Positions 1 to 64,000 of a stretch of 64,000 nucleotides of DNA are shown one piece after another. The notes under the pieces are model-generated. The model saw nothing but the letters and a program-made list of their open reading frames with translations. It did no database searches and had not been told where the DNA came from. The translations under genes were made by a program, and so were the position numbers. Numbering within the stretch: the stretch's first letter is position 1; every line of letters begins with the position of its first letter. The stretch comes from Pseudoxanthomonas kaohsiungensis (lineage in GTDB: Bacteria > Pseudomonadota > Gammaproteobacteria > Xanthomonadales > Xanthomonadaceae), in the NCBI RefSeq assembly GCF_010211765.1, contig NZ_PDWO01000010.1, positions 62,001 to 126,000 on the forward strand, in the 5' to 3' direction.

Positions 1-191
1 CACAGGTCGTTGATCCGTGCCGGGTCCTGGCCCACCAGGTAATCGCCCAGTTCATGCACCGCCGCCTCGACCGTGCGTGCGCGGCCCTCCACCACCGGCT
101 CGCCCCAGCCGGTGATGCCTTCGTCGGTTTCGATCTTGAGGAACAGCCAGCGCGGCGCCGCATGGTAGGTGGTGAGGCGGCGGATCTTCAT
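1..191 (-). CDS. dgoD: D-galactonate dehydratase, N-terminal fragment
   Basis: Read on the minus strand, the first 191 bases encode a start [20 protein letters not shown] followed by a segment containing [20 protein letters not shown]. This is the typical N-terminal capping domain of an enolase-superfamily sugar-acid dehydratase. The best match from memory is D-galactonate dehydratase, which converts D-galactonate to 2-keto-3-deoxygalactonate in the cytoplasm. Only about 63 residues are present because the gene leaves the window at base 1, so no catalytic residues can be checked. It lies 40 bases downstream of dgoA on the same strand, which supports the galactonate reading. Related mandelate-racemase-group dehydratases cannot be excluded from this fragment. 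Confidence 0.75.
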
Positions 192-231
192 GCACGGGCC
201 TTGGTCGGGGGGCGTCCGGTGGACAGGTTTT

Positions 232-888
232 TCATGGGCGGTAGGCGGTCTGTACCAGGCGGAACTCGCGCGCGCCGGAACGGGTGCGCTCGATCGGCTG
301 GCCGGGACGGTAGAGTTCGCCGCCGATGCCCGCGCCGGTGCTCCCGGCGGCCAGGTAATCGGTGAGCGTGAGCGGGGTGACGCCGCCGACCACGAACAGC
401 GGCACGGCAGGCAGCACCGCGCGAAGCGCACGCACGTGGCCCGGGCCGTAGGTGGCGGCGGGGAAGAGCTTGAGCATCTGCGCGCCCGCATCGAGCGCGG
501 CGAACGCCTCCGAGGCGGTCGCGAATCCGGCCACCACCTGCATCCCCGCCGCCACCGCGTGGCGGATCAGCGGCGGATGGGTGTGCGGGGTGACGATGAA
601 GCGCGCACCCAGGTGCTGCAGCGTGTCCACTTCAGCCGGGCGTAGCACCGTGCCGCCACCGATCCAGGCATGGCCGCCGTGCTCGCGGGCGGCGATGGCG
701 ATGCTCTGGGCCCAGTCCGGCGAGTTCAGCGGGATCTCGATCGCGTCGTAGCCCTCCTCGACCAGTACGCCCACGTGCGCAGCGGCTTCGCCGGGCGTGA
801 TGCCGCGCAGGATCGCGATCAGCGGCAGGCGGAACGGCGCATGCGCGCTCCGCACGCCAAGGCCGGCGGGTTGGCCAGGGTCGGTCAT
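232..888 (-). CDS. dgoA: 2-dehydro-3-deoxy-6-phosphogalactonate aldolase
   Basis: A 218-residue class I aldolase of the KDPG/KDPGal family, normal length about 205-215. The family glutamate is visible at about residue 51 (AIEIPLNSP) and the Schiff-base lysine at about 140 ([13 protein letters not shown]), with the usual spacing of about 90 residues. The reaction splits 2-dehydro-3-deoxy-6-phosphogalactonate into pyruvate and glyceraldehyde 3-phosphate, the last step of the DeLey-Doudoroff galactose pathway. Linkage to dgoD decides for KDPGal over KDPG. The matching kinase (dgoK) is not in the window. The start ATG overlaps the stop of a short upstream reading frame in an ATGA junction. Confidence 0.88.
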
Positions 889-980
889 GCCAGGCCTCGG
901 TGCGGGCCTGGAAGGGTGCGGATCGGTCCGCCCGGGCGCGCGCGCAGGTGGTGCACGGCCGTGTGCTGGAAGCGTGCCAT
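885..980 (-). CDS. 31-residue reading frame overlapping the dgoA start; possible leader or gene remnant
   Basis: On the minus strand an ATG preceded by a strong ribosome binding site (GGGAGGAGG, 983-991) opens a frame of 31 codons. It starts MARFQHTAVHH and stops in an ATGA overlap with dgoA, a layout expected for translational coupling. About 80 percent of its codons end in G or C, like the neighbouring genes. I recognise no family. It could be a leader peptide, or the scar of a deleted gene such as dgoK, which often sits next to dgoA in relatives. No homology was tested. Confidence 0.4.
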   Translation of the reverse strand: MARFQHTAVHHLRARPGGPIRTLPGPHRGLA

Positions 981-1077
981 GGCCCTCCTCCCAGGCCGTT
1001 TTCTGGAAGCCCGCGGCGCTCCGGCGGGCCGGATCGGTTCGCGTGCAGATGCAGCGGCGGTAGCCTCCCCCGACAAG

Positions 1078-1145
1078 TTATGTTGGGCAAATGAAATTTT
1101 CGCCGTAATCTATTCCAGCTTCGAATAGTTTCTCTGGGAGGGGAA
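1078..1145 (+). promoter_or_regulatory. AT-rich LysR promoter region with inverted repeat
   Basis: Between the divergent dgoA side and the LysR gene the sequence turns AT-rich. It contains an exact dyad, CTATTC and GAATAG separated by 7 bases (1110-1128). This is the size and spacing of a LysR-family T-N11-A site. The part CTTCGAATAG resembles the box found before the two receptor genes and the GH74 gene. The ribosome binding site CTGGGAGGGG lies just before the ATG at 1146. Autoregulation and control of the divergent dgo genes are inferred. Confidence 0.5.
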
Positions 1146-2126
1146 ATGGGCAAGCTGACCGGCAATGCGCACTGGTTCAACCCGTCGCGACTGAAAACGC
1201 GACACCTGCTGTTGTTGATGCACCTGGAAGAACAGGGTTCGGTCCTGCGCGCGGCCGAGGCCGCGCGGATGACACAGCCCGCGGCCTCGAAGCTGCTGGC
1301 CGAGATGGAGGGGCTGCTGGGCGTGCCACTGTTCGAGCGCCATGCCCGTGGCGTGGAGCCGACCTGGTACGGCCAGGTCCTGATCCGACGCGCCCGCACC
1401 GCGCTGCTGGAGATCGGCCGCGCCCAGGAAGAGATCGCCGCGCTGCGCGACGGGCGCATGGGGCAGGCGTCGATCGGCACGGTGGTCAACCCGGGCACGA
1501 ACCTGGTGCCGCAGGCGGTCGCCGCGGTCAAGCGCGAGCACCCCGACATCCTGGTGCGGATCGAGATGGATTACAGCCGGCCGCTGGTGGCCAAGCTGCT
1601 GGACGGGCAACTGGACCTGGTGATCGGCCGGATCATGGATCCGGAGGGTGGCGCGGACCTGCTGTTCGAGCCGCTGTCCGACGAGCCCCATTCGGTGATC
1701 GTGCGCGCCGGCCATTCGCTGGACGGCCGCGCGCAGGTGGGGCACGGGGAGCTGGCGCCCTACGGCTGGATCCTGCCGCCGCCGGACAGCGTGTTGCGCA
1801 CGCGGCTGGAAACCATGTTCCTCGAACACGGGCTGCTCGGCCCGCGCAACACCATCGAGACATCTTCGCTGTCGGTGACCATCAACCTGCTGCGGGTCAG
1901 CGACCTGGTGACAGCGCTGCCGGCGGAGTCGGTGGCGCCCTACGTGCAGGCGCGCCAGCTGGCGGTGCTGCCGCTGGACCTGGGCGTGGGCATGGAGTCG
2001 TTCGGGATCGTGCGCCGCCGGAGCCACCTGCTTTCGCCGGCGGCGCAGAAGATGCTGGACTCCTTGCGGACCGTCGCGCGGCGCCTCTACGGCTTCGCCG
2101 ATATGGCGCCCGAGTCGTCGGCCTGA
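1146..2126 (+). CDS. LysR-family transcriptional regulator, galactose/galactonate type
   Basis: A 326-residue regulator with an N-terminal winged helix-turn-helix (about residues 16-76, including SVLRAAEAARMTQPAASKLLA) and a LysR substrate-binding domain from about 100 to 305. Its N-terminus (FNPSRLKTRHL) resembles the GbpR/GalR subgroup associated with galactose and sugar-acid catabolism; this subgroup call is from memory. It is divergent from dgoA and directly precedes the xyloglucan genes, so it may connect galactose release with galactonate breakdown. A dyad overlaps its own promoter. The start has a strong GGGAGGGG ribosome binding site. The effector is unknown. Confidence 0.85.
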   Translation: MGKLTGNAHWFNPSRLKTRHLLLLMHLEEQGSVLRAAEAARMTQPAASKLLAEMEGLLGVPLFERHARGVEPTWYGQVLIRRARTALLEIGRAQEEIAALRDGRMGQASIGTVVNPGTNLVPQAVAAVKREHPDILVRIEMDYSRPLVAKLLDGQLDLVIGRIMDPEGGADLLFEPLSDEPHSVIVRAGHSLDGRAQVGHGELAPYGWILPPPDSVLRTRLETMFLEHGLLGPRNTIETSSLSVTINLLRVSDLVTALPAESVAPYVQARQLAVLPLDLGVGMESFGIVRRRSHLLSPAAQKMLDSLRTVARRLYGFADMAPESSA

Positions 2127-2160
2127 TATGTCCATTCAGGGATATCGAGCGCGTTCTTGC

Positions 2161-2204
2161 ATTCGATATTGTCATTGGTCCCGTCTCCCGTGCCCGACTA
2201 GTGT
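2161..2204 (+). promoter_or_regulatory. Promoter and shared box upstream of first TonB receptor
   Basis: The box ATTCGATATTGTCATTGG (2161-2178) is close to GTTCAATAAGTCATTGG before the GH74 gene and CTTGAATAAGTCACCGG before the second receptor. TTGGTC (2175-2180) could act as a -35 element, with TAGTGT (2199-2204) as -10 at 18 bases. The repetition of the same layout at three unlinked starts supports a real regulatory element. It may be a LysR site, or part of a conserved promoter. Confidence 0.5.
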
Positions 2205-2253
2205 GGGCACGCGTAGCGCAGGCCGTTGAACACCGGCTTTTTTTTCCTGGGCA

Positions 2254-2271
2254 GGTGATAGCGCTATCACC
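2254..2271. promoter_or_regulatory. Perfect 18-bp palindrome, LacI-family type operator
   Basis: GGTGATAGCGCTATCACC is an exact 18-base inverted repeat with the central GCGC typical of LacI/GalR-family operators, similar to the xyl-box of Xanthomonas (TGGTAGCGCTAACA). It lies downstream of the putative promoter and 68 bases before the ATG of the first receptor gene, a position suited to repression by roadblock. No LacI-family gene is in the window, so the regulator would act in trans. Confidence 0.65.
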
Positions 2272-2339
2272 GGCAGTGAGGGCTGCCGGACCATCGGGTC
2301 ATTCCGCAAGCCACCAGTCTCCTGGGGAGGGAACTGTCA

Positions 2340-5300
2340 ATGTCGAACCGTCCGACCTGCGCCCGTGCGCGCAGCGCCGCTCCACGTCCGTCGCACCGAA
2401 TCAACCACTCCGCGCTCACCTTGGGCGTCGCCCTGGCGCTGGCGGCCGGCACGCTTCAGGCGCAGGAGGCGAATGCGCCGTCCGGCGGGCAGGAGGCGGA
2501 CGCTGCGACCACCGAGCTCCAGGCGGTGGAGGTCAAGGGCATCCGCGGCTCGGTGATGCGCGCCCAGGACATCAAGCAGGATGCCGCGCAGATCGTCGAC
2601 TCGGTGACCGCCGAAGACATCGGCGCGCTGCCCGACCGCTCGGTCACCGAGACCCTCAAGCGCGTCAGCGGCGTGACCGTCACCGGATTCGCCGCGCGCG
2701 ACGATACCGACCACTTCTCCGCCGAAGGCAGCGGCGTGATGATCCGCGGCCTGACCTTCGTGCGCGGCGAGCTCAACGGACGCGACATCTTCAGCGCCGC
2801 CGGCGGCCGCGGCATCAGCTTCGAGGAGGTGTCGGCCGAACTGATGGCCGGCGTCGACGTCTACAAGAACCCGTCGGCCGAGATCATCGAGGGCGGCCTT
2901 GGCGGCACGATCAACCTGCGCACGCGCAAGCCGTTCGACGAACCCGGCCGCAAGGTCGCCGGCAGCATCGACTACAACTACGGCGACAAGGCCAAGGACG
3001 CGCGGCCGTCGGCCTCGTTCCTGTTCAGCGATCGCTGGCAGACCGGTTTTGGCGAGATCGGCGCGCTGGCCAACGTCTTCTATTCCGAACTGGCGACCCG
3101 TTCGGACGGCGTCCAGGTCATGCCTTTCGACCGCCGCGGCCGCAAGCCGGCCGAACAGACCGAAGGCTCGGAAACCGACTGGGTGTACGACTGGGACCAG
3201 GGGTCCTGGCAGTCGGCCGAATCCCAGCGCGACGCACTGCTGGCCGGCACCGACCTGGGCCAGGTGTTCGTGCCCGGCGGCGCCAACTGGCGGCGTACCG
3301 ATTTCGAGCGCAAGCGCCAGGGCGGCGCGTTCGCGCTGCAGTGGCGGCCGAACGACAGCACCGAGGTCTACACCCAGTTCATCACCTCGCAGTACGACAT
3401 GACCTGGCGCGAGCACTTCATGGAGTTCGGTGGTGCTTCGCAGAAGAACCAGCCCAACTGGAATGGCGACCCGGACCACTTCAATCCGATCTACGCCGAC
3501 GGCCTGGCCGACATGAGCAACAACCTGATCCCGGCGGTCGGCACCCAGTTCGTCTACGACAGCCGCGGCCGCTTCATCAAGGGCACGGTGCGGCAGGGCG
3601 GCTGGCTCGGCCAGCCGTCGGACCTGGACAACGGCAACCCCGGCGTCTACCAGGGCAACTCCGGCATCCAGTTCATCAGCGGCAACCGCGTCAACGAACA
3701 GACCTCCAAGACCACCGACTGGTCCACCGGCTTCCAGCACTTCATCACCGACAACCTGATCATCCGCGGCGACTACCAGTACGTGAAGGCGGAGGCGAGC
3801 AACGTCGACTTCTCGGTCCACGCCTCGACCCTGCTGCAGGAGATGACCCTCGACCTGAGCGGCAAGTATCCGTCGGTCAGCGTCGCCGACCCGTCCACCG
3901 TCACCGACCAGCGCAACTACTTCTGGCGTTCGGCGATGGACCACATCGCCGACAGCGAGGGCACCGAGCACGCCGCCCGCGTGGACCTGGAGTACACCTT
4001 CCAGGACAGCAACTGGCTGCAGTTCGTGCGCTTCGGCGCGCGCATCGCCGACCGCAGCTACGACAACCTGTCCACCGGCTGGAACTGGGGCGTCATCAGC
4101 GACGACTGGAACAAGCTCACCGGAACCCCGGCCGACCCGGCCCGCGCCAACGTCGCCTGGCTGGACCAGTTCTATTCCAACGATTCGACCCTGTACACGA
4201 TGAAGGACTTCTTCGGCGGCAAGGCCGACGTGCCGACCACGTTCTGGTCGCCGAAGGACGGCATGGTCGACATCGCCACCGTGGCCGCCACCCTGGGCCA
4301 GCTGCCCGGGGCGCGGTGGGCGCCGATCGAGTACGGACCGGAGAGCACCAATACCCAGGACGAACGCACCCAGGCCGCCTACGGCGTGCTGTACTTCGGC
4401 AACGACGCGATGGAGCGTCCGCTCGACGGCAACATCGGCGTGCGCGTGGTCCAGACCAGCGTCGATACGCTCGGCGGCGGGGTGATGCCGGACATGTCCA
4501 GCTGGGCCGACGTGGTGACGCCCGACGTACTGGAGCGGTACGCCGGCCAGGGTTTCACCACCGATACCCGGACCACCTACACCGACGTGCTGCCGAGCCT
4601 GAACCTGCGCATGCGCTTCGACCATGGCGTGCAGTGGCGCTTCGCCGCGTCCAAGGCGATCGCGCGGCCGGAGTTCCGCCTGATGCAGGCCTGGTTGCCG
4701 CTGTCGGCCAGCGCGTCGGCATGCCAGCAGGCGCTGGACGACGGGCTGCGGACCGAGCTTTGCGGGCCCTCCGACCTGTCCTTCACCGGCAGCGGCGGCA
4801 GCCCGGACCTGAAGCCGATGCGCGCCAACCAGTTCGACACCGCGCTGGAATGGTACTTCGGCCCGGCCAACATGCTGTACGCGACGTTCTTCTACAAGGA
4901 CATCAAGGACTACTTCGCCAACCAGGCCGGCACCGAGCTCATCTTCGGCGACGAATACCTGATCACCCGTCCGCGCAACCTGGACGAGGGCAGGATCCGC
5001 GGCTACGAGGTGGGCTACTCGCAGTTCTTCGACTTCCTGCCGGGCTTCGGCGTGCAGGCCAACTACACCTTCGTCGACAGCAGCGGCGGCACCAATGCCG
5101 CGGTCGGGGTCCCGAACGGCAGCGCCGCGCGTGCCGGCACGGTCGAGCTGCCGCTGGAGGGCCTGTCCGAGCACTCGTACAACGTCATCGGCATCTACGA
5201 GACCAGCCGCTTCTCGGCCCGCCTGGCCTACAACTGGCGCAGCGAGTACCTGCTGACCAGCAGCGACGCGATCGTGTTCCTGCCGGTCTGGAACGACGAC

Positions 5301-5510
5301 TACGGCCAGCTGGACGGATCGTTCTTCTACAACATCAACAAGAACTTCCAGATCGGCCTGCAGGTGAACAACCTGACCAACAGCATCACCAAGCTGCTGG
5401 TCGGGCCGCGCAAGTACCTGCGCGACGGCTACGAGGACGACACCCTGTACAGCCGTGCCTGGTTCGAGAACGACCGCCGCTACTCGGCCGTGCTCCGCGC
5501 CAGCTGGTAA
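2340..5510 (+). CDS. TonB-dependent receptor, xyloglucan oligosaccharide uptake (first copy)
   Basis: A 1056-residue outer-membrane receptor. It has a long N-terminal signal region ending near GTLQAQ (about residue 42), a TonB-box-like stretch ELQAVEVKGIR (about 59-69), a plug domain starting with DSVTAEDIGALPDRSVTETL, and a large beta-barrel ending in RASW with a C-terminal aromatic residue for barrel assembly. The size and the DIGALPDRSVTETL plug match the carbohydrate-linked receptors common in Xanthomonadaceae. Context with GH74/31/35/95 suggests import of xyloglucan oligosaccharides into the periplasm. It has its own promoter, palindromic operator, a GGGGAGGGAA ribosome binding site and its own terminator. 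The substrate is inferred from neighbours. Confidence 0.9.
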   Translation: MSNRPTCARARSAAPRPSHRINHSALTLGVALALAAGTLQAQEANAPSGGQEADAATTELQAVEVKGIRGSVMRAQDIKQDAAQIVDSVTAEDIGALPDRSVTETLKRVSGVTVTGFAARDDTDHFSAEGSGVMIRGLTFVRGELNGRDIFSAAGGRGISFEEVSAELMAGVDVYKNPSAEIIEGGLGGTINLRTRKPFDEPGRKVAGSIDYNYGDKAKDARPSASFLFSDRWQTGFGEIGALANVFYSELATRSDGVQVMPFDRRGRKPAEQTEGSETDWVYDWDQGSWQSAESQRDALLAGTDLGQVFVPGGANWRRTDFERKRQGGAFALQWRPNDSTEVYTQFITSQYDMTWREHFMEFGGASQKNQPNWNGDPDHFNPIYADGLADMSNNLIPAVGTQFVYDSRGRFIKGTVRQGGWLGQPSDLDNGNPGVYQGNSGIQFISGNRVNEQTSKTTDWSTGFQHFITDNLIIRGDYQYVKAEASNVDFSVHASTLLQEMTLDLSGKYPSVSVADPSTVTDQRNYFWRSAMDHIADSEGTEHAARVDLEYTFQDSNWLQFVRFGARIADRSYDNLSTGWNWGVISDDWNKLTGTPADPARANVAWLDQFYSNDSTLYTMKDFFGGKADVPTTFWSPKDGMVDIATVAATLGQLPGARWAPIEYGPESTNTQDERTQAAYGVLYFGNDAMERPLDGNIGVRVVQTSVDTLGGGVMPDMSSWADVVTPDVLERYAGQGFTTDTRTTYTDVLPSLNLRMRFDHGVQWRFAASKAIARPEFRLMQAWLPLSASASACQQALDDGLRTELCGPSDLSFTGSGGSPDLKPMRANQFDTALEWYFGPANMLYATFFYKDIKDYFANQAGTELIFGDEYLITRPRNLDEGRIRGYEVGYSQFFDFLPGFGVQANYTFVDSSGGTNAAVGVPNGSAARAGTVELPLEGLSEHSYNVIGIYETSRFSARLAYNWRSEYLLTSSDAIVFLPVWNDDYGQLDGSFFYNINKNFQIGLQVNNLTNSITKLLVGPRKYLRDGYEDDTLYSRAWFENDRRYSAVLRASW

Positions 5511-5528
5511 GACAACGCAACGGATGGA

Positions 5529-5563
5529 GGGCCCGTGCCGGAAGGCGCGGGCCCTTCTTTTTT
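5529..5563 (+). terminator. Intrinsic terminator after first receptor
   Basis: An 11-bp stem (GGGCCCGTGCC pairing with GGCGCGGGCCC, one G-T pair) with a GGAA loop is followed by TTCTTTTTT. It lies 18 bases after the receptor stop codon. The remaining part of the 307-base gap up to the next gene holds the second receptor's promoter and operator-like site. Confidence 0.85.
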
Positions 5564-5594
5564 CGCGCCGGTTTCCTGACTCGACGCGACTGGG

Positions 5595-5638
5595 CTTGAA
5601 TAAGTCACCGGTAAACATATTCCTTCACGGCATAGATC
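5595..5638 (+). promoter_or_regulatory. Promoter and shared box upstream of second TonB receptor
   Basis: CTTGAATAAGTCACCGG (5595-5611) matches the box before the GH74 gene at 13 of 17 positions. A possible -10 (CATAGAT) lies 17-19 bases after the CCGGTA that occupies the -35 position. The element sits 207 bases before the ATG at 5818, leaving a long 5' leader that contains the operator-like site at 5734. Confidence 0.45.
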
Positions 5639-5733
5639 CCCCCGAATTCTTCATTGGCAATCCGTGACGCAGCGCGCCTAAGGTGGCCGCCGGGAGTTCC
5701 AGCCCGGCAGGCCTCGATGGGCGATCCATCGGA

Positions 5734-5747
5734 TGACAGCGCTGGTC
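5734..5747. promoter_or_regulatory. Partial LacI-type operator match in leader of second receptor
   Basis: TGACAGCGCTGGTC shares the AGCGCT centre and the left half TGA-AGCGC of the perfect palindrome at 2254-2271. Only the inner CAGCGCTG is symmetric. Its similar position (71 bases before the start codon; the first site ends 69 bases before its gene) supports it more than its sequence does. Confidence 0.35.
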
Positions 5748-5817
5748 CATTCCGCCGCCGGCACCGCCGGCCTACAACTCGAAGATTCGAAAGTCAGTGT
5801 CCTGGGAGGGAACAGTG

Positions 5818-8793
5818 ATGCCGAAATACCCGCTCCGCGGCGGCGCCGTGTCGCGCCTGCCTGCCCACCTCGCCCGTTCGGCCCTGGCCCTGGGCATCGC
5901 CCTGGCCCTGCCGGTCGGCGTGCTCCACGCCCAAGAACAGGCTGCCGCCGAGAATGCGGACAGCAGTACGACCGACGAGAGCGCGCCAGTGGAACTGGAC
6001 GCGGTGCAGGTCCAGGGTATCCGCGCCAGCGTCATGCGCGCCCAGGACATCAAGCGCGACGCCGACACCTTCGTCGACTCGGTCACCGCGCAGGACATCG
6101 GCGCGCTGCCGGACCGCAGCGTCACCGAGACCCTGTCGCGCATTCCCGGCGTCACCATCGACCGCTTCCTGGCGGTCGGCGACCCGGAGCACTTCTCCGC
6201 CGAGGGCAACGGCGTGCAGGTCCGCGGCCTCACCCAGGTCCGCTCGGAGCTCAACGGGCGCGACAGCTTCTCGGCCTCCGGCGGCCGTGGCCTCAGCTTC
6301 CAGGACGTGCCGTCCGAGCTGATGGCCGGCGTCGACGTGTTCAAGAACCAGACCGCCGAGATGATCGAAGGCGGCCTGGGCGGCACGGTGAACCTGCGTA
6401 CCCGCCTGCCATTCGACTTCGAGGGCGAGAAGCTCGCCGCCAGCTTCAGCGTCAACAACGGCGACTTCGCCGACAAGACCAGCCCGTCGGCCTCGGTCCT
6501 GTACAGCAACCGCTGGAACACCGGCGCCGGCGACTTCGGCATCCTGGTCGACCTGGCCCGCTCGGACCTGGCGACCCGCACCGACGGCATGTTCGTCCGC
6601 CCGTTCTTCAACAACAGCAACGCCGACATCGACGGAGACGGCGCCAACGACGAGGCCTGGGTGCCGCGTGGCGCCGACTGGCGCACGCTGAACTACGACC
6701 GCAGGCGTTCCGGCGCCTACCTGGCCATGCAGTGGCGGCCCAACGACGACATCGAGGTCGTCGCCACCGCCTTCCAGAGCGAGTACAACGAGCTCTGGAA
6801 CGAGGACGCGATCTTCGTCGACAACGATCCGACCCAGGTCGCGCTCGACACCAGCCAGCCGTTCGAGCTGGATGGCAACGTGTTCCGCTCCGGCCGCATC
6901 ATCCAGCCGGGCGGCGTGCCGATGGGCACGGACATCCGTGCGTCCAACCGCGACTCCAAGACCACCGACTTCTCCGCCGGCCTGAAGTGGACGGTCAACG
7001 ACAACGTGGAGCTGTCGACCGACCTGCAGTACATCAAGGCCGACACCAAGAGCCTGGATTCGACGGTGGCGCTGGGCCTGCTGATGCCGTACATCGACGT
7101 CGACCTCACCGGCGGCCTGCCGTCGATCAGCGTCGACCAGCAGTTCACCGCGAACCCCGACAACTACTACTGGGGGTTCACGATGGACCACCAGGACGAC
7201 AACGAGGCGGACCAGCTCGCCTGGCGGGCGGACATCAAGTACAGCTTCGACAGCGGCTTCTTCCGCTCGATCCGGGGCGGCGTGCGCACCACCCGGCGCG
7301 ACGCGACCAGCATCGACACCGGCTACAACTGGGCGGCGGTGATCCAGCCCTGGATGCAGTGGTGGCAGTTGCCTGGCGGCGTGCCGCTGCCGGGCCTGGA
7401 CCTGAGCAGCGACGTCAATTCCAGCCTGACCCACTTCAACGAGTTCAAGAACTTCTACCGCGGCGACGCGAACACGCCGGGCGGCTTCTATGCGCCGATC
7501 CTGGCCACGGCGCTCGGATACCCGGGCAGCTACCAGGCCATCCACGCGGCGGCCGAGGAGTACTACATCAATCCGGGCGGTTTCACTCCCTACACGCCAA
7601 TGCTTCCGGGGCCGCAGCACACCAACGAGCAGGAGGAGTCCACCAACGGCGGCTACCTGATGCTCAACTTCGGCCTGGACGACGTGGCGTTCGACGGCAA
7701 CGTCGGCGTGCGCGTGGTGCGCACCGAGAATTCCGCCAAGGGCTACGTGGTGTTCCCGAACCAGGCCTACGCGCCGTTCCTGGGCAGCGGCCAGTCCGAG
7801 CCGGTCTCGGCCGAGAACTCCTACACCGACGTGCTGCCCAGCCTGAACATGCGCTGGGAAGCGATGACGAACGTGATCTTCCGTTTCGCCGCGTCCAAGG
7901 CCATCGCGCGCCCGGCCTTCAGCGACATGCAGGCCTACCAGATCCTCAATGTCAGCCGCCGCGACTTCGACGACGCCGGCAACGCCTGCCCGGACGTGCC
8001 GGTGGCCTCGCTCGAATGCCTCGACCTGACCGGCAGCTCCTACGACAACCCGTACCTGGAGCCGATGAAGGCCAACCAGTTCGACCTGTCGGCGGAGTGG
8101 TACTTCGATCCCGACCACGGCGGCATGGCCTGGGTGAACCTGTTCTACAAGGACATCAAGGACTACTTCCGCCGCCAGACACAGGAGGTTCCGTTCCCCG
8201 GCGCGGACGGCAACACGTACGACTACCTGATCAGCCGCCCGGTGAACGTGGGTACGGCGGAGATCCGCGGCGCGGAACTGGGCTGGAACCAGTTCTTCGA
8301 TTTCCTGCCCGAGCCGTTCGACGGCTTCGGCATGTCGGCCAACTACACCTACATCGACAGCTCCACCGAGGTGCCCAACAACATCGACGTGCAGCCGGTC
8401 GATACCGACGGCTCGACCTTCGACGACCTGCCGGCCGATGGCCTGTCGAAGAACGCGTTCAACCTCGCCGCGTTCTACGAGAAGGGCCCGTGGCAGGTGC
8501 GCCTGGCCTACAACTGGCGCAGCAAGTACCTGCTCTCGGTGGGGCCCAACGGCTACAACGGCAACAACAACAACATCGTCTGGAAGTTGCCGGTGTATAG
8601 CGACGACTACGGCCAGCTCGATGGCTCGGTCTTCTACCGGATCAGCGACAACCTGCAGATCGGCCTGGAGATGAACAACCTCAACAACGCCGAGCAGCGC
8701 ACGATCATGGACCAGAACGAGGCCGGCAGCCGTGTCACCTCGTGGTACGTGAACGACCGTCGCTATGCGGCGACCATCCGCCTGACGTTCTGA
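5818..8793 (+). CDS. TonB-dependent receptor, xyloglucan oligosaccharide uptake (second copy)
   Basis: A 991-residue receptor, paralogue of the preceding gene. The signal peptide ends near GVLHAQE (about residue 39). A TonB-box-like VELDAVQVQGIRASV follows, then a plug with DIGALPDRSVTETLSRIPGV and a barrel ending IRLTF with terminal phenylalanine. The ATG at 5818 is preferred over an in-frame GTG at 5797 because GGGAGGGAA lies just before it, exactly as at the other genes of the locus. Shared blocks (FFYKDIKDYF-like, AYNWRSKYLL, SDDYGQLDGS) show descent from a duplication. The two copies probably accept different oligosaccharides or act together. Substrate is inferred from context. Confidence 0.9.
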   Translation: MPKYPLRGGAVSRLPAHLARSALALGIALALPVGVLHAQEQAAAENADSSTTDESAPVELDAVQVQGIRASVMRAQDIKRDADTFVDSVTAQDIGALPDRSVTETLSRIPGVTIDRFLAVGDPEHFSAEGNGVQVRGLTQVRSELNGRDSFSASGGRGLSFQDVPSELMAGVDVFKNQTAEMIEGGLGGTVNLRTRLPFDFEGEKLAASFSVNNGDFADKTSPSASVLYSNRWNTGAGDFGILVDLARSDLATRTDGMFVRPFFNNSNADIDGDGANDEAWVPRGADWRTLNYDRRRSGAYLAMQWRPNDDIEVVATAFQSEYNELWNEDAIFVDNDPTQVALDTSQPFELDGNVFRSGRIIQPGGVPMGTDIRASNRDSKTTDFSAGLKWTVNDNVELSTDLQYIKADTKSLDSTVALGLLMPYIDVDLTGGLPSISVDQQFTANPDNYYWGFTMDHQDDNEADQLAWRADIKYSFDSGFFRSIRGGVRTTRRDATSIDTGYNWAAVIQPWMQWWQLPGGVPLPGLDLSSDVNSSLTHFNEFKNFYRGDANTPGGFYAPILATALGYPGSYQAIHAAAEEYYINPGGFTPYTPMLPGPQHTNEQEESTNGGYLMLNFGLDDVAFDGNVGVRVVRTENSAKGYVVFPNQAYAPFLGSGQSEPVSAENSYTDVLPSLNMRWEAMTNVIFRFAASKAIARPAFSDMQAYQILNVSRRDFDDAGNACPDVPVASLECLDLTGSSYDNPYLEPMKANQFDLSAEWYFDPDHGGMAWVNLFYKDIKDYFRRQTQEVPFPGADGNTYDYLISRPVNVGTAEIRGAELGWNQFFDFLPEPFDGFGMSANYTYIDSSTEVPNNIDVQPVDTDGSTFDDLPADGLSKNAFNLAAFYEKGPWQVRLAYNWRSKYLLSVGPNGYNGNNNNIVWKLPVYSDDYGQLDGSVFYRISDNLQIGLEMNNLNNAEQRTIMDQNEAGSRVTSWYVNDRRYAATIRLTF

Positions 8794-8800
8794 TGCCGCG

Positions 8801-8899
8801 GCGCGGGAGGCGAGTCGCCTCCCGCGCGACTTCCGCCCCGGGGCGGGGACGCCCGCAGACCTCGACGCGATGCCGGCCGACGCCGGCATCGCGTTTTTT
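8801..8899 (+). terminator. Hairpin plus strong intrinsic terminator after second receptor
   Basis: A 12-bp stem (8801-8827, GCGCGGGAGGCG with its complement) without a T-tract is followed by a second hairpin. The second one has an 11-bp stem GCGATGCCGGC, a CGAC loop and then G plus six T residues (8867-8899). The second is a classical intrinsic terminator. It separates receptor transcription from the downstream enzyme operon. Confidence 0.88.
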
Positions 8900-8946
8900 C
8901 TTCTTCGCGAGCAGCGCTCGCGTGATTCCGCCACGGCATAGCTTGG

Positions 8947-8989
8947 GTTCAATAAGTCATTGGTCCGGCATGGATGTCTCGCCTATCCT
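8947..8989 (+). promoter_or_regulatory. Promoter and shared box of the GH74-GH95 operon
   Basis: GTTCAATAAGTCATTGG (8947-8963) is the clearest copy of the locus box. TTGGTC (8960-8965) and TATCCT (8984-8989) are spaced 18 bases and could serve as -35 and -10. It lies 130 bases before the GH74 start and directly after the terminator, so it is the likely promoter for the five-enzyme operon. Confidence 0.5.
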
Positions 8990-9092
8990 CGGTCCGGACA
9001 CCGTCGCAGGCGATGTGGCGGTCGCCATGCGCCCGCGGGACTTTCCCGCGAGCGCCAATCCACACGAAGTCAGTCCTGGGAGGGAACGGCGC

Positions 9093-11297
9093 GTGCGTCC
9101 CATCGCGATCCTGCTGGCCATGCTGGCATGGCCGGGCGGCGAAGCCACGGCAGGCCCGGCGGCCGAGTCCTACACCTGGCGCAACGTGGCCATCGGCGGC
9201 GGCGGCTTCGTCACCGGCATCGAGTTCCATCCCGCCGAGCGCGGCCTGGCCTATGCGCGTACCGACGTGGGCGGTGCGTACCGCTGGGGTGCCACGGCGC
9301 AGCGCTGGATCCCGTTGACCGACTGGCTCGGTCGCGACGACGCCAACCTCACCGGCATCGAGAGCATCGCGGTCGATCCGTCCGATCCGCGGCGCCTCTA
9401 CCTGGCCGCCGGCACCTACACCCACGAACGCGCGGGCAACGGCGCGATCCTGCGTTCGAGCGACCGCGGCGCCACGTTCCAGCGCAGCGACCTGCCGTTC
9501 AAGCTGGGTGGCAATGAACTGGGACGCGGCAACGGCGAACGCCTGGCGGTGGACCCGAACGACGGGCGCGTGCTGTTCCTGGGTTCGCGCGCACACGGGC
9601 TGTGGCGCAGCGACGACCACGGCGCACGCTGGTCGCGGGTCGAGGCGTTCCCCGCGCTGGCGACCGGCGAATCGGCCACCGCCATCGGTTGGCGCAAGCA
9701 GCACATCGGCATCGTGTTCGTCACTTTCGACGCGGCCAGCGGCAAGGCCGGTGCGCCGACGCCGGTCGTCTACGCCGGCGTGTCCAGCCGCGAGGGCGGC
9801 CTGTTCCGCTCCACCGACGCGGGCCGCACCTGGCAGGCCGTGCCGGGCCAGCCGACCGGCCTGCGGCCTAACCACATGGTGGCCGACGGGCGCGGCGACT
9901 TCCTGCTCAGCTACGGCGACGAGCCCGGGCCCGACCGCATGAACGATGGCGCGGTCTGGCGCTGGTCGCCGGCCAGCGGGGCGTGGACCGAGATCACCCC
10001 GGCGCCGCAGTCGAGCGACCTGGAGGGCGACGGTTTCGGATGGGGTGCCGTGGCGGTGGCCAGGGGCAAGCCGGACGTGATCGTGGCGACCACGTTCAAC
10101 CGCTGGGCCCCGCGCGACGACATCTACCGCAGCACCGATGGCGGAAGGAACTGGAAGCCGGTGTTCGAGCGTTCGCGGTTCGACCACACCGCGTCGCCCT
10201 GGACCGCGCAGGCCAAGCCGCACTGGATGGCCGACATCGAGATCGACCCGCACGATCCGGACCGCGTGCTGTTCGTCACCGGCTACGGCCTGTGGGCCTC
10301 GCGCGACATGACCGCGTTCGACCGCGGCGGCACGGTGAACTGGATCTTCGACGACGCCGGCCTGGACGAGACCGTGCCGCTGGACCTGGTCAGTCCGCCG
10401 CAAGGCGCGCCGCTGGTCAGCGGACTGGGCGACATCGACGGTTTCCGCCACGACGACCTGCAACGCACCACCACCCAGTTCGCCAGGCCGCCGCGCTACA
10501 GCAACACCGAGAGCCTGGACTATGCCGGCCAGCAGCCGCTGCTGCTGGTCCGTGCCGGCCACCTGCACCATCCCGATCCGGCGATCGTGCGCGCGGCGTA
10601 TTCGCGCGATGGCGGCAGCACCTGGACCGCGTTCACCCGCGAGCCGCCGGCCAGCGAAGGCGAGGGCCGGTTGAGTATTGCGGTGTCCGCCGACGGCAGC
10701 CGGGTCATCTGGCAGGCACGCGGCGGCCCGCACTGGATCACCGACAACTTCGGCGGCCGCTGGCAGCAGGTGCGTGGCCTGCCGGCGACCGCTGTGGTGG
10801 CCGCCGACCGCTTCCAGGCCGCGCTGTGGTACGGCTTCGACCCGCTCACCGGCAAGCTGTTCGTCAGTGGCGACGGTGGCGTGGCGTTCGAGGAGACCCA
10901 GGGCGGAATGGATGCCGTCGGCGACTGGTTCCGCGGCGAGCTGCTGCCGTCGCCGGAGAAGACCGGCGTGGTGTACTTCGCCGCGTCCTGGCGCGGGCTC
11001 ATGCGCTGGGGTGAGGGCGAGCTGGAACGCCTTCCCGGGGTGGAGAATGCATTCGCCGCCGGCCTGGGCGCGCCGAAGCCGGGCAGCAGCATCCCGAGCC
11101 TGTTCGTGCATGGGCAGGTCGGTGGCGCCGTGGGCCTGTACCGTTCCGACGACGGTGGCAAGCGCTGGATCCGGATCGACGACGCCCGGCATCGCTTCGG
11201 CAACCTGCGCATGCTCACCGGCGATGCGCGCGTGCACGGGCGTGTCTACCTGGCCACCGGCGGCCGCGGAATCATCTACGGAGAACCCAGTCCATGA
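9093..11297 (+). CDS. GH74 xyloglucan-specific endoglucanase
   Basis: A 734-residue exported enzyme that cleaves the beta-1,4-glucan backbone of xyloglucan. The start is a GTG at 9093, chosen because GGGAGGGAA lies 7 bases upstream; earlier in-frame codons run into the intergenic terminator region. A signal peptide (AILLAMLAWPGGEATA) is followed by repeated beta-propeller blades with RSxDxGxTW-type motifs (RSSDRGATF, RSDDHGARW, RSTDAGRTW, RSTDGGRNW). The two catalytic aspartates of the family are visible at about residue 58 (ARTDVGGAYRW) and 447 (GLGDIDGF). It is first in the enzyme operon and overlaps the next gene by 4 bases (ATGA). No carbohydrate-binding module is seen. Confidence 0.93.
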   Translation: MRPIAILLAMLAWPGGEATAGPAAESYTWRNVAIGGGGFVTGIEFHPAERGLAYARTDVGGAYRWGATAQRWIPLTDWLGRDDANLTGIESIAVDPSDPRRLYLAAGTYTHERAGNGAILRSSDRGATFQRSDLPFKLGGNELGRGNGERLAVDPNDGRVLFLGSRAHGLWRSDDHGARWSRVEAFPALATGESATAIGWRKQHIGIVFVTFDAASGKAGAPTPVVYAGVSSREGGLFRSTDAGRTWQAVPGQPTGLRPNHMVADGRGDFLLSYGDEPGPDRMNDGAVWRWSPASGAWTEITPAPQSSDLEGDGFGWGAVAVARGKPDVIVATTFNRWAPRDDIYRSTDGGRNWKPVFERSRFDHTASPWTAQAKPHWMADIEIDPHDPDRVLFVTGYGLWASRDMTAFDRGGTVNWIFDDAGLDETVPLDLVSPPQGAPLVSGLGDIDGFRHDDLQRTTTQFARPPRYSNTESLDYAGQQPLLLVRAGHLHHPDPAIVRAAYSRDGGSTWTAFTREPPASEGEGRLSIAVSADGSRVIWQARGGPHWITDNFGGRWQQVRGLPATAVVAADRFQAALWYGFDPLTGKLFVSGDGGVAFEETQGGMDAVGDWFRGELLPSPEKTGVVYFAASWRGLMRWGEGELERLPGVENAFAAGLGAPKPGSSIPSLFVHGQVGGAVGLYRSDDGGKRWIRIDDARHRFGNLRMLTGDARVHGRVYLATGGRGIIYGEPSP

Positions 11298-13240
11298 AGT
11301 TGCGTCTGCTGTTGGCGGCTCTTGTAGTGCTCGTGATCGCGCCACCGGCCTTGGCGGCCGACACCTCGCTGGAGTTGCCACTGCTGTTCTCCGACGGTGC
11401 GGTGCTGCAGCGCGACCGGCCGCTGCCGGTGTGGGGGCAGGCCGCGCCCGGCACGCAGGTGACGGTGGCCTTCGACGGGCGCAGTGCGCAGGCACTGGCC
11501 GGCGCCGACGGCCGCTGGTCATTGCAACTGCCGGCGCATGCGGCGGGTGGGCCCTACGAACTGGTGGTGCGCGCCGGCACGCAGGAGCAGCGCGTGCGCG
11601 ACGTGCTGGTCGGGGAGGTATGGCTGGCTTCGGGCCAGTCGAACATGGAGTGGCCGGTCGCGCAGACCGTGCACGCGCAGGAGGACATCGCCGCCGCCGG
11701 CGACGGCTCGCTGCGTCATTTCAAGATTCCCAAGTCCTGGGCCGAGACGCCGCAGGCGCAGCTGCAGGGCGGTGCCTGGAAGGCGGCCTCGCCGGCCACG
11801 GTCGGCGAGTTCTCCGCGGTCGGCTATGCCTTCGCACGCGAACTGCGCCGCGTACTCGGCGTGCTGGTCGGCATCATCGACAGCACCTGGGGCGGCAGCT
11901 CGATCGAAGCCTGGATGGATGCGTCGATGCTCGGCCTGGATGCGGTGGCGCTGGAAGCGAAGATGCGCGAGCGCCGCGCCTCCGATGCGAAGCTCGAAGC
12001 CGCCACGCGGGCCAGGCTCGAAGGCTGGCCGGCGGTGGATCCGGCTTCGGAGGCCTTTGCCGTCGCGGAGCTTGACGACAATGGCTGGCGACCGATCCGC
12101 GTACCGTCGTTGTGGGAGGCGCAGGGCTACACCGGCATGGACGGCGTGGCCTGGTACCGCACCCGTTTTGAACTGAGCGCGAGCGAGGCCGCTGCGGGCG
12201 TCACGCTCGGCCTGGGCCAGATCGACGACACCGACACGACCTGGGTCAACGGCCAGCGCGTGGGCGGGGTGGGCAACGGCTACAACGTGCCGCGCGAGTA
12301 CCGCGTGCCCGCGTCGGTACTGCGCCCGGGACTGAACACGATCGCGGTGCGGGTCCAGGACGACGGCGGTGGCGGCGGCATTGCCGGCAGCGCCACGGAG
12401 GTCTGGGTCCAGCCGGTGGGCGGCCAGCGCCGCAGCCTGGCCGGCGACTGGCGCTTCCGCACCGCCGCGGTGACGGTGGACACGGCCGGCGACAAGAACC
12501 AGGTCGACACCCTGTTGTACAACGCGATGATCCATCCGCTGCAGCCGTACCCGCTGGCCGGGGTGATCTGGTACCAGGGCGAGGCCAACGCCAGCGACAG
12601 CGGCGCGTACCGCTACCGCGAGCAGTTCAAGACCCTGATCGACGGCTGGCGCCAGCGCTGGCACGCACCCGCGATGCCGTTCCTGTGGGTGCAGCTGGCC
12701 GCGTTCGATTCCGGCGACGATCGCCGCGATGCGAGCGGCGTCGTGCTGGACAGTCCGTGGGCGACGCTGCGCGAGTCGCAGTCGGCGGCGCTGGCCCTGC
12801 CGGCGACCGCGCAGGCGGTGACGATCGATGTCGGCGCGGCAGACGACATCCATCCACGCGACAAGCGCACCGTCGGCCAGCGCCTGTCGCGGGCCGCACG
12901 GCGCGTGGCGTACGGCGACGAGGCAGTCGTCTACCGGGGGCCGGTCTTCCGGCAGACACGTGCCGAGGGCAGCCAGCTGGTAGTGGCTTTCGACGCGCCG
13001 GGTGGCGTGCTGGCGGTCCGTGGCGGTGGCAACGCACCGCAAGGTTTCGAAGTGGCGGGTGCCGATGGCCGGTTCCATCCGGCGCACGCGCGCATCGTCG
13101 GCGATACCGTGGTGCTGCACAGCGATGCGGTGCCCGCTCCCGAATCGGCGCGCTACGCCTGGAGCGACAATCCGGCGCAGGCCGACCTGGTCGGGCGCGA
13201 CGGACTCCCCGCGTCGCCCTTCCGCACGCGTGAATGGTGA
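11294..13240 (+). CDS. CE20-type acetylesterase acting on xyloglucan (sialate O-acetylesterase-like)
   Basis: A 648-residue SGNH-type esterase with signal peptide MKLRLLLAALVVLVIAPPALA. The nucleophile is Ser116 in WLASGQSNMEW. The acid/base pair is probably Asp517 and His520 (DDIHPRDK). A jelly-roll-like insert (about residues 255-390, with YTGMDGVAWYRTRFEL and TWVNGQRVGG) splits the catalytic domain, the architecture described for CE20 enzymes of Xanthomonas xyloglucan loci. Automated annotation would call it sialate O-acetylesterase. Its place between GH74 and GH35 argues for removal of acetyl groups from galactosyl residues of xyloglucan fragments. It overlaps GH74 by 4 bases. Confident on fold, moderate on substrate. 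Confidence 0.87.
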   Translation: MKLRLLLAALVVLVIAPPALAADTSLELPLLFSDGAVLQRDRPLPVWGQAAPGTQVTVAFDGRSAQALAGADGRWSLQLPAHAAGGPYELVVRAGTQEQRVRDVLVGEVWLASGQSNMEWPVAQTVHAQEDIAAAGDGSLRHFKIPKSWAETPQAQLQGGAWKAASPATVGEFSAVGYAFARELRRVLGVLVGIIDSTWGGSSIEAWMDASMLGLDAVALEAKMRERRASDAKLEAATRARLEGWPAVDPASEAFAVAELDDNGWRPIRVPSLWEAQGYTGMDGVAWYRTRFELSASEAAAGVTLGLGQIDDTDTTWVNGQRVGGVGNGYNVPREYRVPASVLRPGLNTIAVRVQDDGGGGGIAGSATEVWVQPVGGQRRSLAGDWRFRTAAVTVDTAGDKNQVDTLLYNAMIHPLQPYPLAGVIWYQGEANASDSGAYRYREQFKTLIDGWRQRWHAPAMPFLWVQLAAFDSGDDRRDASGVVLDSPWATLRESQSAALALPATAQAVTIDVGAADDIHPRDKRTVGQRLSRAARRVAYGDEAVVYRGPVFRQTRAEGSQLVVAFDAPGGVLAVRGGGNAPQGFEVAGADGRFHPAHARIVGDTVVLHSDAVPAPESARYAWSDNPAQADLVGRDGLPASPFRTREW

Positions 13241-13286
13241 GGCCGGGCGAATGGACAAGCAGATGGCGACGGAAGGGGTAGCGACG

Positions 13287-15005
13287 ATGACGGGATGGAC
13301 GATGGCAGCGCCCACCATGAACGGATGGCGCCTGCTGGCGGCCGGCCTGCTGGTGCTGGCGCTGGCGGCCTGCGGGCGCGGCCAGCAGGCGGGCGATGTC
13401 GCGTCGAAGGACGGTGCCGCAGCCAGCGGGAACGAGGTCCGAGGCGCCGCGCCGGCGCCGGGCGGCGAAGCGCCGATCCCGCAGATCGTCAGCCGCGACG
13501 GACGCCATGCCTTGCTGGTGGACGGCGAGCCGTTCCTCATCCTTGGCGCGCAGGTCAACAATTCCAGCAACTGGCCCGGCGCGCTGGACGACGTGTGGCC
13601 GGCGATCGAGGTGGTCAAGCCGAACACGGTGATGGTCCCGGTGGCGTGGGAACAGGTGGAGGCCGAGGAGGGCAAGTTCGACTTCTCCTTCGTCGACGAA
13701 CTGCTGAAGCAGGCGCGCGAGCACGACCAGCGCCTGGTCCTGCTCTGGTTCGCCACCTGGAAGAACAACGGACCGAACTACGCGCCGAAGTGGGTGAAGC
13801 TGGACAACGAGCGCTTCCCGCGCGTTATCACCGCCGATGGGCGCACGCTCAACTCGCTGTCCCCCCATGGGCAGGCCACGCTGGACGCCGACCGCAAGGC
13901 CTTCGTCGAGCTGATGAAGCACCTGAAGGCGGCCGATCCGCAGCGCACGGTGATCATGGTGCAGCCGCAGAACGAGCCCGGCACCTATGGCAGCGTGCGC
14001 GACTTCTCGCCGTTGGCGCAGAAGGCGTTCGAGGGGCCGGTGCCGCAGCCGCTGCTGGACCGGCTGGGCAAGTCGCCGGGCACCTGGCGCGAGGTCTTCG
14101 GCGCCGATGCCGACGAGATCTTCCATGCCTGGCACATCGCCCACTACATCGACCAGGTGGCCGCGGCGGGCAAGGCCGCGTATCCGCTGCCGATGTACGT
14201 CAACGCCGCCTTGCGCGGGCCGTTCAATCCCGGGCAGCCGGGGCAGTACGCCAGCGGCGGGCCGACCGACAACGTGCTGGACGTGTACAAGGCCGCCGCG
14301 CCGCATATCGACCTGCTCGCGCCCGACATCTACATGCCCGAGTACATGCACTACACCACGGTGCTGGACCGGTATTCACGCGCGGACAACCCGCTGTTCG
14401 TGGCCGAGACCGGCAACCGCGGGGAGTACGCGCGCTACTTCTTCTCCGCGCTGGGCGAACAGGCCATCGGCTGGTCTCCCTTCGGCATCGATTTCACCCG
14501 GTATTCGAACTACCCGCTCGGCGCCAAGGTGGTGGACGCGGAGACGCTGGAGCCGTTCGCGCTCAACTACCGGCTGGTGGCGCCGGCGGCACGGCTGATC
14601 GCCAAGGCCAGCCTGGAGGGCAAGGTGCGTGGCACCGCCGAGCAGCCGGGGCAGGCCGTGCAGACGCTGCCGATCGACGCGCGCTGGAAGGCGGTGGTGA
14701 CCTATGGCGTGCCGCAGTTCTGGTTCCAGGGGGAACCTCCGGGCAACCCCGAGCCGATCGGCGGCGCGCTGGTCGTGCAGCTGGGCCCGGACGAGTTCCT
14801 GGTTACCGGCATGCACGCGCGGGTGAACCTGGTCGCCAACGACCCGGCCGTCGCCGACCGCCAGATCTACGAATACGTGGACGAAGGCACCTACGAGGAC
14901 GGCCAGTGGGTATTCCATCGCCGCTGGAACGGCGACCAGACCGACTATGGCCTCAATTTCTCCAGCGCGCCGCAGCTGCTGCGGGTCAAGCTGGCGACTT
15001 ACTGA
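13287..15005 (+). CDS. GH35 beta-galactosidase, lipoprotein with DUF5597-type C-terminus
   Basis: A 572-residue enzyme predicted to remove terminal beta-galactose from xyloglucan oligosaccharides. The ATG at 13287 follows GGAAGGGG; several other in-frame ATGs upstream and downstream are possible. A lipobox LALAAC puts the lipidated cysteine at about residue 29, so the protein is membrane-anchored. The GH35 acid is Glu230 (QPQNEPGTYG) and the nucleophile Glu374 (FVAETGNRG). The C-terminal third (about 400-572) looks like the DUF5597 domain seen in Bgl35A-type enzymes of Cellvibrio. Released galactose would suit the galactonate genes at the left edge. Confidence 0.9.
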   Translation: MTGWTMAAPTMNGWRLLAAGLLVLALAACGRGQQAGDVASKDGAAASGNEVRGAAPAPGGEAPIPQIVSRDGRHALLVDGEPFLILGAQVNNSSNWPGALDDVWPAIEVVKPNTVMVPVAWEQVEAEEGKFDFSFVDELLKQAREHDQRLVLLWFATWKNNGPNYAPKWVKLDNERFPRVITADGRTLNSLSPHGQATLDADRKAFVELMKHLKAADPQRTVIMVQPQNEPGTYGSVRDFSPLAQKAFEGPVPQPLLDRLGKSPGTWREVFGADADEIFHAWHIAHYIDQVAAAGKAAYPLPMYVNAALRGPFNPGQPGQYASGGPTDNVLDVYKAAAPHIDLLAPDIYMPEYMHYTTVLDRYSRADNPLFVAETGNRGEYARYFFSALGEQAIGWSPFGIDFTRYSNYPLGAKVVDAETLEPFALNYRLVAPAARLIAKASLEGKVRGTAEQPGQAVQTLPIDARWKAVVTYGVPQFWFQGEPPGNPEPIGGALVVQLGPDEFLVTGMHARVNLVANDPAVADRQIYEYVDEGTYEDGQWVFHRRWNGDQTDYGLNFSSAPQLLRVKLATY

Positions 15006-15049
15006 TTCGAAACACGGGCGCCCGCGGGCGCCGATAGGGAGGGAGTGCG

Positions 15050-17905
15050 ATGAGGGGACAGATGAAGCCGGCGCCGCTGGCGTTGTTAGTGGCGGCGCTG
15101 CTGCCGTTGGCGGCCGCCCAGGCGGTGGCACAGACGTTGGAGAAGCAGGCCGACGGAGTGATCGTGCGCCCGGCCGATGCCAAAGCCGCCGACGTGCGCC
15201 TGCAGCTGGTGAACGACAGCATCGTGCGGGTGAGCGCCGATCCGGATGGCGACTTCCAGCGCAGCCGCAGCCTGATGCGGGTGCCGGTGCAGGGTACGCC
15301 CGCGTTCGAGATCAGCCAGACCGCCGATGCGGTGCGCCTGAAGGCCAAGGGCATCTCGGCCGAGGTCGCGCTGGCCGACGGTCAGGTGCGCTTCTTCGAC
15401 GCCGACGGCAAGCCGCTGGTGGAAGAGACCGCCGGCGCGCGCAGCTTCACCCCTTTCCAGGCCGAAGGCCGCCAGCTGTACAGCGTGCGCCAACGCTTCA
15501 TCTCGCCGGACGACGAGTCCTTCTACGGCACCGGCCTGCACCAGCAGGGCTGGATGGACCTGAAGGGCCGCGACGTCGAGCTGCTCCAGCACAACATCGA
15601 CAACGCGATCCCGTTCGTGCAGTCGTCCCGCCGCTACGCAATCCTCTGGGACAACAACTCGATCACCCGCTTCGGCGATCCGCGCGGCCTGCGCCCGCTC
15701 GGCGAGACCCTGGTCTTGCGCGATGCCAATGGCAAGCCGGGCGCGCTGACCGCGCGCTACTCGATCGACGGCCAGGAGAAGGTGGTCCGCCGCGAAGAGC
15801 AGATCAACTACCAGTACATCAAGGACCTCAAGAACCTGCCGAAGGCGGGCTGGAACACCGCACAGGGCGGCCGCACCCAGGTGGTCTGGGAAGGCACCAT
15901 CGAAGCCAAGACCAGCGGCCGCCACACCTTCTCGCTGTACAACAGCGAATACGCGAAGGTAATCGTCGACGGCAAGCCGGTCATGGACCGCTGGCGCCAG
16001 AACTGGAACCCGTGGCACCACGAGTTCGCGCTGGACCTGCAGGCCGGCCAGCGCCACGACATCCGCGTGGAGTGGAACGCGATCGACCCGTCCTACATCG
16101 CGCTGCTGCACCGCGACCCGCTGCCGGCCGACGAGGCCAGGGACCTGTCGATCTGGTCCGAGGCCGGGCAGATGATCGACTACTACGTGGTCGCCGGCGA
16201 TAACGCCGATGACCTGATCGCCGGCTACCGCCAGCTGACCGGCAAAGCGGTGATGCTGCCGAAGTGGTCGTACGGCTTCTGGCAGAGCCGCGAGCGTTAC
16301 AAGACCCAGGGCGAGCTGACCGGCGTGCTGGACGAGTACCGCCGGCGCAAGCTGCCGATCGACGCGATCGTGCTCGACTGGTCGTACTGGCCCGAGGATG
16401 CCTGGGGCTCGCACGACTTCGACAAGGACAACTTCCCCGATCCGGACGGGATGGTGAAGCACGTCCATGACCGGAACGCGCAGATCATGATCTCGGTGTG
16501 GCCCAAGTTCTACCCGACCACGGCGCACTACAAGGAGCTGGACGCGGCCGGGCACATGTACCGGCGCAACGTCGAGGTCGGCGAGCTGGACTGGATCGGG
16601 AAGGGTTACCTGAACTCGTTCTACGACCCGTACTCGAAGGAGGCCCAGGACATCTTCTGGCGCCAGGTCAACGCCAAGCTCAACAGCAAGGGCTTCGACG
16701 CCTGGTGGCTGGACGCATCCGAGCCGGACCTGCACAGCAACATCGACATCGGCGAGCGCAAGGCCCGCACCACGCCGACCGCGTTCGGCCCGTCGGTGGA
16801 GTACTTCAACTCCTATCCGCTGGTGCATTCGGAAGGCGTGTACCGCGGCTCGCGCGAGGTGAATCCGGACAAGCGCGTGTTCATCCTGTCGCGCGCGTTC
16901 TTCGCCGGGCAGCAGCGCGCCGCCGCCGCGTTCTGGAGCGGCGACATCGTGCCGCGCTGGGACGACATGCGCGAGCAGATCTCGGGCCTGGTGAACGCGT
17001 CGATGGCCGGCGCGCCGAACGTGAGCTTCGACATCGGCGGCTTCTCGCCGGAGAAGCGCTACGAGACCCAGGACCCGGCGCACCTGGCCGAATGGCGCGA
17101 GCTCAACCTGCGCTGGTTCCAGTACGGCGCGTTCGTGCCCGTGTTCCGCCTGCATGGCCAGTTCCCGTACCGCGAGATTTGGAACATCGCCCCGGAAGGC
17201 ACGCCGCACTACGACAGCTTCGTCCACTACCTGAAGCTGCGCTATTCGATGCTGCCGTACATCTATACCCTGGCCGCGGACACCTGGCACAAGGACGGCA
17301 CGATCCTGCGCACGATGTCGATGGACTTCCCGGGCGACATGAAGACGCGCGGCATCGCCGACCAGTACCTGTTCGGCCCGGCCTTCCTGGTCGCGCCGGT
17401 GGCGCGGTTCAACGCCACGAGCCGGCCGGTATACCTGCCCGCCGGCACCAGCTGGATCGACTTCGAGACCGGCAGGCGCTACGAGGGCGGGCAGACCGTG
17501 GAGGCGGCCGCGCCGCTGCAGCGCATGCCGCTGTTCGTGCGCGCCGGTTCGATCGTGCCGCGGACGGTGGTCCAGCAGTACGTGGACGAACAGCCCGACG
17601 CGCCGCTGACCATCGAGGTCTACACCGGCGCCGACGGCAGCTTCTCGCTGTACGAGGACGACGGCCGCAACTACGGTTACGAGCGCGGCGAGTTCAGCCG
17701 CATCCCGCTGAGCTGGAACGAACAGGCCGGCGAGCTGACCATCGGCGCGCGCCAGGGCCAGTACCCGGGCATGCAGGCGCAGCGCGAGGTGCGGGTGCGC
17801 TGGATCGACGGGCCGCGCGAGGACGCGGGCGCGGTGGAGCCCAAGGCCGACCGCACGGTCCGCTACACCGGCAAGGCGGTGACGGTCCGCCGTCCGCGCG
17901 GTTGA
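15050..17905 (+). CDS. GH31 alpha-xylosidase with PA14 insert
   Basis: A 951-residue exported enzyme that removes alpha-1,6-linked xylose from the non-reducing end of xyloglucan oligosaccharides. The signal peptide ends near AAQAVAQ. The GH31 nucleophile is Asp555 in WWLDASEPD and the acid is Asp632 in FWSGDI. A PA14-like insert lies at about residues 262-360 ([20 protein letters not shown]), as in Xyl31A of Cellvibrio, where it helps binding of longer substrates. GGGAGGGAG precedes the ATG. The gene is 44 bases after GH35 and 7 bases before GH95. Alpha-glucosidase activity is possible for GH31, but the locus and PA14 insert favour xylosidase. Confidence 0.93.
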
Positions 17906-17912
17906 GGCGCGG

Positions 17913-20192
17913 ATGGACCTGACCCGGCGCGACCTGCTCAAGGCGTCGGCCGCGGCCGCCGCTGGAACCGGTGCCCTGGCGGGCATCGGCGCCGGCAATG
18001 CCGTGGCGGCGGCGGCGGGTGCGACGGGCGCTGCGCGAGCGGACTCCACGCGGCCTGCCGATGCGTTGGTTGGTGCCGGCACCGAACCGCTGCGGCTGTG
18101 GTACCGGCGCCCTGCCACGCAATGGGTCGAGGCGTTGCCGCTGGGCAACGGCCGGCTCGGCGCGATGGTGTGGGGCGGTGGCAGGTACGAGCGGCTGCAG
18201 CTCAACAAAGACACGCTGTACGCCGGCGGGCCCTACGACCCGACCCCGCCGGATGCGCTGGCCGCGCTGCCGGAAGTGCGTCGGCTGCTGTTCGCCGGCC
18301 GCTACGCCGAAGCCCAGGCGCTGGCCAACGCGACGATGATGGGGCGGCCGAAGAAGCAGATGCCCTACCAGCCGCTGGGCGACCTGCGGCTCGACTTCCT
18401 CGAGATCTCCGACGTCAACGGCTACCGGCGCGAGCTGGACCTGGACCGCGCGCTGGCGACCAGCACGTTCGAGGCGCGCGGCCTGCAGCACCGGCGCGAG
18501 GTATTCGTCTCGCCGGTCGACCAGTGCGTGGCGGTGCGCCTGTCGGGCGACAAGAAGGGCCGGATCGGCCTGCGCATCGGCCTGGACTGCGACCATGCGG
18601 AATCGGGCGTCGTCGCCGACGGCGCCGACGGCCTGCTGCTGCGCGGACGCAATGGCGACGCTTTCGGCATCGAGGGCCGGTTGCGCTTCGCCGCGCGCCT
18701 GCGCGTGCTGCCGGTGGGCGGCAGGATGCGCCGCCTGGGCGATCGAATCGAGGTCGCGCGGGCCGATGAAGTCGTGCTGCTGCTCACCGGCGCCACCAGT
18801 TTCCGCCGCTTCGACGATATCGATGGCGATCCGGAAGCGATCACCCGCGTCCAGCTCGATGCGGCCTCCGGCAAGTCGTGGCAGCAGCTCCTCGACGCGC
18901 ACGTGGCCGCGCACCAGCGCCTGTTCCATCGCGTCGCGATCGACCTGGGGCGCACGCCCGAGGCGGTTGCCACGCTGCCTACCGACGAACGCGTGGCGCG
19001 CTTCGCGGACGGGGGCGATCCGGCGCTGGCCGCGCTGTACCACCAGTTCGGGCGCTACCTGCTGATCTGCTGTTCGCGGCCGGGCACCCAGCCGGCCAAC
19101 CTGCAGGGCATCTGGAACGACCTGCTGTCGCCGCCGTGGGAGAGCAAGTACACGATCAACATCAATACCGAGATGAACTACTGGCCGGCCGAGGCCAACG
19201 CGCTGGGCGAGTGCGTGGAGCCGCTGGAGCGGATGGTCGCCGAACTCGCCGAGGCGGGCGTGCAGACCGCGCGGGACATGTATGGCGCACCGGGCTGGGT
19301 CGTGCACCACAACACCGACCTGTGGCGGCGGAGCGCGCCGATCGACGGCGCCGAATGGGGCCTGTGGCCGACCGGCGGCGCCTGGCTGCTGCAACACCTG
19401 TGGGACCGCTGGGACTACGGGCGCGAGCCGGGCTACCTGCAGAAGGTCTGGCCGCTGTTCAAGGGGGCGGCGGAGTTCTTCGCCGCCACCCTGGTTGAGG
19501 ATCCGGACACCGGTGCGATGGTCACCGCGCCGTCGATCTCGCCGGAGAACGAGCATCCGTTCGGCGCCGCGCTGTGCGCCGGACCGTCGATGGATGCGCA
19601 GCTGCTGCGCGACCTGTTCGGCCAGTGCATCGAGATCGCCGGCCTGCTCGGGGTCGACGCGGCGCTGGCGCAGCGGCTGGCGGCGTTGCGCGACCGCCTG
19701 CCGCCGCACCGGATCGGCCGGGCAGGGCAGTTGCAGGAGTGGCAGCAGGACTGGGACATGGACGTGCCGGAGATCCACCACCGCCATGTCTCGCACCTGT
19801 ACGCGCTGCATCCGTCCAGCCAGATCAACGTGCGCGACACCCCCGGGCTGGCCGCCGCCGCGCGCCGCTCGCTGGAGATCCGTGGCGACGATGCCACCGG
19901 CTGGGGCATCGGCTGGCGCCTGAACCTGTGGGCGCGGCTGGGCGACGGCGAACACGCCTGGAAGGTACTGGCGATGCTGCTCAGTCCCTCGCGCACCTAT
20001 CCCAACCTGTTCGACGCCCACCCTCCGTTCCAGATCGACGGCAACTTCGGCGGCACCGCCGGCATCACCGAGATGCTGCTGCAGAGCTGGGGCGGAAGCG
20101 TGTTCCTGCTGCCCGCGCTGCCCGGCGCCTGGCCGGAGGGTCGCGTGCAGGGCCTGCGGGTGCGTGGCGCGGCGGGCGTGGACCTGGAGTAG
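17913..20192 (+). CDS. GH95 alpha-L-fucosidase, truncated at the C-terminus by an in-frame TAG
   Basis: A 759-residue enzyme with a Tat signal (TRRDLLKAS, residues 4-12) that would hydrolyse alpha-1,2-fucose from xyloglucan side chains. Family residues are present: Asn416 and Asn418 (NINTEMNYW), a likely acid Glu545 (SPENEH) and Asp709 (DGNFGG). The frame ends at TAG (20190-20192) directly after GVDLE. Reading through gives 49 more in-frame codons (ADGQLRRARIASDRGGRYRI and onward) up to TGA at 20340-20342, a plausible end of the GH95 C-terminal beta domain. TGG to TAG is the simplest explanation, either a real nonsense mutation or a sequence error. The catalytic domain is complete, so activity may be kept. 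Confidence 0.88.
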
Positions 20193-20342
20193 GCGGACGG
20201 GCAACTGCGCCGGGCGCGGATCGCGAGCGACCGCGGCGGGCGATACCGGATCGAGTACCGCGGACAGGCCGTGGACCTGGAGCTGGCGCCAGGCCAGGCG
20301 GCCGGGTTGGCCTGGCGTGGCGGGAGGTTGCAGCGGGCGTGA
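20193..20342 (+). pseudogene. Detached C-terminal coding tail of GH95
   Basis: These 50 codons continue the GH95 frame beyond the TAG at 20190-20192 and end at a TGA. The translation keeps the composition and beta-strand pattern of a GH95 C-terminus (GRYRIEYRGQAVDLELAPGQ). It has no start codon or ribosome binding site of its own, so it is untranslated unless the TAG is suppressed or is an error. Confidence 0.7.
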
Positions 20343-20779
20343 CCGTGGCCGGGACGGGCGCGGTCACAGGACCGGCCGGCCCAGCTCGAAGAGGCTGCGC
20401 GCACCCCGGACCGCCCGGCGATTTCCGCGTGCGTTCCATGCTGCAGCGCCGCGGCGGCCCGCCCTGGGCAGCCATGGGTCTTCGCTTGCCCTGGACCGCG
20501 GCCGACGGCTGACACATTCACCTGGAACGGATGACGACAGCGCTGCCATTGAGGATAAGCTGTGCCGCGCCAGTCCGCTCGACGGGACTGTGCCGCGGGG
20601 CCGGCGGGCAGGAATGGCGGCCGGCCCTGCACCGCTGCACCGGGGGATCCGTGAGGGCGGGTCCGTGCGTTTGAGGGGTCCGCAGTCGCGGGCAGTTGGG
20701 GCCGTCCGCGCGGGCGGACCGTGGGGGAGGGCGCACCGGCCTGCCGGTGCGGAAGACCAATACGACGACAAGGGTTCGA
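20343..20779 (+). promoter_or_regulatory. Intergenic region before sugar porter, with weak LacI-type site
   Basis: This 437-base gap holds no gene I can support. A near-palindrome GACAGCGCTGCC (20536-20547, one mismatched pair) shares the AGCGCT centre with the operator at 2254-2271. CATTGAGGATAAGC (20547-20560) faintly resembles the locus box. The gap probably contains the porter's promoter, but I cannot place -35 and -10 elements with confidence. Confidence 0.35.
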
Positions 20780-22213
20780 ATGAGCAGTCCATCCATCGCC
20801 GGCCAGTCGGCCGCGCATAGCGGGGAGAACACCCGCTTCATCATCCTGATCAGCCTGGTCGCCACCATCGGCGGCTTCCTGTTCGGTTACGACAGCGGCG
20901 TCATCAACGGCACCGTCGACGGCCTGAAGCTGGCCTTCGGCTCCGATGCGGCGGTCACCGGCTTCAACGTGGCCTCGATGCTGCTGGGCTGCGCGATCGG
21001 CGCGTGGTTCGCCGGCACCCTGGCCGACCGCTATGGCCGCCGCACCATGCTGCTGTGGTCGGCGGTGTTCTTCCTGGTCTCGGCCTGGGGTTCGGGCATC
21101 GCCACCTCGTCACTGGAATTCGTGGTCTACCGCGTGATCGGCGGCTTCGCCGTCGGCGCGGCCAGCGTCATGGCCCCGGCCTACATCAGCGAGGTCGCCC
21201 CGGCGCGCTACCGCGGCCGCCTGGCCACGGTGCAGCAGATCGCGATCATTTCCGGCCTGTTCTTCTCGTTCCTCAGCAACTACCTGCTGGCCAGGATGGC
21301 GGGCGCGTCGACCGAGGTGCTGTGGCTGGGCTTCGAAGCCTGGCGCTGGATGTTCTGGGCCGAGATACTGCCGGCCGCGCTGTTCCTGGTCGCGCTGTTC
21401 TTCATCCCGGAGAGCCCGCGCTACCTGGTGGCGCGCGGCCTGCGCGAACGCGCCTCGTCGGTGCTTGCGCGCCTCTATGGCGCGGTCCAGGGCGAGCGCA
21501 CGCTCGTTGAGATCGATGCGTCGCTGGCCAAGGACCACCATCGTCCGCGGCTGTCGGACCTGGTCAACAAGGCCACCGGCAGGATCCGCCCGATCGTGTG
21601 GGTCGGCATCGGCCTGGCCACGTTCCAGCAGTTCGTCGGCATCAACGTGGTGTTCTACTACGGCGCGGTGCTCTGGCAGGCGGTCGGTTTCTCCGAGAAC
21701 GACGCGCTGCTGATCAACGTGCTGTCCGGCGCCTTGAGCATCGGCGCGTGCCTGGTGACCGTGGCCCTGGTCGACAAGGTCGGGCGCAAGCCGCTGCTGT
21801 GGGTCGGCTCGGTCGGCATGGCCGTCAGCCTGGCGCTGGTGACCTGGGCGTTCGCGACCGGCGGCCTGGACGCGGCCGGCAAGCTGCAGCTGACGCCGTC
21901 GATGGGCACCCTGGCGCTGGTGGCCGCCAACGTCTACGTGATCTTCTTCAACGTGTCCTGGGGCCCGGTGATGTGGGTGATGCTGGGCGAGATGTTCCCG
22001 AACCAGATCCGCGGCTCGGGCCTGGCCGTGGCCGGACTGGCGCAGTGGACCGCCAACTTCCTGATCACCTGGACCTTCCCGATGCTGCTGACCGGCATCG
22101 GCCTGGCCGGCGCGTACGGCATCTACACGGCGTTCGCCGTGCTGTCGGTGTTCTTCGTGCTGCGCTTCGTGCACGAGACCAAGGGCAAGGAGCTGGAGCA
22201 GATGGAAGGCTGA
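20780..22213 (+). CDS. MFS sugar porter (sugar:proton symporter)
   Basis: A 477-residue, 12-helix inner-membrane transporter of the sugar porter family (XylE/GLUT type). Family signatures are visible: GGFLFGYDSGVINGT in helix 1, DRYGRR between helices 2 and 3, PESPRYL after helix 6, QQFVGINVVFYYG in helix 7, DKVGRKPLL between helices 8 and 9, and GPVMWVMLGEMFP in helix 10. The ATG at 20780 with AAGGG upstream is chosen over an upstream in-frame ATG because only the later one gives the usual short N-terminus. It likely imports xylose, galactose, glucose or fucose released in the periplasm. The exact sugar cannot be told. Confidence 0.88.
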   Translation: MSSPSIAGQSAAHSGENTRFIILISLVATIGGFLFGYDSGVINGTVDGLKLAFGSDAAVTGFNVASMLLGCAIGAWFAGTLADRYGRRTMLLWSAVFFLVSAWGSGIATSSLEFVVYRVIGGFAVGAASVMAPAYISEVAPARYRGRLATVQQIAIISGLFFSFLSNYLLARMAGASTEVLWLGFEAWRWMFWAEILPAALFLVALFFIPESPRYLVARGLRERASSVLARLYGAVQGERTLVEIDASLAKDHHRPRLSDLVNKATGRIRPIVWVGIGLATFQQFVGINVVFYYGAVLWQAVGFSENDALLINVLSGALSIGACLVTVALVDKVGRKPLLWVGSVGMAVSLALVTWAFATGGLDAAGKLQLTPSMGTLALVAANVYVIFFNVSWGPVMWVMLGEMFPNQIRGSGLAVAGLAQWTANFLITWTFPMLLTGIGLAGAYGIYTAFAVLSVFFVLRFVHETKGKELEQMEG

Positions 22214-22360
22214 TTGCCTTCCGGGCGGCCCGGTGGTCCACGCCGCCGGGCTGCTCCGGACGGAACCGGGGGCGTCTTCACGCGGACCGGCCCGACCCGG
22301 GGCCGGTCCACTCCGGGCAGTCCGCCCGGAACGGGCCACCTGGCCCGGAAAAACAAAAAA

Positions 22361-22382
22361 GCCCCGCGACGCGGGGCTTTTT
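22361..22382. terminator. Bidirectional intrinsic terminator
   Basis: A 7-bp GC stem (GCCCCGC, loop GAC, GCGGGGC) is flanked by six A residues on the left and five T residues on the right. It can therefore stop transcription of the porter gene from the left and of the tRNA gene from the right. Confidence 0.88.
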
Positions 22383-22403
22383 CTTGTGCTTCAGCCGGCG
22401 AAG

Positions 22404-22478
22404 TGGCGCTCCCTAGGGGACTCGAACCCCTGTTTTAGCCTTGAGAGGGCCACGTCCTAACCACTAGACGAAGGGAGC
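22404..22478 (-). tRNA. tRNA-Glu (anticodon CUC)
   Basis: On the minus strand a full cloverleaf is visible. The acceptor stem is GCTCCCT with AGGGAGC, followed by discriminator G and an encoded CCA. The D arm is GTCTAGTGGTTAGGAC, the anticodon loop CTCTCAA within the stem TGGCC/GGCTA, and the T arm CAGGGGTTCGAGTCCCCTA-like. The anticodon CTC reads GAG glutamate codons, very frequent in this high-GC genome. It faces the porter gene across a terminator. Confidence 0.95.
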
Positions 22479-22566
22479 GTTGAGGGTGTCGCCGGCGAAG
22501 GCGCGCTAGTATATTCACGCGCCCGCCGGACGGCAATCCGGCCGGACCGGTCCCGTTCACGGAAGC

Positions 22567-23910
22567 ATGCCCATCAATCCGCACCCCCTCCCGCACCCCG
22601 TCCTGCGCAGCATTCCGCGCGAGCAGCACGTCATCTCCCGCCGGGACATCAGTCCCAACGCACTGCGCGTGCTCTACCGCCTGCGCGAGGGCGGCTTCGG
22701 CGCCTACCTGGTCGGCGGGGCCGTGCGCGACCTGCTGCTGGGCCTGCACCCCAAGGATTTCGACGTCGCCACCGACGCCACGCCCGAGCAGGTCAAGTCG
22801 CTGTTTCGCAACTGCCGCCTGATCGGCCGGCGCTTCCGCCTGGCCCACGTGGTCTACGGCCGCGAGATCATCGAGGTGGCCACCTTCCGCGCCAACAGCG
22901 ACGACGGCAGCGGCGACCGCGAGCTGGAGGACGGGCGCCTGGTCCGCGACAACGTCTACGGCACGATCGAGGACGACGCGATCCGCCGCGACTTCACCTG
23001 CAACGCGCTGTACTACGCGATCGAGGACTTCTCGGTGCGCGACTACGTCGGCGGCTACGAGGACGTGCAGGCCCGGGTCATGCGCCTGATCGGCGACCCG
23101 GAGACCCGCTACCGCGAGGACCCGGTGCGCATGCTGCGCGCGGTGCGCCTGGCGGCCAAGCTGGAGTTCACCATCGAGCCGGCCACCGCCGCGCCGATCC
23201 CGCTGCTGGCGCCGCTGCTGGGCGAGGCCGCGCCGGCGCGCCTGTTCGAGGAAATGCTCAAGCTGTTCCTGTCCGGGCATGCGGTGGCCAGCTTCGAGCA
23301 CCTGGAGGCGCACGGGCTGCTGGGCGCGCTGCTGCCGGAAACGGCCGCCGCGCTGCGTTCCAACCGCAGCGGCGCGCTGCGGCGCATGCTCGTCCAGGGC
23401 CTGGCCAACACCGATGCGCGGGTGGCTGCCGACGAGCCGGTCTCGCCGGCGTTCCTGTTCGCGCTGCTGCTGTGGCCGGCCTATTGCCGCGCCCTGGCCG
23501 GGCTGCAGGCGCAGGGCATGCATGCCGAGGAGGCGCAGCGCCGGGCGGCCGACCGGGTGACCCTGCACCAGGTGCAGACGATCGCGCTGCCCAAGCGCTT
23601 CTCGCTGCCGATGCAGGAGATCTGGCTGCTGCAGCAACGCTTCTCCTCGCGCCAGCGCAAGCGGGTGTTCCGCCTGCTGGCCAACCCGCGGTTCCGGGCG
23701 GCGTTCGATTTCCTGGTCCTTCGCCTGGCCGCGTCCGATTCCCACGCCGCCGACGTGGAGTTCTGGCGGCAGGCCCAGCTCAGCTCCGGCGACGAACTGT
23801 CGGCCAACCTGGAAGCGGCCGGTGCGGCGGGCGATGGCGAGGGCGACGACGCGCCCACGCGCCGTCGCCGCCGTCGCCGTCGCCGGCCGGCCACCGCATC
23901 GGCCGAATGA
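22567..23910 (+). CDS. pcnB: Poly(A) polymerase I
   Basis: A 447-residue class II nucleotidyltransferase that adds poly(A) tails to RNA 3' ends, promoting decay in the cytoplasm. The nucleotidyltransferase core is at the start (YLVGGAVRDLLLGLHPKDFDVATD, with metal-binding aspartates at about 64 and 66). REDPVRMLRAVRLAAKL follows, and an Arg-rich C-terminal tail ([10 protein letters not shown]) is typical of PcnB rather than CCA-adding enzyme. Linkage to folK is the usual proteobacterial arrangement. Its stop overlaps the folK start as ATGA. Confidence 0.95.
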   Translation: MPINPHPLPHPVLRSIPREQHVISRRDISPNALRVLYRLREGGFGAYLVGGAVRDLLLGLHPKDFDVATDATPEQVKSLFRNCRLIGRRFRLAHVVYGREIIEVATFRANSDDGSGDRELEDGRLVRDNVYGTIEDDAIRRDFTCNALYYAIEDFSVRDYVGGYEDVQARVMRLIGDPETRYREDPVRMLRAVRLAAKLEFTIEPATAAPIPLLAPLLGEAAPARLFEEMLKLFLSGHAVASFEHLEAHGLLGALLPETAAALRSNRSGALRRMLVQGLANTDARVAADEPVSPAFLFALLLWPAYCRALAGLQAQGMHAEEAQRRAADRVTLHQVQTIALPKRFSLPMQEIWLLQQRFSSRQRKRVFRLLANPRFRAAFDFLVLRLAASDSHAADVEFWRQAQLSSGDELSANLEAAGAAGDGEGDDAPTRRRRRRRRRPATASAE

Positions 23911-24428
23911 CCGCCGCGCTCGACGGCGTTCGCGCCTGCATTGGCCTGGGCGCCAACCTGGGCCAGCCGACGCTGGCCCTGCGGCATGCCGCCGACGCGC
24001 TGGCTGCGCTGCCGGAAACGCACCTGCTGGCGCTTTCCCGCTTCTACCGGACCCCGGCCTGGGGCCGCGTGGACCAGCCCGATTTCATCAACGCCGCTGC
24101 GCTGGTACATACCCGCCTGGCGCCGGAGGTCCTGCTCGAGTCGCTGCTGCGGATCGAGCGCGAGGCCGGCCGCGAACGCGGGCCGGAGTCGCGCTGGGGG
24201 CCACGGGTGCTCGACCTCGACCTGCTGCTCTACGGCGGCCAGGTGATCGACCGGCCCGGCCTGCGGGTACCGCATCCGCACCTGCACGAGCGCGCGTTCG
24301 CCCTGGTGCCGCTGGCCGAGGTCGCCGCCGCCGAACCCTTCCCCGGCCATGGCACCGTGGCCGAGGCGCTGCGTGCGATCGACGGTACGGGCGTGGAGCC
24401 GGTGCAGGGCGTGGCTGGAATGGACTGA
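23907..24428 (+). CDS. folK: 2-amino-4-hydroxy-6-hydroxymethyldihydropteridine pyrophosphokinase
   Basis: A 173-residue HPPK that transfers pyrophosphate from ATP to the pterin in folate synthesis. Motifs: GLGANLG near the start, FYRTPAWGRVDQPDFINAA, the signature RWGPRVLDLDLLLYG, and PHPHLHERAFALVPLAE. The ATG overlapping the pcnB stop by 4 bases (23907) gives a protein of family length and implies translational coupling. Confidence 0.95.
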   Translation: MTAALDGVRACIGLGANLGQPTLALRHAADALAALPETHLLALSRFYRTPAWGRVDQPDFINAAALVHTRLAPEVLLESLLRIEREAGRERGPESRWGPRVLDLDLLLYGGQVIDRPGLRVPHPHLHERAFALVPLAEVAAAEPFPGHGTVAEALRAIDGTGVEPVQGVAGMD

Positions 24429-24525
24429 TCCGGGTGCCGGGCGGGCGATGGCCTGTCCTTTGCCGGTCCCTGGGCGATAATGCCGGGCTTGCCGGACCGG
24501 CCGCGCGCCGCAGGCCCCCCACGAG

Positions 24526-25350
24526 ATGCCGCCGATGAGCGTACATGCCGAGCAGAAGCCCTGGACCGTGCCCGCGCTGGCCGAAGCCAAGCGCCAGGGC
24601 CGCCGACTGGCGATGCTGACCGCCTACGACGCCGGCTTCGCCCGGGTGCTGGATGCCAACGGCATCGACCTGGTCCTGGTGGGCGATTCGCTGGGCATGG
24701 TCGTGCAGGGGCACGGCTCGACCCTGCCGGTCACCGTGGCCGACATGGCCTACCACACCGCCGCGGTGGCCCGGGTGCTGAAGCGGGCCCTGCTGGTATC
24801 CGACCTGCCGTTCCAGTCCGATGCCACCCCCGAGCGCGCGCTGGATGCGTCGATGGCCCTGCTCCAGGCCGGTGCGCAGATGGTCAAGCTGGAAGGCGCC
24901 GGTCACAAGCTCGATGTGGTCCGCTTCCTGGCCGCGCGCGACATCCCGGTCTGCTCGCACCTGGGCCTGACCCCGCAGTCGGTGCTCAAGCTGGGCGGCT
25001 TCAAGGTGCAGGGGCGCGAGGAGAAGGCCGCGGCGCAACTGCTGGCCGATGCCCGGGCCGCGGTGGAAGCCGGCGCCTCGCTGCTGGTGCTCGAGTGCGT
25101 GCCGACCCCGCTGGCGCAGAAGATCACCGCCGCCGTCTCCGTGCCCACCATCGGTATTGGTGCCGGCCCGCATTGCGACGGCCAGGTGCTGGTGCTGCAC
25201 GACTTCCTCGGACTGGACAGCGGCCACCGCCGCCCGCGCTTCGTCAAGGACTTCCTCGCCGAAGGCGGTTCGGTCGCCGGCGCAGTGAGCGCCTATGCCG
25301 ATGCCGTGCGCGACGGCAGCTTCCCCGATGCCGCCCACGCCTACGCCTGA
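24526..25350 (+). CDS. panB: 3-methyl-2-oxobutanoate hydroxymethyltransferase (ketopantoate hydroxymethyltransferase)
   Basis: A 274-residue TIM-barrel enzyme, first step of pantothenate synthesis, transferring a hydroxymethyl group from methylene-THF to ketoisovalerate. Motifs: [25 protein letters not shown], the metal-binding [25 protein letters not shown] and ECVP near the catalytic glutamate, then [19 protein letters not shown]. Either ATG 24526 or ATG 24535 could be the start; the difference is three residues. It leads the panB-panC-panD-pgi series. Confidence 0.95.
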
Positions 25351-25386
25351 GCCCACGCGCCGCCCCACGCCGAGACGAACCGGACC

Positions 25387-26229
25387 ATGATCGAAACCAT
25401 CACCGAACTGGCGGCGCTGCGCGAGCGCGTGCGTGGCTGGCGGCGCGACGGCCTGCGGGTGGGCTTCGTGCCGACCATGGGCAACCTGCACGCCGGCCAT
25501 TATTCGCTGGTCATGCTGGCCCGGCAGTACGCCGACCGCGTGGTGTCGAGCGTGTTCGTCAACCCGACCCAGTTCGGGCCGAACGAGGACTTCACCCGCT
25601 ATCCGCGGACGCCCGATGCCGACACGGCTGGCCTGGAGGGCGCCGGCTGCGACGTGCTGTGGCTGCCGACGGTGGAATCGATGTATCCGTTCGGCGTGGA
25701 GCTGGCCTCGCGCATCCGCGTGCCCGGCGTGAGCGCGGTGCTGGAGGGCGAGTGCCGGCCGGGCCATTTCGACGGCGTGTGCACCGTGGTCAGCCGCCTG
25801 TTCAACCAGGTGCAGCCGGACGTGGCCGCGTTCGGCAAGAAGGACTACCAGCAGCTGGCGGTGATCCGGCAGCTGGTCGCCGACCTGCAGTTCCCGATCG
25901 AGATCCTCGGCGGCGGCATCGTGCGCGAGGCCGACGGCCTGGCCATGAGTTCGCGCAACCAGTACCTGGGCGCGGACGATCGCCCGCGCGCGGCCACCAT
26001 CCACCGCGTGCTGCGCGACATGCGCGAGGCGCATCTGGCCGGCGCGCCGCGCGCGGTGGTGCAGGCGCAGGCGGCCGAACAGCTGCGCCAGGCCGGGTTC
26101 GTGGTGGACTACGCGACCCTGCGCCGGCCGGACCTGTCCGAACCGCTGGACGGCGAAGCCGGGCCGAAGGTCGCGCTCGTCGCCGCGCGGCTGGGCACAA
26201 CCCGGCTTATCGACAACCTCGAATTCTGA
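25387..26229 (+). CDS. panC: Pantothenate synthetase
   Basis: A 280-residue ligase joining pantoate and beta-alanine with ATP. HIGH-type nucleotide-binding motif [14 protein letters not shown] is near the N-terminus. [36 protein letters not shown] and MSSRNQYL are also visible, all diagnostic of PanC. It lies 36 bases after panB, and the gap to panD is 98 bases. Confidence 0.95.
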
Positions 26230-26327
26230 GCCGGCATCCGCCGGTGGCCATCGGCGCGACGCGCGCCATCGTTTCCAGTGCAACGCCTGCCGCGTTGCTA
26301 CCATCCACGAAAGAATTGGACGTCCCG

Positions 26328-26708
26328 ATGCACCTGACCCTGCTGAAAGCCAAGATCCACCGCGCCACCGTCACCCACTCCGAGCTCAACTACGAAGGCT
26401 CGGTGGCGATCGACGGCCTGCTGCTCGATGCCACCGGCATCCGCGAGTTCGAGCAGGTGCATGTTTGGGACGTCACCAATGGCAGCCGCTTCACCACCTA
26501 TGCCATCCGCGCCGACGAAGGCAGCGGCATCATCTCGCTCAATGGCGGCGCCGCGCGCCACGTGCAGGTGGGCGACCTGGTGATCATCGCCGCGTTCGCC
26601 CAGCTCGACGCCAACGAAGCCGCCACGTTCAAGCCCGACCTGGTCTACGTGGACGCCGGCAACCGCATCACCCACACCAACCACTCCATCCCCAAGCAGG
26701 CCGCCTGA
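26328..26708 (+). CDS. panD: Aspartate 1-decarboxylase precursor
   Basis: A 126-residue pyruvoyl enzyme that makes beta-alanine for pantothenate. The self-cleavage site Gly24-Ser25 is intact in NYEGSVAID, so the serine can become the pyruvoyl cofactor. Length and the N-terminal [16 protein letters not shown] match the family exactly, which fixes the start at 26328. Its stop overlaps the pgi start by one base. Confidence 0.96.
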
Positions 26709-28222
26709 TGTCCGCATCCGCTTCCGGTTTCGACGATCTCCAGTCCCACGCCGCGCGCCTGTCCGGCGCCAGCATCGCCGGGCTGCTGAAGGACGAACCG
26801 GGGCGGATCGAAGCGCAGGCCCTGCAGGTCGGGCCGCTGTACGCGACCTTCGCCCGCCAGCGTTACGACGCCCGGGCGTGGGAGGCGCTGCTGGCGCTGG
26901 GCCGGCAGCGCGACCTCGCCGGGGCGTTCCGGCGGCTGTTCGATGGCGAGAAGATCAATGTCACCGAAGGCCGCGCCGTGCTGCACACCGCGCTGCGCGG
27001 CGACCTGTCGCAGGCACCGGCCGCGCGCGAGGCCCATGCCGTCGCGGCGGAGGTGCGCCAGCGCATGCGCGGCCTGGTCGAGGCGCTGGCGGCGAGCGAC
27101 GTCACCGACATCGTCAGCGTCGGCATCGGCGGCTCGGACCTGGGGCCGCGGCTGGTGGTCGACGCCCTGCGCGGCCCGCTGCCGGGCCGCTTCCGCGTGC
27201 ACTTCATTTCCAACGTCGACGGCGCCGCCGCGCAGCGCGTGCTCGCGCCGCTGGACCCCAAGCGCACCGCCGCGATCTTCATCTCCAAGACCTTCGGCAC
27301 CCAGGAAACGCTGCTCAACGGCGCGATCGTGCGCGACTGGCTCGGCGGCAGCGAGCGCATCTACGCGGTCAGCGCCAACCCCGGGCGCGCCGCCGCGTCG
27401 TTCGACATCGCCGCCGAGCGCGTGCTGCCGATGTGGGACTGGGTCGGTGGCCGCTATTCGCTGTGGTCGGCGGTCGGCTTCCCGATCGCGCTGGCGATCG
27501 GCATGGACGGCTTCGAGGAGCTGCTTGCCGGCGCGGCGCAGTTCGATGCGCATGCGCTGCAGGTGCCGCTGGACTCCAACCTGGCCGTGCGCCACGGGCT
27601 GGCCGCGGTGTGGAACCGCAATGCGCTGGGCCTGGCCTCGCACGCAGTGATGACCTACGACCAGCGCCTGGCGCTGCTGCCGGCCTACCTGCAGCAGCTG
27701 GTGATGGAATCGCTGGGCAAGCGCGTGCGGCTGGACGGCAGCCCCGTCGCCGCCGACACCGTGCCGGTGTGGTGGGGCGGGGCGGGCACCGACGTGCAGC
27801 ACAGCTTCTTCCAGGCCCTGCACCAGGGCACCGGGATCGTGCCGGCCGATTTCGTCGGTACCGTGCGCAACGACGATCCGTATGCGGCCAACCACGAGGC
27901 GCTGCTGTCCAACCTGCTGGCGCAGACCGAAGCGCTGGCCAACGGCCAGGACAGCGGCGATCCGCACAAGGTCTATCCGGGCGGGCGGCCGAGCACGACG
28001 ATCCTGCTCGACGCGCTGACGCCGCAGTCGCTGGGCGCGCTGCTGGCCATGTACGAGCACAGCGTCTACGTGCAGTCGGTGGTGTGGGGCATCAATGCGT
28101 TCGACCAGTTCGGCGTGGAGCTGGGCAAGCAGGTCGCCAATGCGCTGCTGCCGGCCTTGCGCGGCGAGTCCAAGGCCACCGACCCGGTGACCGCAGCGCT
28201 GATCGCGCGCCTGCGCGGCTGA
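26708..28222 (+). CDS. pgi: Glucose-6-phosphate isomerase
   Basis: A 504-residue SIS-domain isomerase interconverting glucose 6-phosphate and fructose 6-phosphate. Visible motifs: [58 protein letters not shown] (PGI signature 1 region), [16 protein letters not shown]-like substrate site and [17 protein letters not shown] (signature 2). It starts on the last base of the panD stop, so it is co-translated with the pantothenate genes. Strand and spacing make it the last gene of that operon. Confidence 0.95.
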
Positions 28223-28225
28223 CGC

Positions 28226-28327
28226 GTGGAGCGGGGCTTGCCCCGCTGCTCTGACGCGTAGAGCCGGGCTCGCCCGGCTGCTCCCGACCGGGACGCCCGC
28301 GGAGCCGCGGGGCAAGCCCCGCTCTAC
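28226..28327. repeat. Cluster of three GTAG-type palindromic repeats (REP-like)
   Basis: Three palindromic units sit just after pgi: GTGGAGCGGGGCTTGCCCCG (28226 on), GTAGAGCCGGGCTCGCCCGG (28258 on) and an inverted copy ending GCAAGCCCCGCTCTAC (28327). They match the GTAG-beginning short palindromes described as SMAG elements in Stenotrophomonas. They can fold as hairpins between convergent genes and may act as transcription or mRNA-stability elements. Confidence 0.8.
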
Positions 28328-28364
28328 CGGCAGGTGGGCGGATTACGACGCCGCCGGACGCGGG

Positions 28365-28640
28365 TCAGCTGCCGGGCCGGCCCTGCAGGTACTCCTCCAG
28401 CAGGGCCAGCTGCCCGATCGCCTCCGGGTGGCCGGCTGCGGCCGCCTCGCGCACCCGCGCCAGGTCGGGATGGCGGACCACCAGCAGGATGTCCTCGCAC
28501 CGTGGGCACAGGTACTCGCTGAGATCCTCGTGCGGCTGCAGGCTCATGTCGCGGCTGTCGCCACGCCATTCGCAAGCGGCGCATTCCACCGTGCGCGTGC
28601 GCCAGCCGGGCTGGAAGTAATCGTCGATCAGGTCGGGCAT
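28365..28640 (-). CDS. Small zinc-ribbon protein of unknown function
   Basis: A 91-residue protein, start MPDLIDDYFQPGWRTRTV. Two metal-binding pairs, CAAC (about residues 20-23) and CPRC (about 48-51), form a treble-clef or ribbon-type zinc site. The C-terminal half (VREAAAAGHPEAIGQLALLEEYL) is helical. I do not recognise a named family. It is the last gene downstream of the secreted esterase, 19 bases away, and probably shares its transcript. Confidence 0.65.
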   Translation of the reverse strand: MPDLIDDYFQPGWRTRTVECAACEWRGDSRDMSLQPHEDLSEYLCPRCEDILLVVRHPDLARVREAAAAGHPEAIGQLALLEEYLQGRPGS

Positions 28641-28659
28641 CGCGGGTTCCGGGCGTCGG

Positions 28660-29457
28660 TCAGCGCCGCTGGGCGAACAGCCACGCCCACATGGCCGCAT
28701 CGGAGTAGGTGGCGTCCCAGGCGTTGTGGTTGCCGTCGGGGTATTCGGTGTAGCGGAAGTCGGCGCCGACCGCCTGTGCGGCGCGGTGCAGCCTGCGGTC
28801 GTCCTCCGCCGGGACCAGGTCGTCGCGGGCGCCATGGAACAGCCAGGCCGGAACGTGCTTCAGGCGCGATGCCAGTGCGGTGTACGGGTCGGCCTCGCCC
28901 GCGACCGCGGTCACGAACAGCGTGGGCCGCTCCGCACGCGGCGGCTTCACGCCGCCACAGACCGGCACCAACGCGGCGAAACGCTGCGGCGCGGCCAGCG
29001 CCACCTCCCAGGTGCCGTAGCCGCCCATCGACATGCCGGTGGCATAGGTGCGCGCCGGGTCGCCGCCGAACTCGGCGCTGGCCGCATCGAGCGCGGCCAG
29101 CGCCATGCGCGCGTTGCTGCCCATCCACTCCTCGCCGCGGGGTACCTGCGGGAACACCACCAGGGCCGGAAAGGCATCCATGTTCCGGCGCAGCCAGTTG
29201 CCCAGCCCGGCCGTGGCCTGCGCCTGGCCGTCGCTGCCGCGCTCGCCCGAACCATGCAGGAACAGCACCACAGGCAGCGGCGCCTGGTGCGCCGAGGAGG
29301 GTACGAACACCGCGTAAGGGTAGCGGCGGCCCTCGTGCACGAGCTCGCGGTCGACGAAGTGGCCGGCACGCGCCGGCGACGCGGCGGCACGCGCGGGAAG
29401 CACCGGCAGGAGCAGTGAAAGCATGGCGGCGAGGATCAGGACGGGATTCGGGCGCAT
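28660..29457 (-). CDS. Secreted alpha/beta-hydrolase (esterase/polyhydroxybutyrate depolymerase-like)
   Basis: A 265-residue protein with signal peptide (NPVLILAAMLSLLLPVLPARAAA) and an esterase fold like CE1/LpqC hydrolases. The oxyanion region is LPVVLFLHGSGERG. The nucleophile Ser143 lies in GMSMGGYG. An acid is in HGARDDLVPAEDD and the histidine in YPDGNHNAWD, giving a complete Ser-Asp-His triad. The likely role is hydrolysis of extracellular or periplasmic esters; the substrate cannot be read. The start at 29457 is chosen for the signal peptide. Confidence 0.82.
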   Translation of the reverse strand: MRPNPVLILAAMLSLLLPVLPARAAASPARAGHFVDRELVHEGRRYPYAVFVPSSAHQAPLPVVLFLHGSGERGSDGQAQATAGLGNWLRRNMDAFPALVVFPQVPRGEEWMGSNARMALAALDAASAEFGGDPARTYATGMSMGGYGTWEVALAAPQRFAALVPVCGGVKPPRAERPTLFVTAVAGEADPYTALASRLKHVPAWLFHGARDDLVPAEDDRRLHRAAQAVGADFRYTEYPDGNHNAWDATYSDAAMWAWLFAQRR

Positions 29458-29618
29458 CGCCTTGGCGTGGGGACGGACGAGGACGCCAGCATAGCCGCCG
29501 GCACACTCCGCGGCGGTGAAGCGGGGCGCCGGCAGGCGCTGGCGCCACTCCAGCGGATGCCTGCGGGGAGGCAGTGCTGTCGCATGGAAGGGCATTCGTG
29601 CCTGGCGCGAGGGGTGGT

Positions 29619-30470
29619 TCAGCGGAGCGGATCCGGCGGCGGCAGCTCGTCGCGCACGCGCACGAAGCGGGCGAAGCGTGGCAGGCCGGTGGAGGTCAGC
29701 CCGTTGTAGCGGTAGGTCAGCCACGTGCCCACCGGTGGCGGGTCGCCGCGCTGTGCGTCGGTGAAGCCGCTGCCGATGCGGAACTGCCGGCCGTCCGCGG
29801 TGCGGACCTGCACAGCGCCCATCCGCCCGGCGTACTTGCCCTGCCCGGGGAGGTGCGCGACCACCTGCGCCTCGGCATCCTGGTAGGGCTTGTACTTGAG
29901 CAGGTCGTCGCTGCGACCGGCACGGTACAGCGCAGCGCCGCGGTGGAGCACCAGCCCTTCGCCGCCGGCGGCGACCACGCGGGCGAGTTCGGCATCGACT
30001 TCGCTGGCGGACCCGAAATGACGCTGCGGGATCATCGCCAGCGTCGGCGAGCCGGCGGCCGCCACCAGCCGGCGCATGCGCACGACCCGCCCGGTGAACG
30101 GCCCCGGGTGCGCGGGCAGGTCGAACACCATGAACCGCACTCCGCGCCAGGCGCGTGGGTCGGCGTCGAGGCGACGGACGAGGGCGCTCACCTCGTCGAA
30201 GCGGCCGCGCCCGAGCCACAGTTCGCCCTCCATCGGCTCGCCCGGCCAGCCGCGCGTGAAGCCGGGTGGGGGAGTGATCGGCGCACCGCCCCGGGTCCAC
30301 AACCGCTGGCCGTCCCAGCGGCCACGCACGCCATCGAGCTTCTCGCTGACCAGGAACTCCGGCACCGCGACGCCGTGCCGGTACGACGTGGCCAGCATCG
30401 GCGCGGTCGCGGGGGCGGGCAGCACCGGCCCGGCCAGGAAGCACAGCAGGACCAGCAGCAAGGCGCGCAT
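29619..30470 (-). CDS. ligE: ATP-dependent DNA ligase with signal peptide (LigE type)
   Basis: A 283-residue minimal ATP-dependent DNA ligase. The lysine to be adenylated is Lys44 in SEKLDGVRGRWDG (motif I). FMVFDLPAHPGPF (motif III region), GGEGLVLHRG (motif IV) and LLKYKPYQDAEAQVV (motif V) follow, with a short oligonucleotide-binding C-terminus. The first 20 residues (LLLVLLCFLAGPVLPAPA) look like a signal peptide, as known for LigE enzymes of Gram-negative bacteria, suggesting periplasmic action, perhaps on DNA taken up. There is no DNA-binding or nuclease extension. Confidence 0.87.
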   Translation of the reverse strand: MRALLLVLLCFLAGPVLPAPATAPMLATSYRHGVAVPEFLVSEKLDGVRGRWDGQRLWTRGGAPITPPPGFTRGWPGEPMEGELWLGRGRFDEVSALVRRLDADPRAWRGVRFMVFDLPAHPGPFTGRVVRMRRLVAAAGSPTLAMIPQRHFGSASEVDAELARVVAAGGEGLVLHRGAALYRAGRSDDLLKYKPYQDAEAQVVAHLPGQGKYAGRMGAVQVRTADGRQFRIGSGFTDAQRGDPPPVGTWLTYRYNGLTSTGLPRFARFVRVRDELPPPDPLR

Positions 30471-30576
30471 GGCAGCGTTCGCGGAGGATGGACCCGCAGC
30501 TTCGCCCAGGCGGACTGCCTCCGCGCTCGGCGCGGAGCGGTGGTGCGCGTAGGAAAACGCCCCGTGCCGGGCCGAG

Positions 30577-31938
30577 TCAGTGCAGCAGGATCAGCGTGGC
30601 CAGGCCCAGGAAGCAGAAGAAGCCCATCACGTCGGTGACCGCGGTGACGACCACCGTGCCGGCCACGGCCGGGTCGATGTTCATGCGCTTGAGCAGCAGG
30701 GGCAGGAGGACGCCGGCGCTGGCGGCGGCGCAGAAGTTCAATACCAGGGCCAGGGCGATCACCAGCGACAGCAGCAGGCTGTGGAACCAGAGGAACGCGA
30801 TGATCCCGACGATGCCGCCGATCAGGATGCCGTTGATCAGGGCCACGCGGAGCTCCTTCCAGAGCAGGATCCTGGCATTGCTCGGGCCGACCTGACCGAG
30901 GGCCAGGCCGCGCACCATCAGCGTGAGCACCTGCACCGCGGCGTTGCCGCCGATGCCGGCCACGATCGGCATCAGCACCGCCAGGGCGACGATCTTCTGC
31001 AGGGTCACCTCGAACTGCCCGATCACGCTGGCCGCCAGGAACGCGGTGAACAGGTTGATGCCGAGCCAGACCACGCGACCGCGCACGGCGCGCCTGACCG
31101 GCGAGAACAGGTCCTCGTCCTCGTCCAGGCCGGCCGCGCCCAGGGCCTGGTGCTCGGCCTGCTCGCGGATGATGTCGACCACGTCGTCGATGGTGATGCG
31201 GCCGAGCAGGATGTTGTTGTCGTCCACCACCGGCGCCGAGACCCAGTCGTGGTCGGAGAACTGGCGCGCCACTTCCTGCGCGCCTTCGCCCACGTCGATC
31301 GCCGGCTGCTCGTCGTCGATCAGCCGGTTGATCGGGGTGGAATCCTCGTGCGTGACCAGCGACGCCAGCGACACCCGGCCCAGGTACTGGTGGCGGCGGC
31401 TGACCACGTAGAGGTGGTCGGTGTGGTCGGGCAGTTCGCCGCGCAGGCGCAGGTAGCGCAGCACGACGTCGACGTTGACGTCGGCGCGCACGGTGACCAC
31501 GTCCGGGTTCATCAGGCGGCCGGCGCTGTCCTCGGGATAGGACAGCACCTGCTCCAGGCGCTCGCGGTTCTCGCGGTCCATCGACTTGAGGACCTCGTCG
31601 ATGACCGTGTCGGGCAGGTCCTCGACCAGGTCGGCCAGGTCGTCGATCTCCAGGTCTTCGACCGCGGCGACCAGCTCGTCCGGGTCCATGTCCGCGATCA
31701 GGCTCTCGCGGACCTCGTCGCCCACGTGCAGCAGCACTTCGCCGTCGTCTTCGGCGTCGACCAGGCCCCAGACGACCTCGCGCTTGCCCGGCGGCAGCGA
31801 CTCGAGCAGATTGCCGATCTCGGCCGGGGCCAGGGTGTTGACCAGCCGCCGCACCGGGCCCAGCCGGCCGCTGTCCAGCGCATCGGACAGCAGGCGCAGC
31901 TGGCGCGCGGTCTTGTCGTGGCGGACGGCTTCGGCCAT
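30577..31938 (-). CDS. mgtE: Magnesium transporter MgtE
   Basis: A 453-residue Mg2+ channel of the inner membrane. Domains in order: MgtE N domain (about 1-125, with acidic DAEDDGEVLLHVGDEVRESL), two CBS domains (about 130-260, e.g. YVVSRRHQYLGRVSLASLVTHEDSTPINRLI), a connecting helix, and five transmembrane helices to the end (from WLGINLFTAFLAASVIGQ). The pore-region VLMPIVAGIGGNAAVQVLT is conserved. It ends the minus-strand pts operon region; a palindromic repeat separates it from ptsI. Confidence 0.95.
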   Translation of the reverse strand: MAEAVRHDKTARQLRLLSDALDSGRLGPVRRLVNTLAPAEIGNLLESLPPGKREVVWGLVDAEDDGEVLLHVGDEVRESLIADMDPDELVAAVEDLEIDDLADLVEDLPDTVIDEVLKSMDRENRERLEQVLSYPEDSAGRLMNPDVVTVRADVNVDVVLRYLRLRGELPDHTDHLYVVSRRHQYLGRVSLASLVTHEDSTPINRLIDDEQPAIDVGEGAQEVARQFSDHDWVSAPVVDDNNILLGRITIDDVVDIIREQAEHQALGAAGLDEDEDLFSPVRRAVRGRVVWLGINLFTAFLAASVIGQFEVTLQKIVALAVLMPIVAGIGGNAAVQVLTLMVRGLALGQVGPSNARILLWKELRVALINGILIGGIVGIIAFLWFHSLLLSLVIALALVLNFCAAASAGVLLPLLLKRMNIDPAVAGTVVVTAVTDVMGFFCFLGLATLILLH

Positions 31939-32031
31939 GCGCGTCTCCGGTGGCGGGCGGGTGCCGCGGTGGAGGTGCGCGGCGGGTCAGGCGTTCATGG
32001 CCGCCATTATCGCCCGCATGCGCCGCGTTGT

Positions 32032-32150
32032 GTAGGAGCCCAGCTTGCTGGCGACCGGGGCGTCGGGACACGAGGGCGCCGCCTGTGCGCCAGTGTGTCG
32101 TGTCGCGGGCGCTTTTCCACGGACGGATGTCCGGTCTCCCCGGCTCCTAC
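32032..32150. repeat. GTAGGAGC-type palindromic repeat pair overlapping the ptsI stop
   Basis: The segment starts GTAGGAGCCCAGCTTGCTGG and ends with the inverted arm CCGGCTCCTAC, with an imperfect palindromic middle. This is a second intergenic repeat family, distinct from the GTAGAGC elements. The last arm contains the TAG stop codon of ptsI (32147-32149 on the minus strand), so the repeat begins inside the gene end. About 90 bases on its other side lead to the mgtE start. Confidence 0.65.
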
Positions 32151-33865
32151 CGGGACACCGCTTCCTGCAGCCAGCGCTCGATCGCGCTGCGGTCGCGGGC
32201 CTGCAGCAGCTTGCCGGCCCGTTCGCGCAGGCTGTCGAGCCGGCATTCGCGGATCGCGCGACGCAGCTCGAGCAGGCTCGCCGGATGCAGGCTGAACTCC
32301 CTGAGTCCTATCGCCAGCAGCAGCGGCGCCAGGCGGGTGTCTCCCGCCATCTCGCCGCAGACCGCTACCGGCGTGCCCGACTGCGCGCCGGCGCCGATCA
32401 CGTGCGCGAGCAGCCGCAGCACGCCTGGATGCAGCGGCGAGTACAGGTCGCCGAGTGCGTCGTTGTTGCGGTCCACCGCCAGCAGGTACTGGACCAGGTC
32501 GTTGGTGCCGATCGACATGAAGTCGACCGCGTCGACCAGGCCATGCACGCCGATGGCAGCGGCCGGCACCTCGATCATCGCGCCCAGCGGCGGGGTCACG
32601 ACCACCACGCCCCGGCGTTTCACCGCGGCCACCGCGCGGCGCAGGCGCCGGCGTACCAGCAGCACCTCCTCGCGGCAGCTGACCATGGGCACCAGCACGC
32701 GCACCGGTCCGTAGGCGGCGGCACGGGCGATGGCGCGCAGCTGCGTGTCGAACACCTGGTCGTACAGCAGCGACAGGCGCACGCCGCGCACGCCCAGCGC
32801 CGGGTTGTCCTCGTTGGCCAGGCTCAGGCCGGTGCGGTCGGCCTTGTCCGCGCCCAGGTCCAGGGTGCGGAACGTGACCGGCCGCCCGCTCATGCCCAGC
32901 ACCGCGTCGCGGTAGACCTGGAACTGTTCGTCCTCGTCGGGCAGCTCGTTGCGCTGCAGGAACAGGAACTCGGTGCGGTAGAGGCCGACCCCGGCCGCGC
33001 CCAGCGCGTGCGCGCGGGCCACGTCCTCGCGGGATTCGGCATTGGCGTAGAGGGCGATGTCGACGCCGTCGCGGGTACGCGTGGGCTTGCTGCGCAGGCG
33101 TTCCAGGTCGCGGCGCGCGCGCGCGTCCTGCTGTTCGCGCTGCTGGTAGCGGCGCAGGTCGGCCGCATCGGGGTCGACCACGACCTCGCCGGTCTCGCCG
33201 TCGACCATGACCACGTCGCCGTCGTTGATCCGGGCGAGCGCCTCGGCGGCGCCGACGACCAGCGGCAGGTGCAGGCTGCGGGCGAGGATGGCGCTGTGCG
33301 AGAGCGGGCTGCCGGCGGCCGAGACGATGGCGACTACGCCCTGGGCCTGCAGCTGCGCCAGCTCCGACGGGGCGACGTTGTCGCAGACCAGCACCTCGCC
33401 GGCGGTGCCGCGGGGCAGGGGCTCGCGCCGCTGCAGATGCGCGTTGATCCGGCCGATGATGTGGTCGAGGTCGTCGAGCCGGCTGCGCAGGTAGGGGTCG
33501 TCCATCTGCTCGAAGACCGCGGCCAGGCGGTCGCGCTGCACGCGCAGGGCGTAGCCGGCGGAGTAGCGCTCCTGCCGGACCAGCGTTTCCAGGGCCTGGA
33601 CCAGTTCCGGGTCGTCGAGCAGCAGCGCGTGCAGGTCGATGAACTCGAACGCTTCCTTCGACAGCGCGCCCTGCAGCTTCTCGCGCAGCGCGCGCATCTC
33701 CGCGCGCGCCGCCTCCAGCGCATCGTGCAGGCGCTGCGCTTCCGCATCCGCCTGGGCCGCGGGGACGCGCTGCTCGGCCATCTCCAGCGCGTGCGGCAGG
33801 CGCACGCGGGCGCGGCCCAGGGCGAGGCCGCGCGAGGCACCATGGCCGGCGAAGTCGTGCCTCAT
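32147..33865 (-). CDS. ptsI: Phosphoenolpyruvate-protein phosphotransferase (PTS enzyme I)
   Basis: A 572-residue enzyme I that moves phosphate from PEP to HPr. The phosphorylated histidine is His190 in AAGSPLSHSAILAR. The PEP-binding barrel shows GVGLYRTEFLFL, GADKADRTG-like TFRTLDLGADK, and the signature DFMSIGTNDLVQYLLAVDRNN. No GAF domain precedes it, so it is the ordinary enzyme and not PtsP. It lies downstream of EIIA-Man and HPr genes. No EIIB/EIIC permease is present nearby, suggesting a regulatory chain. Confidence 0.95.
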   Translation of the reverse strand: MRHDFAGHGASRGLALGRARVRLPHALEMAEQRVPAAQADAEAQRLHDALEAARAEMRALREKLQGALSKEAFEFIDLHALLLDDPELVQALETLVRQERYSAGYALRVQRDRLAAVFEQMDDPYLRSRLDDLDHIIGRINAHLQRREPLPRGTAGEVLVCDNVAPSELAQLQAQGVVAIVSAAGSPLSHSAILARSLHLPLVVGAAEALARINDGDVVMVDGETGEVVVDPDAADLRRYQQREQQDARARRDLERLRSKPTRTRDGVDIALYANAESREDVARAHALGAAGVGLYRTEFLFLQRNELPDEDEQFQVYRDAVLGMSGRPVTFRTLDLGADKADRTGLSLANEDNPALGVRGVRLSLLYDQVFDTQLRAIARAAAYGPVRVLVPMVSCREEVLLVRRRLRRAVAAVKRRGVVVVTPPLGAMIEVPAAAIGVHGLVDAVDFMSIGTNDLVQYLLAVDRNNDALGDLYSPLHPGVLRLLAHVIGAGAQSGTPVAVCGEMAGDTRLAPLLLAIGLREFSLHPASLLELRRAIRECRLDSLRERAGKLLQARDRSAIERWLQEAVSR

Positions 33866-33947
33866 GGGGCTGGCCCGGCGCTTCCGGCCGTGGCGGCGAT
33901 GCAGGGACGGCGCGACCGAGCGCGTGGCAGCCCCGGCGCGCCCATGT

Positions 33948-34217
33948 TCAGGCGTCCTCGTCGAAACGGCGCTCGAACAGGGACGCGATGGCCTCCATCG
34001 CTTCGGCCTCGTCCACTCCGTCGGTGCGGACGGTCACCGGGGTGCCCTGGCCGGCGGCGAGCAGCATCACGCCCATGATGCTCTTGGCGTTGACCTCGCG
34101 CCCCTTCGCCTGCAGGGTCACGCCGCAGCGGAACGGCGCCAGTTCCTGCACCAGCTTGGCGGTGGCCCGGGCGTGGAGGCCGAGGCGGTTGGAGACGGTG
34201 AGTTCACGTTCAAGCAT
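33948..34217 (-). CDS. ptsH: Phosphocarrier protein HPr
   Basis: An 89-residue HPr. Starting at the ATG at 34217, the catalytic histidine falls at exactly 15 (NRLGLHARA) and the regulatory serine at exactly 46 (NAKSIMGVM), which decides this start over the in-frame ATG six codons upstream. His15 receives phosphate from enzyme I, and Ser46 is the HprK target encoded nearby. The start overlaps the end of the EIIA gene by 8 bases. Confidence 0.96.
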   Translation of the reverse strand: MLERELTVSNRLGLHARATAKLVQELAPFRCGVTLQAKGREVNAKSIMGVMLLAAGQGTPVTVRTDGVDEAEAMEAIASLFERRFDEDA

Positions 34218-34602
34218 CGTCGATGATCGCTCCATTGCGAGTGCCTGCCGCCGCCGTGGCGGGCAGGTGGTCCAGTCCCTGTTCCGGATAATTCATGACC
34301 CGCAGCAGCATCGGCAGGCTCAGTGCCGCCACCCGCCGCACCGGCGTCCCCAACCGGGCCACCTTCGCGGCCAGGTTGCTGGGGCTGGCGCCGTACAGGT
34401 CGGTCAGCACCAGCACGCCGTCCCCGTCGTCGACCCGGCGCAGCGCCGCGGAAGCGGCCGGCAGCAGCTGTTCCAGGTCCGCATCGAAGGGCACTTCGAA
34501 CGCTTCCGTCCGCAGCGGCAGGTTGCGCAGCAGGGTGGTTGCGACCGCCAGGACCGCGCTGCCGACGCCGGGGTGGGTGATCAGGAGAATGCCACAGGCC
34601 AT
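34210..34602 (-). CDS. PTS EIIA component, mannose family
   Basis: A 130-residue EIIA domain of the mannose (Man) family. The phosphorylatable histidine is His10 in LLITHPGVGS. LVLTDLYGASPSN and the region RVAALSLPMLLRVMNY complete the fold. It stands alone, without the IIB, IIC and IID parts of a permease, so it is likely a regulatory phosphate acceptor, as in other alphaproteobacterial and xanthomonad rapZ-linked operons. It is transcribed after rapZ across a REP-like repeat. Confidence 0.9.
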   Translation of the reverse strand: MACGILLITHPGVGSAVLAVATTLLRNLPLRTEAFEVPFDADLEQLLPAASAALRRVDDGDGVLVLTDLYGASPSNLAAKVARLGTPVRRVAALSLPMLLRVMNYPEQGLDHLPATAAAGTRNGAIIDDA

Positions 34603-34635
34603 GGCGGAAAGTTAACAGAGCGCTATGACCGCCGG

Positions 34636-34706
34636 GTAGAGCGGGGCTTGCCCCGCTTGGCCTACGGCACCCGGGCAGGCCCGCAGCGGGGCGAGCCCCG
34701 CTCTAC
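34636..34706. repeat. Inverted pair of GTAGAGC palindromic repeats (REP-like)
   Basis: GTAGAGCGGGGCTTGCCCCG (34636 on) and its inverse AGCGGGGCGAGCCCCGCTCTAC-like copy ending at 34706 face each other within 71 bases between rapZ and the EIIA gene. Same family as the cluster after pgi (28226-28327). Because it is inside an operon-like series it could modulate readthrough or transcript processing. Confidence 0.8.
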
Positions 34707-34755
34707 GAGGCCGCGTTTCGGCCTGCGCCGGTGGCGCAGATCCCGGTCCGCCGCG

Positions 34756-35628
34756 TCAGTCCTGCTCGCGGTGGTAGGTGGCCACTTCTTCCCAGCCCTG
34801 GGTCCGGGCGTGGGCCGCCAGCCGCTCGGCCAGGTAGACCGAGCGGTGCTTGCCCCCGGTGCAGCCGAAGGCGACGGTGACGTAGGCCCGGGTCTCGTTG
34901 CGCAGCCGGGGCAGCCAGGTGTCAAGGAAGCCGGCGACCTGGCCGACGTACAGCGTCACGTCCGGCTGCGCGTCGAGGTAGTCGCGGACCCGGCCGTCGC
35001 GTCCGGTCAGGGGTCGAAGCTCGTCGTCCCAGTGCGGGTTGGGCAGCACCCGGGCGTCGAACACGAAGTCGGCCTCCTCCGGCACCCCGTGTCGGTAGGC
35101 GAACGACTCGAACAGCAGCGACAGGCCGGGGCTGTGCTCCAGGGCGAAGCCGGTGATGACCTGGCGCCGCAACTGGTGGACGTTGAGCGTGCTGGTGTCG
35201 ATGACCGTGTCCGCTTCCCCGCGCAGCGGCGCGGTCAGCTCGCGCTCGCGGACCAGCGCCTCGGGCAGCGACAGGCCCAGGCGGGTGAGCGGGTGCCGGC
35301 GCCGGGTGTCGGCGAAGCGGCGCAGCAACACCTCGTCGCTGGATTCGAAGTAGAGCAGGCGCGCGTCCACGCCGAGCGATTCGGCGGTCGCGCGCCACTC
35401 GGACAGCCGGCTCAGGTCGCTGTGCCGGCTGCGCACGTCGATGCCCACCGCCATCCGCGGCGGCAGCCCGTCCTCGCGGATCATGCTGCGCACGAACGCA
35501 GGCAGCAGCTCCACCGGCAGGTTGTCGACGCAGTAGTAGTCCAGGTCCTCGAAGGTCTTGAGCGCGACCGACTTGCCCGACCCGGACAGGCCGCTGACGA
35601 TCACCAGGGTGGGGCGGGCGCCGTTCAC
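34756..35628 (-). CDS. rapZ: RNase adapter protein RapZ (nucleotide-binding)
   Basis: A 290-residue P-loop protein. It starts with GTG at 35628, giving the standard N-terminus and a 4-base overlap (GTGA) with the hprK stop. The Walker A is [27 protein letters not shown]. The C-terminal RNA-binding domain contains [23 protein letters not shown] and the motif [17 protein letters not shown]. In Escherichia coli RapZ guides RNase E to GlmZ. In this group the RNA target is not known. Confidence 0.94.
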
Positions 35629-36578
35629 GAGCCGCGCCGCTCGAGCAGGTTGCTGTGCCGGGCGATGAACATCGCCGCCGGGTCGATGCCCTTGGTGCGC
35701 AGGATGTGCAGGCGGGTGGCCGCCTCGGTCAGCACGGCCAGGTTGCGGCCGGGCATGACCGGGAGGGTGATCAGCGGCACGTCCAGGTCCAGCACGTGGC
35801 GGGTGCCCGAATCGCCGGTCAGGCGCTCGTAGCCGTGCGGGTTGGGCTCGGTCATCGGCCGGGTCAGGTGCACGATCAATCGCAGGTACTTGTTCTTCTT
35901 CACCGCCGTGTCGCCGAACATCTCGCGCACGTTGAGCACGCCCAGGCCGCGCACTTCCAGCAGGTCCTGCAGCAGCTCCGGGCAGGTGCCGTCGAGCACG
36001 TCCGGTGCGATCTGGGTGAACTCGGGGGCATCGTCGGCGACCAGGCGGTGGCCGCGGCTGAGCAGCTCCAGCGCCAGCTCGCTCTTGCCCGATCCGGCTT
36101 CGCCGGTGATCAGCACCCCGATCGAGTAGATCTCCATGAACACCCCGTGCAGGGTCACCCGCGGCGCCAGGTGGCGGGCGAGGTGGTAGGAGAGGTGGTT
36201 GAGCAGCTCGTGCCCGCGCTTGGGCGACACCCACAGGGGGGTGTCGCTTTCCTCGGCCGCCGTGCGCAGGTCTTCGGGGCAGGACTGGTTCTTGCTGATC
36301 ACCAGCGCCAGCGGACGGAACTGGGTGATCTTCTCGATCGTCTCCCAGCGCAGGCGCGCGTCAAGCGAATCGAGCCACGCCAGCTCCTCGCTGCCGAGGA
36401 TCTGCACCTTGTTCGGGTAGACCGCATTGAGGTAACCGGCCAGCGAGGGGCGGCGCGCATTGGTGTCGCCCGATTCGATCCCGCGGTTCTCGCCCTTGCG
36501 GCCGGCCAGCCAGCGCAGGCCGAGCTTTTCCTGCTGCTGTTCGAACAGCTCGCGCGCGGTGATGCTGGCGTTCCTCAT
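35625..36578 (-). CDS. hprK: HPr kinase/phosphorylase
   Basis: A 317-residue bifunctional enzyme that phosphorylates HPr at Ser46 and removes that phosphate. The N-terminal DRTGG-like domain covers about 1-130, and the kinase domain has Walker [20 protein letters not shown] with VADD, followed by the HprK signature [16 protein letters not shown]. The ATG at 36578 gives the family length. The phosphorylase-associated C-terminus is present. It sits between hpf and rapZ where enterobacteria have ptsN. Confidence 0.95.
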
Positions 36579-36686
36579 GCAGCCCGGCCTCGTCGATGGG
36601 GACGGGGCGATTGTCGCGCAAATGCGGCGTCCGTGCCGGCGGCGCGCGGCGGCCGGCACGGAGCGGGGGTGGGCGAAGGGCGCCGG

Positions 36687-37007
36687 TCAGAGTGCGTCGG
36701 TGACCACCCGCGGGGCGTGGTGGTCCTGCTGCTTTTCCTTGTGCTTGAGGATGAGCCGGTCGAGCTTGTCGGCCAGCAGGTCGATCGCCGCGTACATGTT
36801 CTCGCCTTCGGCGTCGGCGTGCAGGGTCTTGCCGGGCACCGTCAGGTTGGCCTCGGCGTGGTGGGCCGGCTTGCGCAGCCCCAGCTGGACGCGGACCTGG
36901 ATGGGCTGGTCGAAATGGCGGTCGAGGCGCTGCAGCTTCTCCTCGACGTACTCGCGCAGGGGCTGGGTGACTTCAAGCTGCTGCCCGTACGTTTCGATGC
37001 GCATCAT
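36687..37007 (-). CDS. hpf: Ribosome hibernation promoting factor (short form)
   Basis: A 106-residue protein of the RaiA/HPF family that binds the 30S subunit and supports 100S ribosome formation in stationary phase. The beta-alpha-beta-beta-beta-alpha fold is visible: GQQLEVTQPLREYVEEKLQRLDRHFD at the start, NLTVPGKTLHADAEGENMYAAIDLLADKLDRLILKHKEK at the end. Absence of the dimerising C-terminal domain makes it the short type. It follows rpoN by 68 bases, the common gammaproteobacterial order. Confidence 0.93.
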   Translation of the reverse strand: MMRIETYGQQLEVTQPLREYVEEKLQRLDRHFDQPIQVRVQLGLRKPAHHAEANLTVPGKTLHADAEGENMYAAIDLLADKLDRLILKHKEKQQDHHAPRVVTDAL

Positions 37008-37075
37008 GTACCTCCTTGGTCGTTGCCGCGAATGGCGGCTCCGCCCCAGGCGGGCGTTTCGGTCGTGCGTGCCGC

Positions 37076-38530
37076 TCAGCCGATCCGGACCCGCTCGTGC
37101 GAAGCCGAGATGTTCATGGCCTCACGATACTTCGCCACGGTCCGCCGCGCCACCGGGATACCGGCCTGTTTCAGCAGGTCGGCCAGCTTGGCGTCAGACA
37201 ACGGCTTGCGCGGGTTCTCGTCGTCTATGAGACGGCGGATCATCGCCTGGATCGCGGTACTGGAGGCCTCGCCACCGCCCTCGGTGTCGATGCCGGACGC
37301 GAAGAACGCCTTCAGTGGCAGGGTCCCGCGCGGGGTGCGCACGTACTTGCGCGCGATCGCGCGCGAGACCGTGGATTCGTGCAGGCCGACTTCGCCGGCG
37401 ATCTCGCGCAGGGTCAGCGGGCGCAGCGCCTGTTCGCCGAACTCGAGGAAGCCGGCCTGCATCCGCAGCAGGCAGCGCATCACCTTGAGCAGGGTCTCGC
37501 CGCGCGCCTCCAGGCTCTTGAGCAGCCAGCGCGCTTCCTGCAGCTGGGTGCGCAGGTAGCCGGCGTCGCTCTCGCCGCAGCGGCGGATCATCTGCTCGTA
37601 GCCGCGGTGGATCGACACCCGCGGCATCGCCTGCTGCGACAGCGCGACCTTCCACACGCCGCGCTGGCGCCAGACCACGCAGTCGGGGATCACGTAGTTG
37701 TCCGGGTCCACTTCGCCGACCTGCTTGCCCGGGCGCGGGTCGAGCGAGCGCACCAGCTGCACCGCCTGTTCGACCTGGTCGATCGGGCTGCGCAGTTCCT
37801 GGGCGATGCCGGCGATGCCGCTGCGCGGCAGGCGTTCCAGCGGCCCGTCCACGATCCGCAACGCCAGCGCCCGGCCGGGCGTGCAGTCCGGCAGTACTTC
37901 CAGCTGCAGGCGCAGGCATTCGCCGAGGTTGCGCGCGCCGATGCCGACCGGGTCGAAGCGCTGCAGCTGGTGCAGCACGGTCAGGATCTCGTCCTCGCCG
38001 GCCACGGTTTCCGGCAGCAGGGTCTCGGCGATGGCCGACAGCGGTTCGCGCAGGTAGCCGTCCTCGTCCAGCGCGTCGATCAGCGCCGCGCCGATCCGCC
38101 GGTCGCGCTCCGACAGGGGCGACAGGTGCAGCTGCCACAGCAGGTGGTCGCCCAGGCTCTCCGGCTCGGCCATGCGCTCGGCGGCGCCTTCGCGGTCGTC
38201 GTCGGAACCGCCGCCGCCACCGCTGCCGCTGCCGACCCCATCCCAGCTGGCTTCGTCCGGGGTCCAGTCCTCGCCGTCGCGGTCGTCGCGGCTGCTGTCG
38301 CCGGCGTCGTCGGCGCCGCTGGCCCCGCTGCCGGGGGACGTGCCATCGACCGGGGTGGGCGCGTCGTACGGCGCGTCCTCGGTCCATTCCAGCAACGGGT
38401 TGGTCTCGATCGCCTCGGCGACCTCGGCCTGCAGTTCGAGGGTGGACATCTGCAACAGGCGGATGGCCTGGCGCAGCTGCGGCGTCATGACCAGTTGCTG
38501 TCCCAGCGATGTCTGCAGCCGTGCCTTCAT
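37076..38530 (-). CDS. rpoN: RNA polymerase sigma-54 factor
   Basis: A 484-residue sigma-54. Region I is at the N-terminus (GQQLVMTPQLRQAIRLLQMSTLELQ). A long acidic, Gly-Ser-rich region II (about 50-120) is followed by the core-binding domain, a helix-turn-helix (EIAGEVGLHESTVSRAIARKYV) and the RpoN box ARRTVAKYRE near the C-terminus. It is encoded directly after lptB, as in most proteobacteria. Expected targets in this group include flagellar and pilus genes elsewhere. Confidence 0.96.
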   Translation of the reverse strand: MKARLQTSLGQQLVMTPQLRQAIRLLQMSTLELQAEVAEAIETNPLLEWTEDAPYDAPTPVDGTSPGSGASGADDAGDSSRDDRDGEDWTPDEASWDGVGSGSGGGGGSDDDREGAAERMAEPESLGDHLLWQLHLSPLSERDRRIGAALIDALDEDGYLREPLSAIAETLLPETVAGEDEILTVLHQLQRFDPVGIGARNLGECLRLQLEVLPDCTPGRALALRIVDGPLERLPRSGIAGIAQELRSPIDQVEQAVQLVRSLDPRPGKQVGEVDPDNYVIPDCVVWRQRGVWKVALSQQAMPRVSIHRGYEQMIRRCGESDAGYLRTQLQEARWLLKSLEARGETLLKVMRCLLRMQAGFLEFGEQALRPLTLREIAGEVGLHESTVSRAIARKYVRTPRGTLPLKAFFASGIDTEGGGEASSTAIQAMIRRLIDDENPRKPLSDAKLADLLKQAGIPVARRTVAKYREAMNISASHERVRIG

Positions 38531-38576
38531 GTCCCTGCCAGTAGTGGAGCGACGGGACTGCCGGCAAGGGGGTGTT

Positions 38577-38590
38577 CCCCCCCGGGGGGG
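38577..38590. repeat. C7G7 homopolymeric palindrome between lptB and rpoN
   Basis: Seven C residues followed by seven G residues lie directly next to the lptB stop codon (TTA at 38591 on the plus strand). Such a tract is prone to slippage and can form a hairpin with the nearby GGGGG at 38568-38572. It is noncoding, and no role is established. Confidence 0.6.
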
Positions 38591-39309
<719 letters not shown>

Positions 39310-39310
<1 letters not shown>

Positions 39311-39843
39311 CAGTTGCTTCCCTTGGCCGGGGCCGCGGCGCGCGGCTGGATGACGGTGCGCACGCGGGTGCCGTCGCCGCCGCTCTGCATCTGCCCGGTG
39401 CCCATGTTGTAGACCATCCGCTGGCCGCTGTTGCTGCCGCGCGGCGACTCGACGTTGAAGTTGCCGGTCAGGGTCAGCAGGTCCTTGGGCGGCTCGAAGA
39501 CGATGCGGTCGGCGCGCGCGTTCATCATCGTGCCGTCGTCCATCTGCTGCTTCATCGTCGCCTGCTTGCCGGTGAGGATGACCTGGGCGATGTCGCCGTT
39601 GCTGCGCACGATCTCCGCGCGGTCCGCGCGGATCTCCAGCGTGCCCTGGACGATGACGACGTTGCCGTTGAACACGCAGCGCGAGTTGGCGTCGGCCTGG
39701 TTGCAGACGGACGCGTCGGCGTCCAGCGTCATCGGCTGGTCGCGATCGGAGGTCTTGGCCAGCGCCAGCGCGGGCAGCACGGCGGCCGACAGGAGGGTCG
39801 CGGCCAGGAGGCGGCGCAGGTCAGCGGCGCGAAGAGGGTTCAT
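39310..39843 (-). CDS. lptA: LPS transport periplasmic protein LptA
   Basis: A 177-residue periplasmic beta-jellyroll protein that bridges LptC and LptD in LPS transport. The signal peptide is [18 protein letters not shown]. Core repeats include [25 protein letters not shown] and [26 protein letters not shown] low-complexity tail follows. It overlaps the end of lptC by 23 bases, an overlap long enough to suggest translational coupling, and joins lptB directly. Confidence 0.93.
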
Positions 39844-40381
39844 AGCGGGTCTTGACTTGGGAGAGGAACTTGTACCGCTGGGTCCGCAGGTTGGCCTCGA
39901 AGCCTACGCCGGTCTGCATGATACCCGGCTGGGTCAGGGTGACGCGGTCGTCGGTCCGGGCCAGGTGCTTGTCCGGCAGCAGTTCCAGCCGGCCGGTGCG
40001 GAAGGTGGTCGGCACCGGATGGCCTTCGGCGCTGTCGCCTTTCACGTTACCTTCGAGCCTGGCCAGGCTGCCGTCGGAATTGACCCAGCCCTGGTCGGCC
40101 GCCAGCCGCCAGCCGCCGTCCTCGCCGGGCATCAGGAACAGCGGCTGCAGGATGGCCAGGCTTTGGTCCTCGCGATTGCGCTGCAGTTCCGGCGCCTGCA
40201 GCCGCACCGATTCGATGCCGTCCTTGCCGAGCATCGCCATCTCGAAATCGCGCAACACGTAGTCGGACCGCTCCGTGGCGGCGGCTTGCGGTTCGCCGCG
40301 GTCGCGCCGGTTCCAGGCCAGCCAGCCGGTGGCCACAGCCGCCACCAGGAGCGCCAGGCCCAGCAGCTTGCGCCAGCTCAT
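39821..40381 (-). CDS. lptC: LPS export protein LptC
   Basis: A 186-residue inner-membrane-anchored protein. One transmembrane helix (LLGLALLVAAVATGWLAW) is followed by a periplasmic jellyroll (YVLRDFEMAMLGKDGIESVRLQAPEL, FRTGRLELLPDKHLARTDDRVTL). The start at 40381 overlaps the kdsC stop by 4 bases. LptC receives LPS from LptBFG and passes it to LptA. Confidence 0.9.
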   Translation of the reverse strand: MSWRKLLGLALLVAAVATGWLAWNRRDRGEPQAAATERSDYVLRDFEMAMLGKDGIESVRLQAPELQRNREDQSLAILQPLFLMPGEDGGWRLAADQGWVNSDGSLARLEGNVKGDSAEGHPVPTTFRTGRLELLPDKHLARTDDRVTLTQPGIMQTGVGFEANLRTQRYKFLSQVKTRYEPSSRR

Positions 40382-40947
40382 GCGCGGGATCCGTCGCGCG
40401 AATGGGCCGCGCCTGCCAGGATCGCCGGCACGTGGCCCTGCGCGGCCAGCAGCACGTCGCAGACTTCGCGGACCGCGCCCTCGCCGGCGCGCGCCCGGGT
40501 GCGCCAGTGCACGATCTCGGCGATCCACGGGTGGGCGTTGGCCGGCGCGACCGACAGGCCGGCCACGCGCAGGCAGTCCAGGTCCGGCAGGTCGTCGCCG
40601 ACGAAGGCGGTGCGCTGGCGGTCCAGGCCATGGCGCGCGGCCAGCTCGTCCATGCAGGTCAGCTTGTCCTTGACCCCGATGAAGGTCTCCAGGCGCAGGT
40701 CGTCGCCGCGCCGCTTCGCGGCCTGGCTGTTGCGGGCGGTGATCAGCGCGACATGGATGCCGAAGCGCCGCAGCTGTGTCAGCCCCTGGCCGTCCAGGAC
40801 GTTGAAGGACTTGATCTCGCGGCCGTCGCCGTCGAAGTACAGGCGCCCGTCGGTCAGGGTGCCGTCCACGTCCAGGCAGACCAGGCCGATGCGCGCGGCG
40901 CGTTCGCGGATCTGGGCATCGACGTGGGCGAGGGGATCGTAGGGCAC
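40378..40947 (-). CDS. kdsC: 3-deoxy-D-manno-octulosonate 8-phosphate phosphatase
   Basis: A 189-residue HAD-family phosphatase giving Kdo from Kdo-8-phosphate. The nucleophile motif is LDVDGTLTDGRLYFDGDG, motif II ALITARNS and motif III region FVGDDLPDLDCL. Lack of a cap domain and this length fit KdsC. It lies between kdsD and lptC and overlaps lptC by 4 bases. Confidence 0.95.
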   Translation of the reverse strand: MPYDPLAHVDAQIRERAARIGLVCLDVDGTLTDGRLYFDGDGREIKSFNVLDGQGLTQLRRFGIHVALITARNSQAAKRRGDDLRLETFIGVKDKLTCMDELAARHGLDRQRTAFVGDDLPDLDCLRVAGLSVAPANAHPWIAEIVHWRTRARAGEGAVREVCDVLLAAQGHVPAILAGAAHSRDGSRA

Positions 40948-40972
40948 GGGGGGTCCTGTTGCGGATGGGCCG

Positions 40973-43594
<2,622 letters not shown>

Positions 43595-43595
<1 letters not shown>

Positions 43596-43912
43596 TGCTG
43601 CTCAAGGGCAAGCTGACGCCGCGCCGCAAGCTGCTGCTGGCGATCATGGCAGTGCTGCTGCTGGCCGTGGCCTGGGCCGGCTGGGCCGGGATGGCCGCCA
43701 CCCGCGGCATCGAGACCGCGGACATGGACTGGAACGAGGACGGCACGGTCACCCGCACCGAGATCGCGCAGTCGCTCTACGCGGTTACCGCCAGCCGCGA
43801 GCGGCAAGGCCCGCGGGAGTGCACCACCTTCCGCTGGTACCGCAGTGGCGAGGTGATCCGGGTCGACTGCAGGACCGTGTTCGACACGGCCACTCCGGCC
43901 AGCGGTCGGTAA
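43595..43912 (+). CDS. Small membrane protein with one EF-hand calcium loop
   Basis: A 105-residue protein that I do not recognise. A single transmembrane helix (LLLAIMAVLLLAVAWAGWAGM, about 13-33) follows a basic N-terminus, so most of the protein is periplasmic. DWNEDGTVTRTE (residues 45-56) fits the 12-residue EF-hand loop at all six coordinating positions (Asp45, Asn47, Asp49, Thr51, Thr53, Glu56). Two cysteines (ECTTFRWY and VDCRTVF) could form a disulfide. It starts inside the murA stop (TGATG), so it is translated with murA. Role unknown. Confidence 0.7.
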
Positions 43913-43926
43913 CCTCGGATTTTCGG

Positions 43927-43948
43927 CGACGCCGCACTGATGGCGTCG
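43927..43948. terminator. Hairpin between convergent genes
   Basis: CGACGCC and GGCGTCG form a 7-bp stem with an 8-base loop between the EF-hand gene and the convergent DUF3108 gene. There is no clear T-tract on either strand, so it is a possible, weak terminator. Confidence 0.35.
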
Positions 43949-43963
43949 AGAAGGAGCCGCGCT

Positions 43964-44650
43964 TCAGCGCACCGACTTCACCGTGAGGTCGACCGTGTCG
44001 ATGCCGTTCTCGCGCTGCAGCACCCGCGCCGGCACCGGCATGCCCGGCACCAGCCACACGTACATCTCGCGCTTGTCGGTACGGCGTACGACCTTGGTGG
44101 CCTGCTTGCTGGCGCCATCCACGGTGACCGCTTCCTTGCCGACGACCTCCCACTGCATCTGCCGCACCCGGCCCTCGTCCACCATGCGGTAGCTCAGCGG
44201 CTTGCCGTCGGCGAGGTCGCGGGTGACCGCCAGGTTGATCAGCAGCGCATCCATGTCGCCGGGCTGCAGCTTCACCGGGCCGCGGCGCTCGGGCTTGACG
44301 TCGCCGCTCCAGGTGGCCTGGCCGGTTTGCCAGTCGTAGGTGGCATCGACGTTCTTCTTCTTCATCAGCGCGGCGGCGCGATCGCTGCTGCTGAGCGGAC
44401 GCAGCCGGCCCTGGTGCTCCTCGAACACCGTGCTCTGGCTGAGGCTGCCGAGCTGGTTGCTGATGTCGAGGCTGTACTTCCAGCGGTTCCCGCCCAGGGC
44501 GGCCAGGGTCATGCTGCCGGTGGCCTGCATGCCCAGGTAGCGGGCCTGGTAGTCGGCGGTGAACGGCTCCAGACTGGCGGCATGCGCGCTGGTGCCGGCC
44601 GCTGCCAGCAATACGGCCAGGGCCGGGGCGAATCGGATACGTCCACTCAT
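43964..44650 (-). CDS. DUF3108 periplasmic protein (first copy)
   Basis: A 228-residue exported protein: signal peptide RFAPALAVLLAAAGTSAHA, then the DUF3108 pattern (LEPFTADYQARYLGMQATGSMTL, LSQSTVFEEHQGRLRPLSSSDR, YVWLVPGMPVPARVLQRENGIDTVDLTV). Molecular function is not known; the fold is probably a beta-barrel-like lipid or ligand binder. It is a paralogue of the gene 5 bases upstream and ends the purM-purN-DUF3108-DUF3108 series. Confidence 0.85.
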   Translation of the reverse strand: MSGRIRFAPALAVLLAAAGTSAHAASLEPFTADYQARYLGMQATGSMTLAALGGNRWKYSLDISNQLGSLSQSTVFEEHQGRLRPLSSSDRAAALMKKKNVDATYDWQTGQATWSGDVKPERRGPVKLQPGDMDALLINLAVTRDLADGKPLSYRMVDEGRVRQMQWEVVGKEAVTVDGASKQATKVVRRTDKREMYVWLVPGMPVPARVLQRENGIDTVDLTVKSVR

Positions 44651-44655
44651 CGTTT

Positions 44656-45456
44656 CTACACTCCTCGGTATTCGACCAGTCGCAGGTCGATTTCGTCTTC
44701 GCCGTCCTTGCGTTGCAGGATGCGGATCGGCGTGGGTACGCCGCTGGCGACCCACAGCACGGTCTGGTCGCCGTCGCTGGACGTGCGCGCCACGCGCAGC
44801 GCGTCGTAGCTCATGTCGCCAACGGCCATGATCTCCGGTTCGCCCGCGGCCTGGTACACGTAGTCGCGCGCGCGCCCCAGGTCGACCATGCGGTAGTTCA
44901 GGGTCGCGCCCGGCACGGCGTCGCGCATGATGGCCAGGTTGATCAGCAGGGCGCTCATGTCGCCGGCCTGCAGCGGCAGGGGACGGCGGCGCTCCTTCTT
45001 CAGGTCGCCCTGCCAGTGCGCCTGCATCGTCGACCAGTCGTAGACGCCGCTGACTTCCTTGCCGAACAGCATCGCCTTGCGCGCCGTGGCCTGGGTCAGC
45101 GGCCGGTACTGGCCGTCATGCAGGTCGAACACCGTGCTCTGCTGCAGGTTCAGTCGTGCCAGGCCTGCGATGCCGCGGTCGCCGTGGATGGTCAGGTCGA
45201 TGCGCCAGCGGCCGGGGCCGTCGCCGCGCACCAGTTGCATGGTCGCGCTGCCCGCGGGCTTGCCCTGGTAGAGCGCTTCGTAGGTCGCCAGGAACGGTTC
45301 CAGGGTCGGCGCCTGGCGCTCGGCTGGTGCCGCCACCGTTTCGGCCGCGACCGCCGGAGCCGGGACGGGTGCCGCTTCCTGCGCGCACAGGGGCCCGGCC
45401 AGGGCCAGGCAGAAGGCGAACAGCGGCAGGCGCGGAAGCGGCGGGAAGGGGGGCAT
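44656..45456 (-). CDS. DUF3108 periplasmic protein (second copy)
   Basis: A 266-residue exported paralogue of the preceding entry. After the signal peptide (FAFCLALAGPLCAQ) comes an Ala/Pro-rich linker (about 27-50), then the domain: LEPFLATYEALYQGKPAGSATMQL, LQQSTVFDLHDGQYRPLTQ, VLWVASGVPTPIRILQRKDGEDEIDLRLVEY. The linker is absent from the other copy. It is 47 bases downstream of purN, so it likely shares the purine operon transcript. Confidence 0.85.
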   Translation of the reverse strand: MPPFPPLPRLPLFAFCLALAGPLCAQEAAPVPAPAVAAETVAAPAERQAPTLEPFLATYEALYQGKPAGSATMQLVRGDGPGRWRIDLTIHGDRGIAGLARLNLQQSTVFDLHDGQYRPLTQATARKAMLFGKEVSGVYDWSTMQAHWQGDLKKERRRPLPLQAGDMSALLINLAIMRDAVPGATLNYRMVDLGRARDYVYQAAGEPEIMAVGDMSYDALRVARTSSDGDQTVLWVASGVPTPIRILQRKDGEDEIDLRLVEYRGV

Positions 45457-45503
45457 GGGGAACAGGCTTCGGATGGCGGGTCCAGCATGCCCGGAAAGCG
45501 GTG

Positions 45504-46187
45504 TCAGCTGCGTGATTCCGGGCGCAGGCTCCCGGCGGAATCTAGTGCCAGTGGACTAAACAGGGTCTGACCATCGAGCCGGACCTGACCGCCCTGTTCA
45601 GCCAGGCGGCCGGCGGTGGCCAGGCCCAGCGTCGCCACCACCAGCGCGTGCTCGCGAGGCAGCAACCTCGCGGCCAGCGTTTCGGGCGCATCGCCGGGCA
45701 GCACCGGAATCCGTACCTGGGACACGACCGCGCCCGCATCCAGTTCGGGCACCACGAAGTGCACGCTGGCGCCGTGTTCGGCATCGCCGGCCTCAAGCGC
45801 GCGGGCGTGGGTATGCAGGCCCTTGTAGCGGGGCAGCAGCGAGGGATGCACGTTGAGCAGGCGACCGTCGAACTGGCGCACGAAGGCATCGCCGAGGATG
45901 CGCATGTAGCCGGCGCAGAACACCCAGTCCGGCCTGCTGGCCTCGACGGCCGCGGCGAGGGCGGCATCGAACGCGGCGCGGTCCGGGTAAGCGCGCGGCC
46001 GCGCGCTCCAGCGCAGCGTCGGCGGCACGCGCTCCAGCGCCGGCGCGCCGGGCCGGTCGGAGAACACGCCGGTCACTTCCGCCTGCAGGTGGCCGGCGGC
46101 GATGGCGTCGAGCACCGCCTGCAGGTTGCTGCCGCGGCCGGACGCCAGCACCGCCAGGCGCGGCTTGCCTCCGGTCGCGCGGGTCAT
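45504..46187 (-). CDS. purN: Phosphoribosylglycinamide formyltransferase
   Basis: A 227-residue formyltransferase of de novo purine synthesis, using 10-formyl-THF. Motifs: RLAVLASGRGSNLQAVLDAI at the N-terminus, FCAGYMRILGDAFVRQFDGRLLNVHPSLLPRYKGLHTHARALEAGDAEHGASVHFV with the catalytic Asn-His pair, and LDAGAVVSQVRIPVLPGD with the aspartate. It lies 10 bases after purM. Confidence 0.95.
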   Translation of the reverse strand: MTRATGGKPRLAVLASGRGSNLQAVLDAIAAGHLQAEVTGVFSDRPGAPALERVPPTLRWSARPRAYPDRAAFDAALAAAVEASRPDWVFCAGYMRILGDAFVRQFDGRLLNVHPSLLPRYKGLHTHARALEAGDAEHGASVHFVVPELDAGAVVSQVRIPVLPGDAPETLAARLLPREHALVVATLGLATAGRLAEQGGQVRLDGQTLFSPLALDSAGSLRPESRS

Positions 46188-46197
46188 CTGGCGCTGG

Positions 46198-47247
46198 TCA
46201 GCCGATGTGGACGCGTTCGCCGTCGCCGGCGTCCACGACCTGGCCGATCGCGCGATGGGCCAGCCCGTGCGCGTCGAGGCTGGAGGACACGGCCGCCACC
46301 GCCGCCTGCGGGACCACCAGCACGAAGCCGACGCCGCAGTTGAAGGTGCGCCACATCTCCGCGTCGGCCACCGCCCCTTCGCGCTGCAGCCAGTCGAACA
46401 CCGGCGGCAGCACGATCGCGGACGCCTCGATCCGCAGGCCCAGGCCGTCGGGGATCACGCGGATGATGTTCTCGGTCAGGCCGCCGCCGGTGATGTGGGC
46501 CATGGCGTGGATCGACTCGCCGTGTTCGCGCAGCAGCGCCAGCACCGGCTTCACGTACAGCCGGGTCGGCGCCATGAGCGCGTCGGCCAGGGCCACGCCG
46601 CCGACCTGCAGGTCGGCCGGGCGGCCTGCGCGGTCGTAGATCCGGCGGATCAGCGAATAGCCGTTGGAGTGCGGGCCGGAGGAGGCGATGCCGAGCAGCA
46701 CGTCGCCCTTGCGCACCTTCGCGCCGTCCAGCAGTTGCGATTTCTCCACCGCGCCGACCGCGAAGCCGGCCAGGTCGTACTCGCCCGGCGGGTACATGTC
46801 GGGCATCTCGGCGGTTTCGCCGCCGATCAGGGCGCAGCCGGACTCGGTGCAGCCGGCGGCGATCCCGCCGACCACGGCCACCGTGGTGTCCACGTCCAGC
46901 TTGCCGGTGGCGAAGTAGTCCAGGAAGAACAGCGGTTCGGCGCCCTGGACCAGGATGTCGTTGACGCACATGCCGACCAGGTCGATGCCGATGGTGTCGT
47001 GCCGGCCCAGCTGCTGGGCCAGCTTGAGCTTGGTGCCGACGCCGTCGGTGCCCGAGACCAGCACCGGCTCGCGGTACTTGTTCGACAGGTCGAACAGCGC
47101 GCCGAAACCGCCGAGGCCGCCCATCACCTCCGGGCGGAAGCTGCGCTTGACCAGCGGCTTGATCCGCTCGACCACCTCGTTGCCGGCGTCGATGTCCACG
47201 CCCGCGTCGCGGTAGGTCAGGGGGGCGGGCGTGGGGGTCTGGCTCAC
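46198..47247 (-). CDS. purM: Phosphoribosylformylglycinamidine cyclo-ligase
   Basis: A 349-residue AIR synthetase. Motifs: [89 protein letters not shown] and the C-terminal [11 protein letters not shown]. All are family signatures. It opens the minus-strand purine operon and is divergent from the DUF2066 gene. Confidence 0.96.
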
Positions 47248-47283
47248 GTGCAGGGCCTGCGGCGGGGGATCGGGGAGCGGATT

Positions 47284-47336
47284 CTACCAGCCGGGCCTGC
47301 GGCCGGCCCGTCCTCCCGGGCCTGCAGCCGCTCCTA
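47284..47336. repeat. GTAGGAGC-type palindromic repeat
   Basis: Read on the minus strand it starts GTAGGAGCGGCTGCAGGCCC and ends in GGCTGGTAG, with inverted GCAGGCCCGG blocks. It resembles the element at 32032-32150 and lies between the divergent purM and DUF2066 genes, so it is probably in the upstream region of one of them. Confidence 0.55.
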
Positions 47337-47409
47337 CGCCGGCGCGTGATTGGCGCACTGACGGCATTCGCGCAACAATTCCGGCATCGACCGCCCCTGA
47401 GGACCCCGC

Positions 47410-48507
47410 ATGCGCGCAAGCCGTGCCCCGAGCATCCGGTTCCCGCTTATCGCACTCGCCGGGCTGTGCCTGCTGGCGGCCGTCCTCGCGCCGGTCCATG
47501 CCCAGGAGGCGCTGCGCACGGAAGGCGACGTCGCCAGCGCGCAGGGCCTGTACGCGGCCGAGGTGCCGGTCAACAGCCAGACCGAGCAGGCGCGCGAGGC
47601 CGGCTACGCCCGCGCATTGGCGCAGGTGCTGGAGAAGCTCTCCGGCGATGCCGGCGTGGTCAACCGGCCGGGCGTGGCGCAGGAGCTGCGCAATGCCCGC
47701 GGCTACGTGGACAGCTACGACTTCCGCCAGGACCAGGGCCTGTCGCCGGCCGGTGCGCCGACCTTCAGGACCATGCTGGTCGTGCGCTTCGTCCCGGAGG
47801 CGGTGGACACGATGGTCGCCGCGCTCGGCCTGCCGGTCTGGGCGCAGCCGCGGCCCAAGCCGGTGCTGTGGCTGGCGATCGACGATGGCAGCGGCCCGCG
47901 CCTGCTCACCACCGGCCAGGTCAACGCGGCGCGCAGCGTGCTCGACCGTGCCCAGGACCGTGGCTACCGCCTGGGCCTGCCCTCCGGCGGGGCGGCCGAA
48001 CAGGCCGCCGTCGGCGCGATCTGGCGCAACGATCCCGCCGCCGTGGCCCGCGCCTCGGCCCGCTACAGTCCGCCGATGCAGCTGATCGGCAAGCTCTACC
48101 GCAGCGGCGCCGGCTGGACCGCCGACTGGACCTTCGTCGATTCCGGGCGGGTGCTGGCGACCCGCTCGGTCAGCGACGGCGACGCGCGCCGCGCCATCGC
48201 CAGCGGCGCCGACGTGGCGGCCGATGCGCTGGTGCAGCGCTACGCCAAGGTGCCCCCGTCCGAACCCGCCGGCACCTACCGGGTGGCCTTCACCGGCTTG
48301 CGCAACGCCGAGGACTACCTGCGCGTGTCGGCGATGCTGCAGAAGATGCCGGTGGTGCGGCGGATCGCCCCGGCCCGCGCCGACGGCCAGCGCGTGGAGT
48401 TCGACCTGGACCTGCTCACCGGCATGGCCGGGTTCCAGCGCATGCTCGGCGCCGACGCGCCGGTGGTGGCGGTGGAGGGAGTGCCGATGGAGTACCGAAT
48501 TCGATGA
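47410..48507 (+). CDS. DUF2066 exported protein
   Basis: A 365-residue protein with signal peptide (FPLIALAGLCLLAAVLAPVHA) and the DUF2066 pattern: LYAAEVPVNSQTEQAREAGYARALAQVLEKLSG near the N-terminus and a C-terminal domain ending LDLLTGMAGFQRMLGADAPVVAVEG. Genes of this family are regularly found upstream of perM and hda in gammaproteobacteria, as here. Biochemical function is unknown. Confidence 0.85.
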   Translation: MRASRAPSIRFPLIALAGLCLLAAVLAPVHAQEALRTEGDVASAQGLYAAEVPVNSQTEQAREAGYARALAQVLEKLSGDAGVVNRPGVAQELRNARGYVDSYDFRQDQGLSPAGAPTFRTMLVVRFVPEAVDTMVAALGLPVWAQPRPKPVLWLAIDDGSGPRLLTTGQVNAARSVLDRAQDRGYRLGLPSGGAAEQAAVGAIWRNDPAAVARASARYSPPMQLIGKLYRSGAGWTADWTFVDSGRVLATRSVSDGDARRAIASGADVAADALVQRYAKVPPSEPAGTYRVAFTGLRNAEDYLRVSAMLQKMPVVRRIAPARADGQRVEFDLDLLTGMAGFQRMLGADAPVVAVEGVPMEYRIR

Positions 48508-48550
48508 GCACGATTGGCGATGGGTACGATTCGATGAGCACGACTCGATG
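48494..48550 (+). repeat. 30-base direct duplication spanning the perM start region
   Basis: The 14-base segment TTCGATGAGCACGA occurs at 48500-48513 and again at 48530-48543, exactly 30 bases apart, with similar flanks (TACCGAA versus TACGA). It covers the end of the DUF2066 gene and the start of perM. Three closely spaced ATGs result, of which only the last (48548) is in the perM frame. Confidence 0.8.
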
Positions 48551-49717
48551 AACGAGGCGCCGGAGTACGAGATCGCGCGGTTCCTGCGCCAGCTCAAGTG
48601 GCTGGCGGTGGTCGTGGCGGCGTTGTGGCTGGTGTGGCTGCTCGGCCCGATCCTGACCCCCTTCGTGCTCGGCGCCCTGCTGGGCTGGCTCGGCGACCCG
48701 CTGGTCGACCGCCTGCAGCGCCGTGGCCTGTCGCGCAACCTGGCCGTCGCCCTGGTGTTCGGCGCGATGGTGCTGGTGGTGGTGCTGGCGCTGCTGATCC
48801 TGGTGCCGCTGCTGGAGCGGCAGGTCGTGACCCTGATCGAAGCGGCGCCCGAGTACCGCGCCTGGATCCTGCAGACCGCGCTGCCGTGGCTGGAGCAGAA
48901 AACCGGGCTGGACCTGATCGGCTGGCTCGACAGCGAGCGCATCACCGAGTGGGTCAAGAGCCACTGGGCACAGGCCGGCGGGGTCGCCGCGGCCGTGTTC
49001 GGCTACGTCTCGCGCTCCGGCGTGGCGATGCTGGCCTGGGTCGCCAACATCGTGCTGCTGCCGATCCTGACCTTCTACTTCCTGCGCGACTGGGACATGC
49101 TGGTGGACCGCGTGGCCGCGCTGATCCCGCGCGACCACATCGGCACCGTGACCCGGCTGGCGCGCGAGTCCAACGACGTGCTCGGCGCGTTCCTGCGCGG
49201 CCAGTTCGTGGTGATGATCGCGCTGGGCGTGATCTACGCGGCCGGCCTGTCGCTGGTCGGGCTCAAGCTGGGCCTGCTGATCGGCTTGGTCGCCGGACTG
49301 ATCAGCTTCATCCCGTACCTGGGCGCGACCACCGGCGTGGTCCTGGCCGTCGTGGCCGCGCTGGTCCAGTCGCAGGGATTCGACCTGCAGCTGCTGGTCC
49401 TGGTCGGCGTGGTGTTCACCGTCGGCCAGATGCTCGAGAGCTACGTGCTGACCCCGCGCATTGTCGGCGACAAGATCGGCCTGCACCCGATGGCGGTGAT
49501 CTTCGCGATCATGGCCGGCGGCCAGCTGTTCGGCTTCCTCGGCATGCTGCTGGCGCTGCCGGTGGCGGCGGTGGCCAACGTGCTGCTGCGGTTCGCGAAG
49601 GAACGCTACCGCGAGAGCGAGCTGTACGCGGGCGAACACGTGCCGATCGTGCTCGACTCCTACGTCGATCCCGGGTCGGTCGCCGAGGCCCCACGGCGGG
49701 AACCGGAACAGTCGTGA
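48548..49717 (+). CDS. perM: AI-2E family transporter, PerM type permease
   Basis: A 389-residue inner-membrane protein with about eight transmembrane helices. Family landmarks are GPILTPFVLGALLGWLGDPLVDRLQRRG near the N-terminus, the periplasmic helical segment around LIEAAPEYRAWILQTALPWL, and the FIPYLGATTGVVLAV loop. DKIGLHPMAVIFAIMAGGQLFGFLGMLLALP is also conserved. Transport substrate is uncertain for this subfamily. No good ribosome binding site precedes 48548; the upstream duplication may matter. The stop overlaps the hda GTG by 4 bases. Confidence 0.88.
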   Translation: MNEAPEYEIARFLRQLKWLAVVVAALWLVWLLGPILTPFVLGALLGWLGDPLVDRLQRRGLSRNLAVALVFGAMVLVVVLALLILVPLLERQVVTLIEAAPEYRAWILQTALPWLEQKTGLDLIGWLDSERITEWVKSHWAQAGGVAAAVFGYVSRSGVAMLAWVANIVLLPILTFYFLRDWDMLVDRVAALIPRDHIGTVTRLARESNDVLGAFLRGQFVVMIALGVIYAAGLSLVGLKLGLLIGLVAGLISFIPYLGATTGVVLAVVAALVQSQGFDLQLLVLVGVVFTVGQMLESYVLTPRIVGDKIGLHPMAVIFAIMAGGQLFGFLGMLLALPVAAVANVLLRFAKERYRESELYAGEHVPIVLDSYVDPGSVAEAPRREPEQS

Positions 49718-50427
49718 GCGGGACCCCCGGGGCCACGCCCCAGCTGCCGCTGTCGTTGCGCTATCCACCCGACCAGCGGCTGGAGAGCTTCGTCGACGCC
49801 CCGCCCGGCGCGATCGCCCAGCTGCGCGCGCTGGCGCGCGAGTCGGGCGCGGACTGGCTCTACGTCGAAGGGGGCCCGGGCACCGGCAAGACCCACCTGG
49901 GCCTGGCGGTGTGCGCCGAAGCCGAGCAGGCCGGTCGTCGCGCCGCCTACCTGCCGCTGCGTGCCGCCGCCGGGCGCCTGGGCGATGCGCTCGAGGCGCT
50001 CGATCGCGCCGACGTGGTCGCGCTGGACGGCCTCGACGCCGTTGCCGGCGACCGCACCGACGAGGTGGCGCTGTTCGACTTCCACAACCGTGCGCGTGCC
50101 GGCGGGCGCGGCGTGGTCTACCTGGCGGCCGCGCCGCCGGCGGCGTTGCCGCTGGCTCTGCCCGACCTGCGCTCGCGGCTGGGGCAGTGCGCGCGCGTCG
50201 TACTCGGGCCGCTGGACGACGACGGCCGCCGCAGGGTCCTGCGCGACCGCGCGCTTCGGCGCGGCCTGGTACTGGAAGAGGCCGCGATCGACTGGCTGCT
50301 CACGCGCACCGGTCGCGACCTGGTCCAGCTGCTCGCCCTGCTCGATCGCATCGACCGCGAATCGCTGGCCGCGCAGCGCCGCGTCACCGTGCCGTTCCTG
50401 CGCCGGATGCTGTCCGGCGCCGCCTGA
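49714..50427 (+). CDS. hda: DnaA regulatory inactivator Hda
   Basis: A 237-residue AAA+ protein related to DnaA. QLPLSLRYPPDQRLESFV is the N-terminal clamp-binding type sequence (QLPLSL). The Walker A is GGPGTGKTHLGLAVC; VVALDGLDAVAG stands at Walker B; LRSRLGQCARVVLGPLDDDGRRRVLRDRA is the Hda sensor region. With the beta clamp it stimulates ATP hydrolysis by DnaA after initiation. It starts with GTG inside the perM stop. Confidence 0.92.
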   Translation: MSGTPGATPQLPLSLRYPPDQRLESFVDAPPGAIAQLRALARESGADWLYVEGGPGTGKTHLGLAVCAEAEQAGRRAAYLPLRAAAGRLGDALEALDRADVVALDGLDAVAGDRTDEVALFDFHNRARAGGRGVVYLAAAPPAALPLALPDLRSRLGQCARVVLGPLDDDGRRRVLRDRALRRGLVLEEAAIDWLLTRTGRDLVQLLALLDRIDRESLAAQRRVTVPFLRRMLSGAA

Positions 50428-50457
50428 GCCCGGCGGTGCGGGCATGCGGCGATGGCA

Positions 50458-50979
50458 TCACGGGCAGTGTTCGGGGCGCATGTCCCAGACCACCGGCTCC
50501 CAGTAGGCGTTGTCGCGGATGCTGTCGGCGTCGAGCCGGTCGCGCAGCAGCTTCGCCCCGATCGCGTAGCTGACACCGGGTTGCACGTCGAGCTCGACCT
50601 TCTTGTACGCGCGCTGCTGCTCGAGCCGCTTCATCTTCGAGATCTGCGCATTCGCCGCGGCCGGCACCCGCTTGGGGTCGATCCGGTCGGCAATGGTCAG
50701 CACGTGCGCGCCCGGTTCGACCGGATACCGGTTCCTGCGGCCCGACGGGGTGCTGTCGCCATCGATCTGGGTGATGGTCGCGTCGAAGATGTCGCGGCTT
50801 TCGGGGATCTCGCCCTGGCTCACGGTCAGGTAGGCACAGGTGCTGGACGGATCGGCAGCGGGCGCCGGCGGGGCGGCCGCGGGACTGGCCGGCGGCGCGC
50901 TGGCTGTCGTGGCGGCCTGCGGGCCGGCGAAGGCGGCGGAAGCGAGAAGGACGGTCGACAACATGGTCATGCGCAACAT
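50458..50979 (-). CDS. Exported YWEPVVW-family protein, member 1 (unknown function)
   Basis: A 173-residue protein I do not recognise. The start at 50979 (MLRMTMLSTVLLASAAFAG) gives a signal peptide and follows GGAG; longer starts would precede it with an unlikely proline-rich stretch. The mature part has an Ala/Pro linker, a first cysteine (STCAYL), a segment IFDATITQIDG, a basic helix (AQISKMKRLEQQRAYK), then PGVSYAIGAKLLRDRL and the ending SIRDNAYWEPVVW with a final cysteine. Two conserved cysteines suggest a disulfide. It is 76 percent or so alike with member 2 over the C-terminal 60 residues by eye. Confidence 0.7.
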   Translation of the reverse strand: MLRMTMLSTVLLASAAFAGPQAATTASAPPASPAAAPPAPAADPSSTCAYLTVSQGEIPESRDIFDATITQIDGDSTPSGRRNRYPVEPGAHVLTIADRIDPKRVPAAANAQISKMKRLEQQRAYKKVELDVQPGVSYAIGAKLLRDRLDADSIRDNAYWEPVVWDMRPEHCP

Positions 50980-51141
50980 GGTGGTTTCTCCGGACGGAGG
51001 GTCCGGCGGCGTGGGCGCGGCGTCGCCCATCCGCGCCGGACGGCGCAATTTCGCCGGAAACCCGGCCCCGGGAAATAGGCCTTGGGGCCAATGCGGCGGC
51101 GCTGCACGTCCCGTCCGCGGGGATTGCGTGCCGCCTGCCGC

Positions 51142-51621
51142 TCAGGGGCAGGGCTCGGCGCGCTCCTCCCAGACCACCGGTTCCCAGTAGGCGTTGTCAC
51201 GGATGCTCTGCGCATCGAGGCGGTCGCGCAGCAGCCGCGCGCCGATGGCATAGCTCACGCCGGGCTCCACCTTGACCGTGAACGGCTTGTACGCACGCTG
51301 CAGCTCGAGCCGCTTCATCTTCGCGATCTGCGAGACCGCCGCGCCCGGCAGCCGGTGCGGGTCGATGTGGTCGGTGACGGTCAGCACGCGCTCTCCTGGC
51401 TGCACCGAATGGCGGCTGCGCGCATCCAGGGGCGTGCTGCGTCCGTCGATGCGGGTGATCTCGACCGGGAAGATGTCCTGGCTCTTGGGGATGGTGGCGC
51501 GCTGGTCGGTGACATAACCGCATGTACTGCCCGCGGCACCGACTACCGGCGCAGGTGGGTTGCCGCTGGCATGGGCATGGCCCGCCAGCAGGATCGAGGT
51601 GGCCAGGATGTGACGCAACAT
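51142..51621 (-). CDS. Exported YWEPVVW-family protein, member 2 (unknown function)
   Basis: A 159-residue paralogue of member 1. Signal peptide MLRHILATSILLAGHAHASG, first cysteine in STCGYV, IFPVEITRIDG, helix AQIAKMKRLELQRAYK-like, then PGVSYAIGARLLRDRL and SIRDNAYWEPVVW with terminal Cys-Pro. A 162-base gap separates it from member 1 and a 242-base gap from the PDZ gene, so members 1 and 2 may have own promoters in addition to operon readthrough. Confidence 0.7.
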   Translation of the reverse strand: MLRHILATSILLAGHAHASGNPPAPVVGAAGSTCGYVTDQRATIPKSQDIFPVEITRIDGRSTPLDARSRHSVQPGERVLTVTDHIDPHRLPGAAVSQIAKMKRLELQRAYKPFTVKVEPGVSYAIGARLLRDRLDAQSIRDNAYWEPVVWEERAEPCP

Positions 51622-51863
51622 GGTGTGTTCCTCCGTTGGGTGCGCGACCGTGCGTGGGGCGCGCGGGGGCGGCAAGCCGCATCGTTGGGCCGTGCTGCAC
51701 TTCCGGAAAGGGTCGCCAGCATGGTCAAGCGTTTCCTGTGATTTCCGGTTTGGCGGGGAGTCGCCTGGCAACGGGATGGTCATGCGAGCGGTGATCGGAG
51801 CGTTGTCGGCCTTAAACCAGCGTGAAGCGCGCCCTGGCGGCTGGCCCCCGTGCGGCGCCGGTG

Positions 51864-52640
51864 TCAGGGACATGCTTCCTTCAGCGATTGCCAGACGAAC
51901 GGAACCCAGCCTGCACCGGCGACGGGCTTCGCACCGACGTAGTAGATCGTGTCCGGTTCGACGTCCAGCACGAAGGCTTTGGACTGGTAGCTGGACAACG
52001 GACGCGTCGCCGGCTGCGGGACGCGCTCGCGGGTGATGATCGCGCGGGTGCCGGCCGGCACGGCATGGCGTTGTCCGCCGGGCAGCGGCACGCTGCGGCC
52101 CTCGATCTGGGTGATGTCCAGCGCGCGTACGTCGCTGCTCGCCGGCAGGCCCTCGATCGTGCCGACGACCTTGCCGCAGCGGGTACCGGCCGGCGCGCGG
52201 CGCGGGTCCGCCGTGCCGGTGATCCGTATCGGCTGGCCGCCGCGCACCAGTTCCACGTCCAGGCCGCCATTGCCGGCAGCGAGTGCACGGCTCAACGCCT
52301 CGGCCGGCCGCGCCACGCCGGCCAGTGCCTGCCCGTTGATCGATTGCAGGCGGTCTCCCGCGCGCAATCCCGCGCGTTCGGCGGCCGCGCCCGGGGTAAC
52401 CGCCAGCACCCGCAGGCCGGCGGGATCGGACCGGCGTACGTCGATCACCGCGCCGAGGTCGAACGCGGCGGCAGTCGCCTGGCGCGCCGTCTGCGCCATC
52501 GCCTGGCCGGCGATCGTGCCGCACCCGCACAGCAGGGCCAGCAGGCAGGCCCTCGGCAGGCCTGCGCGCCATCGCATCCGGTCTTCGCCGCCCTTGCGGC
52601 GGGGAAGCGGGCACGGCCGCAAAAAGGGTTGGTGGGTCAT
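51864..52640 (-). CDS. Exported PDZ-domain protein with related C-terminal domain
   Basis: A 258-residue protein. A hydrophobic export signal (ACLLALLCGCGTIAGQAMA, about 31-49; an LLCGC sequence could be a lipobox) is followed by a PDZ domain (about 65-145: GLRVLAVTPGAAAERAGLRAGDRLQSINGQAL). The rest shares the layout of the YWEPVVW family: cysteine in GTRCGKV, ALDITQIEGRSVPL, then VEPDTIYYVGAK, GWVPFVW and a final Cys-Pro. It is therefore a PDZ fusion to a diverged copy of the same domain. No protease domain is present. The start at 52640 follows GGGAAA. Confidence 0.72.
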   Translation of the reverse strand: MTHQPFLRPCPLPRRKGGEDRMRWRAGLPRACLLALLCGCGTIAGQAMAQTARQATAAAFDLGAVIDVRRSDPAGLRVLAVTPGAAAERAGLRAGDRLQSINGQALAGVARPAEALSRALAAGNGGLDVELVRGGQPIRITGTADPRRAPAGTRCGKVVGTIEGLPASSDVRALDITQIEGRSVPLPGGQRHAVPAGTRAIITRERVPQPATRPLSSYQSKAFVLDVEPDTIYYVGAKPVAGAGWVPFVWQSLKEACP

Positions 52641-52651
52641 CGCGTTTCCCC

Positions 52652-53176
52652 TCAGCGGCATTCGCGCGGCACTTCTTCCCAGACCACCGGCTCCCAGTAC
52701 GCGTTGTCGCGGATGGAGCCGGTGTCCAGGTGGTCGCGGCGCAGGCGGACGCCTACGCGTTGCAGCGTGTCGGCGCGCACATCCACCAGCAGGGGCTTGA
52801 AGTAGCCGGTGAAATCCTTGCGCCGCCGCATCTTGTCGATCTGGGCCTGTTGCGCGGTGCCCAGGTGGGCGCGCGGGATCGCCTCGGCCACGACCAGCAG
52901 GTGCTTGCCCGGCTGCAGGCGGTAGCCCTCTCGTACCAGGCGCGGCCGTTCGCCGTTGATCTGCATGATGTGGCCGGGATAGATGTCCATGCTCTCGGGC
53001 GTGGCGGCCGTGCCGGCGCCGACGATGCCGCAGGCCTCGTCGGCGCCGGGCGTGTCCGGATCGAGCGCGGGCGCCAGCGCCGGCACGATGCCTGCCTGCG
53101 CGTGGACAGGCCCGGCCACTGCCAGCGCGAAGGCCAGGGTGATCCGCAGAAGCCGCCGGCACGGGTCCTGGCGCAT
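52652..53176 (-). CDS. Exported YWEPVVW-family protein, member 3 (unknown function)
   Basis: A 174-residue paralogue. Signal peptide LLRITLAFALAVAGPVHA, first cysteine in EACGIV, IYPGHIMQINGERPRL, basic helix QIDKMRRRKDF, and the ending SIRDNAYWEPVVWEE with terminal Cys-Arg. It is the first of the four exported genes after the anti-sigma-like gene (13 bases) and is followed after 11 bases by the PDZ gene, so sigma factor, anti-sigma and these two are almost certainly one operon. Confidence 0.72.
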   Translation of the reverse strand: MRQDPCRRLLRITLAFALAVAGPVHAQAGIVPALAPALDPDTPGADEACGIVGAGTAATPESMDIYPGHIMQINGERPRLVREGYRLQPGKHLLVVAEAIPRAHLGTAQQAQIDKMRRRKDFTGYFKPLLVDVRADTLQRVGVRLRRDHLDTGSIRDNAYWEPVVWEEVPRECR

Positions 53177-53189
53177 GGTGATCTCCGTG

Positions 53190-53585
53190 TCAGATTTCGT
53201 TGACGTTCGAGGCGCCGTCGCGCGGCGCGTGGTGCTGCACGAGCAGGGCACGGCGCGCCTCCCACAGGGGGGCTACTTCGTCGTCGCTGGCACCACGCTC
53301 GTAGGCCGTCTGCAGCGCCTGGTCGAGCGCGCGCACCCGCTCGTCGGTGCCATGCCCGGCAAGGACAGGCGGCTGCGCGGCCGGATCTGGCGACCGCGTG
53401 GGCCGGTCCGGCCAGGCGGACACCAGCAGCAATGCCGCCAGCGCGGTCGAAGCCAGGCCGGTGCCGATGCGTCGCCGGCGCAACTGCCGGCGACGCTGCT
53501 CGCGGACCCGTGGCCACAGCGAATCCGGGACGGGCGCTTCGGGCATGCTTTCCAGCAGGCGCTGGAGTTGCTCAGGATCGTTCAT
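53190..53585 (-). CDS. Anti-sigma-factor-like membrane protein
   Basis: A 131-residue protein. A short N-terminal cytoplasmic part (NDPEQLQRLLESMPEAPVPDSLWPRVREQRRRQLRRRR) leads to one transmembrane helix (GTGLASTALAALLLVSAWP) and a periplasmic helical region (ERVRALDQALQTAYERGASDDEVAPLWEARRALL). It overlaps the sigma gene by 14 bases. This size, topology and position are typical of anti-sigma factors. No zinc-binding HxxxCxxC motif is present, so it would be a non-ZAS type. Function inferred from position. Confidence 0.65.
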   Translation of the reverse strand: MNDPEQLQRLLESMPEAPVPDSLWPRVREQRRRQLRRRRIGTGLASTALAALLLVSAWPDRPTRSPDPAAQPPVLAGHGTDERVRALDQALQTAYERGASDDEVAPLWEARRALLVQHHAPRDGASNVNEI

Positions 53586-54120
53586 TGCCTGTTCCCGGTT
53601 CCAGGTGGCCGCGCAGCCGCGACAACGAGCGCGAGAGGATCGATTTGGACCAGCTGGGACTGCGTCCGAAGCGGTGCGCCAGCTCCTCGTGCGACCAGCC
53701 TTCCATCTCGTGCAGCCAGACCAAGGTACGGGCGACGGGTGGCAACCGTCGCAACAGCCCATCGGCTTCGGCCACCGTCGCCGGCGACGGCCCGTCGTCC
53801 AGGGCGTGCAACAACGCATCGTCGTCGGCGTGGTGGCGGCCGCGGCGCAGGCGGTCGATGGCCAGGTTGGCGGCCACGCGCTTGAGCCACGGACGCAGGG
53901 GAGTGTCTTCGCGCAGGCCCGACAGGAAGCCGAACATGCGCAGGAAGGTGTCCTGGACGATGTCTTCCGCTGCGGCCGCGTCGCCTGTCAGGCGGAAGGC
54001 CAGGGCATGGATGGCGCGCGCATGGCCGTGGTACAGCGCTTCGAACGCGGTTTCGTCGCCGCGACGGGCGCGGCGCAGCAACGCCGGTTCGGTGGTTTCG
54101 CCCTTCGCAGCTTCGTCCAT
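53572..54120 (-). CDS. ECF-type RNA polymerase sigma factor
   Basis: A 182-residue sigma-70 family protein with region 2 (LYHGHARAIHALAFRLTGDAAAAEDIVQDTFLRMF, then PWLKRVAANLAIDRLRRGR) and region 4 (LPPVARTLVWLHEMEGWSHEELAHRFGRSPSWSKSILSRSLSRLR). Regions 1 and 3 are missing, as in the extracytoplasmic function class. The ATG at 54120 gives the usual N-terminus although no strong ribosome binding site is seen. Expected to drive its own operon including the exported YWEPVVW proteins, controlled by the overlapping anti-sigma-like protein. Confidence 0.88.
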   Translation of the reverse strand: MDEAAKGETTEPALLRRARRGDETAFEALYHGHARAIHALAFRLTGDAAAAEDIVQDTFLRMFGFLSGLREDTPLRPWLKRVAANLAIDRLRRGRHHADDDALLHALDDGPSPATVAEADGLLRRLPPVARTLVWLHEMEGWSHEELAHRFGRSPSWSKSILSRSLSRLRGHLEPGTGNERS

Positions 54121-54158
54121 TGACAGGTGGTACGCGCGGGAACGCGGTTCCGTCGCAC

Positions 54159-54860
54159 TCAAGCCGACGGCGCGCGCAGTTGGCGGTCCAGGGCGAGCAG
54201 GCGTTCGGGCGTGCCGACGTCGGTCCACTGGCCCGCATGGTGCTCGCCGGTCACCGCGCCCCGGGCCATGGCCCGGCGCAGCAGCGGCGCGAGGCGGAAG
54301 CGCGGCGGCGTGCCGGGTTCGCCCTCCACGGTGTCGCGCCAATCCTTGAGCACGCCGGCACGGTAGACGCCGATGCCCGAGTAGGTAAGGCGCGGCGCTC
54401 CGGCGGCGGTGACGCCACCGGCCGGATCGAGGCCGAAATCGCCCTCCGGGTGGTGCACGGGGTTGTCCACCAGCACCAGGTGCGCGTCGCCCCGCGGCTC
54501 GCGCGGCAGCGCGGCGAAGTCGCAGTCGGTCCAGATGTCGCCGTTGACGGCGAGGAACGGCGCGTCGCCCAGCAGCGGCAGCGCGTGCAGCATGCCGCCG
54601 CCGGTTTCCAGGGGCACCGGGCCTTCGTAGCTGTAGTGCAGGCGCAGTCCCCAGCGCGCCCCGTCGCCGAGCACCTCGGGGAAGCGCTGCGCCAGCCAGG
54701 AGGTGTTGACGACGACCTCGGTCACGCCCATCGCCGCGAGTTTCTCCAGGTGCCAGGCGATCAGCGGCTTGCCGCCGGCTTCCAGCAACGGCTTGGGCGT
54801 GTGGTCGGTGAGCGGGCGCATGCGCTCGCCCAGGCCGGCGGCGAAGACCAGGGCACGCAT
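54159..54860 (-). CDS. murU: N-acetylmuramate alpha-1-phosphate uridylyltransferase
   Basis: A 233-residue nucleotidyltransferase. Signature MRALVFAAGLGERMRPLTDHTPKPLLEAGGKPL, then ETGGGMLHALPLLGDAPFLAVNGDIWTD with the metal-binding aspartate, and a short C-terminus. Coupling to an aminoglycoside-phosphotransferase-like kinase (AmgK) one base upstream identifies the pair as the MurNAc recycling branch that bypasses de novo UDP-MurNAc synthesis and gives intrinsic fosfomycin tolerance in Pseudomonas. Confidence 0.9.
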   Translation of the reverse strand: MRALVFAAGLGERMRPLTDHTPKPLLEAGGKPLIAWHLEKLAAMGVTEVVVNTSWLAQRFPEVLGDGARWGLRLHYSYEGPVPLETGGGMLHALPLLGDAPFLAVNGDIWTDCDFAALPREPRGDAHLVLVDNPVHHPEGDFGLDPAGGVTAAGAPRLTYSGIGVYRAGVLKDWRDTVEGEPGTPPRFRLAPLLRRAMARGAVTGEHHAGQWTDVGTPERLLALDRQLRAPSA

Positions 54861-54861
54861 G

Positions 54862-55866
54862 TCAGCCTCCGCGCGGACGGGTGATGTCGATGTCGCCGAT
54901 CACGCGCTCGAGCAGCCCGATCATCGGCCGGACTTCGTCGTGGCGGCTGCCGACCTCGCGCACGTAGCGCCACACCAGCGGCAGGTCGGCCAGGTAGCCG
55001 GGCTTGCCGTCGCGATGGGCGAGCCGGCAGAAGATGCCCAGTACCTTGATGTGCCGCTGCAGGCCGACCAGGTCGAACCAGCGTGCGAATTCGTCGCTTC
55101 CGGCGTCGGTCAGGCCCAGCGTCAGCGCGCGCTGGCGGTAGCCCTCGCGCCATCCCGCCACCCGCTCTTCGGGCCAGGCGATGTAGCAGTCGCGCAGCAG
55201 CGAGGCCAGGTCGTAGGCGAGCGGGCCACGCATCGCGCCCTGGAAGTCGATCACCCCGGGCATGTTGCCGGCCACCACCAGCAGGTTGCGCGAATGGAAG
55301 TCGCGGTGCATGAAGCGCTGCGGCTGCGCATGGGCGGCGTTGAGGATGGCGCGGAACGCCGACTCGATCGGATCCCAGTCCTCGCATTCGGGCAGGAAAC
55401 CCAGGTGGCGGCGCAGGAACCATTCGGGCATCAGCTCCAGTTCCATGACCATCCACGGCTCGTCGAACGCGGGCAGGCCCTCGGGCGATACGCGGGACTG
55501 CATCGACAGGATCGCGTCGATCGCCGGCGCGTACAGCGCGTCGGCGCTGCCGGCGTCCAGCTCGGGCAGGTACAGGCGATCGCCCAGGTCTTCCATCAGC
55601 ACGAAGCCCTGCTCGACATCGCTCGCCCGCACCGCCGGGGTGTGCAGGCCGGCCTGCGCCAGGCGCGCGCCGATGTCCAGCCACGGGCCGATGTCCTCGC
55701 GGCCGGGCGGGGCATCCATGACGATCCAGCTCGCGCCGCCGCTGGACGTGCGCCAGTAACTGCGGAAGCTGGCGTCCGCCGAGGCCACCTCCATCTCCAG
55801 CGTGGGATCGGACAGGGCCTGGCGGGTCCAGGCCAGGCGCTGGTCGGCGCGGTCGGTGGAGGACAT
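54862..55866 (-). CDS. amgK: N-acetylmuramate/N-acetylglucosamine kinase
   Basis: A 334-residue kinase of the APH/choline-kinase fold. Nucleotide site residues in SFRSYWRT and WIVMDAPPG, the catalytic loop HRDFHSRNLLVVAG with Asp, and the metal motif VIDFQGAMRGPLAYDLASLLRD. It phosphorylates the anomeric position of MurNAc and GlcNAc for MurU. The start at 55866 is chosen by family length; an in-frame ATG 15 codons upstream is possible. Confidence 0.88.
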   Translation of the reverse strand: MSSTDRADQRLAWTRQALSDPTLEMEVASADASFRSYWRTSSGGASWIVMDAPPGREDIGPWLDIGARLAQAGLHTPAVRASDVEQGFVLMEDLGDRLYLPELDAGSADALYAPAIDAILSMQSRVSPEGLPAFDEPWMVMELELMPEWFLRRHLGFLPECEDWDPIESAFRAILNAAHAQPQRFMHRDFHSRNLLVVAGNMPGVIDFQGAMRGPLAYDLASLLRDCYIAWPEERVAGWREGYRQRALTLGLTDAGSDEFARWFDLVGLQRHIKVLGIFCRLAHRDGKPGYLADLPLVWRYVREVGSRHDEVRPMIGLLERVIGDIDITRPRGG

Positions 55867-55960
55867 GGGTGCATCGGTCGGGAACAGGTGCACAGGGTAA
55901 TCGCGGCGCATGGCGGCAGGCGAGTGCGTCAACCGGCGAAGCGGACCGTTCCGTGCGCGG

Positions 55961-55988
55961 GAAAGGAAAGACCCCGCCAGGCGGGGTC
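55961..55988 (-). terminator. Intrinsic terminator after GlsB-family gene
   Basis: On the minus strand an 8-bp stem (GACCCCGC/GCGGGGTC) with a 3-base loop runs into TTTCCTTTC. It lies about 28 bases downstream of the GlsB-family stop codon and insulates amgK from upstream transcription. Confidence 0.8.
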
Positions 55989-56015
55989 CTTCCAGCTCGG
56001 CCGGACCCGAGGAGG

Positions 56016-56285
56016 TCAGCCCTTCTTCTTGCGCAGCATGCCGTACAGGATGAGCAGCACGATCGCACCGACCACCGAGGCGATGAAGCCGGCCGGCTCG
56101 CCCGGGGCGTACCAGCCCAGTGCGCCGCCGACGTACCAGGCCAGCAGGGCGCCCGCGATGCCCAGCACGATGGTCCACAACAGGCTCAGCTTGTCGTTGC
56201 CCGGCTTGAGCGCGCGCGCCAGCAGGCCGGCGACGAGGCCGATGAAGATCGTCCAGATGATGCCGCCACCAAAGATCTGTTCCAT
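56016..56285 (-). CDS. GlsB/YeaQ/YmgE-family stress-associated membrane protein
   Basis: An 89-residue protein with three hydrophobic helices (IIWTIFIGLVAGLLARAL, LLWTIVLGIAGALLAWYVG, FIASVVGAIVLLILYGML) and a basic end (RKKKG). The glycine pattern GLVAGLLARALKPG matches the transglycosylase-associated (GlsB/YeaQ) family, often induced under stress. Function is not defined. Monocistronic, with its own terminator. Confidence 0.88.
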   Translation of the reverse strand: MEQIFGGGIIWTIFIGLVAGLLARALKPGNDKLSLLWTIVLGIAGALLAWYVGGALGWYAPGEPAGFIASVVGAIVLLILYGMLRKKKG

Positions 56286-56370
56286 GCGGGAAGCTCCGGT
56301 TGGTTGCGCGGGGGCGCGCCCAGCTTATCCCTGCGCGGCCGACGCTGCACTTCGGCGCTTCCGGGCCGCG

Positions 56371-56398
56371 GAAAGGAAAACGCCGGGTCGCCCCGGCG
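56371..56398 (-). terminator. Intrinsic terminator after M20 peptidase
   Basis: On the minus strand a 7-bp stem (CGCCGGG with CCCGGCG, 4-base loop) is followed by TTTTCCTTTC. It starts about 31 bases after the peptidase stop codon. Confidence 0.8.
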
Positions 56399-56429
56399 CT
56401 TTCTGGACTGCTTCCCGGCGCCGGCGAGC

Positions 56430-57938
56430 TCAGCAGCAGCCGTGGTCGCCGTGCGCTTGGCCGCCGGCCACCGCGCCTACGCCGGTGGTCTCGCCGCGGA
56501 CGCTGGCCTGGTAGTGCTCGGCGATCACGTGCGAAACGCACTGGGTGACGCGCTTGCCCATCGGGATGTGCAGGAACTCGTTGGGCCCGTGGGCGTTGGA
56601 ATGCGGGCCGAGCACGCCGGTGATCATGAACTGCGCGCCCGGGAACTTCTCGCCGAGCATGCCCATGAACGGGATCGTGCCGCCTTCGCCCATGTACATC
56701 GCCGGCTTGCCGAAGGCGGCCTGCGAGGCCGCCTCGATCGCGGCGGTCAGCCATGGCGACTGGGCCGGAGCGTTCCAGCCGGTGGAGGCCTTCTCCAGGT
56801 CCAACTCGACCGTCGCGCCGTTCGGCGGATCGGCCAGCAGCACGTCCTTGAGCAGGTCGCCGGCGCGCTTGCCGTCCAGGGTCGGCGGCAGTCGCAGCGA
56901 TAGCTTGACCGAGGTGTGCGGACGCAGCACGTTGCCGGCCGACGACAGCGGCGGCATGCCGTCCACGCCGGTCACCGACAGCGCCGGGCGCCAGGTGCGG
57001 TTGAGCACCAGCTCGGTCAGGTCGTCCGACATCGGGGTCATGCCCTCGAGGAACGGGAACTTGCTGAAAACCTCGTCCCCCAGCACGCCGGCGACCTTCC
57101 CCGCCTGCTCCTGGCGCTCGGCCGGCACCTCGACGTACAGGCCCTCGACCTTGATCCGGCCGGTGGCCTCGTCCTCCAGCCGCGACAGCAGCTGCCGCAG
57201 CAGGCGGAAGCTGGACGGGACGATGCCGGAGGCGTCGCCCGAATGGACGCCCTCGCTGAGCACCTTCACCGTCAGGTTGCCGCCGGCCAGGCCGCGCAGC
57301 GAGGTGGTGCACCACAGCTGTTCGTAGTTGCCGCAGCCCGAATCCAGGCACACCACCAGCGACGGCTTGCCGATGCGTGACGCCAGGTGGTCGACGTAGG
57401 CGGGCAGGTCGTAGCTGCCCGATTCCTCGCAGGCCTCGATCAGCAGCACGCAGCGCGCGTGCGGCACGCCCTGTTCCTGCAGCGCCTGGATCGCGGCCAG
57501 CGAACCGAAGATCGCATAGCCGTCGTCCGCGCCGCCGCGGCCGTAGAGCCGGTCACCCTTGAGCACCGGGATCCACGGGCCCAGGTCGGGGTCCCAGCCG
57601 GTCATTTCCGGCTGCTTGTCCAGGTGCCCGTACAGCAGGACGGTATCGTCGCCGGACTGGTCGCCGCTGGCGGGCACTTCGGCGTAGATCAGCGGCGTGC
57701 GGCCTTCCAGGCGCACGACCTCGACCTGCAGGCCCGGGATCGACTGCGCCCTGGCCCACGCCTCCATCAGGGCGACCGCGGCATCCATGTGCCCGTTCGC
57801 CTGCCAGTCCTTGTCGAACATCGGCGACTTGTTGGGGATGCGGATGTAGTCCACCAGCTGCGGGACGATATCGGCATCCCATTTGCGGGCGATGAAGTTC
57901 TCGGCAGCGGCGTGGTCGAGCCGGGCGGTGGCGGGCAT
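56430..57938 (-). CDS. M20-family metallopeptidase (dipeptidase)
   Basis: A 502-residue zinc peptidase, probably cytoplasmic because no signal peptide is visible. Metal ligands appear in order: LLYGHLDKQP (His, Asp), GRGGADDGYAIF (bridging Asp), EACEESGSYDL (catalytic Glu-Glu), CLDSG and LGPHSNAHGPNEFLHI (His). The dimerisation domain lies at about 220-380. It resembles M20 carnosinase/CNDP-like dipeptidases. The C-terminus carries an unusual tail AHGDHGCC rich in His and Cys. A terminator follows. Confidence 0.9.
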   Translation of the reverse strand: MPATARLDHAAAENFIARKWDADIVPQLVDYIRIPNKSPMFDKDWQANGHMDAAVALMEAWARAQSIPGLQVEVVRLEGRTPLIYAEVPASGDQSGDDTVLLYGHLDKQPEMTGWDPDLGPWIPVLKGDRLYGRGGADDGYAIFGSLAAIQALQEQGVPHARCVLLIEACEESGSYDLPAYVDHLASRIGKPSLVVCLDSGCGNYEQLWCTTSLRGLAGGNLTVKVLSEGVHSGDASGIVPSSFRLLRQLLSRLEDEATGRIKVEGLYVEVPAERQEQAGKVAGVLGDEVFSKFPFLEGMTPMSDDLTELVLNRTWRPALSVTGVDGMPPLSSAGNVLRPHTSVKLSLRLPPTLDGKRAGDLLKDVLLADPPNGATVELDLEKASTGWNAPAQSPWLTAAIEAASQAAFGKPAMYMGEGGTIPFMGMLGEKFPGAQFMITGVLGPHSNAHGPNEFLHIPMGKRVTQCVSHVIAEHYQASVRGETTGVGAVAGGQAHGDHGCC

Positions 57939-58140
57939 GGCGGATCCGGAGGAAGCAGGGAAGCATCCATTCTACGCCGCTGCCTGCGCCCGGGAATTTC
58001 CTACAGGTGAACGAGGGGGCCTCCGGCCATGCGCGGGTGTTGCGGCGATGGGTGCGCACCTGCCGGCGAGGAACACTGGCTGCGCCGCCCGCGGATGGAT
58101 CTCCGCGGCGGCCATCCGTCTTCCAACAAGGAGTGTTGCC

Positions 58141-58494
58141 ATGAATCCGTTCTTCCTCGTGCTCAAGTCGCTGCTGCTGTCGATGCTGCTGCTGGCCGGC
58201 AGCGCGTTCGCCGCCGACAAGGTCGACATCAACCGCGCCGATGCCGCCCAGCTGGAGGCCTCGCTGGTCGGGATCGGACCCGCCAAGGCCCAGGCGATCG
58301 TCGAGCACCGCAACGCCAACGGTCCGTTCAAGAGCGCCGACGAGCTGGCCCTGGTGAAGGGGATCGGCCTGAAGACCGTGGAGCGCAACCGCGACCTGAT
58401 TGCGGTCGGGGCCCCGGCCAAGGCGGCCAGGCCCAGCGCCGCCCCGGCGAAGCCGGTGGCTGGCGGCACGCCCAAGCCCGTCGCGCGCCGCTGA
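58141..58494 (+). CDS. ComEA-like helix-hairpin-helix DNA-binding protein
   Basis: A 117-residue exported protein. The signal peptide SLLLSMLLLAGSAFA is followed by a ComEA-type helix-hairpin-helix domain (DINRADAAQLEASLVGIGPAKAQAIVEHRNANGPFKSADELALVKGIGLKTVERNRDLI) and an Ala/Pro/Lys-rich tail. Periplasmic ComEA binds incoming DNA during natural transformation in Gram-negative bacteria. AAGGAG lies 9 bases before the ATG. Divergent from the M20 peptidase gene with a 202-base gap. Confidence 0.88.
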   Translation: MNPFFLVLKSLLLSMLLLAGSAFAADKVDINRADAAQLEASLVGIGPAKAQAIVEHRNANGPFKSADELALVKGIGLKTVERNRDLIAVGAPAKAARPSAAPAKPVAGGTPKPVARR

Positions 58495-58523
58495 GCAGGT
58501 GGCCGCTCGCGGCTGCCACCTGC
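58495..58523 (+). terminator. Hairpin directly after ComEA-like gene
   Basis: GCAGGTGGC and GCCACCTGC form a perfect 9-bp stem starting at the base after the TGA stop. No T-tract follows, so termination is unsure; it may protect the mRNA end. The next 243 bases up to the HutD gene hold nothing I can identify. Confidence 0.5.
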
Positions 58524-58766
58524 GTAACAAGACCAGCGTCCCACGGCAGGGAAGCCGATGTGGATAGCGCACCCGCGGGGTGCGCGGGCAGGAAGCCGCA
58601 GGAGCGCCGGTCCCGCAGGAAGCGGTGCCGGTGCGTGTCGCCAGGACGGCGGCGCAGACAGGCAGGAGGCCGACAGGGACGTGCCCAGTGTCGCCCGGCG
58701 GTGCACAGGACGTGCAGCCGGGCGATGCCTTTACGGCGGGGCGGCGCGCTGGGGCAGAATGCGGGC

Positions 58767-59399
58767 ATGAGTGGACGCCGCGTGCTGACCCTTCCTGCCA
58801 CCGGCTACCGTCGCGAACGCTGGCGCAATGGTCGCGGCTGGACCCGGGAAATCCTCGCCTTGCCCGCTGGCGCGGACTGGGCCTTGCGTCTGTCCATTGC
58901 GGAGCTGGACGCGGCGGCCGATTTTTCGCCGTTTCCCGGTGTCGAGCGCGAACAGGTGCTGCTGCATGGCAACGGCTTGCGGCTGCAGTTCGACGATGGC
59001 CAGGTGGCGGAGCTGCTGCCACCCCACCAGCGGATCCGCTTCGCCGGATCGCGCGCGGTGACCGGCGTGCCGCTGGACGGGCCCGTGCAGGTCTTCAACC
59101 TGATGTGGCGCCCCGGCTCGCTCGCCGCCCACCTGTTCCATCGGCCACTGGTCGGCGACATGTGGTGCTTTGGCGACGGACAGACCGGCTGGGCCGTGCA
59201 CGTGCTGGCGGGTAGCGCCCGCATGGGCGGCGCGGACGGGCAGGACGGAACGCTGCTGGCCGCTGGCGACAGCGCCTGGCTGCCGCCACCCGCGACGGGG
59301 CGGTGGCGCCACCCGATCGATGGCGCGGGCGAACTGTTGCTGGTGCAGGTCCAATGGCCTGCGACCGGCGCAGGTGGCGGGCGCCCGCTGCCCGCCTAG
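58767..59399 (+). CDS. HutD/Ves family cupin protein
   Basis: A 210-residue protein of the HutD/Ves cupin family. Signatures are YRRERWRNGRGWTREIL near the N-terminus, RLSIAELDAAADFSPFPGVEREQVLLHGNGL and a C-terminal cupin half (GPVQVFNLMWRPG). HutD is linked to histidine use in Pseudomonas and Ves to cold stress in Escherichia coli, but no hut genes are nearby. The stop TAG shares the palindrome CTAG with the stop of the convergent flavoreductase gene. Confidence 0.85.
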   Translation: MSGRRVLTLPATGYRRERWRNGRGWTREILALPAGADWALRLSIAELDAAADFSPFPGVEREQVLLHGNGLRLQFDDGQVAELLPPHQRIRFAGSRAVTGVPLDGPVQVFNLMWRPGSLAAHLFHRPLVGDMWCFGDGQTGWAVHVLAGSARMGGADGQDGTLLAAGDSAWLPPPATGRWRHPIDGAGELLLVQVQWPATGAGGGRPLPA

Positions 59400-61042
59400 T
59401 AGACGTCGCGCCGGTAGCGACCTTCGGCGCGAAGGGCTTCACGGAGTTCCGTGCCCAGCACCCCGCCCAGCGCCGCATCCACCCCGGGGGCCATGCCTAC
59501 CGCGTTGCCGCAGACCAGCACCGACGCTCCGCGATCGACCCAGTCGCGCAGGTCCGCCGCCGCGGCCCGCAGGCGGTCCTGGACATAGCAAGGCGCCGCC
59601 GGGGCGCGGGAGAAGGCCAGGTCGAGGCGTGGCAGCCATCCTTGCGCCTGCCACCGCCGGATGTCGTCCGCGAAGAACAGGTCATGCACCGGGCTGCGCT
59701 CCCCGAACAGCAGCCAGTTCGCGCGTGCACCGGCCGCCACCCGTGCCTGCAGGTGCGCGCGCAGCCCGGCCATTCCGGTGCCGTTGCCGATCAGGATCAG
59801 CGGCAGATCGTCCGGCGGGGGATGGAAGCCGGGATTGCGGCGCAGGCGGACGTCGATCGTCCCACCGGGGGCTGCGAGGTCGCAAAGCCATCCGCTGCCC
59901 AGCCCCGCGCTGCCGTCGGGACGGGTCATCCGCCGGACCAGCAGGCGGAGATGGCCTTCCGCAGGGATGGAGGCGATGGAGTATTCGCGATGCGGCAGTG
60001 GACGCAGGCCGGAAACCAGCGCCTGCGCATCCACGTCGCTGACGGCATCGGCGGCGGGGAGCTGCATGCGCATCAGGCAGGCCGCCAGCGCTTCGGTGCC
60101 GTTGCCGGCGTCGACGGGGGCGTCGCCCGGAAGCCGTAGTGCCTGGAGCAGCGCCTGCACGCGTTCGCGCGCGTTGCGCGGTCCGACCTCGGCGATGTCG
60201 CCGGCCTGCCAGTGCGGCAACGCACCGGCGGCCGGCACCAGTTGCAGGTCGAACGCGGCGCCGCCGGGACTGCCGGCATTGACCTGACGGCGCGAATGCA
60301 GCCGCCACGGTTCGTACGCCGGCGGCGTCCAGTCCGGCAGGTCGGACAGTCCGCCGAAGCGGCCGACCTCGTACTGCCAGTGCCGCAGCGTGGCCGCGTC
60401 CGCATTGTCGACCTCGACGCGGTCGAACAGCGGACGCGCGCCCCGGGCGCGCAGCCACTCGTCGAGCTGGCGGCCGAACGCGCAGAAGTCGCGGTACTCG
60501 CGGTCGCCCAGCGCCAGCAGGGCGAAGTCCAGCCCGCCCAGCGCCGGGCACTGCGCCATCGTGCGGCGCAGGAAGGCGAGCGCGTGATCGGGCGGATCGC
60601 CCTCGCCGGTGGTGCTGGCGACGAACAACGCGCGTCGCGTGCGTGTCAGCAGCGCTGCGTCCACTTCTTCCAGCGGCAGCACCAGTACCGGCACGCCGCC
60701 TGCGTGCAGCATCGCCGCGGTGCGCTCGGCCAGCAGTCGCGCGAAGCCGGCCTGGCTGGCCCATGCCACCAGCAGCGGCGGCGTGCCGTTGGCCGATGCC
60801 GCCGTTGCCTTGGCATGGGCCGGTCGTCGCGGCCACAGCTGGGCGGCGCAGAATCCGGCATAGGCGGCCGCCACGCCACCAGCGAGCCACCAGCGCAGCG
60901 GACGCGGAGCGGAGATCCACCACGCGTCGTCGTGCAGGGGCAACAACGCGATCGTGCACAGCGCCAGCAACGCGAGCAGCGCCAGGTTGCCCAGCAACGA
61001 CCATGGCAGGCCGCGTCCGTCGGCGGTGTCGAGGGCGCTCAT
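59396..61042 (-). CDS. Membrane-anchored flavodoxin/NADPH oxidoreductase (sulfite reductase flavoprotein-like)
   Basis: A 548-residue protein. Two N-terminal transmembrane helices (LLGNLALLALLALCTIALLPL and WWLAGGVAAAYAGFCAAQL) precede a flavodoxin-like FMN domain (about 88-235: VAWASQAGFARLLAERT, FVASTTGEGDPPDHALAF, LALGDREYRDFCAFG). A ferredoxin-NADP reductase type FAD/NAD(P)H unit follows (REYSIASIP, PLILIGNGTGMAGLRA, YVQDRLR, VLVCGNAVGMAPGV). It resembles CysJ, but context with ApbE and PepSY proteins suggests electron delivery for iron reduction. It overlaps the apbE stop by 4 bases. Confidence 0.87.
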   Translation of the reverse strand: MSALDTADGRGLPWSLLGNLALLALLALCTIALLPLHDDAWWISAPRPLRWWLAGGVAAAYAGFCAAQLWPRRPAHAKATAASANGTPPLLVAWASQAGFARLLAERTAAMLHAGGVPVLVLPLEEVDAALLTRTRRALFVASTTGEGDPPDHALAFLRRTMAQCPALGGLDFALLALGDREYRDFCAFGRQLDEWLRARGARPLFDRVEVDNADAATLRHWQYEVGRFGGLSDLPDWTPPAYEPWRLHSRRQVNAGSPGGAAFDLQLVPAAGALPHWQAGDIAEVGPRNARERVQALLQALRLPGDAPVDAGNGTEALAACLMRMQLPAADAVSDVDAQALVSGLRPLPHREYSIASIPAEGHLRLLVRRMTRPDGSAGLGSGWLCDLAAPGGTIDVRLRRNPGFHPPPDDLPLILIGNGTGMAGLRAHLQARVAAGARANWLLFGERSPVHDLFFADDIRRWQAQGWLPRLDLAFSRAPAAPCYVQDRLRAAAADLRDWVDRGASVLVCGNAVGMAPGVDAALGGVLGTELREALRAEGRYRRDVY

Positions 61043-62013
61043 CGGGCCAGGTGCGCCTCGAACGGCGCGGTCATCGCCTCGCGCAGGCGATCGCCGTCGC
61101 GGGTTACGAATCGCGCCGCCAATGCATGCCGGCGCGCGAACTCCAGCCCGGTCTGCGCACCCATGACGGTCAGCGCCGTGGCCCAGGCATCGGCATGCAT
61201 GGCATCGGCGGCGATGACGGTGACCGAGGCGGCCGCGTCGTCGACCGGCGCGCCGGTGCGCGGATCCAGGGTGTGCGCGTAGCGCCGGCCCCGGTGCTCG
61301 AAGCGGTGCCAGCGGTCGCCGGAGGTCGCTACCGCCGCGTCCTGCACCACCACCACGCGCGCGGGCAGTTCGTCGACCGGGGCCTGCTCGTCCGCCGCCG
61401 ACTCGACCAGCACGCGCCAGGGCCCGCCATCGGGCTTGCGGCCATAGGCGCGGATCTCGCCGCCCACTTCCACCAGCGCCGCTGCGACCCCGCGCGCGCG
61501 CAGGTGTGCGGCGACCTGGTCGGCGCCGTAGCCCTTGGCGATGGCCGACAGGTCCAGCTGCAGGCCGCCGGGCTGCAACAGCTCGCGGCCTCGGTCGCGG
61601 CGCTGCAGCCGACGCCAGCCGCCGCGCCCCAGTTCACGCTCGACCTCTTCGTCCGACGGCACGCGACGTGGCGTGCCGGCGCTGCCGAAGCCCCACAGGT
61701 CCACCAGCGGACCGATCGTCGGATCGAACGCGCCATCGCTGGCGTCGGCCACCTCGATCGCACAGTCGAGCACGGCCGCGAATGCCGCCGGCAGCGCAAA
61801 CCAGTGGCCGGGTGCGGCCCGTCGATAGCGGCTGATGTCCGAATCCGGCTCCCAGGTGCTCATCTGCGCCACCACCTGGTCCAGCTGCTGCTGGATGCCC
61901 GCATGCAGGGCATGCAGGTCGGTGCCGGTGCGTGCGCCCACGCGCACGCTCCAGCGCGTTCCCATCGTCTCGCCGCCGAGGCTGGCGAGGCTCCCGGCGG
62001 TCGCCTGTTCCAT
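61039..62013 (-). CDS. apbE: FAD:protein FMN transferase
   Basis: A 324-residue ApbE-family enzyme that attaches FMN to threonine in target flavoproteins. Motifs: GETMGTRWSVRV at the N-terminus, DLSAIAKGYGADQVAAHL, VEVGGEIRAYGRKPDGGPWRV, ATSGDRWHRFEHRGRRYAHTLDPRTG and the metal site DAMHADAWATALTVMG. The start at 62013 lacks a typical signal peptide or lipobox; the ORF remains open upstream and a start near 62151 would not add a better one. It overlaps the flavoreductase gene by 4 bases. Confidence 0.9.
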   Translation of the reverse strand: MEQATAGSLASLGGETMGTRWSVRVGARTGTDLHALHAGIQQQLDQVVAQMSTWEPDSDISRYRRAAPGHWFALPAAFAAVLDCAIEVADASDGAFDPTIGPLVDLWGFGSAGTPRRVPSDEEVERELGRGGWRRLQRRDRGRELLQPGGLQLDLSAIAKGYGADQVAAHLRARGVAAALVEVGGEIRAYGRKPDGGPWRVLVESAADEQAPVDELPARVVVVQDAAVATSGDRWHRFEHRGRRYAHTLDPRTGAPVDDAAASVTVIAADAMHADAWATALTVMGAQTGLEFARRHALAARFVTRDGDRLREAMTAPFEAHLAR

Positions 62014-62030
62014 CGCGCGGACCGGTCCGG

Positions 62031-62840
62031 TTACTGCGGCAGCACTTCCAGCGTGGCCACGTAGCTCAGCCGGCGCTGCTTGGCCTGGGGCAGGCTGGCC
62101 TTGTCGTCCTGCTTGGTCGCCTCGAGCCAGTACATGCCCGCTTGCGGCCAAGTCACGCTGAACTCGCCATCGGCGTCGGTGATCGCCTTGATCTCTTCCT
62201 GGGCGTTGCGATAGCGCGTTTCGCCGCGAACGATCTCGAACTCGATGCCCTGCGCCGGCTTGCCGTCCACCAGCACGCGGAACTTGGTCGCTTCGCCGGC
62301 GAACAGGTCGTTCGGATGGGTCAACGGCACCAGCTCCAGGCCTTCGCCGCTGGTCTTGAGCGCGGTGTCATTGGGCGACCCGTTGGTGACGAAGGTTTCG
62401 ATGCGAGCGACGCTCTGCGAGACCTGCAGGTTCTTCGCGTCCTTCGGTACCTCGGTGGCGAAGGTTGCCGGCGTGCCGCGCCAGCGCCTGGGCTTGCCGT
62501 TCTCTTCCCAGCTGCCGGACAGGCCGCTGTTGACCACGGCGATGCGGTAGGTGCCCTGCTGCGCAAGCTGCAGGTCGAACACGTTGCGGTACTTGCCGGT
62601 GGCCAGGTTCTGCGGCTGGACCCTGCTGCCGTCCGGCGCGGTGACCACCAGGTTGTCCAGGCGCAGCGGCACGTGGTTGAAGTAGAACAGGTTGTTGGAC
62701 ACGGCCGCATCGACCGTGATCCACGGGTCGGTGCCGGCCAGCACGGTCTGCGAAGGACGCAGCCAGGTCTTGTGCGCGGCGGCGCCGAACGGGACGGTCA
62801 GCGAGGCGATGGCGACGGCGAGGATCAGGGAACGCTTCAT
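62031..62840 (-). CDS. DUF4198 periplasmic protein
   Basis: A 269-residue protein with signal peptide [21 protein letters not shown] directly followed by [12 protein letters not shown], the mature N-terminal histidine start typical of DUF4198 (CbiK/NikK-type metal-linked proteins). An Ig-like C-terminal domain ([22 protein letters not shown]) ends the protein. Members are linked to transport of metals in several bacteria. It lies 17 bases upstream of apbE and follows DUF2271 by 69 bases. Confidence 0.87.
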
Positions 62841-62909
62841 CGGGATCTCCGGAAGTTTCCGCAGCGGCTGCGGTAAGAGGGGAAGGTGCAAAAGGTCAGG
62901 GGCAAGAAA

Positions 62910-63425
62910 TCAGGGCTTGACGGCCAGGGTGACCGCGCCCAGTTCGGTGCTGCCCTGGGCCTTGCCGGACTGGGCGGCCTTGGCCGGCCAGGAGAAGGGG
63001 ATCTTCACCAGCTCGCGGCCGCCGACTTCGCGCGCCGCTTCCACCACCAGCGTGTACTCGCCCGGCGCCAGGTCCTTGAGCTGCGGCTGGCTGGCGGCGA
63101 AGGTCACCTCGTGCTTGCCGACCGGACGGGTCGGGCCGGTCACGCCATCCACCGGCACCTGCAGCGAACGACCCGACTTGCGCCACCACTGGCGCAGGTC
63201 CGGCAGCCACTTGGTGCCGTGGCCTTCGGCGGTGTCCCGCATCTGGTACCAGACCGCCAGGTTGGAGGCGACCTTCTGGTCGGCGCCCTCGATCCAGATC
63301 GCCACGTAGGGGCGGTGGTACTCGGCCACGTTGAGCTTGGGGATCTCGACGTTGATGTCGATCTCGGCCGCGTAGGCCGGCAGCGTCAGCAGACCGCTGA
63401 CCGCGATGAACAGCTTGGCGCGCAT
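62910..63425 (-). CDS. DUF2271 periplasmic protein
   Basis: A 171-residue exported protein. Signal peptide AKLFIAVSGLLTLPAYA, then the DUF2271 pattern: YHRPYVAIWIEGADQKVASNLAVWYQM, KWLPDLRQWWRKSGRSL, PGEYTLVVEAAREVGGRELVKIPFSWP. The family regularly accompanies PepSY, DUF4198 and ApbE genes. Molecular function is unknown; a possible heme or flavin carrier role is speculative. Confidence 0.87.
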   Translation of the reverse strand: MRAKLFIAVSGLLTLPAYAAEIDINVEIPKLNVAEYHRPYVAIWIEGADQKVASNLAVWYQMRDTAEGHGTKWLPDLRQWWRKSGRSLQVPVDGVTGPTRPVGKHEVTFAASQPQLKDLAPGEYTLVVEAAREVGGRELVKIPFSWPAKAAQSGKAQGSTELGAVTLAVKP

Positions 63426-63454
63426 GGAACGGACCTCGTGAGGGGATGAAGGCG

Positions 63455-64000
63455 TCAGTGGATGAACAGCAGGATCAGCACCAGCGGCACGACCAGGCCC
63501 AGGCCGACCAGCGGCCAGGTCAGGCGGCGCTGCCGCGCGTGCAGGTGCAGGAGGAACAGCCCGGTGATGCAGAACACCAGGCAGGCGATGGCGAACACGT
63601 CGATGAACCAGCCCCACGCCGGGCCCGCATTGCGGCCCTTGTGCAGGTCGTTGAGGTACGAGACCACGCCGCGCCCGGTGCGCTCGAACTCCACCGCGCC
63701 GGTCTGCCGGTCGATGCTCAGCCACGCGTCGGCGCCGGGCGAAGGCATCGAGACGTAGGCTTCCTCCGGCGACCATTCGGCCGGGCGACGGCCCAGCGAA
63801 ATCTCCAGCGTGTCACCCAGCCAGCCGGCGACCGGCGCCGGCAGCGGTGCGTTGCGTTCCTCGGGCGAGGCGGCCAGCTGGGTCAGCAGCGGCGCGGGCA
63901 ACTGCGCGGTGCGATTGTCCACCCGAGGCTGGGCCTCGATCCTGGCCGCGTGGTTGAGCGTGATCCCGGTGGCGGTGAACAGCAGCATCCCGACCAGGCA
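63455..64000 (-). CDS. PepSY-associated transmembrane protein, C-terminal part
   Basis: The gene enters from the right edge; about 181 residues are visible. A transmembrane stretch with [21 protein letters not shown], a PepSY-like periplasmic domain ([36 protein letters not shown]), another helix ([29 protein letters not shown]) and a last helix ([20 protein letters not shown]). The LNDLHKGR sequence is diagnostic for PepSY-TM proteins implicated in ferric siderophore reduction. Probably first of the operon running to the flavoreductase. Confidence 0.85.

Follow-up and report, generated by a model that had tools for sequence, protein, structure and literature searches.

The window (the whole analysed stretch of 64,000 nucleotides from Pseudoxanthomonas kaohsiungensis, contig NZ_PDWO01000010.1) carries on its minus strand an operon composed of an ECF sigma factor, a one-helix putative anti-sigma factor and four exported proteins (Table 1; the export signals and the one transmembrane helix were assigned by eye), all six genes of which were recovered in the single direction that an earlier note, made from the nucleotide sequence, had described. 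The start codon of PDZ-FAM is uncertain (an alternative ATG lies at 52577), and for FAM3 the ATG at 50979 was preferred to upstream starts because of the signal peptide. Scans of the operon found no sigma-70 promoter and one terminator-like site (1.9 expected).

Table 1. Features of the operon (positions in the window)
Feature	Position	Strand	Evidence or remark
Putative promoter motif P1, TGCGACG-N16-CGTA	54126..54160	-	Upstream of the sigma ATG; PWM 18.1 (P1 itself among the 40 training sites)
ECF sigma factor, 182 aa	53572..54120	-	PF04542 E 7.3e-16, PF08281 E 6.5e-9
P2, second motif copy, within the sigma gene and upstream of the anti-sigma	53722..53756	-	PWM 21.5 (P2 outside the training sites)
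Putative single-pass anti-sigma, 131 aa, tail ...NVNEI	53190..53585	-	14-nt overlap with sigma
Candidate PDZ ligand NVNEI (five final codons of the anti-sigma)	53193..53207	-	Tail-residue enrichment
FAM1 (174 aa), exported, FAM domain without PDZ	52652..53176	-	Homology to FAM2/FAM3
PDZ-FAM, exported; PDZ at about aa 62-141, divergent FAM domain at aa 153-258	51864..52640	-	Pfam PDZ; FAM-part homology
FAM2 (159 aa), exported, FAM domain without PDZ	51142..51621	-	Homology; domain model pLDDT 94.0
FAM3 (173 aa), exported, FAM domain without PDZ	50458..50979	-	Homology to FAM1/FAM2

The exported proteins and their common domain

One uncharacterised domain (termed FAM), with a cysteine near both ends, is common to all four exported proteins. 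Three of them (FAM1, FAM2 and FAM3) have in common the first cysteine, a helix, a strand, the ending YWEPVVW and the last cysteine, and a search of the six frames of their own genome with FAM3 recovered FAM2 (E 7.8e-54) and FAM1 (E 2.7e-30) far beyond chance, in agreement with the earlier note, which had recognised these three as one family and had not counted the fourth exported protein among them. This last protein (PDZ-FAM) was found weakly in the six-frame search with FAM3 as the single query (E 0.0014); its FAM domain has 31% identity to that of FAM2 (blastp within a set of 186 domains, E 2.2e-15), and was matched at E 2.2e-8 by a 49-domain profile made without the rows of the window and without any row blastp-similar to this domain (E 1e-4). 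On account of these two matches, we consider that the family has four members in the operon rather than three.

The suggestion that the family carries no name held against Pfam and NCBIfam, in which (as among PDB sequences) the FAM domain had no significant match. With respect to the Pfam domains of MucB/RseB, FAM1, FAM2 and FAM3 gave no Pfam match at E ≤ 1, and PDZ-FAM matched PDZ families only (PF17820, E 2e-9; PF00595, E 3.1e-7). Profile comparisons with DUF2846 (4/22, best E 0.0027) and PEGA (3/22, best E 0.061) were weak and not significant, and FAM differs from both by its two bounding cysteines and YWEPVVW end. The predicted FAM fold had no PDB counterpart in Foldseek at E ≤ 0.001, and the VIA scores (best Z 5.4, to 8jl4 and a human HGSNAT entry; Z 5.2 to AlgF over 72 residues) fall among common arrangements, so that we neither claim a fold nor call it new.

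As to genomic neighbourhood, a related anti-sigma adjoins FAM in 52 of the 62 loci found by the FAM motif, which bears out the association expected by the earlier note, and is absent in the other 10 (orphan FAM genes); in about a quarter of 40 loci (a set overlapping the 62) neither sigma nor anti-sigma lies beside FAM.

The sigma/anti-sigma/PDZ triad and the anti-sigma tail

The sigma factor belongs to the ECF class: of the Sigma70 regions it carries 2 and 4 only, PF04542 and PF08281 both exceed their cut-offs, and TIGR02937 scores 62.7 bits (cut-off 42.9 bits). The anti-sigma is putatively assigned from gene order, the overlap with sigma and one hydrophobic stretch, and has a weak match to the putative anti-sigma family NF010501 (E 0.002) and none in Pfam at E ≤ 1. 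The reading of the earlier note, a dedicated sigma paired with a one-helix putative anti-sigma, is supported; an ECF-like promoter motif before the operon also accords with that note. The arrangement is reminiscent of RpoE/RseA/RseB (AlgU/MucA/MucB), where an ECF sigma, its single-pass anti-sigma (putative here) and an exported regulator are likewise encoded in one operon (PMC8103513, for the RpoE system); it differs in that the sigma lies far under the RpoE equivalog cut-off (TIGR02939, 54.9 versus 236.15 bits), by which an RpoE of the E. coli type was rejected, in that no RseB-like Pfam match was found, and in that the conserved third protein is a PDZ protein, mostly with FAM. Within 1.5 kb of seven other sigma loci in the same genome (drawn from the 11 matches besides the operon sigma, 12 in all) we found no such PDZ and no related anti-sigma.

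Judged by sequence, the conserved unit is the triad of sigma, anti-sigma and exported PDZ protein, which occurs in Lysobacterales and some other Gammaproteobacteria. Fifty loci were examined from the 95 matches of an anti-sigma profile (30 as retrieved and 20 chosen; about a dozen of the rest lie inside known loci, and almost none of the others is stronger than about E 1e-8), and had a PDZ ORF downstream in 50/50 and a sigma upstream in 49/50, the remaining locus being cut by a contig edge; the profile was itself built from FAM-found triads and two further loci (L241/L242). Since 12 of these 50 loci give no FAM match and still have the PDZ, the latter is the constant part of the triad. Over all distinct cases, the anti-sigma is followed by a PDZ gene in 98/98 and preceded by an ECF sigma in 96/98 (the other two are at contig edges).

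The structural model of PDZ-FAM (pLDDT 83.8) matched PDZ-bearing RseP, DegP, HtrA and Ctp chains in Foldseek (best E 4.9e-5), and its PDZ is of the same structural type as those of DegS/HtrA and RseP. An identity as HtrA/DegS protease was rejected, as only the PDZ and no trypsin-like protease domain was found: Pfam gave no protease domain in PDZ-FAM (P0004) and 10 further triad PDZ proteins, and the serine-protease motif G[NDS]SGG is absent from all 98 triad PDZ proteins. A further difference from DegS/HtrA is that the PDZ protein is here encoded beside one sigma/anti-sigma pair.

The last residue of the anti-sigma is hydrophobic in 70/96 cases (Ile 46, Leu 19, Phe 2, Met 2, Val 1), as compared to 8.7% for ILVMF (0.9% for Ile) among 424 local proteins, and in 44/58 once the anti-sigmas are clustered at 50% identity; this enrichment points to a possible PDZ ligand. 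In the other 26/96 the PDZ gene is nonetheless kept; these include most of the Pseudidiomarina cases, several from Luteimonas and Lysobacter, and a few from Pseudoxanthomonas. An Asp replaces a Gly in the PDZ loop of four polar-tail loci (L081, L145, L146 and L267), but also of L086, with tail NDI, so that the correlation of loop and tail is not clean and is suggestive only.

Promoter motifs and candidate targets

The exact pattern TGCGACG-N16-CGT precedes sigma in 40 of the 49 loci of the order Lysobacterales and in none of 18 loci outside it. A copy internal to the sigma gene occurs in 28/49 loci of the order and is absent in 21/49. In 25 family members (hand-picked rows) the codons under P2 are constrained, residue 122 being CGA in 17/17 Arg and CAA in 7/7 Gln, and residue 129 CGT in 24/25, by which the motif appears to be held within the sigma gene through unusual codons; the internal site is missing in L083 (same family) and L151 (Lysobacteraceae), both outside the 25 rows. 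No motif at PWM ≥ 15 was found before FAM2, FAM3 or the orphan FAM genes.

Genome-wide counts of the strict pattern were without excess (69 versus 114 for a reversed-pattern control, 25 genomes), and candidate targets are consequently named by position and recurrence only. In 8/14 sigma-bearing genomes a Sel1-like exported gene has a like site 10-42 nt ahead of its aligned start (PWM 14.3-24.8; 30 of 48 Sel1 matches read), and in 6/14 none was found; a sigma-less genome (G011) has a site of 14.9, comparable to the two weakest sigma-bearing ones (G683, 14.3; G256, 15.3). Site positions were set relative to protein matches because gene calls are wrong in some loci (L222, L223). Two other loci, L141 and L278, have a Sel1-like gene next to the triad, that of L278 without a site (best PWM 6.3). 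DUF3016 was rejected as a general regulon member, with a site in 2/13 sigma-bearing genomes that have the gene (G265 and G204) and in 0/12 sigma-less ones (score 7.0 in G683).

A putative envelope-signalling module

On balance, we regard the locus as probably a conserved, autoregulated cell-envelope signalling module, in which the PDZ protein would read the C-terminus of the anti-sigma. The ECF sigma would be held by the single-pass anti-sigma, whose predicted periplasmic part begins as a short helix that is conserved, continues as a linker that varies and, in most lineages, ends in a hydrophobic residue, and the exported PDZ protein (which has no protease domain) most likely docks on this C-terminus. 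By this predicted docking the anti-sigma may be shielded from proteases or presented to them, so that the state of the envelope would set sigma activity, and the FAM attached to the PDZ may act as the sensing or partner-binding part. Freed sigma would then transcribe the whole operon through the putative P1, additional anti-sigma and exported proteins through the putative P2 (a negative feedback), and the Sel1-like exported protein encoded elsewhere in the genome. In this model the activity of both promoters, the binding of PDZ to tail, its effect on proteolysis, the nature of the signal and the role of FAM are what we infer. The earlier note's overall reading is upheld in part; it had missed the PDZ partner, the lineage-bound nature of most PDZ-less tandem copies, the anti-sigma tail, the internal motif and the Sel1-like candidate target.

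More tentatively, the module could represent a new mode of ECF control, in which a non-proteolytic, exported PDZ adaptor encoded in the operon reads a conserved PDZ ligand at the end of the anti-sigma. The second domain of this adaptor would differ according to the signal (FAM, another PDZ, or none), and a promoter inside the sigma gene would add inhibitor as feedback. Known envelope-stress circuits read misfolded proteins via protease-linked PDZ domains; if the proposal is true, a PDZ reader would here be wired to transcription separately, through a dedicated PDZ protein without a protease domain in a widespread sigma operon, and the uncharacterised exported FAM domain would gain a genomic context, together with a candidate target gene and predicted promoters.

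The hydrophobic tail may alternatively be a degron for a general tail-specific or DegS-like PDZ protease, in which case the operon PDZ would serve the response as no more than a target or a chaperone. DegS indeed uses its PDZ to read protein C-termini in the envelope (PMC8103513), yet a general protease leaves unexplained why a PDZ gene follows the anti-sigma in every distinct case, and why none of the 11 scanned PDZ proteins has a protease domain, and we judge this account rather unlikely. Less probable still is that FAM and PDZ-FAM are response effectors (envelope chaperones or inhibitors), merely co-transcribed and without a sensing role: the PDZ-less and orphan FAM genes and the motif shared with the Sel1-like gene would suit such a role, whereas the persistence of the PDZ gene beside the anti-sigma where FAM is missing, and the enrichment of the tail for a PDZ-type end, argue against it. 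We hold it very improbable that the FAM cysteines form a switchable disulfide or metal site (a thiol-redox or metal sensor), for, while the first is invariant and the last at least 90% conserved in 84 aligned domains, and the two flank the strands of the FAM2 model, one ahead of the first and the other beyond the last, a structural disulfide is equally likely in the periplasm and no His or Met stands in an invariant or nearly invariant column; likewise, nothing here speaks for the metal or inhibitor response suggested by the earlier note.

Within the favoured signalling module, the three PDZ-less FAM copies of the operon would likely serve as decoys, sensors or effectors, the PDZ-linked copy having diverged. 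These tandem copies are mostly a lineage expansion in this Pseudoxanthomonas lineage.

The operon and its exported proteins

The six minus-strand genes that the earlier note had placed in this operon were all found, at the positions listed in the table, and its proposed sigma factor was identified by Pfam as an ECF factor. It is followed by a putative anti-sigma gene (14 nt overlap with the sigma gene, one hydrophobic stretch in the product) and, downstream, by four proteins that each possess a signal-peptide-like start. The features said to be shared by three of these (FAM1, FAM2 and FAM3, which end in YWEPVVW) are present in all three, and a search of the whole genome with FAM3 retrieved FAM2 at E 7.8e-54 and FAM1 at 2.7e-30. 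The proposal of a family of three stands for these proteins but was drawn too narrowly, since the fourth exported protein (PDZ-FAM) also carries a divergent copy of their domain (hereafter FAM, with a cysteine near both ends), joined to a PDZ domain found by Pfam; this copy was matched at 2.2e-8 by a profile from which its blastp-similar relatives had been removed. The domain was rightly described as lacking a named family, as neither Pfam nor NCBIfam returned any family covering it. The structure model of FAM (pLDDT 94.0, pTM 0.86) is mostly beta with one long helix and had no match in the PDB at E 0.001; that of PDZ-FAM (pLDDT 83.8) matched the PDZ-bearing chains of RseP, DegP, HtrA and Ctp. 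A tRNA gene (22407-22478) is the sole Rfam match above the gathering score in the window.

Positions of the operon genes, motif copies and Sel1-like candidates (L-numbers denote compared loci)
Feature	Sequence	Positions	Strand	Remark
ECF sigma	window	53572-54120	-	
Anti-sigma	window	53190-53585	-	
FAM1	window	52652-53176	-	
PDZ-FAM	window	51864-52640	-	
FAM2	window	51142-51621	-	
FAM3	window	50458-50979	-	
Motif copy P1	window	54126-54160	-	upstream of sigma start
Internal motif copy P2	window	53722-53756	-	inside sigma gene, 404 bp beyond P1; matrix score 21.5
Sel1-like	L190	1498-1532		tied to sigma by promoter motif
Sel1-like	L141	5209-7987		tied to sigma by triad adjacency
Sel1-like	L278	191-904		tied to sigma by triad adjacency

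The sigma, anti-sigma and PDZ triad

Outside the lineage of the window, the usual layout is a sigma gene, an anti-sigma gene and then a single protein of about 260-335 aa bearing both PDZ and FAM. An anti-sigma profile matched 78 of the 398 genomes searched in the order Lysobacterales at E <= 1e-5 (95 matches in total), and among the 50 loci examined (30 supplied by the search and 20 chosen) a same-strand PDZ ORF lay downstream of the anti-sigma gene in all 50 and a sigma gene upstream of it in 49 (the remaining one being cut by a contig edge), a test that is not fully independent because the profile was built from triads found through FAM, plus loci L241 and L242. A FAM match was absent in 12 of these 50 loci. 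Furthermore, PDZ exceeded the Pfam cut-off in all ten full triad PDZ proteins scanned, none of which contained a protease domain in the same analysis, and the serine-protease motif G[NDS]SGG occurred in none of 98 triad PDZ proteins. Pfam also revealed two PDZ stretches in the triad proteins of L284, L286, L291 and L292, and a single one, with nothing more above the cut-off, in that of L278 (172 aa). In a class-wide draw (Gammaproteobacteria) the profile matched 7 of 369 genomes; three of the four matches outside the order were accompanied by sigma and PDZ, and L350 by sigma only. In the genome that the window comes from, seven further sigma loci show no such PDZ within 1.5 kb on either side. 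Taken as sequence features, the module and its promoter motifs are well supported. A full-text literature search, judged by titles and abstract openings, yielded no description of the triad, and PDZ goes unmentioned in the part of PMC7406223 that was retrieved; the sigma factor may already have been assigned an ECF group number.

Loci L284-L289 and L291-L294 carry a related triad without a FAM match, in which the exported protein (in those read) measures about 350-415 aa and the anti-sigma ends in L or F in 7 of 10; in L286, L287 and L293 a neighbouring gene has MIRDTSAQD near its start.

From its conserved periplasmic helix to its end, the anti-sigma is variable in length and sequence. The final residue is Ile in 46 of 96 proteins and Leu in 19, and hydrophobic tails make up 44 of 58 after clustering at 50% identity; in the background of 424 other called proteins of L070-L109, final Ile accounts for 0.9% and the whole set I, L, V, M and F for 8.7%. 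The ends seen most often are -TRI and -VRI, and the class I PDZ ligand pattern is S/T-x-hydrophobic. The best mechanism, we infer, is one in which the PDZ domain would read the anti-sigma C-terminus. Against this reading, 26 of the 96 tails do not fit (those of most Pseudidiomarina and of several Luteimonas and Lysobacter among them), yet their loci still keep the PDZ gene; and the PDZ loop change of four polar-tail loci is also present in one hydrophobic-tail locus.

Promoter motifs and candidate targets

Of 49 sigma loci from the order (to which we assigned a few of the assemblies), 40 carry the pattern TGC[GA]AC[GC]-N16-CGT shortly upstream of the sigma start. None of 18 loci outside the order does; there, a different common upstream sequence was seen by eye. 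Many Pseudidiomarina loci (within L160-L187) share, by eye, a different sequence before sigma (TGTCACA ... GTTGCATCTT). The internal copy, scored with a matrix whose training set contained only upstream sites, also occurs in 28 of the 49 loci, with its spacing set by the reading frame; two family loci, L083 and L151, which are not among the 25 rows described next, lack it. In 25 hand-picked family rows (mutually related, and so not independent events) the codon of residue 122 is CGA in 17/17 Arg and CAA in 7/7 Gln (one row has Leu), both of which preserve TGC[GA]AC, even across the Arg to Gln change, and that of residue 129 is CGT in 24/25. The codons that preserve the motif are unusual ones: the most frequent Arg codon in these rows is CGC (301/557), against 55 CGA and 59 CGT, motif sites counted in. 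The direct reading is that P2 would be a putative internal promoter, giving extra anti-sigma and exported proteins.

A search of the whole genome with the strict pattern finds three sites: P1, P2 and a third upstream of a gene for an exported Sel1-like protein. Over 25 genomes it gave 69 matches versus 114 for a reversed-pattern control, and as this is no excess, recurrence is what counts for targets. A Sel1-like orthologue with a site 10-42 nt before the aligned start (scores 14.3-24.8) was present in 8 of 14 sigma-bearing genomes, where the best match begins by residue 31 at identity >= 56%; no such site was found in the other six, their Sel1-like match beginning at residue 53 or later in five and having 35% identity in G265. 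Sigma-less genomes have a homologue in 8 of 12 cases, only those of G011 and G006 being close orthologues; G006 has no site (3.3), and the other six homologues score below 3.3. The link between the site and sigma presence is suggestive, because the site of sigma-less G011 (14.9) about equals the two weakest sigma-bearing ones. Moreover, of 130 scanned loci (not all of them triads), two have a Sel1-like gene next to the triad: in L141 (Luteimonas mephitis) it lies just downstream, whereas in L278 it is upstream and itself lacks a motif. Sites also precede two exported families (L226 and L233; L228, L231 and L232; recurrence by eye), DUF3016 proteins of G204 and G265 (L229, L234), whose orthologues generally lack the motif, and a DUF4136 lipoprotein (L227, G252).

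Distribution and tandem copies of the FAM domain

FAM matches were found in 58 of the 299 genomes searched within the order and in 10 of 369 in the class-wide draw (7 of the 10 outside the order, and weak). The 62 FAM loci of the scan come from Lysobacterales, Pseudidiomarina, Idiomarina, Kangiellaceae, Shewanella, Glaciecola, Arsukibacterium and other Gammaproteobacteria. Neighbourhood conservation, proposed in the earlier note as a check, is borne out by 52 of them, in which a related anti-sigma adjoins the FAM gene; the ten without one are L128, L140, L150, L153, L155, L156, L165, L167, L168 and L183. Four of these (L165, L167, L168 and L183) are from Shewanella; their orphan FAM proteins are about 150 aa long, and the 10 kb examined at each locus contained no profile match for sigma or anti-sigma.

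In a tree of 57 chosen FAM domains, the FAM2- and FAM3-type copies of the window's genus cluster together (13 rows, 99/98), FAM1-type copies group with related Pseudoxanthomonas (9 rows, 100/99), and the PDZ-linked copies of the genus fall into a single fast-evolving clade (6 rows, 100/98). These groupings fit domain duplication with PDZ loss, after which the PDZ-linked copy diverged; the order of events is tentative, as the deep branches are long and weak. In two genomes of the genus, G006 and G011, a single FAM gene is kept at the corresponding chromosomal position; no sigma gene adjoins it, and neither genome has an anti-sigma profile match anywhere. Outside the order, L118 holds a distant lipoprotein-like ORF with an IDG ... 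WEPVV core, which suggests that a wider superfamily may surround the FAM domain.
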